From Anaerofustis stercorihominis (GTDB lineage: Bacteria; Bacillota; Clostridia; Eubacteriales; Anaerofustaceae), in the NCBI RefSeq assembly GCF_005844425.1, contig NZ_SPHL01000012.1, positions 1 to 47,674 of the forward strand: a stretch of DNA of 47,674 nucleotides, in the 5' to 3' direction. The translations under genes were made by a program, and so were the position numbers. Shown one piece after another: positions 1 to 47,674 of the stretch (its first letter is position 1; the number at the start of each line of letters is the position of its first letter). The notes beneath the pieces were generated by a model. The model saw only the letters and a list, made by a program, of their open reading frames with translations. It made no database searches and was not told the origin of the DNA.

Positions 1-48
1 CTAGAGTACTTGTCTGGAGACGGACTGGGAGGGTAGGTAGTCGCGGGG
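1..48 (+). rRNA. rrf: 5S ribosomal RNA, 3' end only
   Basis: The first ~48 bases match the conserved 3' third of clostridial 5S rRNA: a GTACTTG segment, then GGAGAC, CTGGGAGGGTAGG and a closing GTCGC stretch, followed at once by a run of eight T. The 5' part lies outside the window, so an rRNA operon probably ends here. The exact 3' end is set by analogy, because the pairing 5' strand is missing. Confidence 0.8.
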
Positions 49-64
49 TTTTTTTTATTCCTTT

Positions 65-90
65 GAACCTATGAACTAGGTTCTTTTTTT
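65..90 (+). terminator. rRNA operon terminator
   Basis: A 6-bp stem (GAACCT / AGGTTC) with a 7-nt loop is followed by a run of seven T. It sits just after the 5S end and probably terminates the rRNA operon. About 190 AT-rich bases without a gene follow before the next promoter. Confidence 0.75.
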
Positions 91-231
91 ATTTCCTTGT
101 CTTGTATTATGTCTTTATCTGGTTGTATGTTACTTTACTTAAATAACTCTTGATATTTTTTATATGTTTTATTCTATTTGATTTGAATTTTTATATAATT
201 AAATAATATGTTTATATTTTTTTATATATTT

Positions 232-262
232 TTGATATATAAATAAATTTTTGTGTTATAAT
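232..262 (+). promoter_or_regulatory. Sigma-A promoter of the L,D-transpeptidase gene
   Basis: TTGATA at 232-237 and TATAAT at 257-262 are separated by 19 nt. The -10 is extended (TGTTATAAT), which would compensate for the long spacer. The gene starts about 45 nt downstream. Confidence 0.5.
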
Positions 263-306
263 AAGTCGAATATTCATTTAAAATGTCGATATTAAAGGGT
301 AAGTTA

Positions 307-1830
307 ATGAAATTTAAGAAGAAGTATTTATTAATTTTTATAGCAATTATTTTTATTTGTTTTTATTTTGTTTTTTCAAATTTTAAATATGAGTCAAATG
401 TTTTTCCAAATGGGATAAGCATAAATGGTGTTGATTGTTCCGGACTTACAGTAAACGAAGCAGAGAAAAAAATAACCAAAGAATGGAATAATAAAGAATT
501 TATTGTTAAATCATCAAATACTGCTTTTAAATTTGATGTTCCAAGAACTTGGTCGACAAAAGAAATATTATCCCCAAATGAACAAGTTACAAAGTTTATG
601 GAAGAAGAATTAATTTCATCTAAATCAAATGAACAAGTATTCGGTAAAATAAGCGATTTTGGTTTTACATATGATATAGAAGATGATTTAAATAATATAC
701 TAAATAAAAGTAAATTTGAATTTTTCTTAATAAAAATTGGTTTATTTAACGATAATATTAGAATTAATATGAGTATAAGTAAAACACCTGATGAGTTTAA
801 TAAAAAAATAAGTTCTCTTGATATTTATAATTTGTCAGGAAAAGTAACAAAAACAAAAAATGCTTATATAAACTTGGAGAGTGCTAACTTTGATATAGTA
901 AAAGAAGTTTATGGTAATAATATTGATAAAGAATTACTTACAAACGAAATAGTAAATTATATTTCAAGCGGTAAATTTTCCATGAACTTTATTCCTGAAG
1001 ACTTTTATGTTAAACCTGATATTTTATCTACAGATAAAGAGCTTTTAGAAAAGCAAAGTTATTTAAGAGAATTAGACATACCATCAATTACATATAAAAT
1101 GTACTGCGGAAATGTAGAAGTAAATAAAGTTGATATATTAAAAATGTATGGTATAAGCGAAGATAATTTATATGATGATTTTACTCTTGGTGAATTAAAA
1201 GTTGATGAAGAAAGTGTTAAAAATTTTGTTCATAAACTTGCTCAGAAATATGATACTGCTTGGTCTGATCATACTTTTAATTCCACAAAGCAAGGAAAAA
1301 TAACCGTAAGCGGTGGGGATTATGGTTACTTTATAGATGAAGATAAAGAAATAGAAAAATTAATATCTGAATTAAAGAATAAAAAAGATATAACAAGAGA
1401 ACCTAAATATTCTCAAGAGGGATATAAAAATGCTAACGACATTGGAGATAGTTATGTTGAAATTGATTTAACATATCAAACATTGTGGTTATATAAAGAT
1501 GGAAAACTTATTATTTCAATGCCGGTTGTAACAGGAAATATATATGCAGGATACGATACACCTCCTGGTGTTTATATATTAAAATACAAAACAATGCATG
1601 TTACTTTAAAAGGGCAAAACGCAGATGGAAGTGATTATGCTTCTCCTGTAACTTATTGGATGCCGTTTAACGGAGGTATCGGAATGCATGATGCTAACTG
1701 GAGAAGTACATTCGGTGGAGAAATATATAAAGGTGGAGGAAGTCATGGATGTGTAAACATGCCGCCAAGTAAAGCCGGAATTGTTTATGATAATATTGAG
1801 GCTGGATATCCAATTGTAGTTCATTATTAA
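307..1830 (+). CDS. L,D-transpeptidase (YkuD) with VanW/YoaR-type peptidoglycan-binding domains
   Basis: This is a membrane-anchored cell-wall enzyme that should form 3-3 cross-links or attach molecules to peptidoglycan stem peptides. An N-terminal basic stretch and one hydrophobic segment (about residues 5-25) anchor it. The middle resembles the PG_binding_4 repeats found before YkuD domains in Clostridia. The last ~125 residues are the YkuD catalytic domain, with His461 (GIGMHD) and nucleophile Cys482 in SHGCVNM. The ATG at 307 is chosen over one at 283 because AAAGGG lies about 8 nt before it, whereas 283 has no ribosome-binding site. The gene is monocistronic, between its own promoter and terminator. 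The catalytic assignment is firm; the natural acceptor is unknown. Confidence 0.9.
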   Translation: MKFKKKYLLIFIAIIFICFYFVFSNFKYESNVFPNGISINGVDCSGLTVNEAEKKITKEWNNKEFIVKSSNTAFKFDVPRTWSTKEILSPNEQVTKFMEEELISSKSNEQVFGKISDFGFTYDIEDDLNNILNKSKFEFFLIKIGLFNDNIRINMSISKTPDEFNKKISSLDIYNLSGKVTKTKNAYINLESANFDIVKEVYGNNIDKELLTNEIVNYISSGKFSMNFIPEDFYVKPDILSTDKELLEKQSYLRELDIPSITYKMYCGNVEVNKVDILKMYGISEDNLYDDFTLGELKVDEESVKNFVHKLAQKYDTAWSDHTFNSTKQGKITVSGGDYGYFIDEDKEIEKLISELKNKKDITREPKYSQEGYKNANDIGDSYVEIDLTYQTLWLYKDGKLIISMPVVTGNIYAGYDTPPGVYILKYKTMHVTLKGQNADGSDYASPVTYWMPFNGGIGMHDANWRSTFGGEIYKGGGSHGCVNMPPSKAGIVYDNIEAGYPIVVHY

Positions 1831-1836
1831 TTTTAA

Positions 1837-1865
1837 AAGAGGTATTTTAAAATACCTCTTTTTTT
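1837..1865 (+). terminator. Terminator after the L,D-transpeptidase gene
   Basis: A perfect 12-bp palindrome (arms AAGAGGTATTTT / AAAATACCTCTT, 1837-1860) is followed by a T run. Confidence 0.85.
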
Positions 1866-1924
1866 GTTATAAATAAAGTACAGTAATAAAAAATTGTTTT
1901 ATTAAAATAAAAAGGAAAAGAAAA

Positions 1925-2623
1925 ATGAATCGTACGGAAAAATTTATACAACTTTATACTAAACTTGAACAAATCGCAGTATTAGAATATGGATTTCCAA
2001 AGGATGGAAAAAGCATTACAAGATTAATGAATTTGAAATGTTATAAAGATATAAGAAGGGAACTTGCATATTGTAAGGAAATAAGAAATATTTTACAGCA
2101 TAATCCTAAAATAAATAATGAGTATGCTATTGAGCCAAATGAAGCAATTTTAGCCTTGTTAGAAAGTATTATAAAAAAAATAGAATCACCAAAAAAAGTT
2201 GTTGATTTTTATAAACCCATTGGTAAAATAATAAGTGCAAATATTGGTAATAATATAATGGAATATATGAGAAAAATGGAGCAAAACCAAATTAGTTATA
2301 TACCTATTCTTAATGATAAAGGCATTGTTAGAGGAGTATTTGGAGAAAGTACGGTTTTCCAATGTGTATTGGATGAAGGTATAAATGAAATAAATGAAAA
2401 TACAAAATTTTATCATATAAAGAAATATTTAAGTTTGGATAATACTATAACAGGTAGCTTTATTTTTACAAATGAAAATACGTTAATGATTGAATTGGAA
2501 GATATACTTTATAAAGCATATAAAAGTAATAAAAGAATAGGTATTATATTTATTACAAAAAACGGGAAAGAAAACGAAAGGCTTACAGGGTTAATTACTC
2601 CATATGACATAATAGGTAATTAA
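1925..2623 (+). CDS. CBS-domain protein of unknown function
   Basis: A 232-residue soluble protein with no signal peptide. Residues ~1-85 are an alpha-helical region of no recognised family, rich in charged residues. Residues ~95-232 look like a CBS-domain pair: 'NQISYIPILNDKGIVRGVFGES' style strands in the first half and 'RLTGLITPYDIIGN' at the end, a classic CBS terminus. CBS pairs usually bind adenine nucleotides, but no partner enzyme domain is fused here. The ATG follows an AAAGGAAAAG ribosome-binding site. Only 12 nt separate it from the TRIC-family gene, so the two are probably co-transcribed. Its ligand and target cannot be read from the sequence. Confidence 0.7.
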   Translation: MNRTEKFIQLYTKLEQIAVLEYGFPKDGKSITRLMNLKCYKDIRRELAYCKEIRNILQHNPKINNEYAIEPNEAILALLESIIKKIESPKKVVDFYKPIGKIISANIGNNIMEYMRKMEQNQISYIPILNDKGIVRGVFGESTVFQCVLDEGINEINENTKFYHIKKYLSLDNTITGSFIFTNENTLMIELEDILYKAYKSNKRIGIIFITKNGKENERLTGLITPYDIIGN

Positions 2624-2635
2624 TAGGAAAATGAG

Positions 2636-3289
2636 ATGGAATATACTTTTACTCAACAACTTATAAATATATGTGAAATTATAGGTATAATTGCATTTGC
2701 AATCTCTGGTGCAATGGTGGCTATTGAAAAGGATTTGGATATTTTTGGAGTAGTTGTTCTTGGGGTAACGACGGCTTTAGGTGGGGGAGTTATCAGAGAT
2801 TTAATACTTGCGATAAATCCACCTACAATGTTTATAAGCAGTAATTATGCTGCACTGGCTGCAATATCGTCGCTTGTAATATTTATTTTTTCATATTTCA
2901 ACTATAAATATATCCAAAAAAATAGAAAAGTATTTGAAAATGCTTTAAATTTTTTTGATAGTATAGGTTTAGGTGTGTTTGTTGTTCTTGGGGTAAACAC
3001 GGCAATGTATAGTGGATATAGTGATAATAATTTTCTTATTATGTTTATAGGTGTAATAACAGGTATAGGAGGAGGAATACTCAGAGATATAATGGTTAAA
3101 GATATTCCTTTTATTCTTAGAAAACGAATATATGCTCTTGCAGCGATACTGGGAGGCGGTGTGTATATTGTTCTATTAAAAAATGGAATTAATTCGAATT
3201 TTTCATTGATCATAGGTATATTTATTACAATTTTAATTAGAGTTTTATCAAAAAAATACGAATGGTCACTTCCAAGGGTAAAAAAATAA
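2636..3289 (+). CDS. TRIC/UPF0126 (YicG-like) membrane protein
   Basis: A 217-residue integral membrane protein with about seven hydrophobic segments and the internal duplication typical of the UPF0126 family. The glycine-rich motif appears twice, as TTALGGGVIRDL (near residue 45) and TGIGGGILRDIM (near residue 145). Bacterial members are related to trimeric intracellular cation channels, and some have been reported as glycine transporters, so the substrate is not certain. The length is normal for the family. The gene directly follows the CBS-domain gene, with a weak GGAAAATGAG ribosome-binding site in the 12-nt gap, and ends in a shared bidirectional terminator. Confidence 0.85.
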   Translation: MEYTFTQQLINICEIIGIIAFAISGAMVAIEKDLDIFGVVVLGVTTALGGGVIRDLILAINPPTMFISSNYAALAAISSLVIFIFSYFNYKYIQKNRKVFENALNFFDSIGLGVFVVLGVNTAMYSGYSDNNFLIMFIGVITGIGGGILRDIMVKDIPFILRKRIYALAAILGGGVYIVLLKNGINSNFSLIIGIFITILIRVLSKKYEWSLPRVKK

Positions 3290-3317
3290 AAGGTAAGAAA
3301 TTAATCTTACCTTTTTT
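3289..3317. terminator. Bidirectional terminator between convergent genes
   Basis: Arms AAAGGTAAGA (3289-3298) and TCTTACCTTT (3305-3314) enclose a 6-nt loop. T runs follow on the plus strand and A runs precede, so the hairpin can end both the TRIC-family gene and the minus-strand lipoprotein gene. Confidence 0.8.
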
Positions 3318-3783
3318 ATTTTTGTTCAACAATTTCAAATCCTTGACTTTCAAATTGTTTTATAGTTTTTTCTAAAGATATTTTACTAACATTACTTCCA
3401 TTAGTTATAAAAATATTTGCATTAGCTAGTTGTTTCATATTATCTTTTGTAAATGTAACTTCTATAGTTTCATATACTACTTTATTTTCTTCTTTTATGT
3501 CATAGGTTAGCCCTTCAATTGATTCAAATTGTTTTTTTAATATATCATTTTGATTATATAAACTTTCTATTTGCTTATCTGAATAATTAGAAATATCTAT
3601 TGATGTTACTTGTTTGATTTTGTCTATTGTATCCCCCTTTGCATGTAAAGTTGCTTGTATTTCTACTCCAGCGGCATAATCACATTTTAATATTACCGTT
3701 TGTTCTTTTCCTCCGCAGCCTGTTAAAGAAAATAAAGATAAAATCAATGTACATACAAGAATAGCTTTAAATATTTTTTTCAT
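3316..3783 (-). CDS. DUF1307/YehR-type lipoprotein
   Basis: A 155-residue secreted lipoprotein. The signal peptide is followed by the lipobox LTGC (Cys23), so the mature protein is lipid-anchored to the outer face of the membrane. The mature part contains the DUF1307-like pattern of an early 'LKCDYAAGVE' strand, a segment about the direction of change ('GDTIDKIKQVT') and a central helix, as in YehR-like lipoproteins. No enzymatic motif is visible and the family's function is unknown. The start is supported by GGAGGG 8 nt upstream. It has its own promoter, divergent from the GntR-ABC operon. Confidence 0.75.
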   Translation of the reverse strand: MKKIFKAILVCTLILSLFSLTGCGGKEQTVILKCDYAAGVEIQATLHAKGDTIDKIKQVTSIDISNYSDKQIESLYNQNDILKKQFESIEGLTYDIKEENKVVYETIEVTFTKDNMKQLANANIFITNGSNVSKISLEKTIKQFESQGFEIVEQK

Positions 3784-3813
3784 AATTTCCCTCCGTAATA
3801 TTTTGTTAAATTA

Positions 3814-3842
3814 ATAATACAATACTTGTAAACGTTTTGCAA
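3814..3842 (-). promoter_or_regulatory. Promoter of the lipoprotein gene, with cre-like sequence
   Basis: On the minus strand, TTGCAA (3837-3842) and TATTAT (3814-3819) are spaced by 17 nt. The plus-strand sequence TGTAAACGTTTTGC (3827-3840) inside it resembles a CcpA cre site, with a good left half and a poor right half. Confidence 0.5.
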
Positions 3843-3861
3843 TAAAAATATTATTTATTTA

Positions 3862-3890
3862 TTGACAAAACTGATTATACTGTATATACT
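3862..3890 (+). promoter_or_regulatory. Promoter of the GntR-ABC operon
   Basis: TTGACA at 3862-3867 and TATACT at 3885-3890 have the ideal 17-nt spacing. The -10 lies inside the inverted repeat listed next, which implies repression by occlusion. Confidence 0.75.
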
Positions 3891-3902
3891 GTATATATAC
3901 AG
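3880..3902. promoter_or_regulatory. Operator-like inverted repeat for the YtrA-type regulator
   Basis: CTGTATATA (3880-3888) and its exact reverse complement TATATACAG (3894-3902) are separated by 5 nt and overlap the -10 and start region. The first gene of the operon is a GntR/YtrA repressor, so autorepression is the simple reading. Confidence 0.65.
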
Positions 3903-3925
3903 AAAACAAAGAAAGGATGAATGCT

Positions 3926-4312
3926 TTGGATATAATTATAAGTAATATAGACGATAAACCAATATATGAGCAAATATACATACAAATAAAAAATATGATT
4001 GTATCCGGTAAATTAAAAGAAGGTGATTCTCTTCCTTCTATAAGAAATTTAGCAAAAGATTTAAGAATAAGTGTCATAACCACCAAAAGAGCTTATGAAG
4101 AACTGGAAAAAGATGGATACATTTATACGGTTAAGGCAAAAGGTTCATTTGTAAATGAAAAGAACATAAAACTAATTAAAGAAGAAAACCTAAAAAAGAT
4201 TGAATTTCATATTAAAGAGATATTGGATTTGGCAAAAATAAATGAATTAAAAATAGAAGACATTTACGAGATGTTTGATATTATTTTGGAGGAGAATGAT
4301 GAACGCAATTGA
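3926..4312 (+). CDS. GntR-family (YtrA subfamily) repressor
   Basis: A small GntR regulator (about 128 residues from the chosen start) with a winged-helix domain ('YEQIYIQIKNMIVSGKLKEGD', 'LPSIRNLAKDLRISVITTKRAYEELEKDGYI') and only a short helical C-terminal dimerisation tail. That is the YtrA architecture that controls ABC-2 type transporters. An ATG at 3917 opens the same frame but directly abuts AAAGG (3912-3916). The TTG at 3926 has ideal spacing of about 9 nt and is preferred. The gene overlaps the ATPase gene by 14 nt, so they are translationally coupled. The effector is unknown; relatives respond to cell-envelope stress or antibiotics. Confidence 0.85.
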   Translation: MDIIISNIDDKPIYEQIYIQIKNMIVSGKLKEGDSLPSIRNLAKDLRISVITTKRAYEELEKDGYIYTVKAKGSFVNEKNIKLIKEENLKKIEFHIKEILDLAKINELKIEDIYEMFDIILEENDERN

Positions 4313-5141
4313 AGTAAAAAATTTGACAAAAAGGTATAGTGATTTTACTCTTGATAAAATAAGTTTTACACTTCCAATGGGATGTATAATGGGGCTTATC
4401 GGAGAAAACGGAGCCGGGAAAAGTACGACAATAAAATTACTTCTTGATGCAATTACAAGAGATGATGGAGAAATATTTATTTTAGGTAAGAATAATAAAG
4501 ATAATTTTAAAGCAACCAAAGAAGATATTGGCGTTGTTCTTGATGAAGCTCACTTTCCTGAAAGTATTAACCCAAAACAGGTTAATTCCATTATGAAAAA
4601 CACATATAAAAATTGGGATGAAAATACATTTTTTAATTATATGAAACAGTTTGAGTTGCCTTTAAAGAAATCTTTTAAAGATTTTTCAAGGGGAATGAGA
4701 ATGAAACTTATGATTGCTGTTGCATTGAGTCATGATGCAAAATTACTTATTTTAGACGAAGCAACAAGTGGTCTTGATCCAATAGTAAGGGATGAAATTT
4801 TAGAGCTGTTTTATGAATTTACAAGAGAGGAAGACCACTCAATTTTAATTTCTTCACATATTGTTTCTGACCTTGAAAAGCTTTGTGATTATATAGCTTT
4901 TATTCATAAAGGTAAAATGTTATTTGTAGAGGAAAAAGATGTGCTTCTTGATAATTACAGAATATTAAAATGTTCAAAAGATGATTTTGAAAATGTTGAT
5001 TCAGACTGTATTGTTGGACTAAGGAAATCTCCTTATGGAGTAGAAGCTTTGGTTTTAAAAGAAAAAATTAATCCTGTGTTTAATTTAGAAAAACCAACCA
5101 TTGAAGATATTATTGTTTTTATGGCAAAGGAGGGAAAATAA
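4299..5141 (+). CDS. ABC transporter ATP-binding protein
   Basis: The ATPase of an ABC-2 type exporter, about 280 residues. Visible motifs in order are Walker A GENGAGKST, the degenerate signature FSRGMRMKL, Walker B LLILDEATSGLDP and the H-loop SSH. A ~70-residue C-terminal tail follows, as in YtrB/BcrA-like ATPases. GGAGGAG at 4288-4294 lies 4-6 nt before the ATG at 4299, which is preferred over upstream in-frame ATGs at 4275 and 4296. The gene overlaps the repressor gene upstream and is followed 1 nt later by its membrane partner. The substrate is unknown; association with a YtrA-type repressor suggests an envelope or antimicrobial-peptide role, which is inference. Confidence 0.9.
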   Translation: MNAIEVKNLTKRYSDFTLDKISFTLPMGCIMGLIGENGAGKSTTIKLLLDAITRDDGEIFILGKNNKDNFKATKEDIGVVLDEAHFPESINPKQVNSIMKNTYKNWDENTFFNYMKQFELPLKKSFKDFSRGMRMKLMIAVALSHDAKLLILDEATSGLDPIVRDEILELFYEFTREEDHSILISSHIVSDLEKLCDYIAFIHKGKMLFVEEKDVLLDNYRILKCSKDDFENVDSDCIVGLRKSPYGVEALVLKEKINPVFNLEKPTIEDIIVFMAKEGK

Positions 5142-5142
5142 G

Positions 5143-5775
5143 ATGAAAGGTTTACTTTTAAAAGATATGTATGAACTTATAAAGCAATGTAAATTTATTT
5201 TACTTTTTTGTGTAGTATATGTTTTTTTATCTTATACAGAAAGCGGATATTTTTTCTTAGCTTTTTCAATAATATTTTTCTCTCTTCTTCCAACTACAAT
5301 TATGGCATTGGATGAAAGAAGTAAGTGGGAAAGCTATGCGATAACAATGCCTTATACAAGAAAAGAGATGGTATTAAGTAAATATATATTATCATTAGGC
5401 GGTGTAATATTTATGTCTGTTTTATATGAATTTGTAAATATTATTATTTATTTTATAAATTCAAGTTATGCAATGAGTATTGTAGATTCTTTTAATATTA
5501 TACTTCCATTTTGTCTTATGGCGATAATAATAAGTTCAATTAATCTACCTATTAATTTTAAATTTGGTGCTGAAAAGGGAAGACTTGGAACGATTTTGAT
5601 TTGTGTTATTATTGGTGTAATTGGTGGAGGACTTTTTTCTCAGTCATCAGGCAGTGTTGAATTAATAAATTATTTTATGAATATACCTTCTTTTGTGTAT
5701 TTAGTTTTAATCGCTCTTTTATGGATAGTATCATATTTTGTTTCGGTTAAAATATATGAAAAGAGAGCTTTATAA
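5143..5775 (+). CDS. ABC-2 type membrane permease
   Basis: A 210-residue integral membrane protein with six hydrophobic segments and the family N-terminus 'GLLLKDMYELIKQ'. The sequence 'DERSKWESYAITMPYTRKEMVLSKY' after the second membrane segment is characteristic of ABC-2 permeases coupled to YtrB-like ATPases. The ATG at 5143 has AAGGAGG 9 nt upstream, inside the end of the ATPase gene. It should dimerise to form the transport path for the ATPase encoded just before it. A strong terminator overlaps its stop codon, closing a three-gene operon. Confidence 0.85.
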   Translation: MKGLLLKDMYELIKQCKFILLFCVVYVFLSYTESGYFFLAFSIIFFSLLPTTIMALDERSKWESYAITMPYTRKEMVLSKYILSLGGVIFMSVLYEFVNIIIYFINSSYAMSIVDSFNIILPFCLMAIIISSINLPINFKFGAEKGRLGTILICVIIGVIGGGLFSQSSGSVELINYFMNIPSFVYLVLIALLWIVSYFVSVKIYEKRAL

Positions 5776-5802
5776 GAGATACTTTGGGGTATCTCTTTTT
5801 TT
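5774..5802 (+). terminator. Terminator of the GntR-ABC operon
   Basis: Stem AAGAGATAC (5774-5782) / GTATCTCTT (5789-5797) with a 6-nt loop is followed by a T run. Confidence 0.85.
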
Positions 5803-5842
5803 AATTTAATTAATTTTATGTTATAAATTTATGTGAGAAGAA

Positions 5843-5851
5843 TGATATAAT
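5843..5851 (+). promoter_or_regulatory. Extended -10 promoter of the DUF1697 gene
   Basis: TGATATAAT is an extended -10 without a convincing -35. It lies 31 nt before the start codon. Confidence 0.55.
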
Positions 5852-5882
5852 TTTTATTAATTAAAAATAGGAGATTTATTAT

Positions 5883-6422
5883 ATGAAAAAATATATTGCC
5901 TTATTAAGAGGTGTTAATGTAAGCGGAAAAAATAAAGTGCCAATGGCAATGTTAAGAAAATATTTTGAAGAAATTGGTTTTGAAGACGTAAAAACTTATT
6001 TGAATAGTGGTAATGTGATTTTTACAAGTAATGAAGATAGCACAAAAAAAGTTAGCGAACAAATTGAGGTAATGATTAAAAATCAATTTAATTTGGATAT
6101 TCCTGTTTTAGTTTTATCAAAAGAAGATCTTGTTGATATTTTACAAAATGTACCTGAATGGTGGGGGAATGATAATAAAGAGATTTATGATAATTTAATT
6201 TTTATTATTCCACCTATGACTTTTGATGATGTTTATGAAAAGATTGGACAGCCTAAGAGAGGATTAGAAAAAATTCAAAATTATAAAAATGTTATTTTTT
6301 GGTCTTTTGTTCGTAAAGATTATCAAAAGACAAACTGGTGGTCTAAAACAGCAAGTGGAGATATTAGCAAAAAACTAACTATAAGGACAGCAAATACTGT
6401 TAGAAAAATTGTTGGTATTTAA
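5883..6422 (+). CDS. DUF1697 family protein
   Basis: A 179-residue cytoplasmic protein of normal length for DUF1697. The family signatures are the N-terminal 'YIALLRGVNVSGKNKVPMA', the central 'LNSGNVIFTS', and the basic C-terminus with 'NWWSKTASGD' and 'LTIRTANTVRKI'. The family is widespread in Firmicutes and Actinobacteria but has no established function. The ATG follows TAGGAG at a normal distance. It is monocistronic. Identification is firm, function unknown. Confidence 0.85.
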   Translation: MKKYIALLRGVNVSGKNKVPMAMLRKYFEEIGFEDVKTYLNSGNVIFTSNEDSTKKVSEQIEVMIKNQFNLDIPVLVLSKEDLVDILQNVPEWWGNDNKEIYDNLIFIIPPMTFDDVYEKIGQPKRGLEKIQNYKNVIFWSFVRKDYQKTNWWSKTASGDISKKLTIRTANTVRKIVGI

Positions 6423-7096
6423 TATGTTTAATTAAGAAATATAGATAACATATTTTATATAAGTTCATTAAATTTATTAGTATTCCAATATATTTCTTCT
6501 ATTTCACTATAAAAATGTATTTATATAAAAAAATTAAAAATAATCAAATAATTTTATATTAATTGTGAGAGTTTACTAAATTTTATGATATATAACTTTT
6601 CTTATTCAAGTTTTTCTTATTCAAATTTTTATTATTTTAACTAAAAATACAAATAAAATTCAATTATATATCCCCCATTTTTCATCAAAAACGGGTGTAC
6701 TCAAGAAAAAATAATTATGCTAAAATATATTTAATAGTAACTTATGAAAAAGTACAAAAAAGAATGTTTAAATATATCTTATCTTTTATTGATTTTAAGG
6801 AGAAAAGTTTGCTGTCAATTTTTAAATAGATTTTAGGAATAATAATTGACTCCAATAAACGAACAATAAGCGACAAACATTAATGATTTACGTTAAACAT
6901 TTGTCGTTATTATGAAAATATGATAATAACGTCTATTTTATAAAAAGTCTGTAATTAAAAAAATATTTTATAATCATGTAAAGTATGCTTTTAACCGTGG
7001 CTTTATAAAATAAACTATTTATAATGTAAATGTTAATGTAAATGTTTTAATAACATAAAAAATAAATAGTTAAATAAAGAAGGGGGGCTGTTTTAA
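6423..7096. other. 674-bp gene-free region with nested inverted repeats
   Basis: I see no ORF with a ribosome-binding site here. The notable structure is at 6871-6931: CGACAAA (6871-6877) pairs with TTTGTCG (6900-6906), and CGTTATTAT (6905-6913) pairs with ATAATAACG (6923-6931). The two hairpins share their middle segment and could exclude each other. Near 7021-7045 a short direct repeat of ATGTAAATGTT occurs. The region is even more AT-rich than its surroundings and leads into the large surface-protein gene. Confidence 0.5.
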
Positions 7097-9631
7097 TTGA
7101 AAAAAAAATACATTTGGAAAAGAGTAGAATTAATTTTTTTCACTTTAGTTTTTATGCTAACAATTGTATTTCAATTTAATACAAATGTTTATGCAGCTGA
7201 AAGTCCGGATATTACTGAGTTTGCAACAGTTGAGCAGTTGAGGAGTTTTAATACTGATGATACTGATGGTTCGGTTAATCCTGCTAAAGTATATTTTGGG
7301 AATAATAATCAGCAGTGGTGGATAGCAGGAAGCCAAAGTAATGATAGTATAACATTATTTGCTGCAAGTATGATGGAACAAGGTGTTGTGTTTGAATCTG
7401 AGGTAACAGACTGGGATAAGAAAGACTATGATCCAAATTGGAACTGTGAATATCCAGAGGGAAGAAATATTGAAAAAGTCAATCCAAATCATTACGGTGG
7501 GAGTCCCATAAGAAACAAGTTAGAAAATTTATTGACATCCTATTTTACAAATGAAGAGCAAAAATTTATGAAAAGTACGACCATTTATACTTTAGATAGT
7601 TATAATAGTAGAGCATATTCTACAACAGATATATTGTATCTTCCATATGGTAATCAGAATTTTGGTAGAGATCATATAAATGTAGGAACAAATGGTACAT
7701 ACTCAGATGTATTAAATACAGGTCTTCGTATTGATATAAATTATTGTGGAACTGAAATTTTCTGGTTACGTGCTCCAAGTTCTACTTTACCATATAAATC
7801 AACTGTAATGTATGGATATGTTTCTTATGTATCGGATTGGGCTGTTGAATACGGATGTGGATTAGCTCCTGCTTTTAAATTAGATTTGTCATCTGCACTT
7901 TTTGCATCTTGTGCAATGCCTGCAACATCTAATGGCGCCATGACATTATCTGATACTGATGGTGATGGTGCCTTTACAATTAGATATCAAGGAAATGTGG
8001 GTACTGCAACACTCAGCGGAGAATATAAAAGTGTTTCAGTAAGTGGTATTACAAATGACAACACCTATCTTGTTGTGCAAAATAGTGAAGGGGCATGGGC
8101 AAAAAAAGTATCTAATAATGACTTATTGTTTGCAAGTGAAATTTCTGATTCTCTGTCTTCATTTGAAAATTGCAAGGTTTGGTTAGAAACAACATCAGAT
8201 AGAATAACCTATGCAAATTTGGCGAGTTATAATAAAAGAGATATTAATGTAAAATTCAAAACTGGAGTTAGTATGAATATTACATCCAATAATGGTTCTC
8301 AAACAGGTGTATGGGGTAGTATCGAGCCTATCGAAGTTACAGTAAATGACGGCTATTATCTACCGGATGATTATATTGATAAAATTATGGCTTTAAATGT
8401 ATTAGAGGCATTACAAATAACAAAAACAGATAATGGCTTTATGATTCAAGGTACTCCAAATAGTGACGTATATCTTTCTTTACCTGAAGCAACTGCGTAT
8501 ATTGATGGAAATACTATTATAAATCCTCCAACTAATTTAACTGCTGTTTATGGACAAAAACTGTCGGATATTAATTTACCGGATGGCTGGACATGGTCAG
8601 ATGAAGATACCGCGGTTTCTGTAGGAGAAAAGACATATCTTGCTCGTTTTGATGTTTCAGCTTATGAAGATGAATATGGCTTTGCAAATGTGGAAGGATA
8701 TAATGCACAAGGGCATTATGTAGAACGTAATTTAACAGTTAATATTGCTAAAGCTGATAGTAAGATTACAATTAAAAACCAGAGTCTTGATAAAGAATTT
8801 GATGGAAATGCTGTAAATACTCCTGATATAGATAAAATAGGAAGCAGTAAAGATTATACAATTAGATGGTTTGAAAAAGATAATAATTCTTGGATTCAAA
8901 TTGAATCTGCTCCTATTGACGCAGGGAATTATAAGGTTATTGCAAGTGTAGAGGCTGATGATAACTATAGTGGTGCTTCTGATGAGCTTGAATTTAACAT
9001 TAGTAAATTATCAAACGAATGGGTAGATAATTTATCTATTACTGGTTGGACATATGGAGAGCAAGGGAATACTCCTAAAGCCGTTTCAAAATATGGTGCT
9101 GTTAAGTTTACATACAGTGACAAAAAAGACGGTACATATAAAGAAACAATTCCAATTAATGCAGGAACATGGTATGTTAAGGCTGAAGTAGAAGAAAATA
9201 AAAATTACATGGGATTAGAAGCAATTAAATTCTTTGAAATTAAAAAAGCCGTTCCCAAATATGAAGTTCCAAATCAAATAACTATTGAAAAAGGAAAATC
9301 TCTTTCAACTATAAAACTTCCTGAAGGTTTTTCATGGAAAGATGAAAATCAGATAGCTGATAGATCAGGGGTACATGCTTTTAAAGCCATTTTTATACCA
9401 TCTGATACTCAAAATTATGAAGTTGTGGAAACAGATATTATCGTAAATGTTGTTGAAAAAAATGTACCACCAAGTGATACAGATAAAACCAATAATACTA
9501 ATCAATCTGATACATCTGAAAAAGTATCAACAAGTGATAATACAAATGTTTTTGTTTGGTATGCATTACTTATAGTATCTGTAATTGGAATTTTATCATT
9601 AGTTTTATTTAGTAAAAGAAAACAACGTTAA
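7097..9631 (+). CDS. Large secreted, C-terminally anchored surface protein with DUF6273-like and MBG/Ig-like repeats
   Basis: An 844-residue cell-surface protein. Residues 1-34 are a signal peptide with a VYA-A cleavage site. Residues ~70-265 resemble a DUF6273-like domain ('QQWWIAGS', 'FWLRAPSS', 'LAPAFKLDLSSA'). Residues ~475-800 hold two kinds of alternating repeats: strands starting 'GQKLSDINLPDGWTW' / 'GKSLSTIKLPEGFSW', and MBG-like domains with 'PIDAGNYKVIASV' / 'PINAGTWYVKAEV'. The C-terminus is a Ser/Thr/Asn-rich linker, a membrane helix (~817-837) and KRKQR. That is a sortase-substrate layout, but the expected LPXTG/PQTGD motif reads VSTSD. TTG is the start codon, with AGGGGGG upstream. 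Its role may be adhesion; no enzymatic domain is recognised. Confidence 0.8.
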   Translation: MKKKYIWKRVELIFFTLVFMLTIVFQFNTNVYAAESPDITEFATVEQLRSFNTDDTDGSVNPAKVYFGNNNQQWWIAGSQSNDSITLFAASMMEQGVVFESEVTDWDKKDYDPNWNCEYPEGRNIEKVNPNHYGGSPIRNKLENLLTSYFTNEEQKFMKSTTIYTLDSYNSRAYSTTDILYLPYGNQNFGRDHINVGTNGTYSDVLNTGLRIDINYCGTEIFWLRAPSSTLPYKSTVMYGYVSYVSDWAVEYGCGLAPAFKLDLSSALFASCAMPATSNGAMTLSDTDGDGAFTIRYQGNVGTATLSGEYKSVSVSGITNDNTYLVVQNSEGAWAKKVSNNDLLFASEISDSLSSFENCKVWLETTSDRITYANLASYNKRDINVKFKTGVSMNITSNNGSQTGVWGSIEPIEVTVNDGYYLPDDYIDKIMALNVLEALQITKTDNGFMIQGTPNSDVYLSLPEATAYIDGNTIINPPTNLTAVYGQKLSDINLPDGWTWSDEDTAVSVGEKTYLARFDVSAYEDEYGFANVEGYNAQGHYVERNLTVNIAKADSKITIKNQSLDKEFDGNAVNTPDIDKIGSSKDYTIRWFEKDNNSWIQIESAPIDAGNYKVIASVEADDNYSGASDELEFNISKLSNEWVDNLSITGWTYGEQGNTPKAVSKYGAVKFTYSDKKDGTYKETIPINAGTWYVKAEVEENKNYMGLEAIKFFEIKKAVPKYEVPNQITIEKGKSLSTIKLPEGFSWKDENQIADRSGVHAFKAIFIPSDTQNYEVVETDIIVNVVEKNVPPSDTDKTNNTNQSDTSEKVSTSDNTNVFVWYALLIVSVIGILSLVLFSKRKQR

Positions 9632-9742
9632 ATAGAAAAATAATATTTTATATTTTAATAGAAAATAAATGTAAATAAAATAGTTATATTGTATATATAA
9701 AACTATTGCAAATTTAAGATTTAATATAATTGATACGAAAAT

Positions 9743-9785
9743 AAATACTCCTGTATAAAACAGTAATTATGCAGGAGTATTTTTA
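9743..9785 (+). terminator. Terminator of the surface-protein gene
   Basis: Arms AAATACTCCTG (9743-9753) and CAGGAGTATTT (9772-9782) enclose an 18-nt loop and are followed by a T run. Confidence 0.75.
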
Positions 9786-9800
9786 TAAAAATTAAAATAA

Positions 9801-9827
9801 TTAGCACTCATCTCTTGACAGTGCTAA
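9801..9827. promoter_or_regulatory. CIRCE element (HrcA operator)
   Basis: TTAGCACTC (9801-9809), 9 nt, then CAGTGCTAA (9819-9827). This is the CIRCE consensus TTAGCACTC-N9-GAGTGCTAA with one changed base. It contains the -35 hexamer of the hsp20 promoter, so HrcA binding should block initiation. Confidence 0.92.
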
Positions 9828-9843
9828 CAAAAAGTGATATATT
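9815..9843 (+). promoter_or_regulatory. Sigma-A promoter of hsp20
   Basis: TTGACA (9815-9820, inside the CIRCE spacer and right arm) and TATATT (9838-9843) are spaced by 17 nt. The leader is about 90 nt long and includes a small GAGG-AGAA-CCTC hairpin near 9858. Confidence 0.8.
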
Positions 9844-9942
9844 ATACTTGAACAAAGAGGAGAACCTCAGAAAGATTCAAACCCCATAGTTCAAAAAAAC
9901 TAGTGACATAGATAGAATGTCTAAGAAAAGGAGGAATGACTT

Positions 9943-10389
9943 ATGATGTTACCTAGTATTTTTGGAGAAAACTTATTTGATGATTTAATGGACTTGTCTT
10001 TGGATAGAGATTTCTTTGGTGGTAAAAATCCACTATACAAACAAGAAACAAATTTAATGAAAACTGATGTTAAAGAAAATGAAGATAATTATGAAGTAGA
10101 TATTGACTTACCTGGATTTAGTAAAGATGAAATTTCAGCTCATTTGAAAGATGGTTATTTAACAGTAAGCGCAAGCAAAGATGTAAATAATGATGAAAAA
10201 GACGAAAACGGAAAATATATAAGAAAAGAACGTTATAGTGGTTCTTGTTCAAGAAGTTTTTATATAGGAACTGAAATTAAAGAAGATGAAATTAAAGCTA
10301 AATACGAAAATGGTATTTTGAAATTAAATGTTCCTAAGAAAGATCAAAAACAAGTTGAAGAAAAGAAAACTATAGCGATTGAAGGTTAA
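9943..10389 (+). CDS. hsp20: Small heat shock protein, Hsp20/alpha-crystallin family
   Basis: A 148-residue ATP-independent holdase that binds unfolding proteins in the cytoplasm during stress. Residues ~38-135 form the alpha-crystallin domain ('VDIDLPGFSKDEISAHLKDGYLTV') and include the conserved 'KYENGILKLNVPK' motif. The tail ends in an IAI motif used for oligomer contacts. The N-terminus 'LPSIFGENLFDDLMD' is typical of clostridial Hsp18. AAGGAGG lies 8 nt before the ATG at 9943; a second ATG at 9946 is possible. It is controlled by CIRCE/HrcA rather than only by sigma factors, and ends in its own terminator. Confidence 0.95.
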   Translation: MMLPSIFGENLFDDLMDLSLDRDFFGGKNPLYKQETNLMKTDVKENEDNYEVDIDLPGFSKDEISAHLKDGYLTVSASKDVNNDEKDENGKYIRKERYSGSCSRSFYIGTEIKEDEIKAKYENGILKLNVPKKDQKQVEEKKTIAIEG

Positions 10390-10395
10390 TTGAAA

Positions 10396-10427
10396 AGGGC
10401 TACCGTTTAGGTAGCCTTATTTTTTTG
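10396..10427 (+). terminator. Terminator of hsp20
   Basis: GGCTACC (10398-10404) / GGTAGCC (10410-10416) with a 5-nt loop is followed by a T-rich tract. It overlaps the 3' end of the convergent XRE-type gene. Confidence 0.85.
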
Positions 10428-10818
10428 TAAAAGATGTAATGCCGAAGCATATTATTGCTATGCTGAGTAATATAATACTATCATTTGCTGATATTTCTTT
10501 TAATATGTTTAAAACAAGAACGCCTATTCCAAGGGCTAACCCTACGCATTTTGCTGTTAAGTTAATCATTTCTGAAAAGTCTGATTTGTTTAAGTTTTTA
10601 AAATCTAACTTTTTTTGCTCTAAACCTAAAAAATCATTTGTATCCATATCAAGAATTTCGCAAAGGAGAGGTATTATTGAAATGTCAGGATATGATAAAT
10701 TCCTTTCCCACTTTGACACAGCTTTATCTGTAATATTTAATTTTTTTGCAAGTTCTTGCTGTGTCATGTTTTTTTCTTTTCTTTTTTGTTTTATTTTTTC
10801 ACCTATATTTGAATTCAT
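10417..10818 (-). CDS. XRE-family helix-turn-helix protein with C-terminal membrane segments
   Basis: About 133 residues. Residues ~5-60 are an HTH_3 domain ('IGEKIKQKRKEKNMTQQELAKKLNITDKAVSKWERNLSYPDI'). Residues ~85-130 form two hydrophobic segments, so the regulator is probably tethered to the membrane, a common layout in Firmicutes. The ATG at 10818 is chosen because AAGGAG lies 6 nt upstream; a longer reading from a TTG at 10836 would place the ribosome-binding site inside the gene. It is monocistronic and convergent with hsp20. Targets and signal are unknown. Confidence 0.85.
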   Translation of the reverse strand: MNSNIGEKIKQKRKEKNMTQQELAKKLNITDKAVSKWERNLSYPDISIIPLLCEILDMDTNDFLGLEQKKLDFKNLNKSDFSEMINLTAKCVGLALGIGVLVLNILKEISANDSIILLSIAIICFGITSFTKK

Positions 10819-10917
10819 ATTTTTCTCCTTGACCAATTATTATAGATATATTTTAATTCATTATAAATAAATAGTCTATCTACTTATAAGAGAAAAAGGT
10901 AAACCGACAGTTTACAT

Positions 10918-10953
10918 AAAAAAAGACAAAATATAATTTATATTTTGTCTTTT
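10918..10953 (-). terminator. Terminator of the SAF-domain oxidoreductase gene
   Basis: A nearly perfect palindrome with arms AAAAGACAAAATATA and TATATTTTGTCTTTT. On the minus strand a run of T follows (A run at 10918-10924 on the plus strand). Confidence 0.8.
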
Positions 10954-10962
10954 AATTTATTA

Positions 10963-12255
10963 TTATTCCCAAATCTTATCTTGTTCTCTTCTAAGTTTAA
11001 CAAGTAAAGAATCTTCATCCAAGATGACATCATCATAAGTTATAATTTCACCTTTTTTAACATCTTTTGCCATTTTTGTGTTTTTATTTATAAGACCTAT
11101 TGGAAGTGCATTTAGTTCTTTTGCAACTTCTCTTTTATCAATTGTTCCGTAAGTAGAAAAACCTCCTATACCATCTACTGATTCTCCTTTTTTAAGATCT
11201 TTTTTTGCAACTGTTATAGCTTCACATACAAGACCATCCATAGGAACGATTGTTGGTGCTTTATCTAAAACTGCTCTTGCTATTGTAAGTGGTGTTTCCA
11301 TTCCGCATAAGTGATAAGGTCTGTATAATACGTAATTTGGACCATCTCCGATTCTTAAGTATTGCATTTCATGATGTATAAACTCAAGATCTGATGAAAC
11401 TATTACAAATACACCAGGGGCAATACCATTTACCCATTCTACAACACCGTAATTGTTTAAAATACCGCCTTCTTCTTTTAAACAAAGAACTTTATCTAAG
11501 TTTTTAATGTCACATTTTGGGCCATGTCCACCTCTAACATCTGGAACAAGTCCTGTAGAGTTTGCCATACAGCAAAGTTCAACCATGTTTTTTGTTCCGT
11601 CAGAGAAAGAACATTGCATTTTAGGGCTTACGCCTCTGCTTATTGCATAATCTCTTATACTGTCAGGTGTGCAGCTGTGATCAACTTCATTATTTTTTCC
11701 TTTTCCTATTACTTTTATATCAAAGCCCAAAGCTTCACTAAAGTCAAACATTTCTTTAACTGCTCCGGGTTCGTCTCCTGCACTTCCTGTATAAATTACA
11801 CCTGCTTTGTCAGCTTTTCTTTTTAAAATAGGACCAACAACAACATCTGCTTCAACATCAAGCATTACAATGTTTTTGCCATTGTTTATTGTATCAATTG
11901 CAATTTCTGCTCCAATATCAGTAAAACCTGTTGCATCAACAACGCAGTCTGTTGCTTCAACAAAAGAAGCAATTTGTTTATCTTCACTTACTACAATTTT
12001 ACCTTTTTTGATAGCATCATTTGCTTGTGATAAATTGTTTGTAATGACATAATCATTTTCTGTAATATTTGATTTTGAAAATGCATGTAAAACTTTATTT
12101 ACGTCTATGTCACATACAACGCTTGGTGTCATTCCTTTCATTTTGTATAACTGGCTTATTAAACCTCTTCCCATTTGTCCGGCACCTATTATGCCGACTT
12201 TAATAGGATTATTTTTTTCATGTAAATCTTTTAATCTGTAATTCATGCCTAGCAT
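10963..12255 (-). CDS. NAD(P)-dependent oxidoreductase, homoserine-dehydrogenase-like, with C-terminal SAF domain
   Basis: A 430-residue predicted cytoplasmic dehydrogenase. An N-terminal Rossmann fold starts with '[18 protein letters not shown]' (residues ~18-35). The middle resembles the catalytic part of homoserine-dehydrogenase-like proteins ('DVEADVVVGPILKRKADKAGVIYTGSAGDEPGAV'). The last ~75 residues have the pattern of a SAF domain ('MAKDVKKGEIITYDDVIL'). Proteins with this layout are often labelled homoserine dehydrogenase, but the SAF fusion and lack of an ACT domain argue against threonine biosynthesis. Related proteins occur in sugar-acid catabolic loci. Here it stands alone, divergent from spoIIP, so context does not reveal a substrate. 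AGAGG lies ~10 nt before the ATG; an ATG at 12246 is an alternative start. Confidence 0.75.
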   Translation of the reverse strand: MLGMNYRLKDLHEKNNPIKVGIIGAGQMGRGLISQLYKMKGMTPSVVCDIDVNKVLHAFSKSNITENDYVITNNLSQANDAIKKGKIVVSEDKQIASFVEATDCVVDATGFTDIGAEIAIDTINNGKNIVMLDVEADVVVGPILKRKADKAGVIYTGSAGDEPGAVKEMFDFSEALGFDIKVIGKGKNNEVDHSCTPDSIRDYAISRGVSPKMQCSFSDGTKNMVELCCMANSTGLVPDVRGGHGPKCDIKNLDKVLCLKEEGGILNNYGVVEWVNGIAPGVFVIVSSDLEFIHHEMQYLRIGDGPNYVLYRPYHLCGMETPLTIARAVLDKAPTIVPMDGLVCEAITVAKKDLKKGESVDGIGGFSTYGTIDKREVAKELNALPIGLINKNTKMAKDVKKGEIITYDDVILDEDSLLVKLRREQDKIWE

Positions 12256-12449
12256 AGATAATTTTCCTCTTTTCTTTTGTATTAAATATGTTCATCCCCT
12301 CAAATGTACATATTTTAAGCAGAACAATTATAGCACTATAATATTTAAAATTATATATTTTTAATTAAATTCTAATTTTAATTTGACAAGTATATACAAA
12401 CTTCTTTTTTATTAAGTTTTATTATTTTCTAAAAGGAAAAGGTGAACAA

Positions 12450-13436
12450 GTGTTAAGTGGATTAGTTAAAAATAAAGGGTTAATTTTAATATGTTTATTA
12501 ATTTTTAATTTTTCGATTCCTTTTGGTATAAAGAGTCAAATAGAGGAGAAGACTAACGGTACGGCTGTTTTTAAAGACATTATAAAAAAAAGTGTTGTAG
12601 TGATGAATGATGATTCAAATAGTAATAAGAAAACAGGTAGTATTTATGGTTTTACAAAAAATATTTTCTCTCTTACTATTCCTTGTTTGGCTTTGAATGA
12701 TGTAGGTTATGAAGAGGTCGAAGTAGGTAAAGATAAAGAAGAAGCATTAAATAGTAGCGAGCTTAAAATTGCAAATAAAAAAATGAATGATGATAAAACC
12801 GTAAGTAAAGTTAATGATGGGAAACCTCTTGTTTTAATATATCATACTCATGCAACTGAATCTTTTAAAGACAAAACTTCAAAAGGAACTTATCGTTCAA
12901 GAGAAAATGACGAAAATATGGTAAGTGTAGGAGAGGAAATGGCAGAAGTTTTAGAAAAAGAATATGGTATTATTTGTATTCATGATACTTCTTTACATGA
13001 TTATCCAAGTTATAATGCAGCATACGATAATTCTCTTGAGAGTGCAGAGAAAATATTAAAAGAAAATCCAAGTATAAAATACGTTTTTGATATACATAGA
13101 GATGGACTTCCTTCTTCAAATAATAATGAAAAATATAATGGAAAAGTTGGAAGTAAGTCTGCTGCAAAAGTTATGACTGTTCTTGGGATGAATCATAAAA
13201 ATTCTAGTAAAAATTTAAGTTTTGCAAATAAAATAAATAAACAGTTTAGCAGTATGTATCCTGATATTAATCTTGGAATAATAAAAAGAGAACCATATAG
13301 ATACAATCAGTGGCTTAGTCCAAACAGTCTGCTTTTTGAAATAGGGAGTAATTTAAATAATTTGGAAGAAGCAAAATATTCCGCAAAGCTTCTTGGAAGA
13401 GTAGTTGGAGAGGTTATAAAAGAGGATATGAAATAA
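12450..13436 (+). CDS. spoIIP: Stage II sporulation protein P
   Basis: A 328-residue membrane-anchored amidase and endopeptidase of the DMP machine (with SpoIID and SpoIIM), which digests septal peptidoglycan so that the mother cell can engulf the forespore. A hydrophobic N-terminal segment (residues ~8-28) anchors it outside the membrane. The conserved catalytic region begins with 'PLVLIYHTHATESF' (metal-binding His residues near 131-133) and continues through 'YVFDIHRDGLP' to 'LLFEIGSNLNNLEEAKYSAKLL'. It starts at GTG with AAAAGGAAAAGG upstream. TTGACA at 12383-12388 is a possible -35, but the -10 is poor, as expected if a sporulation sigma factor reads the gene. The gene implies that the organism or its ancestor forms spores. 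Confidence 0.92.
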   Translation: MLSGLVKNKGLILICLLIFNFSIPFGIKSQIEEKTNGTAVFKDIIKKSVVVMNDDSNSNKKTGSIYGFTKNIFSLTIPCLALNDVGYEEVEVGKDKEEALNSSELKIANKKMNDDKTVSKVNDGKPLVLIYHTHATESFKDKTSKGTYRSRENDENMVSVGEEMAEVLEKEYGIICIHDTSLHDYPSYNAAYDNSLESAEKILKENPSIKYVFDIHRDGLPSSNNNEKYNGKVGSKSAAKVMTVLGMNHKNSSKNLSFANKINKQFSSMYPDINLGIIKREPYRYNQWLSPNSLLFEIGSNLNNLEEAKYSAKLLGRVVGEVIKEDMK

Positions 13437-13437
13437 T

Positions 13438-13674
13438 ATGTATAAACGAAATATTTCTTTTAAAACAATGATTTTTTTTCTTGTTTTGATAATTATAGCA
13501 GGAATATATATGTTCTTTTATCTGAAAAATATGTATTATGATAGTTTTAAAGAACATGAAACAAGTGTTTTTCTTGATCAAAACAGCGCTGAAGATAGCA
13601 ATAATGAAAGTAATATTATTAATATTTTTGGATATGAATTAAATATTGATGACTTTAAGATTTTCACAAAATAG
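13438..13674 (+). CDS. Small single-pass membrane protein next to spoIIP
   Basis: A 78-residue protein of no recognised family. Residues ~10-32 form one strong membrane helix, followed by an acidic, Asn/Ser-rich tail (~33-78). Its ATG begins 1 nt after the spoIIP stop codon, so it is probably co-transcribed and translationally coupled. No ribosome-binding site is visible except the AGAGGAT stretch inside the end of spoIIP. A role in engulfment is suggested only by its position. Confidence 0.6.
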   Translation: MYKRNISFKTMIFFLVLIIIAGIYMFFYLKNMYYDSFKEHETSVFLDQNSAEDSNNESNIINIFGYELNIDDFKIFTK

Positions 13675-13718
13675 GATTGTGGGAATCTTTTTTTATTTTA
13701 AATTTAAATTAAATTTGG

Positions 13719-13747
13719 TTGACATAAACTTTATATATCAGTATAAT
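13719..13747 (+). promoter_or_regulatory. Consensus sigma-A promoter of rex
   Basis: TTGACA (13719-13724) and TATAAT (13742-13747) match both hexamers perfectly with a 17-nt spacer. Such a strong promoter on a regulator gene is plausible only with repression, for which the next feature is a candidate site. Confidence 0.9.
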
Positions 13748-13757
13748 TATACTGATA
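13736..13757. promoter_or_regulatory. Perfect 22-bp palindrome over the rex -10 (operator candidate)
   Basis: Arms TATCAGTATAA and TTATACTGATA are exact reverse complements with no spacer and cover the -10 hexamer. A further TTACTGATA half occurs at 13763-13771. The motif does not match the usual Rex operator (TTGTGA/TTGTTA half-sites with spacer), so either this Rex has different specificity or another repressor acts here. Confidence 0.7.
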
Positions 13758-13792
13758 AAAAATTACTGATATAAGGAGGAAAATCATATAAA

Positions 13793-14437
13793 ATGGATAG
13801 GAATTCTGTTTCAAAACAAGCTCTCCAACGATTACCTTCTTATTTAAATTATCTTAATTGGGCAAAGAGAGAAAATATAAAAAATATATCTTCTCCGACA
13901 ATTGCAAATGATTTGAGATTAAACGAAGTTCAAGTCAGAAAAGATTTGGCGGCAATAAGCTCTACAGGAGGAAAACCAAGACTTGGATATGATGTTGATA
14001 CGTTAATAGGAGATATAAAAAATTTTCTGGGTTATGACGAAACTGATAAAGCCGTATTAATAGGAGCAGGACAGCTTGGTAGAGCCCTTCTTTCTTATAA
14101 TGGATATGCAGATTATGGTCTTGAAATTGTTGCAGCTTTTGATGTAAATAAGGACATTATCGGTAAAAGGTTTAAAGGGAAACCGATTTATCATGTAAAC
14201 AAGCTATATGATATATGCAAAAAAAATAATATTCATATCGGAATTATAACCGTATCGGCAAATGAAGCCCAAGATGTATGTGATATGCTTGTCGAATGCG
14301 GGATTTTAGCTATATGGAACTTTGCTCCATCTCACTTGGTAGTTCCTGATAATATCCTTGTTCAACATGAAAATACAGCTGCCTCACTAGCCTTGTTATC
14401 TATTCACTTGCGTGAAAAAATGGATAAAGATAAATAA
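13793..14437 (+). CDS. rex: Redox-sensing transcriptional repressor Rex
   Basis: A 214-residue NADH/NAD+ sensor that releases DNA when NADH is high. Residues ~5-80 are a winged-helix domain ('SKQALQRLPSYLNYLNWAKRE', 'LRLNEVQVRKDLAAISSTGGKPRLGYDVD'). Residues ~85-205 form a Rossmann fold with 'VLIGAGQLGRALLSY' and the domain-swap tail 'ENTAASLALLSIHLREK'. The length is normal. GGAGG lies upstream of the ATG. The gene sits directly before the butyrate operon, which Rex represses in other clostridia (established for the family). Regulation of this particular operon is inferred, since no canonical Rex site is evident in the thl leader. Confidence 0.95.
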   Translation: MDRNSVSKQALQRLPSYLNYLNWAKRENIKNISSPTIANDLRLNEVQVRKDLAAISSTGGKPRLGYDVDTLIGDIKNFLGYDETDKAVLIGAGQLGRALLSYNGYADYGLEIVAAFDVNKDIIGKRFKGKPIYHVNKLYDICKKNNIHIGIITVSANEAQDVCDMLVECGILAIWNFAPSHLVVPDNILVQHENTAASLALLSIHLREKMDKDK

Positions 14438-14443
14438 ATAATA

Positions 14444-14472
14444 TTGTAAAGTTTTTGATATTATTATATAAT
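14444..14472 (+). promoter_or_regulatory. Promoter of the butyrate operon
   Basis: TTGTAA (14444-14449) and TATAAT (14467-14472) are spaced by 17 nt. It starts right after rex and gives a leader of about 135 nt before thl. Confidence 0.75.
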
Positions 14473-14485
14473 CAAAATATAAATA

Positions 14486-14582
14486 AAACCTTTATTTATA
14501 GGGGTTTAAATAATTAAGTTTATAAAAGTTTGGTAATATATACCGGCTTATATATAAGTTCATAGCTTTGCCTTTTGCTATG
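14486..14582 (+). promoter_or_regulatory. Structured leader of the butyrate operon
   Basis: Two hairpins can form in the untranslated leader. The first has AAACCTTTA (14486-14494) pairing with TAGGGGTTT (14499-14507, two G-U pairs). The second has CATAGC (14561-14566) pairing with GCTATG (14577-14582) with a 10-nt loop, ending ~18 nt before the ribosome-binding site. No T run follows either, so they look like stability elements or regulator contacts rather than terminators. No known riboswitch class is recognised. Confidence 0.4.
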
Positions 14583-14612
14583 ATTAAAGTTTTAAATTTA
14601 GGAGGAAAAAAA

Positions 14613-15794
14613 ATGGCAAATAAAGTAGTTATAGCAGGTGCTTGTCGTACTGCAATCGGTACAATGGGCGGTACATTAAGCACTACACCTGCTGCAAAAT
14701 TAGGTTCAATCGTAATAAAAGAAGCTTTAAAGAGAGCTAATGTTCCGGCTGATCAAGTTGATCAAGTATATATGGGTTGTGTTATCCAAGCTGGCTTAGG
14801 TCAAAACGTAGCAAGACAAGCTTCAATCAATGCTGGTTTACCAATTGAAGTTCCAGCTGTTACTGTAAACGTAGTTTGCGGTTCTGGTCTTAACTGTGTA
14901 AACATGGCTGCACAAATGATTAAAGCAGGGGATGCTGATATCGTTGTTGCAGGTGGTATGGAAAACATGTCAATGGCTCCATATGCAGTAATGAATGGTC
15001 GTTATGGTTACAGAATGAACAATGGTACTTTAGTTGATACAATGGTAAATGATGCTTTATGGGATGCATTTAACCAATATCATATGGGTATTACAGCTGA
15101 AAACATTGCAGAACAATGGAATTTATCAAGAGAAGAATTAGACGAATTTGCTGCTAATTCTCAACAAAAAGCTGTAGCTGCTCAAGAAGCAGGTGCTTTT
15201 GATGATGAAATCGTACCTGTAGAAGTTAAAAAGAAAAAAGAAACAATTATCTTCAACAAAGACGAAGGTCCTCGTCCTGGAACAACAGCTGAAGGTATTG
15301 CAAGACTTCGTCCTGCATTCAAACCAGACGGTGTTGTAACAGCTGGTAACGCTTCAGGTATCAATGACGGTGCTGCTGCTGTTGTTGTAATGAGCGAAGA
15401 AAAAGCTAAAGAACTTGGTGTTAAACCAATGGCTACATGGGTAGCAGGTGCTTTAGGTGGTGTTGATCCTACAATCATGGGTATCGGTCCTGTTGCTGCT
15501 ACAAAGAAAGTTTTAGCTAAAACTGGTATGAGTGTTGATGATTTCGATATTATCGAAGCAAACGAAGCTTTCGCTTCTCAATCAATCGCTGTTGGTAAAG
15601 AATTAGGATTTGACTTAAATAAATTAAATCCAAACGGTGGTGCTATCGCTCTTGGTCACCCAGTAGGTGCTTCAGGTTGTCGTATCCTTGTAACACTATT
15701 ACATGAAATGCAAAAAGCTGATGCTAAAAAAGGTTTAGCAACACTTTGTATCGGTGGTGGTATGGGTTGTGCTACTATCGTTGAAAGAGACTAA
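14613..15794 (+). CDS. thl: Acetyl-CoA C-acetyltransferase (thiolase)
   Basis: Joins two acetyl-CoA to acetoacetyl-CoA, the first step of butyrate formation. It has 393 residues, the usual length. The nucleophile Cys89 lies in VVCGSGLNC, and the C-terminal catalytic elements are [23 protein letters not shown] and [14 protein letters not shown] at 14601-14605 sets the ATG at 14613. It heads a six-gene operon with crt, hbd, bcd, etfB and etfA, downstream of rex. Codons are strongly biased to GCT, GGT, AAC and ATC compared with neighbouring genes, indicating very high expression. Confidence 0.97.
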
Positions 15795-15824
15795 TTTATT
15801 GATTAAATTAAGGAGATTATAAAA

Positions 15825-16595
15825 ATGGGTTTTGTTAGATATGAACAAGATGGTTTTGTAGGAATAGTTACTATTGACCGTCCAAAAGCTTTAAATGCTT
15901 TAAACGAAGAAGTTTTAAAAGATTTAGAAGCTACTTTTGATGCTATTGATTTAGATAACACAAGAGCAGTTATCGTAACAGGTGAAGGTAAATCTTTCGT
16001 AGCAGGTGCTGATATTGCATCTATGAGCACAATGACTGCTGAAGAAGGTGAAGCATTCGGTAAATTCGGTAATGACATCTTCAGAAAAATTGAAACTTTC
16101 CCAATTCCTGTAATCGCTGCTATTAACGGTTTTGCTTTAGGTGGCGGAAACGAACTTGCTATGAGTTGTGATATCAGAATTTGTTCTGATAAAGCATTAT
16201 TTGGTCAACCTGAAGTAGGACTTGGTATTACTCCTGGATTTGGCGGAACACAAAGACTTGCAAGAATTATCGGCGTTGGCATGGCTAAAGAATTAGTATA
16301 TGCTGGATACAACATTAAAGCCGATAAAGCTTTGGAAATCGGCCTTGTAAATGCTGTTTATGCTCCTGAAGAATTAATGGAACAAGCTAAAAAATTAGCA
16401 GGTAAAATTGCTAAACAAGCTCCTATTGCTGTAAGAAATTGTAAAAAAGCAATGAACGAAGGTTTACAAGTAGATATGGATCAAGCTATCGTAATCGAAG
16501 AAAAATTATTCGGAGATTGCTTCAATAGTGAAGACCAAAAAGCAGGCATGAAAGCATTCTTAGAAAAAGGAAAAGCTGAATTCCAAAACAAATAG
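15825..16595 (+). CDS. crt: 3-Hydroxybutyryl-CoA dehydratase (crotonase)
   Basis: Removes water from 3-hydroxybutyryl-CoA to give crotonyl-CoA. A 256-residue enoyl-CoA hydratase-fold protein with both catalytic glutamates present: Glu110 in GGGNELAMSCD and Glu130 in PEVGLGITPGFGGTQRL. The oxyanion-hole region 'SFVAGADIASM' is also intact. AAGGAG lies upstream of the ATG, 30 nt after thl. Third in pathway order, second in gene order. Codon bias is as strong as in thl. Confidence 0.96.
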   Translation: MGFVRYEQDGFVGIVTIDRPKALNALNEEVLKDLEATFDAIDLDNTRAVIVTGEGKSFVAGADIASMSTMTAEEGEAFGKFGNDIFRKIETFPIPVIAAINGFALGGGNELAMSCDIRICSDKALFGQPEVGLGITPGFGGTQRLARIIGVGMAKELVYAGYNIKADKALEIGLVNAVYAPEELMEQAKKLAGKIAKQAPIAVRNCKKAMNEGLQVDMDQAIVIEEKLFGDCFNSEDQKAGMKAFLEKGKAEFQNK

Positions 16596-16616
16596 TGTTT
16601 TAATTTAAGTAAATAT

Positions 16617-16636
16617 AGTCCGGATTTTTCCGGACT
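16617..16636 (+). other. Intercistronic hairpin between crt and hbd
   Basis: Stem AGTCCGGA (16617-16624) / TCCGGACT (16629-16636) with a 4-T loop. It is GC-rich for this genome and not followed by T, so it is not an obvious terminator. It could protect the upstream message or mark a processing site. Confidence 0.6.
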
Positions 16637-16661
16637 TAAAAAAATAATTTGGAGGATAATA

Positions 16662-17498
16662 ATGAAAGTAGGTATTATTGGTGCTGGAGCTATGGGTTCT
16701 GGTATAGCTCAAGCTTTTGCACAAACAGAAGGTTATGAAGTTTGTTTATGTGATATCAATGAAGAATTCGCTGCAAACGGTAAAAAAAGAATTGAAGCAG
16801 GATTTGCTAAAAGAGTAGCAAAAGGCAAAATGGAACAAGCTAAAGCTGATGAAATTTTAGCTAAAATTACAACAGGTGTTAAAGATATCTGTGGTGACTG
16901 CGATTTAATCGTAGAAGCTGTTCTTGAAGTTATGTCTATCAAACAAGAAACATTCCAAGAATTAGATAAAATTTGTAAAGAAGATTGTATCTTTGCTACA
17001 AACACTTCTTCTTTATCAGTTACAGAAATCGGTGCTAAAGTAAACAGACCACTTATCGGTATGCATTTCTTTAACCCAGCTCCTGTAATGAAATTAGTAG
17101 AAGTTATCGCAGGTTTAAATACTCCTGTAGAAATTGTAGACAAAATTAAAGCAATTTCTAAAGAAATCGGTAAAACTCCAGTAGAAGTTGCTGAAGCTCC
17201 AGGATTCGTTGTAAACAGAATTTTAATTCCAATGATTAACGAAGCTGTTGCTATTTATGCAGAAGGCGTTGCCAGCGTTGAAGGTATCGACGCAGCTATG
17301 AAACTTGGTGCTAACCACCCAATGGGACCTTTAGCATTAGGTGACTTAATCGGTCTTGACGTTTGTTTAGCTATTATGAACGTTTTATATGACGAAACTG
17401 GCGACCCTAAATATCGTCCACACACATTACTTAAGAAAATGGTTCGTGGCGGCAAGTTAGGTCAAAAATCTGGTCACGGATTTTATGATTATAAATAG
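16662..17498 (+). CDS. hbd: 3-Hydroxybutyryl-CoA dehydrogenase
   Basis: Reduces acetoacetyl-CoA to (S)-3-hydroxybutyryl-CoA with NAD(P)H. It has 278 residues, the usual length of the short bacterial enzyme. The N-terminal Rossmann fold carries GAGAMGSG (residues 7-14), the catalytic His135 lies in [16 protein letters not shown], and the C-terminal dimerisation domain ends with '[16 protein letters not shown]'. GGAGG lies upstream. It is followed 15 nt later by bcd. Confidence 0.96.
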
Positions 17499-17513
17499 GA
17501 GGATTCAAAACAA

Positions 17514-18653
17514 ATGGATTTTACATTAAGTAAAGAGCATGAAATGGCGAGATCTCTATTCAGAGAATTTGCTGAAACAGAAGTAAAACCTCTAGCTCAA
17601 GAGGTAGATGAAACAGAAGTATTCCCAAGAGAAACTGTTGAAAAAATGCAAAAATTAGGATTCTTAGGAATTCCTATGCCAAAAGAATACGGCGGACAAG
17701 GTTGTGATTCTTTAACATATGCAATCTGTGTTGAAGAATTATCTAGAGTATGTGGTACAACAGGCGTTATCGTTTCTGCACATACATCTTTAGGTGCTGA
17801 ACCAATTAAAAAATTCGGTACACCAGAACAAAAAGAAAAATTCTTAAGACCACTTATCAGTGGTGAAAAACTTGGTGCTTTTGGTTTAACAGAACCAAAC
17901 GCTGGTACAGATGCTTCAGGTCAACAAACAAAAGCTGTTTTAGACGGAGATGAATATGTACTTAACGGTTCTAAAATCTTTATCACAAACGGTAAAGAAG
18001 CTGATACATATGTAATCTTTGCTATGACAGATAAATCAAAAGGAAATCACGGTATTTCTGCATTCATCGTAGAAAAAGGAACACCTGGATTTACATTTGG
18101 TACTAAAGAAAAGAAAATGGGTATCAGAGGTTCTTCTACATATGAATTAATCTTTACAGACTGCAGAATTCCAAAAGAAAATCTTCTTGGTCAAGAAGGT
18201 AAGGGATTTGCTATTGCTATGCAAACACTTGATGGCGGTAGAATTGGTATCGCTTCTCAAGCTCTTGGTTTAGCTCAAGGTGCTTTAGATTCTACAATTG
18301 AATTCGTTAAAGAAAGAAAACAATTCGGTAGACCTATCGCTAAATTCCAAAATACTCAATTCCAACTTGCTGATATGGCAACAAAAGTTGAAGCTGCTAG
18401 ATTATTAGTTTACAAAGCTGCAAGAGCTAAAGATAATCAAAAGAGATTCTCTTTCGAAGCTGCTCAAGCTAAATTATATGCTGCAGAAGTTGCTATGGAA
18501 GTTACAACAAAAGCTGTTCAACTTCACGGTGGATATGGTTACACAAGAGAATATGATGTTGAACGTATGATGAGAGATGCTAAGATTACTGAAATTTACG
18601 AAGGAACTTCAGAAGTTCAAAGAATGGTAATCTCAGGTAACTTATTAAAATAA
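17514..18653 (+). CDS. bcd: Butyryl-CoA dehydrogenase
   Basis: An FAD enzyme that reduces crotonyl-CoA to butyryl-CoA. In Clostridia it works with EtfAB by electron bifurcation, oxidising 2 NADH while reducing ferredoxin. It has 379 residues with acyl-CoA dehydrogenase signatures 'GAFGLTEPNAGTDASGQ' and 'QLHGGYGYTREYDVERMMRDAKITEIYEGTSE'; the glutamate of IYEG (Glu363) is the catalytic base. AGGAGG lies in the 15-nt gap after hbd. Its electron-transfer partner genes follow directly, which supports the bifurcating complex. Confidence 0.97.
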   Translation: MDFTLSKEHEMARSLFREFAETEVKPLAQEVDETEVFPRETVEKMQKLGFLGIPMPKEYGGQGCDSLTYAICVEELSRVCGTTGVIVSAHTSLGAEPIKKFGTPEQKEKFLRPLISGEKLGAFGLTEPNAGTDASGQQTKAVLDGDEYVLNGSKIFITNGKEADTYVIFAMTDKSKGNHGISAFIVEKGTPGFTFGTKEKKMGIRGSSTYELIFTDCRIPKENLLGQEGKGFAIAMQTLDGGRIGIASQALGLAQGALDSTIEFVKERKQFGRPIAKFQNTQFQLADMATKVEAARLLVYKAARAKDNQKRFSFEAAQAKLYAAEVAMEVTTKAVQLHGGYGYTREYDVERMMRDAKITEIYEGTSEVQRMVISGNLLK

Positions 18654-18674
18654 TAGGAAAAGGAGATAATTATA

Positions 18675-19457
18675 GTGAAAATCGTAGTTTGCGCTAAGCA
18701 AGTTCCAGATACAAACGAAGTTAGAATAGATCAAAAAACAGGTACTCTAATCAGAGAAGGCGTACCTGCTATTATGAACCCAGACGATAAAGCTGGTCTA
18801 GAAGCTGCACTTCAAATTAAAGATAAAACAGGTGCAGAAGTAACTGTTATAACAATGGGTTTACCAGCTGCAGAAGAAATTTTAAGAGAAGCTATGGCTA
18901 TGGGTGCTGATAAAGGTGTATTAGTAACAGATAGACCATTCGGTGGTGCTGATACTCTTGCAACATCTAATACATTAGCTGCTGCTTTAAAAACAATGGA
19001 ATATGACCTAATCATCACAGGTAGACAAGCTATCGATGGTGATACAGCTCAAGTAGGTCCTCAAATTGCTGAACATTTAGGAATTCCAAACATTTCTTAT
19101 GTTCAAAAAGTTGTTGAAGTAACAGATGATAGCATCACTGTTGAAAGACAATATGATGATGGTTATCATGTAGAAAAAGCTCAAATGCCTTGCCTAATCA
19201 CAGCTCTTGGCGATTTAAACAAACCAAGATATATGACACCGGGCGGAATCTTTGATGCATTTAAAGAAGACATCCAAATTATTACAAGAAAAGATGTTGA
19301 TATCGCTGATGAAAAAATCGGTAAAGCTGGTTCTCCTACAAATGTTGCTAAATCATTCCCTAAACCTGTTAAAGCTGCAGGTGAAAAAGTTGAATTAGAT
19401 GCTGATGCTTCAGCTGATTACATTTTAGGAAAATTAAAAGAAAAACATATTATCTAA
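18675..19457 (+). CDS. etfB: Electron transfer flavoprotein, beta subunit
   Basis: A 260-residue small subunit of the Etf complex that bifurcates NADH electrons to ferredoxin and Bcd. Begins 'MKIVVCAKQVPDTNEVRID', and includes 'GRQAIDGDTAQVGPQIAEHLGIPNISYV', the ETF beta signature, and 'YMTPGGIFDAF' near the C-terminus. The start codon is GTG, with AAAGGAG 9 nt upstream. It lies between bcd and etfA, all on one message. Confidence 0.96.
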   Translation: MKIVVCAKQVPDTNEVRIDQKTGTLIREGVPAIMNPDDKAGLEAALQIKDKTGAEVTVITMGLPAAEEILREAMAMGADKGVLVTDRPFGGADTLATSNTLAAALKTMEYDLIITGRQAIDGDTAQVGPQIAEHLGIPNISYVQKVVEVTDDSITVERQYDDGYHVEKAQMPCLITALGDLNKPRYMTPGGIFDAFKEDIQIITRKDVDIADEKIGKAGSPTNVAKSFPKPVKAAGEKVELDADASADYILGKLKEKHII

Positions 19458-19482
19458 TTAATTAGGAAAGGAAATTGAAATA

Positions 19483-20520
19483 ATGAGTTTTGAAGAATAT
19501 AAAGGCGTATTTGTCTTCGCACAACAAGTTGATGGTGTTATCAACAATGTTGCGCTTGAATTAACAAGTGAAGCTACAAAGCTTGCTGCTGCTTTAAACA
19601 CAGAAGTTACAGCTGTTCTTTTAGGAAAAGATGTAAAAGGATTAGCTGATGAATTAGCAGCTTATGGTGCTAATAGAGTTTTAGTTGTAGATGATCCTGC
19701 ATTAGAAACATATACAACAGAACCATATGCACATGCTATGGATGAAATTATTAAACAATATAAACCAGATATCGTTCTTTACGGTGCTACTGCAATCGGT
19801 AGAGATTTAGCTCCTAGAGTTTCTGCAAGAGTTGCTACAGGTCTTACAGCTGACTGTACAGTTCTTGAAATCGGTGAATTTAAAAATGCTTTAGGTAACG
19901 TAAACAAAGGTTATGAAGGTAAAATGTTCTTAAACGCAACAAGACCTGCATTTGGTGGTAACTTAATGGCTACAATCGTATGTCCTGACAACAAACCTCA
20001 AATGGCTACAGTAAGACCTGGCGTTATGCAAAAAATTGAACCTAAAGAAGGTGCTAAAGCTAACGTAGAAGAAGTTAAAGTTGACTTTACTAAAAACAAC
20101 AAATATGTAGAAGTACTAGATGTTGTTAAAGCTGTAAAAGACAAAGTTGATATTTCTGAAGCTAAAATCTTAGTATCAGGTGGTCGTGGTGTAGGTAGTG
20201 CTGAAAACTTCAAATTATTAGAAGATTTAGCTGATGCTATCGGTGGTGAAGTTTCTGCTTCAAGAGCTTGCGTTGACGCTGGTTGGGTTCCAAAAGATAT
20301 CCAAGTAGGTCAAACAGGTAAAACTGTTCGTCCACAAGTTTACTTTGCTATTGGTATTTCAGGTGCTATCCAACATGCTGCTGGTATGGAAGAATCTGAT
20401 ATTATCATTGCAATCAACAAAGATGAATCTGCTCCAATCTTCAGCATTGCTGATTATGGTGTAGTAGGCGATTTAAACAAAATCGTTCCATTATTAACAG
20501 AAGCTATTAAGAATGCTTAA
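19483..20520 (+). CDS. etfA: Electron transfer flavoprotein, alpha subunit
   Basis: A 345-residue large subunit carrying the C-terminal FAD domain: 'LVSGGRGVGSAENFKLLEDLADAIGG', 'GWVPKDIQVGQTGKTVRP' and 'AIGISGAIQHAAGM'. No N-terminal ferredoxin domain is fused, unlike some clostridial EtfA. Last gene of the butyrate operon, followed by a strong terminator. No butyrate kinase or phosphotransbutyrylase gene follows. Release of butyrate may therefore use a CoA-transferase, possibly one encoded elsewhere or the one in the convergent operon. Confidence 0.96.
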   Translation: MSFEEYKGVFVFAQQVDGVINNVALELTSEATKLAAALNTEVTAVLLGKDVKGLADELAAYGANRVLVVDDPALETYTTEPYAHAMDEIIKQYKPDIVLYGATAIGRDLAPRVSARVATGLTADCTVLEIGEFKNALGNVNKGYEGKMFLNATRPAFGGNLMATIVCPDNKPQMATVRPGVMQKIEPKEGAKANVEEVKVDFTKNNKYVEVLDVVKAVKDKVDISEAKILVSGGRGVGSAENFKLLEDLADAIGGEVSASRACVDAGWVPKDIQVGQTGKTVRPQVYFAIGISGAIQHAAGMEESDIIIAINKDESAPIFSIADYGVVGDLNKIVPLLTEAIKNA

Positions 20521-20543
20521 TATAATCATAAAATCTAACTAGT

Positions 20544-20575
20544 AAAAAGGAGTGTATTATTACACTCCTTTTTTT
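20544..20575 (+). terminator. Terminator of the butyrate operon
   Basis: A 13-bp stem (AAAAAGGAGTGTA / TACACTCCTTTTT) with a TTAT loop (20557-20560) and a T run. Confidence 0.92.
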
Positions 20576-20581
20576 ATGAAT

Positions 20582-20608
20582 AAAACCACGTAATATATAC
20601 GTGGTTTT
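20582..20608. terminator. Terminator of the abfD-abfT operon (minus strand)
   Basis: AAAACCACGTA (20582-20592) / TACGTGGTTTT (20598-20608) with a 5-nt loop, T-rich on both sides. It lies right after the stop codon of the minus-strand CoA-transferase gene. Confidence 0.8.
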
Positions 20609-20611
20609 TAT

Positions 20612-21916
20612 TTAGTTATTAAATTTTTCTTTAAATCTGTTTTCGTATTCAATAATCAGTTCTTCTCTAAATTGAGGAGCAGCAATATTGATAAGATTTT
20701 TTGCTCTTGTTCTTAATGTTTCACCTTTTAAATGGGCAATCCCATATTCGGTGACAATATAATCTACATCGGTTCTTGATGTAGTTACAGCACTTCCTTT
20801 TTGAAGAAACGGAACAATTTTTGAAATTGTGCCGTTTCTCGCGGTTGCAGGAAATGCAATTATGGATTTTCCGCCTTTTGAAAAAGCAGAACCTCTTACA
20901 AAGTCAACCTGTCCTCCAATTCCGCTAAACTGTTTTAATCCTATTGCTTCAGCACAAACTTGTCCCATTAAATCAACTTCTAATGCTGAGTTGATAGAAA
21001 TCATATTATCATTTTGTCCTATTACCACTGGATTATTTACATATTCAATATCCATCATACTTACAATAGGGTTATCGTGAACAAAATCATATAATTTTTG
21101 AGTCCCCATTAAAAACGCAACAACCATTTTATTCTTATGTAAAGTTTTCTTTTTACATGTTATTACACCTTTTTCGTATAAGTCAACTACGCCATCAGAA
21201 ATCATTTCTGAATGTATGCCTAAATCCTTTTTATTTGTAAGAAATTTTAACACTGCATCAGGAATAGCACCTATGCCAAGTTGAAGTGTATCTCCGTCAT
21301 TAATTAATTTTGCACAATTTTCTCCTATTTTCATTTCAACATCTGTTATTTTAGGATTTGGAAGTTCTGGAATTTGCTCATCGTGTTCAACTAAGATGTC
21401 AATATCATTAATATGCAAGAAATTATCTCCTAAAGTTCTTGGCATTTTTTTGTTTACTTGTGCAATTGTTAATTTTGCGGCTTGTGTTGTTGGTTTTGTG
21501 TAGTCACATGATGTCCCAAGGGAACAAAATCCATCTTTATCAGGAGGAGAAACAGTAACTAAAGCAACATCAACAGGTAGGGAAGATCTGAAAAGAGTAG
21601 GAATTTGATAAAAGAAGCATGGTGTGAAATCTCCTCTTCCTTCATAAACAGCATCTCTTGTATTCCCTCCAAGAAAGAAAGCATTTAATTTAAAGTGTTC
21701 TTTCATTTCTTCTTTTGCATAAAGAGAATGTCCCATAGGAACAAGTTGAACAATTTCAACATTCTTATATGCTTTATAATTTTCTACCATTTTATCTACA
21801 ATATAAATAGGTTCTCCTACCGCATGGGCAATAACTACTCTATCGTTTGATTTTATATAATTTACAGCTTCCTCAGCGGTCTTTAATTTACTTTTATATA
21901 GTTTATTTATATCCAT
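20612..21916 (-). CDS. abfT: 4-Hydroxybutyrate CoA-transferase (AbfT/Cat2 family)
   Basis: A 434-residue class I CoA-transferase that moves CoA from acetyl-CoA (or butyryl-CoA) to 4-hydroxybutyrate. The acyl-glutamate nucleophile is Glu237 in GIHSEMISDG, and the CoA-site motifs GIGAIPDAV and SGIGGQVDFVRG are intact. Sequence alone does not cleanly separate it from butyryl-CoA:acetate CoA-transferase. Its position 49 nt downstream of abfD favours 4-hydroxybutyrate. Since no other butyrate-releasing gene is in view, it might also act on butyryl-CoA. GGAAAGGAG precedes the ATG. Confidence 0.88.
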   Translation of the reverse strand: MDINKLYKSKLKTAEEAVNYIKSNDRVVIAHAVGEPIYIVDKMVENYKAYKNVEIVQLVPMGHSLYAKEEMKEHFKLNAFFLGGNTRDAVYEGRGDFTPCFFYQIPTLFRSSLPVDVALVTVSPPDKDGFCSLGTSCDYTKPTTQAAKLTIAQVNKKMPRTLGDNFLHINDIDILVEHDEQIPELPNPKITDVEMKIGENCAKLINDGDTLQLGIGAIPDAVLKFLTNKKDLGIHSEMISDGVVDLYEKGVITCKKKTLHKNKMVVAFLMGTQKLYDFVHDNPIVSMMDIEYVNNPVVIGQNDNMISINSALEVDLMGQVCAEAIGLKQFSGIGGQVDFVRGSAFSKGGKSIIAFPATARNGTISKIVPFLQKGSAVTTSRTDVDYIVTEYGIAHLKGETLRTRAKNLINIAAPQFREELIIEYENRFKEKFNN

Positions 21917-21965
21917 CTTTTACTCCTTTCCTCTTATTTTGATTAAGGTAAAAGAAAAATATAAG

Positions 21966-23414
21966 TTATTCTTTTATATTTGCAATATTTTTTGCAAGTT
22001 CTTTTTTCATATTTAAATTACCTTGTCTTGCTATCATGATTCTTTGAGCTTGAGGTGAGCCTGCTCCGTGTAGGGATTCTGTTCTGTAACCTACTGCTGC
22101 TGTTCCAAGTGTTAGATTTTCTATAAGTCTTAAAATTTTTAGTCTGTCTTTTGTAGGTATATTAGCTACACCTTTTAAATATTTTTCTACGTATTTTCCT
22201 ACAACAGGACTTTCTAAATCTTTTTGTGAAGGAGCTGTAACCATTATTCCTCCTGCAATGTCTTCTGCAAGTCTTGCAATTTCATAAGGATATCTTGTTA
22301 CGTTTTGTTTACATACATTTGCAAGAAGTAAATCAATCATATAATTACCGGACATTGTTTTATATCCTTGAGAAGAACAAGCTATACCACAGCTGTATAA
22401 AGTTTCATTTAGGTGTGTCATTTCAATTAATTTATCTTTTATGTGAGAAGCTTTTGCTGCTCCGTTATATTCTGCAACCACTGCTGCTGCACCTATAAGA
22501 ACATCTCCTACACCAACTTTACATCCTCCGTAAGATTGTCTGTGATAACCTGCAAATCTTTCAACAAGCATTCCTGAAAAATCATATTCTCCATTTAAAA
22601 ATATTCTTTCATTTGGAACAAAAACATTATCAAAAATAACAAGAGCTTCCATTCCTCCAAATTCTGCATTTCCTACATCCATATCAGAATCTTCAAGTTT
22701 TCTGGTGTCACAAGATTGTCTGCCTACAATCATTAAAATACCTTCAGTATCTGTTGGAACCGCAAAGGAAATAGCATAGTCTTTGTCTTGTTCTGTCATA
22801 TTTATCGTAGGCATAACCAAAACTTCATGAGAGTTAACCATTCCTGTTTGATGCGCTTTTGCACCTCTTACAATAACTCCGTCTTCTCTTCTTTCAACGA
22901 CTCTTAAATATAAATCTGGATCTTCTTGTTTAGAAGGAGGAAGTCCTCTGTCTCCCTTAGGGTCTGTCATTGCACCGTCAATAACGAGGTCATTGTCTTG
23001 GCAATATCTTAAGAACTTTTTAAAGTTTTCATGATAATTTGTTCCATGTGCTTTATCTGTTTCGTAAGTTGTACTATATACTGCATTGAATGCATCCATT
23101 CCTACACATCTTTGGAAGCATGATGCTGTTTTTTGTCCGCATAGTCTTTGCATTTTGACTTTTTTAATTAAATCATCTGTGCTTTGATGAATATGTGTAA
23201 ATCTATTTATTTTTCTGCCGTCTTCTAATGTTACTGTCATTAAATCTTCGTATTCCGGCATTTGTGCTAAATCATATGTAGCTCTTACTGAATTCAATGA
23301 AGGTCGTAAAATTGGATTATCTACTGGATTTTCAATTTTTTCTCCAAACATATATACTTGTAAATTTAATTTTCGTATACTTTCGATATATTCTTTACCT
23401 GTCATTAAAGCCAT
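21966..23414 (-). CDS. abfD: 4-Hydroxybutyryl-CoA dehydratase / vinylacetyl-CoA isomerase
   Basis: A flavin and [4Fe-4S] radical enzyme that converts 4-hydroxybutyryl-CoA to crotonyl-CoA by a ketyl-radical mechanism and is oxygen-sensitive. It has 482 residues. The cluster ligands known from the Clostridium aminobutyricum enzyme are all visible: Cys99 and Cys103 (TASCFQRC), His291 and Cys298 (GYHRQSYGGC). The conserved C-terminal 'GYRTESLHGAGSPQAQRIMIARQGN' is also present. First gene of an operon with abfT. The product feeds directly into Bcd/EtfAB encoded by the convergent operon. No 4-hydroxybutyrate dehydrogenase or GABA transaminase gene is in the window, so the source of 4-hydroxybutyrate (GABA or succinate) is open. 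Confidence 0.97.
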   Translation of the reverse strand: MALMTGKEYIESIRKLNLQVYMFGEKIENPVDNPILRPSLNSVRATYDLAQMPEYEDLMTVTLEDGRKINRFTHIHQSTDDLIKKVKMQRLCGQKTASCFQRCVGMDAFNAVYSTTYETDKAHGTNYHENFKKFLRYCQDNDLVIDGAMTDPKGDRGLPPSKQEDPDLYLRVVERREDGVIVRGAKAHQTGMVNSHEVLVMPTINMTEQDKDYAISFAVPTDTEGILMIVGRQSCDTRKLEDSDMDVGNAEFGGMEALVIFDNVFVPNERIFLNGEYDFSGMLVERFAGYHRQSYGGCKVGVGDVLIGAAAVVAEYNGAAKASHIKDKLIEMTHLNETLYSCGIACSSQGYKTMSGNYMIDLLLANVCKQNVTRYPYEIARLAEDIAGGIMVTAPSQKDLESPVVGKYVEKYLKGVANIPTKDRLKILRLIENLTLGTAAVGYRTESLHGAGSPQAQRIMIARQGNLNMKKELAKNIANIKE

Positions 23415-23473
23415 AATATATACCTTCCTTTCGAATGTTTTATGTTAGGGTAGTTGGGTTTTATAATATATAA

Positions 23474-23489
23474 TGCAAATTGCATGCCA
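23474..23489 (-). promoter_or_regulatory. Sigma-54 (-24/-12) promoter of abfD-abfT
   Basis: On the minus strand the sequence is TGGCATGCAATTTGCA. It fits the RpoN consensus TGGCAYR-N4-TTGCW, with GG and GC separated by exactly 10 nt. The -12 element ends ~59 nt before the abfD start codon. Sigma-54 promoters require an enhancer-binding activator, which is not encoded in this window. Confidence 0.8.
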
Positions 23490-23538
23490 ACAATTTTTAC
23501 TGTAAAAAGGCTATGTTTAAACAAAAAGTATATTTTTG

Positions 23539-23552
23539 TTGCAAAAATGCAA
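23539..23552. promoter_or_regulatory. Candidate upstream activator site for the sigma-54 promoter
   Basis: TTGCA-AAAA-TGCAA is a 5-4-5 inverted repeat about 50 bp upstream of the -24 element, followed by a partial second copy (TGCAAAAA at 23553-23560). Position and symmetry fit an enhancer for a sigma-54 activator, although typical distances are somewhat larger. Confidence 0.4.
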
Positions 23553-23563
23553 TGCAAAAATAC

Positions 23564-23588
23564 AAAAAAAAAAGGCGCTGGGCCTTTT
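23564..23588 (-). terminator. Terminator of the polysaccharide deacetylase gene
   Basis: On the minus strand, AAAAGGC / GCCTTTT with a 5-nt loop is followed by a run of about ten T. The stem begins at the stop codon. Confidence 0.8.
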
Positions 23589-24663
23589 AATTTGCAGGTG
23601 AGAATTTTATTTCCGTTGAAAGATTGTCTACTGTATCAAAGGTATATCCTTGTTTTTTTAGTTGTTTTATTACATTGTCAAGCCCGTTTGGCAAACTTTT
23701 ATTTCTGTCAAATACATGAATTAAAACAACTGTTTCTTCATTCCATTTTGCTTGTTTTATTATAATACTATATTGTTTTGTTGAAACTTTTGATATTGTA
23801 TCATTAGGGAATGCATTCCAATCTACATAATCATATCCGTATTCTTTTGACAGTTTTATTATATTTTTGATTACTTTTTTCCCTCCATAAGAGAATGATA
23901 CTGTATTGTTTGTTCCTCCAGGAAATCTAAAAATTCTACAATCATATCCTGTTATGTCTTTAAAGTTTTTTCTGTTTTTTTCTAAATCTTCAATAAAAGC
24001 TTTGGGATTTTTATAAATTTTTTTGTAATCATGAGAATAAGTGTGTAGAGCAAGAAGGTGTCCGTCGTTTACTATTTCTTTAATTATTTTTTCATCTTCT
24101 TTACCTTTTGCAGCATTAAAGAAAAAGGTCGCTTTTACATCATTTTTCTCTAATACGTCTAATACTTCCTTTGTCATTTGTGTAGGGCCGTCATCAAATG
24201 TTAAATAAATTTTTTTTAACTTTATTTTTTGTATGCTGTCGCTATTAATGCTACCTATTGTTAATATATGAAAAGGGATGTTTTTCATTTTAGAAAATGT
24301 TTTTGATAGTGATATTCTTTTTGTATTTGCAAAAGCTATTATTTTTTTATCATTATTACTTTTTATTATTTTGATTTTATTACCTTTATCTATAAATCCT
24401 ATGCATTCATTTCTCTCGTTTGTTAATATACTTTCTTTTACAATAATATAGTTTGAATTTTTATTTCTTTCATAATTTATAGGATTAGAAGAACTTTTGC
24501 TTATTGAAGTTATTTCATTTTTATTTTGTAAAATTTTGCATACTTTGTTATAATTATTACTATACGATATATTTAAAATCCACAAAATGAAAAGGACATA
24601 TATAATAATAAAAAAATATATTAAATTGTTTTTTTTCGTTAGTTTTATTAATAAATTTTTCAT
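23587..24663 (-). CDS. Membrane-anchored polysaccharide deacetylase (NodB/CE4 family)
   Basis: A 358-residue extracytoplasmic enzyme expected to deacetylate peptidoglycan or another GlcNAc polymer. Residues 13-33 are a membrane helix. Residues ~70-120 may form a small SH3-like or beta domain. The NodB domain starts at ~150 with TFDDGP (Asp157, Asp158), the metal ligands HTYSH (His207, His211), and RFPGG (Arg246). The last catalytic motif reads VVLIHVFD instead of the usual LxH-D pattern. No ribosome-binding site precedes the ATG, and an extended -10 lies only 9 nt upstream, so the message may be leaderless. It sits between abfD and two HAD genes without functional link. Confidence 0.88.
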   Translation of the reverse strand: MKNLLIKLTKKNNLIYFFIIIYVLFILWILNISYSNNYNKVCKILQNKNEITSISKSSSNPINYERNKNSNYIIVKESILTNERNECIGFIDKGNKIKIIKSNNDKKIIAFANTKRISLSKTFSKMKNIPFHILTIGSINSDSIQKIKLKKIYLTFDDGPTQMTKEVLDVLEKNDVKATFFFNAAKGKEDEKIIKEIVNDGHLLALHTYSHDYKKIYKNPKAFIEDLEKNRKNFKDITGYDCRIFRFPGGTNNTVSFSYGGKKVIKNIIKLSKEYGYDYVDWNAFPNDTISKVSTKQYSIIIKQAKWNEETVVLIHVFDRNKSLPNGLDNVIKQLKKQGYTFDTVDNLSTEIKFSPAN

Positions 24664-24672
24664 ACTTGTATT

Positions 24673-24681
24673 ATTATATCA
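24673..24681 (-). promoter_or_regulatory. Extended -10 promoter of the deacetylase gene
   Basis: Minus-strand TGATATAAT ends 9 nt before the start codon, which would give a leader of only a few nucleotides. No clear -35 is present. Confidence 0.45.
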
Positions 24682-24736
24682 AAAAATAAAATAAATAAAA
24701 TATTAAAATTATAAAAGTATAGAGGGGAAAATATTT

Positions 24737-25405
24737 ATGATTAAAGCAGCAATATTTGATTTAGACGGAACAATAATAGATACTCTTGAAGATTTGGCAA
24801 ATGCAGGTAACTATGTGTTAAAACAAAACGGATTTGAAGTGCATGATAAAGAAAAATACAGATTTTTTGTTGGAAGCGGAATAAGAAATTTATGTATAAG
24901 AATATTACCTGAGGAAAAGAAAAACGATGAAGAATTAATAACTAAAATATTTAATGAATTTAATGCATATTATGGTAAACATTATATGGATAATACAAAG
25001 GCATATGAGGGTGTTGAAAATATGCTTAATAAGCTTATTGAAATGAATATAAAAGTAGGCGTTCTTACAAATAAAGGTCATGAATTTACTGTTCCTATGC
25101 TAAAAAAAGTTTATGGAGATTTCCCATTTAGTGTGATTTTAGGTAAGACTGATAAATTCCCAGTTAAACCAAGCAAAGAATGTATTGATTATGTAATGAA
25201 TAAATTAGAAGTAAGTGGTGAAGAATGCATTTATATTGGAGACAGCAATGTTGATATGCAAACAGCAATAAACGGAAATATTAGTGAAATAATTGGTGTA
25301 AGCTGGGGCTTTAGACCTGTTGAAGAACTTAAACAAGCCGGGGCAAAATATATTGTAGATAGCCCAGAAGAAATTATTGATATAGTAAATAAATTAAATA
25401 ATTAA
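24737..25405 (+). CDS. HAD-superfamily phosphatase (phosphoglycolate phosphatase-like), first of a tandem pair
   Basis: A 222-residue HAD hydrolase with cap subdomain. Motif I is FDLDGT (Asp8, Asp10), motif II lies in 'VGVLTNKGH', motif III Lys in 'FPVKPSKE', and motif IV is GDSNVDMQTA. This pattern is that of Gph/PGMB-like small-molecule phosphatases, but the substrate cannot be assigned. GAGGGG lies ~10 nt before the ATG. The following gene is a paralogue, 21 nt downstream, so the two form an operon. Confidence 0.85.
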   Translation: MIKAAIFDLDGTIIDTLEDLANAGNYVLKQNGFEVHDKEKYRFFVGSGIRNLCIRILPEEKKNDEELITKIFNEFNAYYGKHYMDNTKAYEGVENMLNKLIEMNIKVGVLTNKGHEFTVPMLKKVYGDFPFSVILGKTDKFPVKPSKECIDYVMNKLEVSGEECIYIGDSNVDMQTAINGNISEIIGVSWGFRPVEELKQAGAKYIVDSPEEIIDIVNKLNN

Positions 25406-25426
25406 TAATATAAAAGGAGAAGAAAT

Positions 25427-26143
25427 ATGATAAAAGCAGCAGTATTTGATTTTGATGGAACGTTAATGGATACTTTGGTGGATACTGCAAACAGTATTAA
25501 TCATGTATTAAAAGCTCATGGATTCGATGAAGTTCCAATTGAACAATATAAGGATGTATTTGGAGGAAGCTGTTATGATATGATAAACATGGTTACTCCA
25601 AAATCAATGAACGACCCACAACTTTTACATGAAATGGATGTTGAAGTACAATACTATTATTCAAAACATTTTAATGAAAATTGTAAGCCTTATAAAAATA
25701 TAAGACATGCATTAAGAGGACTTAGAAAAAAGAATATAGACTTATGTGTTATAACAAATAAGCCTTCAAGATTATTGGTTCCTTTATTAAACGAATTTTT
25801 TGAAGATATTGAATTTAAACATATTATAGCAGCAGATTCAGGATTTCCTTTAAAACCAAATCCTGCATCTTGTAATCAATTGATGCAAACACTTGATATT
25901 CATCATGATGAAGTTGTGTTTATAGGAGACAGCGAAGTTGATATCCAAATTGCAAAAAATGCGAGAGCATTTTCTATTGGTTGTGGTTGGGGATTCAGAG
26001 GTGGTGAATCATTGATTAAGGCTGGTGCCGACTATGTTATTCATGAACCTATGCATGTATTGGAAGTAGTAAATATTCTTAATAAGAGAAGTCTTAAAAA
26101 TATTATGGATGAAGCTAAATTGATACTAAAAATATTAAAATAG
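25427..26143 (+). CDS. HAD-superfamily phosphatase, second of a tandem pair
   Basis: A 238-residue paralogue of the preceding gene. Motifs are FDFDGT (Asp8, Asp10), 'LCVITNKPS', 'FPLKPNPAS' and GDSEVDIQIA, plus the shared ending 'GWGFRGGESLIKAGADYVIHEP'. A short extra C-terminal helix (~218-238) is absent from the first copy. AAAGGAGAAG precedes the ATG. Tandem retention of both copies suggests different substrates, but none can be named. Confidence 0.85.
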   Translation: MIKAAVFDFDGTLMDTLVDTANSINHVLKAHGFDEVPIEQYKDVFGGSCYDMINMVTPKSMNDPQLLHEMDVEVQYYYSKHFNENCKPYKNIRHALRGLRKKNIDLCVITNKPSRLLVPLLNEFFEDIEFKHIIAADSGFPLKPNPASCNQLMQTLDIHHDEVVFIGDSEVDIQIAKNARAFSIGCGWGFRGGESLIKAGADYVIHEPMHVLEVVNILNKRSLKNIMDEAKLILKILK

Positions 26144-26422
26144 TTTTTAATTTGATAATTTTTAAAGGTTATTTTAAGAATTGTAATTATAATGATTATT
26201 AATTGATAATTAGTATTAATTACCGAGATTTATAAAAATATAATATTTTTTACAAGGGTGTAATTTTTATAATTGGCACCCTTTTAGTTTGGAGAGATAT
26301 ATATAATAAAATTTTATTATACACTAAAATTTATTTTATAAATAATGCAATATATTTGATTATAAATTGTATGTAAATGAAAAAATTAATGATATAATTT
26401 AGAAAAATGTCTTAGGAATATT
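26144..26422 (+). other. Intergenic region with a weak terminator hairpin
   Basis: Nothing coding is visible. AAGGGTG (26254-26260) pairs with CACCCTT (26277-26283) over a 16-nt loop with a short T stretch and may terminate the HAD operon. The rest is AT-rich, with the tsaC promoter at its end. Confidence 0.45.
26390..26398 (+). promoter_or_regulatory. Extended -10 promoter of tsaC
   Basis: TGATATAAT, 24 nt before the start codon. A TTGTAT at 26367-26372 is a possible but distant -35 (20-nt spacer). Confidence 0.5.
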
Positions 26423-27445
26423 ATGGAAACAAAAATATATGATTTAACAAATAATGACAATTTAACAGATATTTTTAATGAAGCCGCCAGAGTAATAAAT
26501 AACGGAGGAACCGTTGTTTTCCCAACGGAAACAGTATATGGTCTTGGAGCAAATGCTTACGATGATGAAGCTGTTAAAAAGATTTTTAAAGCAAAAAACA
26601 GACCTATGGATAATCCATTAATAGTCCATATTAGTGATTTTGGTATGCTTGAGGGATTAGTTAGAGAAGTAAGCAATGATGCAAAAAAACTAATGGATAA
26701 ATTTTTCCCGGGTCCTCTTACTTTAATTATGAAAAAATCAGATAATATTCCAAACAGCGTATCAAATAACTTGGATACAGTCGGAATAAGAATGCCAAGT
26801 GACAAAGAAGCAAATGCTTTTATAAAAGCTTGTAATACTCCGATAGCAGCACCAAGTGCAAATATATCAAAAAGACCAAGTATAACTAATAAAAAATATT
26901 TGGTAGAGGAACTTAGTGGTAAAGTAGATATGATTCTATGTTCAAAGGAATCTCAAATAGGTTTGGAATCTACGGTTTTAGATGTTTCGACTGATAAAGT
27001 AAAATTACTTAGACCGGGAAAAATAAGTGCAAAAGAAATTGAAGAGGTAATAAACAAAAAAGTTTATGGATACAGCAAAGAAGATGCACTTCTTCCAAAA
27101 TCTCCGGGAATGAAATATGAACATTATAAACCTAAAACAAAGGTGGTTGTTTTAAGCGGTGAAGATAAATCTATTATTAATTATCTAAATAATTTAAAAG
27201 AAGAACATATAGGATTTTTAGGATTAAATAATATTTTAGGTAAAATTGAAAATGATAAAGTATTCCTAAAATCTTTGGGAAAAGATATTGTTGATGCAAG
27301 CAAAAATTTATATTTTCTTTTAAGGGAAATGGATAAAGAAAATTTAAATGTGATTTATGCTCAAGCTATGGATACGGAAGGTATAGGGCTTGCGTATATG
27401 AATAGACTTCTTAAGTCTGCATCCGGAGATATAATAAATCTATAA
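26423..27445 (+). CDS. tsaC: Threonylcarbamoyl-AMP synthase (Sua5/YwlC type)
   Basis: Makes threonylcarbamoyl-AMP from threonine, bicarbonate and ATP for the t6A37 modification of ANN-decoding tRNAs. It has 340 residues, i.e. the long Sua5 form. The N-terminal YrdC domain (~10-205) shows 'GGTVVFPTETVYGLGANA', 'KNRPMDNPLIVHI', 'FFPGPLTLIM', and 'TPIAAPSANISKRPS'. The linker 'LPKSPGMKYEHYKPKT' leads into the C-terminal Sua5 domain. It heads a cluster with rpiB, dCMP deaminase and the ATP synthase genes, an order common in Firmicutes. Confidence 0.94.
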   Translation: METKIYDLTNNDNLTDIFNEAARVINNGGTVVFPTETVYGLGANAYDDEAVKKIFKAKNRPMDNPLIVHISDFGMLEGLVREVSNDAKKLMDKFFPGPLTLIMKKSDNIPNSVSNNLDTVGIRMPSDKEANAFIKACNTPIAAPSANISKRPSITNKKYLVEELSGKVDMILCSKESQIGLESTVLDVSTDKVKLLRPGKISAKEIEEVINKKVYGYSKEDALLPKSPGMKYEHYKPKTKVVVLSGEDKSIINYLNNLKEEHIGFLGLNNILGKIENDKVFLKSLGKDIVDASKNLYFLLREMDKENLNVIYAQAMDTEGIGLAYMNRLLKSASGDIINL

Positions 27446-27499
27446 ATAGTTAATAACTGCTTTGCAGTTTAAATAAATTAATTTTAAAGGAGAAAAATT

Positions 27500-27952
27500 A
27501 TGAAAATAGTTATTGCAAGTGATCATGGTGGTTATGAATTAAAACAATTCTTAATCGACACATTTAAAAAGGAAGGTTATGATTTTGTAGATTACGGAAC
27601 AGATTCTGCAGATAGTGTTGACTATCCTGACTATGCAATTAAAGTTGGCGAAGCTGTTGCAGCAGGAGAATTTGATAGAGGTATTTTAATTTGTGGTACA
27701 GGTATTGGTATCAGCATTGCTGCTAATAAAGTAAAAGGTATCAGAGCTGCTCATTGTACAGATACATTCTCTGCTAAAATGTGTAAACAACACAACAATG
27801 CAAACATCATTGTATTAGGCGGAAGAATTACAGGTCCTGAACTTGCTGCTGAAATCCTTAGAGCTTATTTAGATGAAAAAGAATTTTTAGGCGGAAGACA
27901 CGAAAACAGAATTAACAAAATTAAAGCATACGAAGAAAAAGTATACAAATAA
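27500..27952 (+). CDS. rpiB: Ribose-5-phosphate isomerase B
   Basis: Interconverts ribose 5-phosphate and ribulose 5-phosphate in the pentose phosphate pathway. 150 residues. The N-terminal 'IASDHGGYELK' and the active-site Cys65 in ICGTGIGISIAANK are present, as is 'RAAHCTDTFSAKMCKQHNNANI'. An RpiB-fold sugar isomerase such as allose-6-phosphate isomerase cannot be excluded, but the housekeeping context supports RpiB. AAAGGAG lies upstream. Codon use is closer to highly expressed genes than that of tsaC. Confidence 0.93.
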   Translation: MKIVIASDHGGYELKQFLIDTFKKEGYDFVDYGTDSADSVDYPDYAIKVGEAVAAGEFDRGILICGTGIGISIAANKVKGIRAAHCTDTFSAKMCKQHNNANIIVLGGRITGPELAAEILRAYLDEKEFLGGRHENRINKIKAYEEKVYK

Positions 27953-27967
27953 TAAAAGGAAAAAATA

Positions 27968-28426
27968 ATGGAAAATAATCAAAGACCTTCGTGGGATGAA
28001 TATTTTATGGATATGTTGGAAGTTGTAAAAACTCGTTCAACTTGTATAAGAAGACAAGTTGGAGCAATAATAGTAAAAGACCATAAAATTATTTCTACCG
28101 GTTATAACGGAGCTCCAAAAGGTCTTAAGCATTGTACAAAAGATACTTGCATAAGACTTAAAAACAATATAAAAAGCGGAGAAAGACATGAGCTTTGCAG
28201 GGCTACCCATGCAGAACAAAATGCTATTATTTCTGCGGCAACCATGGGAGTAAGTGTGGAAGGAGCAGATATTTATATAACTGATTCTCCTTGTATTCTC
28301 TGTTCAAAAATGTTAATAAATGCAGGTATTAAAAGAATTGTATATAAAGGTAATTATCCTGATGAATTTAGTATGGAATTATTAAAGGAAGCAGGAGTTG
28401 AGGTTGTTAAATATGACGGAAAATAA
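27968..28426 (+). CDS. dCMP deaminase (ComEB family)
   Basis: Deaminates dCMP to dUMP for dTTP synthesis. A 152-residue zinc enzyme with ligands His81 (HAEQN, with catalytic Glu83), Cys109 and Cys112 (SPCILC). The N-terminal '[30 protein letters not shown]' is typical of the family. It starts 15 nt after rpiB and overlaps the atpZ start by 14 nt, so it is translationally coupled to the ATP synthase operon. Late-competence proteins of the same family are close relatives. Confidence 0.92.
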
Positions 28427-28646
28427 TAAAAATAATGATATCTCAAGTATTGCAAAAGCTTTGGCGATATTTTTTCAGCTGGGCATTACTATTGTTGTAA
28501 CAATAGTTTTATGTTTGTTTTTTGGAAAATTCTTAGATACAAAGTTTCAAACGGGTAATATTTGGACGTTAATATTTTTATTTCTTGGTATATTGGCAGC
28601 CATTAGGAATATGTATTATATTCTTAAAAATGTAATGAAAAAATAA
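28413..28646 (+). CDS. atpZ: AtpZ/AtpI-family F0F1 accessory membrane protein
   Basis: A 77-residue protein with two membrane helices ('[26 protein letters not shown]' and '[23 protein letters not shown]') and the GKFLDTKF loop typical of the F1-ATPase gene 1 family. Members next to atpI help with c-ring assembly or Mg2+/Ca2+ transport. An in-frame TTG at 28398 is less likely than the ATG at 28413, which has GAGG upstream. It begins inside the dCMP deaminase gene. Confidence 0.85.
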
Positions 28647-28650
28647 AAAA

Positions 28651-28682
28651 ATATGGTGGTTTGCTTTTGCAAACCACCATAT
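28651..28682 (+). other. Strong intercistronic hairpin between atpZ and atpI
   Basis: A perfect 14-bp stem (ATATGGTGGTTTGC / GCAAACCACCATAT) with a TTTT loop. No T run follows, so it is not a standard intrinsic terminator. It starts 4 nt after the atpZ stop codon. Confidence 0.75.
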
Positions 28683-28715
28683 AAGCAATACGAATAATAA
28701 TGAATGAGGCTTAAA

Positions 28716-29123
28716 ATGAATAAGGAAAATAACGAGAATTTTACCATTGAAGATTTACTAAAAGAGCAAATTCAAATAAGTATATTTACTTTGATTTTAA
28801 ATTTTATTTTTATAATTTTTGTATTGCTTTTTAAATTAGATAAGAGTATAATTCTTGGAATAATATCAGGATGTCTTGTTGCTTTAATATTTCATTGGAT
28901 GTTATTCAATGATTTAAGAACGGCAATAAAGATGGATAAGGACAGTGCCGTAAATTATGCCAATTTACATGCTGCCATAAGAAAAGTACTCTTGATATTG
29001 GTATTAGTTTTTCTTGTTGCTAATAAGTGGATAAAAGTAAATGTAATAGGACTAATAATAGGGTTATTATCTTTTAGAGCCGTGTTATATGTTTATAATC
29101 TTATTAGTTTAAAAAACAAGTAA
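28716..29123 (+). CDS. atpI: ATP synthase subunit I
   Basis: A 135-residue membrane protein with four hydrophobic segments, 'GIISGCLVALIFHWMLFNDLRTAIKM' being characteristic of AtpI. It assists assembly of the c-ring and is not part of the finished enzyme. The ATG at 28716 is preferred over one at 28704 because GAGG (28706-28709) lies 6 nt before it. It lies between atpZ and atpB in the operon. Confidence 0.85.
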   Translation: MNKENNENFTIEDLLKEQIQISIFTLILNFIFIIFVLLFKLDKSIILGIISGCLVALIFHWMLFNDLRTAIKMDKDSAVNYANLHAAIRKVLLILVLVFLVANKWIKVNVIGLIIGLLSFRAVLYVYNLISLKNK

Positions 29124-29144
29124 TAAAAAAATGGAGAAGAGAAA

Positions 29145-29951
29145 ATGAATGTAAGTATTAGTACTGTTGATAATATTTTTAATATCGGCAAAATACCTAT
29201 ATCTAATACAATTATTTGGACTGTAATTATTTTAGCTTTAACCTTCGTTTTTTTAATGTATTTAGCAAAAGGTCTTGAAATTAGACCTAATTCTAAAAAA
29301 CAAGTTATTGCTGAATATATGGTAAGTGCTTGCAGAGATTTTGTAAGCAGTACTATGGGTAAGAAAAACATTGGTTTTACACCATACTTTTTTGCCTTGG
29401 CTGCTTTCTTGCTTGTTGCAAACTTAAGTAGTTTTGTATTCCTTGGGATAGTAAGACCTCCTACTGCGGATTTGGCTACAACACTTACACTTGGAATTAT
29501 AACTTTTGTATTAACTCAATATTATGGATTAAAAACAAAAGGTATAAAAAAATACTTGAAGGATTTTACAGAACCGGTATTTTTCTTTTTACCTATAAAT
29601 ATTATTGGTGAAATCGCAAATCCTGTTTCACTTGGTTTCCGTTTATTCGGTAACATTACAGGTGGACTTATAATATTATCATTGGTATATTCTATATTTG
29701 TCGGTTCCGCAAAAGTTGCAATGTTTGTTTTCTTTACATCATTGATTTTATGTCTATACTTATGTTTTGGGAAAGCAAACAAATTTACGGAAAATAAGAT
29801 TGTTAGAATTGTTGCCATATTATTACTTATACCATCATTCTTTGTAGCATTCTGTCACGGTTATTTTGACTGGTTTGCCGGAATACTTCAAACATTTATA
29901 TTCTGTATGTTATCGATGGTATTCATTTCATCCGCAATGGATGAAGAATAA
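29145..29951 (+). CDS. atpB: ATP synthase F0 subunit a
   Basis: The stator channel subunit that passes ions to and from the c-ring. A 268-residue membrane protein with five to six helices. The essential arginine is Arg166 in PVSLGFRLFGN, and 'PTADLATTLTLGIITF' marks the family. GGAGAAGAG precedes the ATG. Confidence 0.95.
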   Translation: MNVSISTVDNIFNIGKIPISNTIIWTVIILALTFVFLMYLAKGLEIRPNSKKQVIAEYMVSACRDFVSSTMGKKNIGFTPYFFALAAFLLVANLSSFVFLGIVRPPTADLATTLTLGIITFVLTQYYGLKTKGIKKYLKDFTEPVFFFLPINIIGEIANPVSLGFRLFGNITGGLIILSLVYSIFVGSAKVAMFVFFTSLILCLYLCFGKANKFTENKIVRIVAILLLIPSFFVAFCHGYFDWFAGILQTFIFCMLSMVFISSAMDEE

Positions 29952-29994
29952 TTTGCCTTTACCCGATTTTTAATCGGATAAAATATAAAAATAG

Positions 29995-30282
<288 letters not shown>

Positions 30283-30318
30283 AAAAGACAACGATAATAA
30301 AGGTAAGGTGGTGATTAT

Positions 30319-30837
30319 ATGCTAGCTGGATCATTAATAAACTTTTCAACTGAAATGCTTTATCAAATGTTAATTCAGGGTGCAATATTTTTACTATTCT
30401 TTATTTTGGTAAAGAAATTCTTTTATGATAAAGTCGTAGATGTTATTGATAAAAGACAAAGTATTATAACCGAAGAATTTGACAAAGCGGAAAATGAAAA
30501 TTTAAAAGCAAACGCTTTAAAACAAGAATATGAAAAGAAAGTAAAAAGTATCAATGAAGAAGCTTTAGCTATTACTAACGAGGCTACCAAAGAAGCTAAA
30601 GAAATAAAAGAAAATATTATTTCTCAGGCAAATGAGGAAGCTAGAAAGATTAAAGCTAAATCTAAAAAAGATATTGAAAGTGCAAGAGAACTTGCAATGA
30701 AAGAAATGAAAGATAATATTATTGATATTTCTTTAGATATAACGAATAAAGTTATAGATGCAAAACTTGATAAAGATGCTGATGAAGCATTGATTAAAAA
30801 AGCTATTGCAAGTTTGGATGAGGTGCATTATGAGTAA
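30319..30837 (+). CDS. atpF: ATP synthase F0 subunit b
   Basis: The peripheral stalk subunit, 172 residues. One N-terminal membrane helix (~15-38) is followed by a long charged coiled coil (~50-150, Lys/Glu-rich heptads) that reaches up to F1 and binds delta. The start has GGTGGTG upstream. Its end overlaps the atpH start by 8 nt. Confidence 0.93.
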   Translation: MLAGSLINFSTEMLYQMLIQGAIFLLFFILVKKFFYDKVVDVIDKRQSIITEEFDKAENENLKANALKQEYEKKVKSINEEALAITNEATKEAKEIKENIISQANEEARKIKAKSKKDIESARELAMKEMKDNIIDISLDITNKVIDAKLDKDADEALIKKAIASLDEVHYE

Positions 30838-31372
30838 TGCTGCTTACAGATATGCTTATTCTTTATCATCTTTATGTATAGAAGAAAACATAATAGATAC
30901 TGTATATGATAAATTTACATCATTTTATGATTCATTATTAAGTAACGAAGAACTTTATAACGTTCTTTCAAACGAAACAATAATGAAAGAAGATAAAAAA
31001 AGTATCATTAACAATATTCTTAGTGATGAAGATAATAAAATACTTAAAAACTTTTTTAATATTTTAGTTGATAAGGATAGGATTTGCGAAATCAAAATGA
31101 TATATCTTAATTTTAAGAAAATGTACTTAGAATATAAAGGTATTTTAGATGTTGAGGTTGTAAGTGCAAATCCGTTAAGTGATGAATTAAAAGAAAGTTT
31201 AAAAAATAAGTTATCAAAAAAACTTGATAAAACAATTATCTTAAATGAAAAAATAGATAAAGATATCATTGGGGGTATCGTACTATTTATTAATGGAAAA
31301 ATGATTGATTTATCAGTAAAAAATGAACTTAATCAAATAAAAAGACAGTTAAAAGAAACAAAGATAGTTTAA
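30830..31372 (+). CDS. atpH: ATP synthase F1 subunit delta
   Basis: The 180-residue OSCP-type subunit that connects the b dimer to the alpha3beta3 head. It has the N-terminal helical domain ('[20 protein letters not shown]') and the C-terminal region with '[26 protein letters not shown]' and '[27 protein letters not shown]'. The ATG at 30830 with GAGG 6 nt upstream is chosen; an in-frame ATG at 30806 would give a foreign N-terminus. Translationally coupled to atpF. Confidence 0.93.
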
Positions 31373-31386
31373 GAAGGGAAATAAAA

Positions 31387-32895
31387 ATGAATTTAAAACC
31401 CGAAGAAATCAGTAGAATTATAAAAGACCAAATTAAAAACTATGACCAAAAAATAGAAACTACTTCAGTAGGTACTATCTTAAGTGTTGGTGATGGTATC
31501 GCCAGAGTTCATGGTTTAGATGGCGCAATGATGGGTGAACTTATTTTGTTCCCTGGTGATGTTTATGGTATGGTTTTAAACCTTGAAGAAGACAATGTTG
31601 GTTGTGTTCTGCTTGGTGATGATACAAATATCGTAGAGGGAGACACTGTAAAATGTACAGGTAAAATTATGAGTGTACCTGTAGGAGAAGGTGTTATCGG
31701 AAGAGTTGTAAATGCTCTTGGTGAACCTATTGACGGTAAAGGAAATATCATAGCTGAAGAATACAGAAGAGCCGATGTAAAAGCCAGCGGTGTAATTGAA
31801 AGAAAAAAAGTAAGTGTACCGCTACAAACAGGTTATAAAGCCATTGACTCTTTAATTCCAATCGGAAGAGGACAAAGAGAACTTATCATTGGTGATAGAC
31901 AAACAGGTAAAACTGCTTTAGCAGTTGATACAATTTTAAATCAAAAAGATGAAGACGTAATTTGTGTATATGTTGCTATCGGACAAAAAGCAAGTACAGT
32001 AGCGCAAATTGTAGGAACACTTGAAGAATACGGTGCAATGGATTATACAACAGTAGTATGTGCCACAGCCAGTGAAATGGCACCGCTTCAATATCTTTCT
32101 CCTTATTCAGGATGTGCAATTGCAGAATATTTTATGGATAAAGGAAAAGATGTATTAATAGTTTACGATGATTTAAGTAAACATGCGGTGGCTTATCGTT
32201 CAATGACATTACTACTTCGTAGACCACCTGGAAGGGAAGCTTATCCAGGGGATGTATTCTATTTGCATTCAAGACTTTTGGAAAGAGCTGCAAGACTTGA
32301 AAAAGGCGGTTCAATAACTGCTCTTCCTATTATTGAAACACAAGCAGGGGATATTTCAGCATATATTCCAACTAACGTAATTTCAATTACAGACGGACAA
32401 ATATTCCTTGAAAGTGAACTTTTCCATGCCGGTGTAAGACCTGCTGTAAACCCTGGTATTTCAGTTTCAAGGGTTGGGGGAGATGCACAAATTACAACAA
32501 TGAAAAAAGTTGGCGGACCTCTTAGAATAGAGTATGCACAATACAGAGAACTTGCTTCATTCGCACAATTCGGTTCTGATCTTGATAAGTCAACAAAGGC
32601 AAGTCTTGAAAAAGGGAAGAGAATTGTTGAAATGTTAAAGCAAGAGCAATATTCTCCTATGAAAGTAGAAGAACAAATACTTGTTATTTATGCTATTACA
32701 AATAACTTTGCAAGAGATGTTAAAGTTGATGATATCAAAGACTTTGAAAAAGGATTAGTTGAATATGCACATACAAATGCAGCTAGTACTTTAGAAAAAT
32801 TAAAAGTTGCAAAAGGATTTGATGATCAATTAACTGAAGAATTGACAAAATTAATTAACGACTATAAAGATATTTTTCTAACTGGTCGAATATAA
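31387..32895 (+). CDS. atpA: ATP synthase F1 subunit alpha
   Basis: The 502-residue non-catalytic nucleotide-binding subunit. P-loop GDRQTGKT is at residues 169-176. The arginine finger region and '[23 protein letters not shown]' are intact, as is the '[15 protein letters not shown]' signature. AAGGGAAA lies upstream, 14 nt after atpH. Confidence 0.97.
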
Positions 32896-32909
32896 AGGAG
32901 CTATGAGTT

Positions 32910-33779
32910 ATGGCTGAAAATATGGCAGACATTAAAAGAAGAATAAAAAGTGTGTCAAGTACAAAGCAAATAACTAAAGCAATGGAACTTGTTGCAAGTT
33001 CAAAACTTAGAAAAGCAAAAGAAAGAGCTATAAGCAGAAGTCATTATACAGATGCAACATATCAACTTCTTCTTAGAATAGCAAAATATACTTCTCACAT
33101 AAACAATTTATATTTTAATGTAAGAGATGATGCTCATAAAATAATATATATTGTTTTAAGCGGTGATAAAGGGCTTGCCGGCGGTTTTAACTCTAATGTT
33201 ATTAAAGAAACTGTAAGTCAAATAGGCGATAAAAAAGAAGATGCATATATTTTTGCACTTGGTGCAAAGGGTGCCGACTATTTTAAGAAAAACGGATATG
33301 ATGTAGTAGGTGAATATATTGGAATAAGCGATGACCCTAACTACGGTGTTGCTAAAAAGATTATCGGTACAGTAATTAATCTTTACAGCAGCAATAAAGA
33401 TGTCAGAGGGGTAAGAATGATTTATTCTAAATTCAACTCTGTTGTATCTCAAGGTGTATTAAGTGCAAAAGTTCTTCCTATTTCAAGAAAAGCGAAGAAC
33501 AGCGACGGCAGTGATGTTAAAAGTGAATTAGTCATAGAGCCGGGTGGAGAGGAATTATTGGAAGAATTAGTTCCTCAATATATAACAAGTCTTCTTTATG
33601 GTGCCATGATTGAAAATCATGCTGGTGAAGAAGCATCAAGAAGAATGGCAATGAGTGCAGCTACAGACAATGCAAACGAGCTTTTAGATGAACTTGAAAT
33701 AAGATACAATTCAGCCAGACAGTCAAGTATTACAAATGAACTTATAGAAATAGTTTCAGGTGCAGAAGCCTTGAAGTAA
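32910..33779 (+). CDS. atpG: ATP synthase F1 subunit gamma
   Basis: The 289-residue central rotor shaft. The N-terminal helix 'MADIKRRIKSVSSTKQITKAMELVASSKLRKA' and the C-terminal helix ending 'RQSSITNELIEIVSGAEAL' form the coiled coil that turns inside alpha3beta3. 'VLSGDKGLAGGFNSNV' is in the globular part. It is followed directly by the epsilon gene rather than beta. Confidence 0.96.
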   Translation: MAENMADIKRRIKSVSSTKQITKAMELVASSKLRKAKERAISRSHYTDATYQLLLRIAKYTSHINNLYFNVRDDAHKIIYIVLSGDKGLAGGFNSNVIKETVSQIGDKKEDAYIFALGAKGADYFKKNGYDVVGEYIGISDDPNYGVAKKIIGTVINLYSSNKDVRGVRMIYSKFNSVVSQGVLSAKVLPISRKAKNSDGSDVKSELVIEPGGEELLEELVPQYITSLLYGAMIENHAGEEASRRMAMSAATDNANELLDELEIRYNSARQSSITNELIEIVSGAEALK

Positions 33780-33791
33780 AGGAGAAGAACA

Positions 33792-34232
33792 ATGAATGAT
33801 GAAAATTTACATTTAGAAATTGCAACTCCTACAAGGACTTTTTATAAAGATTATGTAGAGAAATTTACTTTTAGAGCTACAAGCGGAGAAATGACAGTGC
33901 TGCGTAATCACGTGCCTACAATGACTGTTGCTGATATTGGAATAATGCATATAACAAATTTAGAAGGTGAAAGGCAAGAGGCGACATTGTTTGGAGGAAC
34001 TGTTTTAATAGAAAACAATAAAATCCTTGTTGTAACAGACGATGCTTTATGGCCTGAAGAAGTTGACGTAAAAAGAGCTGAAGAAGCTAGAAGAAGAGCT
34101 GAAGAAAAACTTCATTCAAGCAAATATAACCGTCAAGAATTTGTTCATGCAGAACATAAGTTAAAGAAAGCTTTAGTAAGAATAGATTTAGCAAATACGT
34201 ATGAAGGTATTTCTAGACATAAGAAATATTAG
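33792..34232 (+). CDS. atpC: ATP synthase F1 subunit epsilon, displaced upstream of atpD
   Basis: The 146-residue rotor subunit that couples gamma to the c-ring and can inhibit ATP hydrolysis. The N-terminal beta sandwich shows 'LEIATPTRTFYKDYVEKFTFRATSGEMTVLRNHVPTM'. The C-terminal helical part has 'AEEARRRAEEKL' followed by a longer tail than average. AAGGAGAAG precedes the ATG, 12 nt after atpG. In nearly all F-type operons atpC follows atpD; here it lies between atpG and atpD. No second atpC follows atpD. Confidence 0.94.
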   Translation: MNDENLHLEIATPTRTFYKDYVEKFTFRATSGEMTVLRNHVPTMTVADIGIMHITNLEGERQEATLFGGTVLIENNKILVVTDDALWPEEVDVKRAEEARRRAEEKLHSSKYNRQEFVHAEHKLKKALVRIDLANTYEGISRHKKY

Positions 34233-34245
34233 TCACATGAATTAA

Positions 34246-35670
<1,425 letters not shown>

Positions 35671-35674
35671 TAAA

Positions 35675-35709
35675 AAAAATACATTTATGATTTTCATAAA
35701 TGTATTTTT
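35675..35709 (+). terminator. Terminator of the ATP synthase operon
   Basis: A 16-bp stem (AAAAATACATTTATGA / TCATAAATGTATTTTT) with a 3-nt loop, T-rich at the end. Confidence 0.9.
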
Positions 35710-35727
35710 TTATTGCAATAAATAAAA

Positions 35728-35752
35728 AAGCCTTAAGAATATCTTAAGGCTT
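35728..35752 (-). terminator. Terminator of tRNA-Lys
   Basis: AAGCCTTAAGA / TCTTAAGGCTT with a 3-nt loop. On the minus strand it is followed by TTTTTATTTATT, 12 nt after the tRNA 3' end. Confidence 0.8.
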
Positions 35753-35764
35753 AAATTTCAAAAA

Positions 35765-35840
35765 TGGTGATCCGTCAGGGGATCGAACCCTGGACACCCT
35801 GATTAAGAGTCAGGTGCTCTGCCAGCTGAGCTAACGGACC
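35765..35840 (-). tRNA. tRNA-Lys (anticodon CUU), CCA encoded
   Basis: 76 nt on the minus strand. Acceptor arms GGTCCGT and ACGGATC pair with one G-U. The anticodon loop is CTCTTAA, giving anticodon CTT. The T loop GGTTCGATCC is normal. The discriminator base is A and CCA is encoded. It stands alone behind its own promoter. Confidence 0.97.
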
Positions 35841-35857
35841 ATTTATCATGCTTTATT

Positions 35858-35886
35858 ATTATAATAAAGTATGATAAAAAAGTCAA
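35858..35886 (-). promoter_or_regulatory. Promoter of tRNA-Lys
   Basis: Minus strand TTGACT (35881-35886) and TATAAT (35858-35863) with a 17-nt spacer. The -10 lies inside a long imperfect palindrome (about 35843-35877, one G-T mismatch). Confidence 0.8.
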
Positions 35887-36142
35887 TAATTTACAAATAT
35901 AAAATATTTAAAAGAGGAAGAGCTAAATATTTTTTTTCCTATAATATTGTAACCTAAGATTAAATAAAGTTTTAAAATTGTTAAATTAGATTTTTCAGTT
36001 TTTTTATGACCGTGAAATGTTTTGCTTCAAATGAAGTTTTTTTACCAAGTTTAAGGATGTTTTTCTTATGCATGAATGTAGTATATTTAATATATATCAG
36101 ATTTTTCATTGTTTGTTAAATTTATTTTTATTTTGTATATGC
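35887..36142. other. Gene-free AT-rich stretch
   Basis: About 255 bases between the tRNA promoter and the btpA remnant. I see no ORF with a ribosome-binding site and no strong hairpin. Confidence 0.5.
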
Positions 36143-36174
36143 AAAAGTCCTATGTTTTATAACATAGAACTTTT
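36143..36174. terminator. Hairpin after the btpA remnant
   Basis: AAAAGTCCTATGTT / AACATAGAACTTTT with a TTAT loop and one mismatch, just beyond the ancestral btpA stop codon. Short T tracts on both sides make it a moderate terminator. Confidence 0.5.
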
Positions 36175-36177
36175 GTT

Positions 36178-36991
36178 TTATAATGTTTTTCTGTATTCTT
36201 TAACGATATCCATAAACTCTTTTACTCTTTGTCCGTCTACTTAATTTTCGAATTTACCGTCAACTTTGAATGTTGTTGCAACAACAGCACCATCTGCATG
36301 TTTTAGTTGTTCAATTATATTATTTTTGTTACATCCTGTATTACATAAAACTGTTGTATCAGGTACTGCATTTTTAACTTTCATTAATGTTTGCGTATCT
36401 GTTGGAGAGCCTGCCGTAAGTCCAGAAACGCAAAGTGCATCAGGTTTATGGTTAAATACGGTAGATTTTGCTATTGACTCAATAGGTCTTTCAGCTAAAT
36501 ATACAGCTGCTTCCGGAACAATATTATAAAGAAGTTTAACGTTTTCTGCGCCGATTTTATATTGGTGTCTTACAGTTTTCCCCTGCATTTGTGTTCCAAA
36601 GCCCAAAGTCAGAAGCATAAACACCGCTTATGATTTCTCTTATAAACTTAGCGCCGACAGATACTGCTAAATCAAGAGATGCAATGGGATCCCATAAACA
36701 GTTCACACCATAAGGTATTTTTATATCAGGCATTAATCTTCCTATTATGTAAGCCATAGCCGCTACAGTGGGAGTTTCTACTTTTGTTAAATATGGTAAA
36801 CTGAATTCATTTGAGAACATTACACCGTCTACTCCTCCATCTTGTAGTGCTAAAAATTCTCTTCTGGCTTTTTCGATTACTTTTTCCATTCCTCCTTCTT
36901 TATCAAATCCGGGATCTGATGGAAGTGCAGGTAAATGGCACATTGCAATAATAGGTTTTTCTACATTAAAGATTTCTTTTGTCCAACTCAT
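36178..36991 (-). pseudogene. BtpA/SgcQ-family protein, broken by a frameshift and a nonsense codon
   Basis: The intact protein would have about 270 residues of the BtpA TIM-barrel family (PF03437; SgcQ in sugar loci). The N-terminal part reads from ATG 36991 ('PIIAMCHLPALPSDPG', 'GVDGVMFSNEFSLPY') to 'SDFGLWNTNAGE'. There an extra A in an A4 run (36576-36579 on the plus strand) shifts the frame. The protein continues in the next frame from 'TVRHQYKIGAENVKLL' to 'KVDGKFEN', where TAA (36241-36243) interrupts it. Beyond it 'VDGQRVKEFMDIVKEYRKTL' continues in frame to a second stop at 36178. A good ribosome-binding site (AGGAGG) remains. Two independent lesions make a simple sequencing error unlikely. 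Confidence 0.88.
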
Positions 36992-37042
36992 TTTATTTCC
37001 TCCTTAGTATTTAATTGGATTAAAGTTTTATTTGCATATATT

Positions 37043-37675
37043 TTAAGAAGAGTATTCTTCTAATGCGTTTATATAATTTTCACTTGAAAAAACATATCTT
37101 CCTACAACGGCTGTATCTATATCAAGATCTTTTATTTTTTCTATTGTTTCTTTTGATAGTCCTCCGTCTACCCATATCTTTACGTGAGAAGGTAGGACTT
37201 CCTTTGCTTCTTTTATTTTTTCGATTACAGGTTCATAAAAAGTCACTCCTTTATTATCAGGCTCTGCAGTCATTAAAATTATATAATTTATATCATTTAA
37301 AAAAGGTTTTAAATAACTTATAGGTGTAGATATGTTTAATGCAAAACCTATATTTTCAAATTTGCATTTTTTTGCAAGATTGATAAATTCCAAAGGGTAT
37401 AATAAAGGTTCTATATGGCAGCTTATAGATTTTATATTTAATTTTGACAAATTTTCAACAAATTGAAGAGGTTCTTTTACAACAAGGTGTGTATCAATCT
37501 CTTTTTCAGGTGCATATTTTGATATTAATTTTGCCGTTTTTATTCCAAATGTTATGTTTGGGCTAAAACTACTGTCTTCAATGTCAAGATGAAGTAAAGG
37601 CCATTCTTTTAATTTATCAAGTTCTTCTTTTATATTTAATGTGTTAGAAGAGGCTATTGAAGGATTTAATTTCAT
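37043..37675 (-). CDS. Ribulose-phosphate 3-epimerase-like protein (SgcE-like)
   Basis: A 210-residue TIM-barrel epimerase. Metal-ligand residues of Rpe are all present: His29 and Asp31 (LLHLDIEDSSF), His63 (DTHLVV), and Asp170 (WVDGGLS). The usual 'DVMDGxFVPN' is changed to 'DIEDSSFSPN', so the substrate may differ from ribulose 5-phosphate. GAAAGGAGAAAG precedes the ATG. It is upstream of the broken btpA in the same operon and divergent from a DeoR regulator. The trio btpA, rpe-like and deoR resembles sgcQ-sgcE-sgcR, but without PTS genes. Confidence 0.85.
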   Translation of the reverse strand: MKLNPSIASSNTLNIKEELDKLKEWPLLHLDIEDSSFSPNITFGIKTAKLISKYAPEKEIDTHLVVKEPLQFVENLSKLNIKSISCHIEPLLYPLEFINLAKKCKFENIGFALNISTPISYLKPFLNDINYIILMTAEPDNKGVTFYEPVIEKIKEAKEVLPSHVKIWVDGGLSKETIEKIKDLDIDTAVVGRYVFSSENYINALEEYSS

Positions 37676-37705
37676 TTTCTTTCTCCTTTCCTATTTCTTG
37701 AGTAG

Positions 37706-37734
37706 AATATAACACAATATGAGAATAAATGCAA
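37706..37734 (-). promoter_or_regulatory. Promoter of the epimerase-btpA operon
   Basis: Minus strand TTGCAT (37729-37734) and TATATT (37706-37711) with a 17-nt spacer. Confidence 0.65.
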
Positions 37735-37739
37735 TAGTT

Positions 37740-37776
37740 TGATACAAAAAATATTAAAATTTATCATTTTGTATCA
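37740..37776. promoter_or_regulatory. Inverted repeat between the divergent epimerase and deoR genes
   Basis: TGATACAAAA (37740-37749) and TTTTGTATCA (37767-37776) are exact reverse complements, 17 nt apart. They lie just upstream of the -35 of the epimerase promoter. This is a natural site for the DeoR regulator encoded next to it. Confidence 0.6.
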
Positions 37777-37840
37777 TAAATATTACTTTAAGTAATTATA
37801 TATGTAAATTGATAAGCTTTTAAATAAAGGGTTTTATGGG

Positions 37841-37869
37841 TTGAAAAGAAAATCATTTAATGATATAAT
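37841..37869 (+). promoter_or_regulatory. Promoter of the deoR-type gene
   Basis: TTGAAA (37841-37846) and TATAAT (37864-37869) with a 17-nt spacer; the -10 is extended (TGATATAAT). Confidence 0.75.
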
Positions 37870-37907
37870 TTGAGAAAATAATATAAAATAATAAAGTAGG
37901 TAAGATT

Positions 37908-38672
37908 ATGATACAAATTGAAAGATTTGATAGGATATTGGAAATAGTGGATCAGAGAGGTTATGTTAGCGTAAATGAGCTTGAAAAAATTCTCGATGTT
38001 TCCAGAGCAACTATTTACAGAGATTTGAAAGACTTGAATATTCAAGGGAAATTAAATGTAACAAGAGGAGGGGTAAGTAAAATTAATCAAGGCAGTAGTT
38101 TTGAAATGCCATATTATGAAAAGAAATCACATAATACAGAAGAAAAAATAAGAATTGCCAAAACAGCTTTGGGTTTTATTAATACAAATCAAACTATTTT
38201 TATGGATTCAAGCACGACTGTAACTGAAATGACATCTTTTATGAATGATTATAAAGATATTCAGGTTATTACAAATGATTTAAAAATTGCTTCCAATTTA
38301 TCAGGTGCTAAAAATATGCAAGTTATAATTGCAGGCGGCGTTTTACGACATGGTTTTTATACTGTTTCCGGTTTTTTAACAGAGCAAAACTTAAATTCTC
38401 TTAGGGTAGATATATCATTTATGAGTTTTGATGCAATAAGTTTGGATGGGGGATGCATGATAACAAATATGGAAGAAGTTTCCATAAAAAATCTGGGAAT
38501 AAAAAAAGCAAGACAGAAAATTTTGTTATGTGATCATTCAAAATTTGAAAAAAATGCTTTTGCTTCTGTTTGTGGATTAAAAGACATTGATATAATAATA
38601 ACAGGAAAAGAGCTTGATGAAAATATATATAAAGAATATATTGAGAATGAAATTAATATTATAAGGGTTTAA
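37908..38672 (+). CDS. DeoR-family sugar-responsive regulator
   Basis: 254 residues. An N-terminal HTH ('DRILEIVDQRGYVSVNELEKILDVSRATIYRDLKDLNIQG', residues ~5-50) is followed by the DeoR sensor domain of ISOCOT fold ('IFMDSSTTVTEMTSFM', 'VITNDLKIASNLSG', 'VIIAGGVLRHGFYTVSG', 'LLCDHSKFEKNAFASVCGLKDIDIIITG'). Phosphosugars are the usual effectors. The divergent epimerase-btpA operon is the likely target. The ribosome-binding site is weak (AGTAGG). Confidence 0.9.
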   Translation: MIQIERFDRILEIVDQRGYVSVNELEKILDVSRATIYRDLKDLNIQGKLNVTRGGVSKINQGSSFEMPYYEKKSHNTEEKIRIAKTALGFINTNQTIFMDSSTTVTEMTSFMNDYKDIQVITNDLKIASNLSGAKNMQVIIAGGVLRHGFYTVSGFLTEQNLNSLRVDISFMSFDAISLDGGCMITNMEEVSIKNLGIKKARQKILLCDHSKFEKNAFASVCGLKDIDIIITGKELDENIYKEYIENEINIIRV

Positions 38673-38696
38673 AAAAGTGCCTTATGGCACTTTTTT
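38671..38696. terminator. Bidirectional terminator between deoR and egsA
   Basis: AAAAAAGTGCC (38671-38681) / GGCACTTTTTT (38686-38696) with a TTAT loop. It ends both the deoR-type gene and the minus-strand egsA gene. Confidence 0.88.
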
Positions 38697-39870
38697 AATA
38701 TATCTCATCAGTGATTATTTTTGCACATTCTTCAAGTTTTCCTCTGTCTAATGCAAATTTGAATACACTGTAACGTTCTCTTATTTTATGACAGTTTAAC
38801 ATGCTTTCATAAAATAGATTTTTATCTATTCCGATATCTTTTGGTAAAACCGGATTTCCCATTATTTTTAACATATTTTCTATATCTTCTGGAGTATAAA
38901 CATTTTCCATTATATTGTTAGGTATAATATCTCTTAATAGGTAAAACATTTTTGAAACAATTGGAGTGGCAATTCCTACTTTTATTCCATGTAGCTCAGG
39001 GTATCTATTATTTTTTATAAAATCTACTTCCCAATAATGTGAAAGCATATGTTCTGCTCCTGATGCAGGACGAGAAACACCAACAAGTCCCATTGCAACT
39101 CCTGTAAGTGTAAGGGCTTCAATTAAGTATTTTATTGCATTTTCATCTCTGTCTTTTAATTTATCAGCGCTGTTAATTGTTTTTTGAACAGCTTCTTTTG
39201 TTAATTGAATACAGGTTTCGCAGTAGTATTCATCGTTTATTTCTTTTGATAATTCCCAGTCCATTAAAGCAGTTATTTTACCTATTATATCTCCATATCC
39301 GGCTCTTATAAGTTTCATTGGAGCATTTTTCATTATGTTTATATCTCCTATGATTGCATAAGCTAAAGTTGCATTAAAAGATATTTTCATTCCGTTACAT
39401 ATAAGAGGAGCGCCGTCTGATGCATAACCGTCCATTGAAGGAGCCGTGCATATGATTATATATGGAATACCTGTTTTTATGGATAAGAATTTACCAATAT
39501 CGTTTATGGTTCCACTTCCTATGGCTATAATAAGTTTTGTATCGTTGTCCATTTCCATAAAAAGTCTGCCAACAACTTTTTCATCAGGGATTAATATTTC
39601 TTCTCCGGTTTCAATTATAAAATTTTTATAATTATAATTGTTTTTATCTAGTTCATTTAACGTTTCTTTTCCTGCGGCGTTAAATGTATTTGTATCACTA
39701 AAAACAAATATCTTATTATCTTTAAAAGGTGATATTATTCTGTCAAGTTCTTCTATTGCATTTTCTTTTATACATATATCGTGTATGTTCAAAGTATGTT
39801 TTTTCCCGCATTCACAATCAAAACTCAGGTTTGACATTTCATTTATACTCATTTCTAATATATATTTCAT
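38695..39870 (-). CDS. egsA: sn-Glycerol-1-phosphate dehydrogenase (EgsA/AraM family)
   Basis: Reduces dihydroxyacetone phosphate to sn-glycerol 1-phosphate, the archaeal-type glycerol isomer, which some Firmicutes use for prenylglyceryl phosphates. 391 residues from ATG 39870, set by AAGGAG upstream; a longer open frame to 39963 overlaps the gntR gene. The NAD loop is 'IIAIGSGTINDIGKFLS'. Metal-ligand regions are 'APSMDGYASDGAPL', 'GAEHMLSHYWE' and 'ELHGIKVG'. An extra N-terminal segment with CECGKKH is seen, similar to other clostridial members. It lies 13 nt after a GntR regulator gene, with which it is co-transcribed. Some AraM proteins sit in arabinose loci, but none is here. Confidence 0.88.
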   Translation of the reverse strand: MKYILEMSINEMSNLSFDCECGKKHTLNIHDICIKENAIEELDRIISPFKDNKIFVFSDTNTFNAAGKETLNELDKNNYNYKNFIIETGEEILIPDEKVVGRLFMEMDNDTKLIIAIGSGTINDIGKFLSIKTGIPYIIICTAPSMDGYASDGAPLICNGMKISFNATLAYAIIGDINIMKNAPMKLIRAGYGDIIGKITALMDWELSKEINDEYYCETCIQLTKEAVQKTINSADKLKDRDENAIKYLIEALTLTGVAMGLVGVSRPASGAEHMLSHYWEVDFIKNNRYPELHGIKVGIATPIVSKMFYLLRDIIPNNIMENVYTPEDIENMLKIMGNPVLPKDIGIDKNLFYESMLNCHKIRERYSVFKFALDRGKLEECAKIITDEIY

Positions 39871-39883
39871 TTTAATCTCCTTT

Positions 39884-40600
39884 TTATTTTCTATGGTATA
39901 CTTCCATTTCGTATCTTGTTTTGTATGCGTTTGATTTTGCTTCGACATATTCAATTGGTTCATTTGTTATTGTATAAGTTGTTGATTTTAATAAACTTAT
40001 TGGATCATTTAATTTAATGTCTAAATGCATTGCATCGTATTCATCAGCTTTAATTATTACTAATTCTTGTTTTCCTTTATAAGGTATTATGCCTATATTT
40101 GATAATGTTTTGTACAAAGATGCATTTGTAAAATCTTCTTTCATTAAATATTTTGCATATTTTTTTAATAAGTAAGATGTTGTAAGGGAAAACAATTTAT
40201 CATCTATATATCTTTGTCTTTCCAGTTTAAAAACTTCATCACCTTCATTTATATTTAATTTTTTTGCAATATATTCATCAGCTTTCCATATGTTTTGAAA
40301 TAAAACTTTACTTTTTATTTCCTTGCCTTGAAGTTTTGCATCACTGTAAAAACCTAATGTTGAAGTAAGTTGATGGTCTATATAAGGGCTATTGCCTAAA
40401 TAGAAAGTACCTTTTCGCTCTCGTTTTTCTATTAATCCTTCTTCTTCAATAAGTTTTAATGCAGATTTTATTGTAGGCCTGCTGACGTTATATTTTTCAC
40501 AAAGTTCTCTTTCGCTTGGTAATATTGAATAATATCCTAAGTTTTTAAAGTCTGTTATTAATTCTTCTTTTATTTTTTTATATAAAGGTTCTTTGCTCAT
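39884..40600 (-). CDS. GntR-family regulator with UTRA domain
   Basis: 238 residues of the HutC/PhnF subgroup. An N-terminal winged helix ('EPLYKKIKEELITDFKN', 'LPSERELCEKYNVSRPTIKSALKLIEEEGLIEKRERKGTF') is followed by a UTRA ligand domain (~85-230, 'VLFQNIWKADEYIAKKLNINEGDEVFKLERQRYIDDKLFSLTTSYL'). These regulators usually bind phosphorylated sugars or amino-acid derivatives. AAAGGAGG precedes the ATG. It is the first gene of the gntR-egsA operon and probably represses itself through the two palindromes at its promoter. Confidence 0.92.
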   Translation of the reverse strand: MSKEPLYKKIKEELITDFKNLGYYSILPSERELCEKYNVSRPTIKSALKLIEEEGLIEKRERKGTFYLGNSPYIDHQLTSTLGFYSDAKLQGKEIKSKVLFQNIWKADEYIAKKLNINEGDEVFKLERQRYIDDKLFSLTTSYLLKKYAKYLMKEDFTNASLYKTLSNIGIIPYKGKQELVIIKADEYDAMHLDIKLNDPISLLKSTTYTITNEPIEYVEAKSNAYKTRYEMEVYHRK

Positions 40601-40612
40601 TTTACCTCCTTT

Positions 40613-40631
40613 ATATACCCAGTGGATATAT
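40613..40631. promoter_or_regulatory. GntR operator, promoter-proximal copy
   Basis: A 19-bp site around the central base 40622, with ATATACCCA on the left and TGGATATAT on the right (one mismatch). It lies between the -10 and the start codon of the gntR gene. Confidence 0.8.
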
Positions 40632-40642
40632 TATAATTATAT

Positions 40643-40669
40643 ATTATATCAAGAAATAAAAAAAGTCAA
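40643..40669 (-). promoter_or_regulatory. Promoter of the gntR-egsA operon
   Basis: On the minus strand TGATATAAT forms an extended -10 (TATAAT at 40643-40648). TTGACT (40664-40669) lies 15 nt upstream. It is flanked on both sides by operator copies. Confidence 0.65.
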
Positions 40670-40677
40670 TAAAAAAA

Positions 40678-40696
40678 GTATATCCAGTGGATATAC
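40678..40696. promoter_or_regulatory. GntR operator, distal perfect copy
   Basis: GTATATCCA-G-TGGATATAC is a perfect 19-bp palindrome, centred 65 bp from the proximal copy. Spacing of about six helical turns suits cooperative binding or looping. It begins 7 nt beyond the stop codon of the small ORF upstream. Confidence 0.85.
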
Positions 40697-40702
40697 TTTT
40701 AA

Positions 40703-40924
40703 TTATTTTATATTATTGGTTTTTTCATATATATATCTATATCTGTCACATAGTTTACTTTCTAAAAATTTGTTTTCAAATTCTTCAACATTTTTACAAT
40801 TTTCGGCCATTTTTTCTATTTTTTCAAATAAAAAATCAGTAAATTTTTTTATTTTGCTATTATAGCAATGATTAAATATTAAATTTTTTCTTGCATCAAT
40901 GGTCGCTTTTATATATGTATCCAT
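40703..40924 (-). CDS. Small hypothetical protein (73 residues)
   Basis: A charged, Lys/Asn/Glu-rich soluble protein without a recognised domain. The predicted structure is mostly helical ('KKFTDFLFEKIEKMAENCKNVEEFENKFLESKLCDRYRYIYEK'), with three cysteines at about residues 20, 43 and 59. A good ribosome-binding site, AAAGGAG, lies 9 nt before the ATG. Its stop codon lies 7 nt from the distal GntR operator. It may share regulation with the gntR-egsA operon on the same strand. The function is unknown. Confidence 0.55.
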   Translation of the reverse strand: MDTYIKATIDARKNLIFNHCYNSKIKKFTDFLFEKIEKMAENCKNVEEFENKFLESKLCDRYRYIYEKTNNIK

Positions 40925-41074
40925 TTTATCACTCCTTTAATATTTATATACATATGTTATCATTTCTTTTTGTCATTTATTTGTATATTATCTGATAATT
41001 AAAAATTAATATTGTGAGATTTTATTATTATTATAAAATTATATGCCTTTTTTTATTAAAGATTTGTCTTTTTT

Positions 41075-41083
41075 TGATATAAT
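41075..41083 (+). promoter_or_regulatory. Extended -10 promoter of the SecB-like gene
   Basis: TGATATAAT, 28 nt before the TTG start codon; no clear -35. Confidence 0.5.
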
Positions 41084-41111
41084 AAACCTATAAAATTTTA
41101 AGGAGATAACG

Positions 41112-41531
41112 TTGAATAATTTTGTTGATTATTTTGAAGAAAATGAAATAAGTGAATTAAGCAGCATTAATTTTGAAAATCCCGAAATTGGTTTTGATGT
41201 GGATTTTAAAATAAATGACCATATAGAAATTATCGATGTAAATGATAAAATGTTAACCATAGAATTTACAAGAAGTCTTATTGAATTGGATCTTGATGAA
41301 TTGTTCCTTGAAATAAGCGTTTTGATTACATTCAAGGTTAAGAAAGAATTTGATAATACAATTGTTTTTCTATCTAAAATAAAACAAGAGGATTTGAAAA
41401 AAGTGATACTCGAAAATGAGGATTTCTTTTTAAGCTGTTCAATTTGTACAGTTTCTCTTTTAATTTCTCAAATTTTGTCTGCATTTGGTCGAATTCCACC
41501 AATTACGCCGCCTTTATTTATAAAAGAATAA
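41112..41531 (+). CDS. Small SecB-like hypothetical protein
   Basis: 139 residues starting at TTG, with AGGAG (41101-41105) 6 nt upstream. The protein is acidic and beta-rich ('IGFDVDFKINDHIEI', 'VLITFKVKKEFDNTIVFLSKI'). It ends in a helix and the tail 'SLLISQILSAFGRIPPITPPLFIKE', which resembles the C-terminus of SecB-type chaperones (short helix followed by PP-x-TPP). The similarity is weak and from memory, so export chaperone is a guess; a phage or toxin-antitoxin associated SecB-like role is also possible. No neighbour supports a function. Confidence 0.5.
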   Translation: MNNFVDYFEENEISELSSINFENPEIGFDVDFKINDHIEIIDVNDKMLTIEFTRSLIELDLDELFLEISVLITFKVKKEFDNTIVFLSKIKQEDLKKVILENEDFFLSCSICTVSLLISQILSAFGRIPPITPPLFIKE

Positions 41532-41563
41532 ATTTTAATATTGTCTAAATTTTCAAAAAACTA

Positions 41564-41592
41564 TTGACAATTCTTTTAAAAGGTAGTATCAT
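41564..41592 (+). promoter_or_regulatory. Promoter of the trpXYZ operon
   Basis: TTGACA (41564-41569) and TATCAT (41587-41592) with a 17-nt spacer. Confidence 0.75.
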
Positions 41593-41614
41593 CAAAACAA
41601 CATTAATATAGAAA

Positions 41615-41873
41615 ACCGTAGAGAAAGAGTAGTAGACAAGATAAGAATGATTTACAGAGAGTTATAAGACGGTGAGATTATAGCATGATTTCCTTGTTGA
41701 ATGGACTTTTGAGGGTGGCTTTGAAATGAAAAAAGTATGGGCCATCGGGCACCCGACCCGTTATCATAAAGGGCGTATATGATGGTATACGAATTTGAGT
41801 GGGCATATTATATATGTCAATTTGAGTGGCAACGCGGATATTTCGCCTCAAGCAATTTTGCTTGAGGCTTTTT
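41615..41873 (+). promoter_or_regulatory. T-box riboswitch, tRNA-Trp specific, with terminator
   Basis: A leader of ~260 nt. Stem I includes GAGTAGTAGACAAG near 41630, and the specifier loop reads GAATGGAC with codon TGG at 41702-41704. The antiterminator pairs TTGAG (41822-41826) and GCG (41834-41836) with CGC (41844-41846) and CTCAA (41847-41851), leaving the 7-nt bulge TGGCAAC (canonical UGGNACC with one change). The base N is C, which pairs with the G73 discriminator of bacterial tRNA-Trp. The competing terminator is GCCTCAAGCA (41845-41854) / TGCTTGAGGC (41859-41868) followed by five T. Uncharged tRNA-Trp should therefore turn on the transporter genes downstream. Confidence 0.93.
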
Positions 41874-41916
41874 CTATATTAAAAATAAAAATTTTTAATA
41901 AAGAGAGGAAAGACAA

Positions 41917-42930
41917 ATGAAAATGAAAAAAGTATTAATGGTAGGACTAAGTTTAATGTGTATGGCAGGAGTGCTTGCAGGATGTGGTAATTCATCAGGA
42001 TCAAGTGATGGAAATTATGAAATAGGTATTTTACAATTTGCAAATCACGGTTCTTTGGATAACTGCAGAGAAGGTTTTTTACAAGGATTAAAGGAAGAAG
42101 GAATTGAAGAAGGAAAGAATTTAACAGTTACATATAAAAATTCTGGTTCAGATATGGCAACTGATAATCAAATTGCATCAAGTTTTGCTTCAAAAGATTA
42201 TGATCTTATTTGTGCAATAGCAACTCCAAGTGCACAAAGCGCATACAACGCAACTAAAGATAAGGATACTCCCGTTGTTTACACAGCTGTTACATCTCCA
42301 AAACTTGCTGGATTTGTAGACGATAATAATAAAAATGTTGGAAATATAACAGGTACATCTGATTTGATTTTGGCAGACGAACAATTAAAATTAATAAAAG
42401 ATATGATGCCTGATGTTAAAAATGTAGGAATTCTTTACAGTACAAGTGAAGTTAATTCACAGTCAGGTATTGAAGCATATGAAAATGCAGCTTCAAAATA
42501 TGGAATAACTATTGTTACACAAGGTATAAGCTCTTCTGCTGATATTCCTATGGCAACAGACAGTTTACTTAAAAAAGTTGATTGTATAACAAATTTAACT
42601 GATAATACTGTTGTAAGCAATCTTCCAACAATTTTAGATAAAGCAAACAAAGCGAAAATTCCAGTTTTCGGTTCTGAAGTTGAACAAATAAAAAATGGTT
42701 GTATTGCTTGTGTCGGTATTGATTATGTAAAACTTGGAAACCAAACAGGAAAAATGGCTGCAAAAATATTAAAAGGTGAAGCTACGGCAAAAGATATGGA
42801 ATTTGAAACATTTAATGCTGGCGAAATTGTTATAAATACAAAAGTTGCATCTGATCTTGGAATAACAATTCCTGATAGTGTACAATCAAGTGCTTCACAA
42901 ACTTTTGATAGTGTTGCTTCTGAAGAATAA
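41917..42930 (+). CDS. trpX: Tryptophan ABC transporter, substrate-binding lipoprotein
   Basis: 337 residues. A signal peptide ends in the lipobox LAGC (Cys23), so the protein is anchored outside the membrane. The mature part is an ABC_sub_bind (PF04392) periplasmic-binding fold with 'YEIGILQFANHGSLDNCREGFLQGLKEEG', 'DYDLICAIATPSAQSAYNATKD' and 'CIACVGIDYVKLGNQTGKMAAKILKGE'. This family, with the permease and ATPase downstream, forms the TrpXYZ type uptake system. The tryptophan assignment comes from the T-box with specifier UGG. GAGAGGAAAG precedes the ATG. Confidence 0.92.
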   Translation: MKMKKVLMVGLSLMCMAGVLAGCGNSSGSSDGNYEIGILQFANHGSLDNCREGFLQGLKEEGIEEGKNLTVTYKNSGSDMATDNQIASSFASKDYDLICAIATPSAQSAYNATKDKDTPVVYTAVTSPKLAGFVDDNNKNVGNITGTSDLILADEQLKLIKDMMPDVKNVGILYSTSEVNSQSGIEAYENAASKYGITIVTQGISSSADIPMATDSLLKKVDCITNLTDNTVVSNLPTILDKANKAKIPVFGSEVEQIKNGCIACVGIDYVKLGNQTGKMAAKILKGEATAKDMEFETFNAGEIVINTKVASDLGITIPDSVQSSASQTFDSVASEE

Positions 42931-42941
42931 TAATAATTTAA

Positions 42942-42973
42942 TTGCCATATATAAGTTTTCTTATATATGGCAA
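42942..42973 (+). other. Intercistronic hairpin between trpX and trpY
   Basis: A perfect 13-bp stem (TTGCCATATATAA / TTATATATGGCAA) with a 6-nt loop and no T run. It may protect the trpX message, giving more binding protein than permease. Confidence 0.65.
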
Positions 42974-43047
42974 ACTATAAAAGTTTATAAATATAAGATT
43001 AATATTTAATTTCATATTTATACATTTTAAGAAAAGAGGAGAGTGTT

Positions 43048-43926
43048 TTGGATTTATTACTTAGTATTTTTGAACAGGGCTTTATATATGCAATAATGGC
43101 TCTTGGCGTATATATTACATATAAAATTTTGGATTTTCCGGATTTATCAGTTGACGGAACTTTTCCCCTTGGGGCTGCAATTACTGCAGTACTTATTACA
43201 ATGGGAGTTAATCCTTATGTAACTTTAATAATTTCTCTACTTGGGGGAGCTTTAGCCGGAGTGCTTACGGGTATAATACACGTAAAGTTTAAAGTAAGGG
43301 ACTTGCTTTCAGGGATTATTATGATGACGGCTTTATATACTATAAATTTACGAATAGCCGGTGGAGTGGCAAATGTTCCTATTTTTAATTATAAAACTAT
43401 TTTTGATAATGATTTTATAAATGGTATTTTCCCTGATTCCATATCGCAGTTTAAAACAGTTATAGTAGTTTTTATTATACTTTTAATTGCTAAATTATTA
43501 CTTGATTTATATTTAAAAACAAAATCAGGATATTTATTAAGAGCAGTAGGGGATAATGAAAAAATAGTTACTTCTCTTGCAAAAGACAGCGGAATAACAA
43601 AGATAATTGGGCTTGCTCTTGCAAATGGGCTTGTTGCTCTTGCGGGAAGTGTAATGTGTCAACAACAAAGATTTTTTGAAATTACAATGGGAACGGGAAC
43701 AATCGTTATAGGTCTTGCAAGCGTAATAATAGGTATGAATGTTTTTAAAACAAATAAGTTAAAAGCAACTACCGCAGTTGTTTTAGGTTCTGTTATTTAT
43801 AAGGCATGTGTTGCAATAGCTATTGAATGTGGACTTGAAGCTTCTGATTTGAAACTTGTAACGGCTGTTTTATTCTTTGTTATTTTGGTATTCAGCATGG
43901 ATAGGAAGAAGAAGGTGAAATCATGA
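43048..43926 (+). CDS. trpY: Tryptophan ABC transporter, permease
   Basis: A 292-residue membrane protein of the branched-chain-amino-acid type permease family (PF02653), with about eight hydrophobic segments. 'LDFPDLSVDGTFPLGAAITAVLI' near residue 30 and 'GLALANGLVALAGSVMCQQQRFFEITMGTGTIVIGLASVIIG' are hallmarks of TrpY-like permeases. The start is TTG with AGAGGAGAG upstream. Its end overlaps the ATPase gene by 4 nt. Confidence 0.9.
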   Translation: MDLLLSIFEQGFIYAIMALGVYITYKILDFPDLSVDGTFPLGAAITAVLITMGVNPYVTLIISLLGGALAGVLTGIIHVKFKVRDLLSGIIMMTALYTINLRIAGGVANVPIFNYKTIFDNDFINGIFPDSISQFKTVIVVFIILLIAKLLLDLYLKTKSGYLLRAVGDNEKIVTSLAKDSGITKIIGLALANGLVALAGSVMCQQQRFFEITMGTGTIVIGLASVIIGMNVFKTNKLKATTAVVLGSVIYKACVAIAIECGLEASDLKLVTAVLFFVILVFSMDRKKKVKS

Positions 43927-44702
43927 TAAAACTTGAACATATAGATAAATATTTTAATATAGGAACTATAAACGAATTATGTTTATTTAAAGATTTTAAC
44001 TTAGATATTAATGACGGTGATTTTATTTCTGTTATAGGAAGTAACGGTTCAGGAAAAACTACGGTATTAAACTTAATATGTGGAAGTTTAGAACCTGAAA
44101 ATGGTAAAATTATATTAGATAATGAAGATATAACAAAACAAAAAGAATATATAAGAAGTAGAAAAATAGGAAGAGTATATCAAGATCCGTCAATGGGAAC
44201 TTGTCCAAGCATGACTATACTTGAAAATATGTCCTTAGCTGATAATAAAGGAAAATCTTATGGGCTTGGAATGGGGACAAATAAGAAGAGAGTAAATTAT
44301 TATAAAGATCTTTTGTCTAGATTAAACCTTGGACTTGAAAATATGCTAGATACGAAAGTTGGTGCATTATCAGGAGGGCAAAGACAGGCAATGGCTCTTT
44401 TAATGACAACAATGTCAGATATAAAATTCTTAATTTTAGATGAGCATACAGCTGCGCTTGATCCTAAAACTGCTGAACTTATAATGAAATTTACAGATGA
44501 GATTGTAAAAGAAAAGAAGATAACTACAATAATGGTAACTCATAATCTTCGTTTTGCTACTGAATATGGAAATAGAATTTTAATGATGCATAAAGGTAAT
44601 GTGATTATTGATAAAGCAGGGGAAGAAAAAGAAAATATAGATATAGATGATCTTCTTTCTAAATTTAATGAAATAAGCATTGAACTTGGAAATTCAATAT
44701 AA
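43923..44702 (+). CDS. trpZ: Tryptophan ABC transporter, ATP-binding protein
   Basis: 259 residues. Walker A GSNGSGKTT, Q-loop VYQDPSMGTCPSMTILENM, signature LSGGQRQAM, Walker B FLILDEHTAALDP and the H-loop VTH are all intact. The ATGA overlap with the permease gene shows translational coupling. It closes the T-box controlled operon, followed at once by a terminator. Confidence 0.93.
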   Translation: MIKLEHIDKYFNIGTINELCLFKDFNLDINDGDFISVIGSNGSGKTTVLNLICGSLEPENGKIILDNEDITKQKEYIRSRKIGRVYQDPSMGTCPSMTILENMSLADNKGKSYGLGMGTNKKRVNYYKDLLSRLNLGLENMLDTKVGALSGGQRQAMALLMTTMSDIKFLILDEHTAALDPKTAELIMKFTDEIVKEKKITTIMVTHNLRFATEYGNRILMMHKGNVIIDKAGEEKENIDIDDLLSKFNEISIELGNSI

Positions 44703-44730
44703 AAAAAGACCTTATATAAGGTCTTTTTTT
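44701..44730. terminator. Bidirectional terminator between trpZ and glpK
   Basis: A perfect 30-bp palindrome (arms AAAAAAAGACCTTAT / ATAAGGTCTTTTTTT), overlapping the stop codons of both convergent genes. Confidence 0.92.
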
Positions 44731-46225
44731 ATATTTCATCTTTTTTTGTTAAACACATTTTTACAGAATGTTTCCAGCCTGCATATAATTCTTTTCTTTT
44801 CTCTTCTGTTATTTCACTATTAAAAAGTTTGCTTGTTTTTCTTACTTCTTTTAATTCTTTTTCACTATTCCATACTCCTGTTGCAAGTCCAGCAAGGAAT
44901 GCTGCTCCCATTGCTGTAGATTCTATGCAGTTTGGTTTGTTTACAGGGCAGTTTAGTATATCTGATTGGAACTGCATTATAAAGTCGTTTTGACAAGCAC
45001 CTCCGTCAACCATAAGTTCTTTTAGAGGAATCTTACTGTCATCTTCTATTGCATCAAGGAGATCTTTTGTTTGATAACAGATGCTTTCAAGAGCTGCTCT
45101 TACAATATGCGCTTTTTTTGCTCCTCTTGTAATTCCGGTTATAATTCCTTTTGCATACATATCCCAATAAGGAGCTCCAAGACCTGTAAATGCAGGCACT
45201 ATATATACACCATTAGTATCATTTACACTTGTTGCGATTTGATATGTTTCTGCTGCTGTTTGAATCATACCAAGTTCATCTCTTAGCCACTGAACAACAG
45301 CTCCTCCAATAAATACGCTTCCTTCAAGGGCATAAGTGATTTTTCCGTCAATACCATAAGCGATAGTTGTTAAAAGTCCGTTATGAGATTTTATTGGTTC
45401 TTCTCCTGTATTCATAAGTAGGAATAGTCCTGTACCGTATGTATTTTTTGCTTCTCCTATATTGTAGCATCCTTGACCGAATAGGGCAGATTGTTGATCT
45501 CCTGCAACGCCTGCAATAGGAATTTCTTTTCCTAAAATTTCTTTATCCATATATCCAATTATCCCACTGCTATTAACAACTTCAGGTAAGATATTTTTAG
45601 GAATATCTAAAGCTTCCATTATTTTTTCATCCCATTTTAGATTATGGATATCATAAAGCATTGTTCTTGATGCATTTGTGTAGTCTGTTGCATGTACTTT
45701 TCCTTTTGTTAGATTGTATATAAGCCATGTATCAATGGTTCCAAAAAGAATTTTCCCTTCTTCGGCTTTCTTTCTTGCTCCCTCGACATTATCTAAAATC
45801 CATTTAATTTTTGTTGCAGAGAAATAAGCATCAATCTTAAGTCCTGTTGTATTTATTATATGTTGTTCAAGACCTTTTTCTCTTAGGTCTTCGCATATAT
45901 CTGCAGTTCTTCTGCACTGCCATACTATTGCGTTATATATTGGGTATCCTGTATCTTTATCCCATAAAACAGTGGTTTCTCTTTGATTAGTTATACCGAC
46001 TCCTTTAATATCATCAATATTTATATTAGCTTTTTGAACACATTGTTTTATGGTAAACAATTGTGTCATCCATATTTCCATTGCGTCATGCTCAACATAT
46101 CCTGCCTTTGGATAAATTTGTTTGAATTCTCTTTGTTCAACACTGACTATGTCTGCGTTTTCATCAAATAAAATCGTTCTACAGCTTGTTGTACCTTGGT
46201 CGATTGCCAATATATATTTTTTCAT
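44729..46225 (-). CDS. glpK: Glycerol kinase
   Basis: Phosphorylates glycerol to sn-glycerol 3-phosphate in the cytoplasm. 498 residues, normal length. FGGY-family motifs are '[23 protein letters not shown]' (residues 4-26), the substrate region '[19 protein letters not shown]', '[10 protein letters not shown]', '[16 protein letters not shown]' and '[21 protein letters not shown]'. GAGGTGA precedes the ATG. Monocistronic; glpF and glpD are not in the window. It is divergent from an RpiR-type regulator. Confidence 0.96.
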
Positions 46226-46254
46226 AGGCTCACCTCTTTATGTTTATATATACT

Positions 46255-46284
46255 ATTATACTTCATTATGTATACGTTTAGCAA
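46255..46284 (-). promoter_or_regulatory. Promoter of glpK with cre-like overlap
   Basis: Minus strand TTGCTA (46279-46284) and TATAAT (46255-46260), spacer 18 nt. The plus-strand sequence ATGTATACGTTTAGCA (about 46268-46283) resembles a CcpA cre site with two mismatches and overlaps the -35. Confidence 0.6.
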
Positions 46285-46339
46285 TATAATAATTTTATGT
46301 AAATAGTTTGTAAATATAATATTAAGATATTTATTTTAA

Positions 46340-46348
46340 TGATATAAT
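46340..46348 (+). promoter_or_regulatory. Extended -10 promoter of the RpiR-type gene
   Basis: TGATATAAT, 30 nt before the start codon. Confidence 0.5.
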
Positions 46349-46378
46349 ATAAAATAATATGATTAAAGGTAATATAAA

Positions 46379-47218
46379 ATGGATATATATAAATTTTTTG
46401 ATAAGAACAAAAATTATACAAAATTAGAAGAAAGAATTATTGATTATTTTTATGATAATATAGATTCTATTTTTTTTATGACAATTGGTGAAATTTCAAA
46501 AGATTTAAACATTTCTCAAGCAACGATTTCTAGATTTGTTAGGCATGCTGGATATTCAAATTTTAAATCTTTAAAGAATGCAATTTTAAGTAATCTGGGA
46601 AAAAAGACACCCGGGGAAAAAATTAGAGTATCTATAGACAAAAATATTGATGATCCGATATCTTCTTTTTATTTATATCAACAGAATTGCATTAATAAAA
46701 CTTTTGATATGCTTGATTTAAATGTAATTGATAATATTTCACAAAGTATTATTGATTCTAAAAATATCTTTTTATATGGTAAAGGTGCTGCAAAAAGTTT
46801 ATGTGATTTATTAAAATTTAGATTAAAACGATTTGGGAAAAATGTAATTATAATGAATTCAAGCGGCTCGGAAATGTTTGAAGATTTAATTAATATTAGA
46901 AAAGATGATTTAGTTATAATTTTTTCCTTTGAAAATTTATCAAAAGAAGTTGAAGTTATTTTATCTTATGCAAAGAAGGTTTACTTTAAAACTGCAATTT
47001 TTACCAGAAGAAAACATGATAAGTTATTAGATTGCGTTGACTTTGTTGTAAATGTGTATAGAGGACAACCTAATGAATATCATTCAATGGCTGCTCCTGT
47101 TATTCTTTTAGATAGCTTGGTAATTTTAACGGCATATAAAATGGGAGAAGATGTTATAAATAAATTGGAAGAACTTCATTGCTTAAAAGATTATTATATA
47201 GATAAAATACCAAGATAA
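46379..47218 (+). CDS. RpiR-family (MurR-like) regulator with SIS domain
   Basis: 279 residues. Residues ~1-77 form the HTH_6 domain ('KLEERIIDYFYDNIDSIFFMTIGEISKDLNISQATISRFVRHAGYSNFKSLKNAI'). Residues ~110-250 form a SIS phosphosugar-binding domain ('SIIDSKNIFLYGKGAAKSLCDLLKFRLKRFGKNVIIMNSSG', 'LVIIFSFENLSKEVEVILSYAKK'). Such proteins sense phosphosugars. Divergent orientation to glpK suggests a possible target, but this is inference. The ribosome-binding site is AAAGG. Confidence 0.9.
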   Translation: MDIYKFFDKNKNYTKLEERIIDYFYDNIDSIFFMTIGEISKDLNISQATISRFVRHAGYSNFKSLKNAILSNLGKKTPGEKIRVSIDKNIDDPISSFYLYQQNCINKTFDMLDLNVIDNISQSIIDSKNIFLYGKGAAKSLCDLLKFRLKRFGKNVIIMNSSGSEMFEDLINIRKDDLVIIFSFENLSKEVEVILSYAKKVYFKTAIFTRRKHDKLLDCVDFVVNVYRGQPNEYHSMAAPVILLDSLVILTAYKMGEDVINKLEELHCLKDYYIDKIPR

Positions 47219-47238
47219 GTATTTCATACTTATCTTGG
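47210..47238. terminator. Palindrome spanning both stop codons of convergent genes
   Basis: CCAAGATAAGTAT (47210-47222) / ATACTTATCTTGG (47226-47238) with a 3-nt loop. No real T run follows on either strand, so it is at best a weak bidirectional terminator. Confidence 0.5.
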
Positions 47239-47674
47239 CGATACTAAAACATCAACATAATTTCCACCCATAGAATAGATTTTCTTTAAACATTTTTTTA
47301 ATAATGTTGCACTCTCAACTTGTATATCTATACTTTCAGAAATATTAATTGAATATTTATTATTTTTTATTGAATATTTTAATTGTTCAATAGTATTAAT
47401 ATCATCAAATATACTGTTATAAATACAACCATATTGAGTTGCTTGATGAGTATCACTTCCTGCTATATAATTGATATTTAGTTTTTCACTTAATTCTTTT
47501 GTTTTATTTATTGTGTAGTCTTTATTTAAAGCAATATCTTTTCCATTTAAGTCTATAAAATCAAGTTGATTTAATAATTTAAGGGGTAGAGATGGTATAT
47601 TGCTTCCTTTTCTGTAAGGGTGAGCTGCTCCTATAATTATATTATAAGATTTAAGAAGAGATATTAAATTTTCA
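47230..47674 (-). CDS. PHP-domain metal-dependent hydrolase, 3' part only
   Basis: A minus-strand frame is open from the window end down to TAA at 47230-47232, giving the last 147 residues of a protein. 'IIIGAAHPYRKGSNIPS' and 'NYIAGSDTHQATQYGCIY' carry the histidine and the Asp-x-His pattern of late PHP-domain motifs, used for binding metals in phosphoesterases such as YciV-like nucleases. The C-terminal ~60 residues are Ile/Asn-rich and lack recognised motifs. The start, and hence full domain content, lies outside the window. Confidence 0.75.
   Translation of the reverse strand, partial: ENLISLLKSYNIIIGAAHPYRKGSNIPSLPLKLLNQLDFIDLNGKDIALNKDYTINKTKELSEKLNINYIAGSDTHQATQYGCIYNSIFDDINTIEQLKYSIKNNKYSINISESIDIQVESATLLKKCLKKIYSMGGNYVDVLVSPR

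Follow-up and report, generated by a model that had tools for sequence, protein, structure and literature searches.

Comparative evidence for a sigma-54 promoter and a predicted XanR site upstream of abfD-abfT in Anaerofustis stercorihominis

The window analyzed here, a 47,674-nt stretch of DNA that is contig C3 of the 2.03-Mb Anaerofustis stercorihominis genome, carries on its minus strand a two-gene unit composed of abfD (21966-23414), encoding a 482-residue 4-hydroxybutyryl-CoA dehydratase, and an abfT-like CoA-transferase gene (20612-21916). Among relatives, the most similar AbfD proteins share 70-90% identity with the abfD product, and residues C99, C103, H291 and C298, which we take to be the expected [4Fe-4S] ligand positions of AbfD, are invariant in our alignment (A1); the HpaB-type family matches of the product fall below the cut-off. 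The second product belongs to the CoA-transferase family, scoring below the butyryl-CoA:acetate CoA-transferase cut-off, and an 84% identical partner comes after abfD in the congeners. Upstream of the unit lies an unrelated gene, a PdaB-like polysaccharide deacetylase by family match (23587-24663, minus strand), whose intrinsic terminator lies at 23570-23588 on the same strand. The position of this terminator between the deacetylase gene and abfD indicates that abfD-abfT is a transcription unit of its own. At the other end, a terminator on the plus strand (20582-20608) lies between etfA and the convergent abfT.

Two sequence elements occupy the region between the upstream terminator and abfD, and a first-pass annotation had described both correctly in position and form: an exact GG-N10-GC element 60 nt before abfD, and a TTGCA-AAAA-TGCAA repeat some 50 bp further upstream. 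The first reads TTGGCATGCAATTTGCA on the minus strand (23490-23474), with a -24/-12 core of TGGCATGCAATTTGCA (23489-23474) that the T at 23490 extends to TTGGCA. It conforms to the sigma-54 consensus TTGGCAY-N5-TTGCW with its 10-nt GG/GC spacing, agrees with TGGCAC-N5-TTGCW at 10 of its 11 specified positions, and has the C of its -12 GC 60 nt before the abfD ATG at 23414. Sigma-54 promoters place the transcript start about 12 nt past the -12 GC, and by this rule the predicted abfD start falls at 23461-23465 on the minus strand. Taken by itself, the promoter string carries only moderate weight and is not rare in the genome: TGGCA-N6-TTGC occurs in 9 copies, compared with 2 for the reversed control, and the other copies are mostly intragenic. 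It is the comparative evidence, not the single-site match, that lifts the abfD promoter above chance.

The second element is the inverted repeat TTGCAAAAATGCAA at 23539-23552 (TTGCATTTTTGCAA as read on the minus strand), a perfect TTGCA-N4-TGCAA palindrome separated from the -24 element by a gap of 49 nt and centered at about -82 from the predicted start, which we predict to be an activator site. Measured from 5' end to 5' end, it lies 63 nt from the -24 element, as against 89-269 nt for exact copies in relatives. One copy at full strength precedes abfD in the window. A putative second site, TTGTATTTTTGCAT at 23552-23565, is offset by 13 bp and matches at 8 of 10 positions; it is weak and may be due to chance. 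At several abfD loci elsewhere (e.g. L131, L124, L132, L176, L183 and L187) two copies stand about 18 bp apart, an arrangement that suggests paired dimers.

The perfect palindrome is found at six places in the genome (control, 0), only two of which are intergenic: the copy before abfD and another between a sigma-54 activator gene, discussed below, and nifU. A wider regulon in this genome, traced through the palindrome, was considered and set aside, the remaining four perfect copies all being intragenic. Contig C85 of the window genome (G000) carries a sigma-54-like site (L090:5875-5890; TGGCATATATTTTGC) 41 nt before an LL-diaminopimelate-type aminotransferase gene, and a 9/10 palindrome (L090:6088-6101) about 200 nt upstream of that site. 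Neither congener has this sequence among its sigma-54-like sites, and this aminotransferase gene could possibly be a further target, or the match could be chance.

The butyrate genes proper, thl-crt-hbd-bcd-etfB-etfA, form an operon on the plus strand of the window (14568-20520; thl ATG at 14613), located after a rex-like gene. No sigma-54-like site precedes this operon in our scan of the window, and by consensus match it has a candidate sigma-A-type promoter, TTGTAA-17-TATAAT, at 14444-14472 on the plus strand. This candidate implies that each branch probably depends on a different sigma factor. The regulatory separation of the branches, as put forward at the outset, is therefore well supported. 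The rex-like gene is itself preceded by a promoter that matches the consensus at 12 of 12 positions (TTGACA-17-TATAAT, 13719-13747), and a perfect 22-bp palindrome, TATCAGTATAATTATACTGATA (13736-13757), overlaps its -10 box and is probably an operator.

The genome contains one intact copy of rpoN, as the first-pass annotation required, and only two strong sigma-54 activator domains. One belongs to a PRD/EIIA protein of the LevR type on contig C44, behind whose gene come a perfect sigma-54 site and a PTS operon. The other belongs to a PAS-AAA+-HTH protein whose gene lies on contig C1 (10192-11622, minus strand) and diverges from nifU-hyp. Its AAA+ domain (PF00158, 231 bits) retains intact Walker motifs (GQTGVGKE and TVFLDEVG) and a GAFTGA-type loop, GSFTGA, and is flanked by an N-terminal PAS domain (PF00989/PF13426) and a C-terminal Fis-type HTH (PF02954). 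Since the LevR-type protein has its own PTS operon and perfect sigma-54 site, the PAS-type protein is left for abfD, and the dedicated activator that had been called for can be named. Its best relatives outside the genus, at 52-53% identity, are encoded beside abfD in genomes G021, G025 (Eubacterium aggregans) and G050 (E. barkeri), and in G021 exact palindrome copies and a sigma-54 site lie between the two genes. Within the family, rpoN and the PAS-type activator occur together only in abfD-bearing genomes, plus one partial genome. We identify this protein as a putative XanR by gene neighborhood, because the genes around its E. aggregans and E. barkeri relatives agree with the published XanR set.

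In the window genome xanR and abfD lie on different contigs, with the palindrome at both places. The pairing of the two therefore rests on orthology, the shared palindrome and elimination. The palindrome precedes abfD and recurs in the xanR-nifU gap in all three genomes of the genus. No sigma-54 site for nifU-hyp is present in that gap, even at 6 of 11 positions, so the palindrome there is more likely to be autoregulatory. The location of rpoN also varies within the genus. In both congeners (L072 and L073) it sits between etfA and abfT, adjoining the butyrate and abf genes; the etfA-abfT gap of the window genome (L035) lacks it, and the sole copy lies in the LevR-PTS cluster on contig C44. This copy is about 25-33% identical to all others compared, and the rpoN copy of G002 is split by a frameshift.

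Comparison of abfD loci bears out the sigma-54 reading. Both congeners keep the palindrome together with TGGCAC(A/G)AGTTTTGCT before abfD, with the sigma-54 element at -79/-80 of the gene. More broadly, we surveyed 80 named abfD loci from GTDB genomes, 79 of which had enough upstream DNA, and counted a sigma-54 site as correctly placed when it lay 30-125 nt before the abfD ATG. Such a site is present at 34 of the 79 loci (reverse strand, 0; within genes, 0; shuffles, 0.35); because related loci are not independent, this and the following figures overstate the number of events, with a clear direction nonetheless. A palindrome matching at least 9 of 10 positions lies upstream of 21 of the 34 sigma-54-positive loci as against 5 of the 45 sigma-54-negative ones (shuffles, 0.24), and an exact copy upstream of 14 of 34 as against 1 of 45 (shuffles, 0). 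Where a XanR-like gene occurs in the fetched flank, 22 of 29 loci have a sigma-54 site near abfD, compared with 12 of the 50 loci without one (Fisher p = 1e-5); at some sigma-54-positive loci, in other words, XanR is absent from the fetched flank. For every one of the 26 linked XanR genes whose products keep GAFTGA, a sigma-54 site precedes abfD or the operon that contains it; in four of these cases the site lies further upstream, before one or more intervening genes. Both elements are thus kept within the genus and far beyond it, and the proposed sigma-54 control of abfD is strongly supported.

Three linked XanR relatives lack GAFTGA, and none of the three abfD genes has a sigma-54 site nearby. 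At these loci (L147, L164 and L201) the regulator beside abfD keeps its PAS and HTH domains with the GAFTGA loop deleted, Walker B is altered in the L147 and L164 proteins, and a sigma-A-like promoter stands near the palindrome, which at L201 is located downstream of TTGCTT-17-TATAAT. The L201 genome (Anaeromicropila populeti) yields no rpoN match; the L147 and L164 genomes do. The arrangement suggests that the XanR regulon may have moved from sigma-54 to sigma-A at these three loci.

The nature of the signal can be considered in light of the genes that would supply the pathway. GABA transaminase was not found in the window genome, where the sole class-III aminotransferase looks like ArgD, and the search for SucD returned nothing beyond an aldehyde dehydrogenase and a ProA-like protein. 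A close 4-hydroxybutyrate dehydrogenase was likewise not found, the genome offering only distant iron alcohol dehydrogenases. GABA, one of the two signals first suggested, is an unlikely one, given that neither GABA transaminase nor SucD was found, and with none of the three supply enzymes found 4-hydroxybutyrate is probably imported, not synthesized. Past the sigma-54 site, the xanR-abfD interval of E. barkeri and E. aggregans (L142 and L146) holds a lactonase-like gene (AhlS/AiiA families, match below cut-off), which hints at a lactone input into the pathway in these species. Together with the missing supply genes, it favors 4-hydroxybutyrate or its lactone over GABA, and we regard either of these putative signals as the more plausible.

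Starting from what is read directly in the DNA (the promoter, the palindrome, rpoN, the activator, their conservation and their linkage), we infer how binding, activation, the signal and autoregulation might be arranged. Sigma-54 RNA polymerase would transcribe abfD-abfT from the -24/-12 element at 23489-23474, with the holoenzyme waiting at abfD as a closed complex. Upon a signal, XanR dimers would assemble roughly 80 bp ahead of the start, on TTGCA-N4-TGCAA (23552-23539), loop to the polymerase and open the promoter by ATP hydrolysis through the GSFTGA loop. The PAS domain, the core of which is well conserved across the XanR group, is probably a sensor for some small molecule connected with the pathway; the likeliest candidates are 4-hydroxybutyrate, its lactone or a CoA product. 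XanR would also occupy the palindrome at its own promoter, probably for autoregulation, control of the divergent nifU-hyp, or both. We consider this reading as a whole very probable. Weighing against it are the unlinked xanR, the short spacing and single full-strength copy of the palindrome, the overlapping sigma-A-like hexamers described below, the presence of the palindrome (9 of 10 positions or better) at only 21 of the 34 sigma-54-positive loci, and the sigma-54-positive loci that have no XanR in the fetched flank.

The part of this reading most exposed to an alternative is the signal. PAS domains are often redox or energy sensors, and XanR might sense the redox or energy state through a PAS-bound cofactor, or some other general signal, instead of a metabolite; this would be compatible with the promoter and activator assigned here. 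The weak PAS matches in the PDB include nitrogen fixation regulatory protein and WalK, the [4Fe-4S] enzyme encoded by abfD is sensitive to oxygen, and abfD is accompanied by nifU-like genes, all of which fit a redox cue. Against this, XanR is strongly linked to one catabolic operon, and the lactonase-like gene within the xanR-abfD unit of E. aggregans and E. barkeri points to a substrate. We therefore view redox or energy sensing as possible, if rather unlikely. A different alternative is that abfD-abfT is transcribed from a sigma-A promoter and that the GG/GC match is a coincidence. The hexamers TTGGCA-16-TATTAT (23463-23490, minus strand) overlap the sigma-54 element and match the consensus at 10 of 12 positions, among the best in the region, but the -10 hexamer is not conserved, occurring at 4 of 35 loci against 8.4 expected. 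In contrast, the -24/-12 element is conserved across genera and phyla and co-occurs with rpoN, the activator and the palindrome, which makes a sigma-A promoter for abfD-abfT highly improbable. That the LevR/PRD protein, the one further strong enhancer-binding protein of this genome, drives a sigma-54-dependent abfD-abfT alone or jointly, making it answer to PTS sugars, is scarcely credible, since that protein has a linked PTS operon with a perfect sigma-54 site of its own, and the abfD palindrome recurs in front of xanR, whose relatives are linked to abfD.

The preferred reading, XanR acting at a sigma-54 promoter, identifies a likely activator and a predicted site for a pathway that turns the neuroactive compound 4-hydroxybutyrate into butyrate, carries a regulon so far predicted for Clostridium over to many further genera, and yields a short list of candidate ligands. 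The three relatives without GAFTGA allow a change of sigma factor within one regulon to be tested directly. As a bolder and distinctly speculative proposal, which we hold to be on balance improbable, the conserved XanR PAS pocket might directly bind 4-hydroxybutyrate (GHB) or gamma-butyrolactone, gut anaerobes such as Anaerofustis might turn on the conversion of GHB to butyrate only in response to an external supply of GHB, and in some Lachnospiraceae this sensor and operator might have been rewired from sigma-54 to sigma-A after GAFTGA loss.

TyrR and Caulobacter NtrC are NtrC-type regulators without GAFTGA and bear here only on the three XanR relatives that lack it, which differ in keeping the XanR PAS, HTH and palindrome beside abfD, with no sigma-54 promoter there. 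The sucD-abfD-abfT-4hbD cluster of C. difficile encodes the same enzymes, with an abfD 75% identical to that of the window, but neither a sigma-54 site nor XanR was found there. Supply genes of its own (sucD- and 4hbD-like) form part of that cluster, and the window genome yielded no close counterpart of them. Other one-component sigma-54 activators act on butyrate-forming genes: CrbR, XcgR and YctR control operons of the crt-hbd-thl-bcd-etf type, and the sites of CrbR, AhcR and XcgR are TGT-N10-12-ACA (PMC6615313). The butyrate operon of the window differs from the targets of this group in having no sigma-54 site.

The closest known system is the XanR regulon itself. Nie, Dong and Yang (2019; BMC Genomics 20:565, PMC6615313) predicted that the enhancer-binding protein XanR, which has a distinct UAS motif, controls abfD-nifU-hyp-ach-golB and acp-caiC-luxEC in Clostridium, and a 2025 survey reported that COG2368, which includes 4-hydroxybutyryl-CoA dehydratase, is sigma-54-regulated mainly in Clostridia. 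The XanR regulon, reconstructed independently, lends support to the pairing of XanR with abfD proposed here. The present case shares with that regulon a predicted sigma-54 dependence of abfD, a dedicated activator and an operon with nifU, hyp and a CoA-transferase gene; the orthologs of the activator in E. aggregans and E. barkeri adjoin abfD-nifU-hyp-abfT, and genes downstream resemble acp, caiC, luxE and luxC by their starts. It differs in that the xanR of the window genome lies on another contig beside nifU-hyp, abfT directly follows abfD, and the activator site is single and close to the promoter; the published regulon is described for Clostridium only, and here it appears in Anaerofustis and beyond. 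Sigma-54 control of abfD by a dedicated activator is thus already published in principle, and ours is a mostly expected example. What is new is the Anaerofustis case, with its missing supply genes, split operon, short spacing and unlinked regulator bearing a palindrome of its own, and the wider spread of the system.
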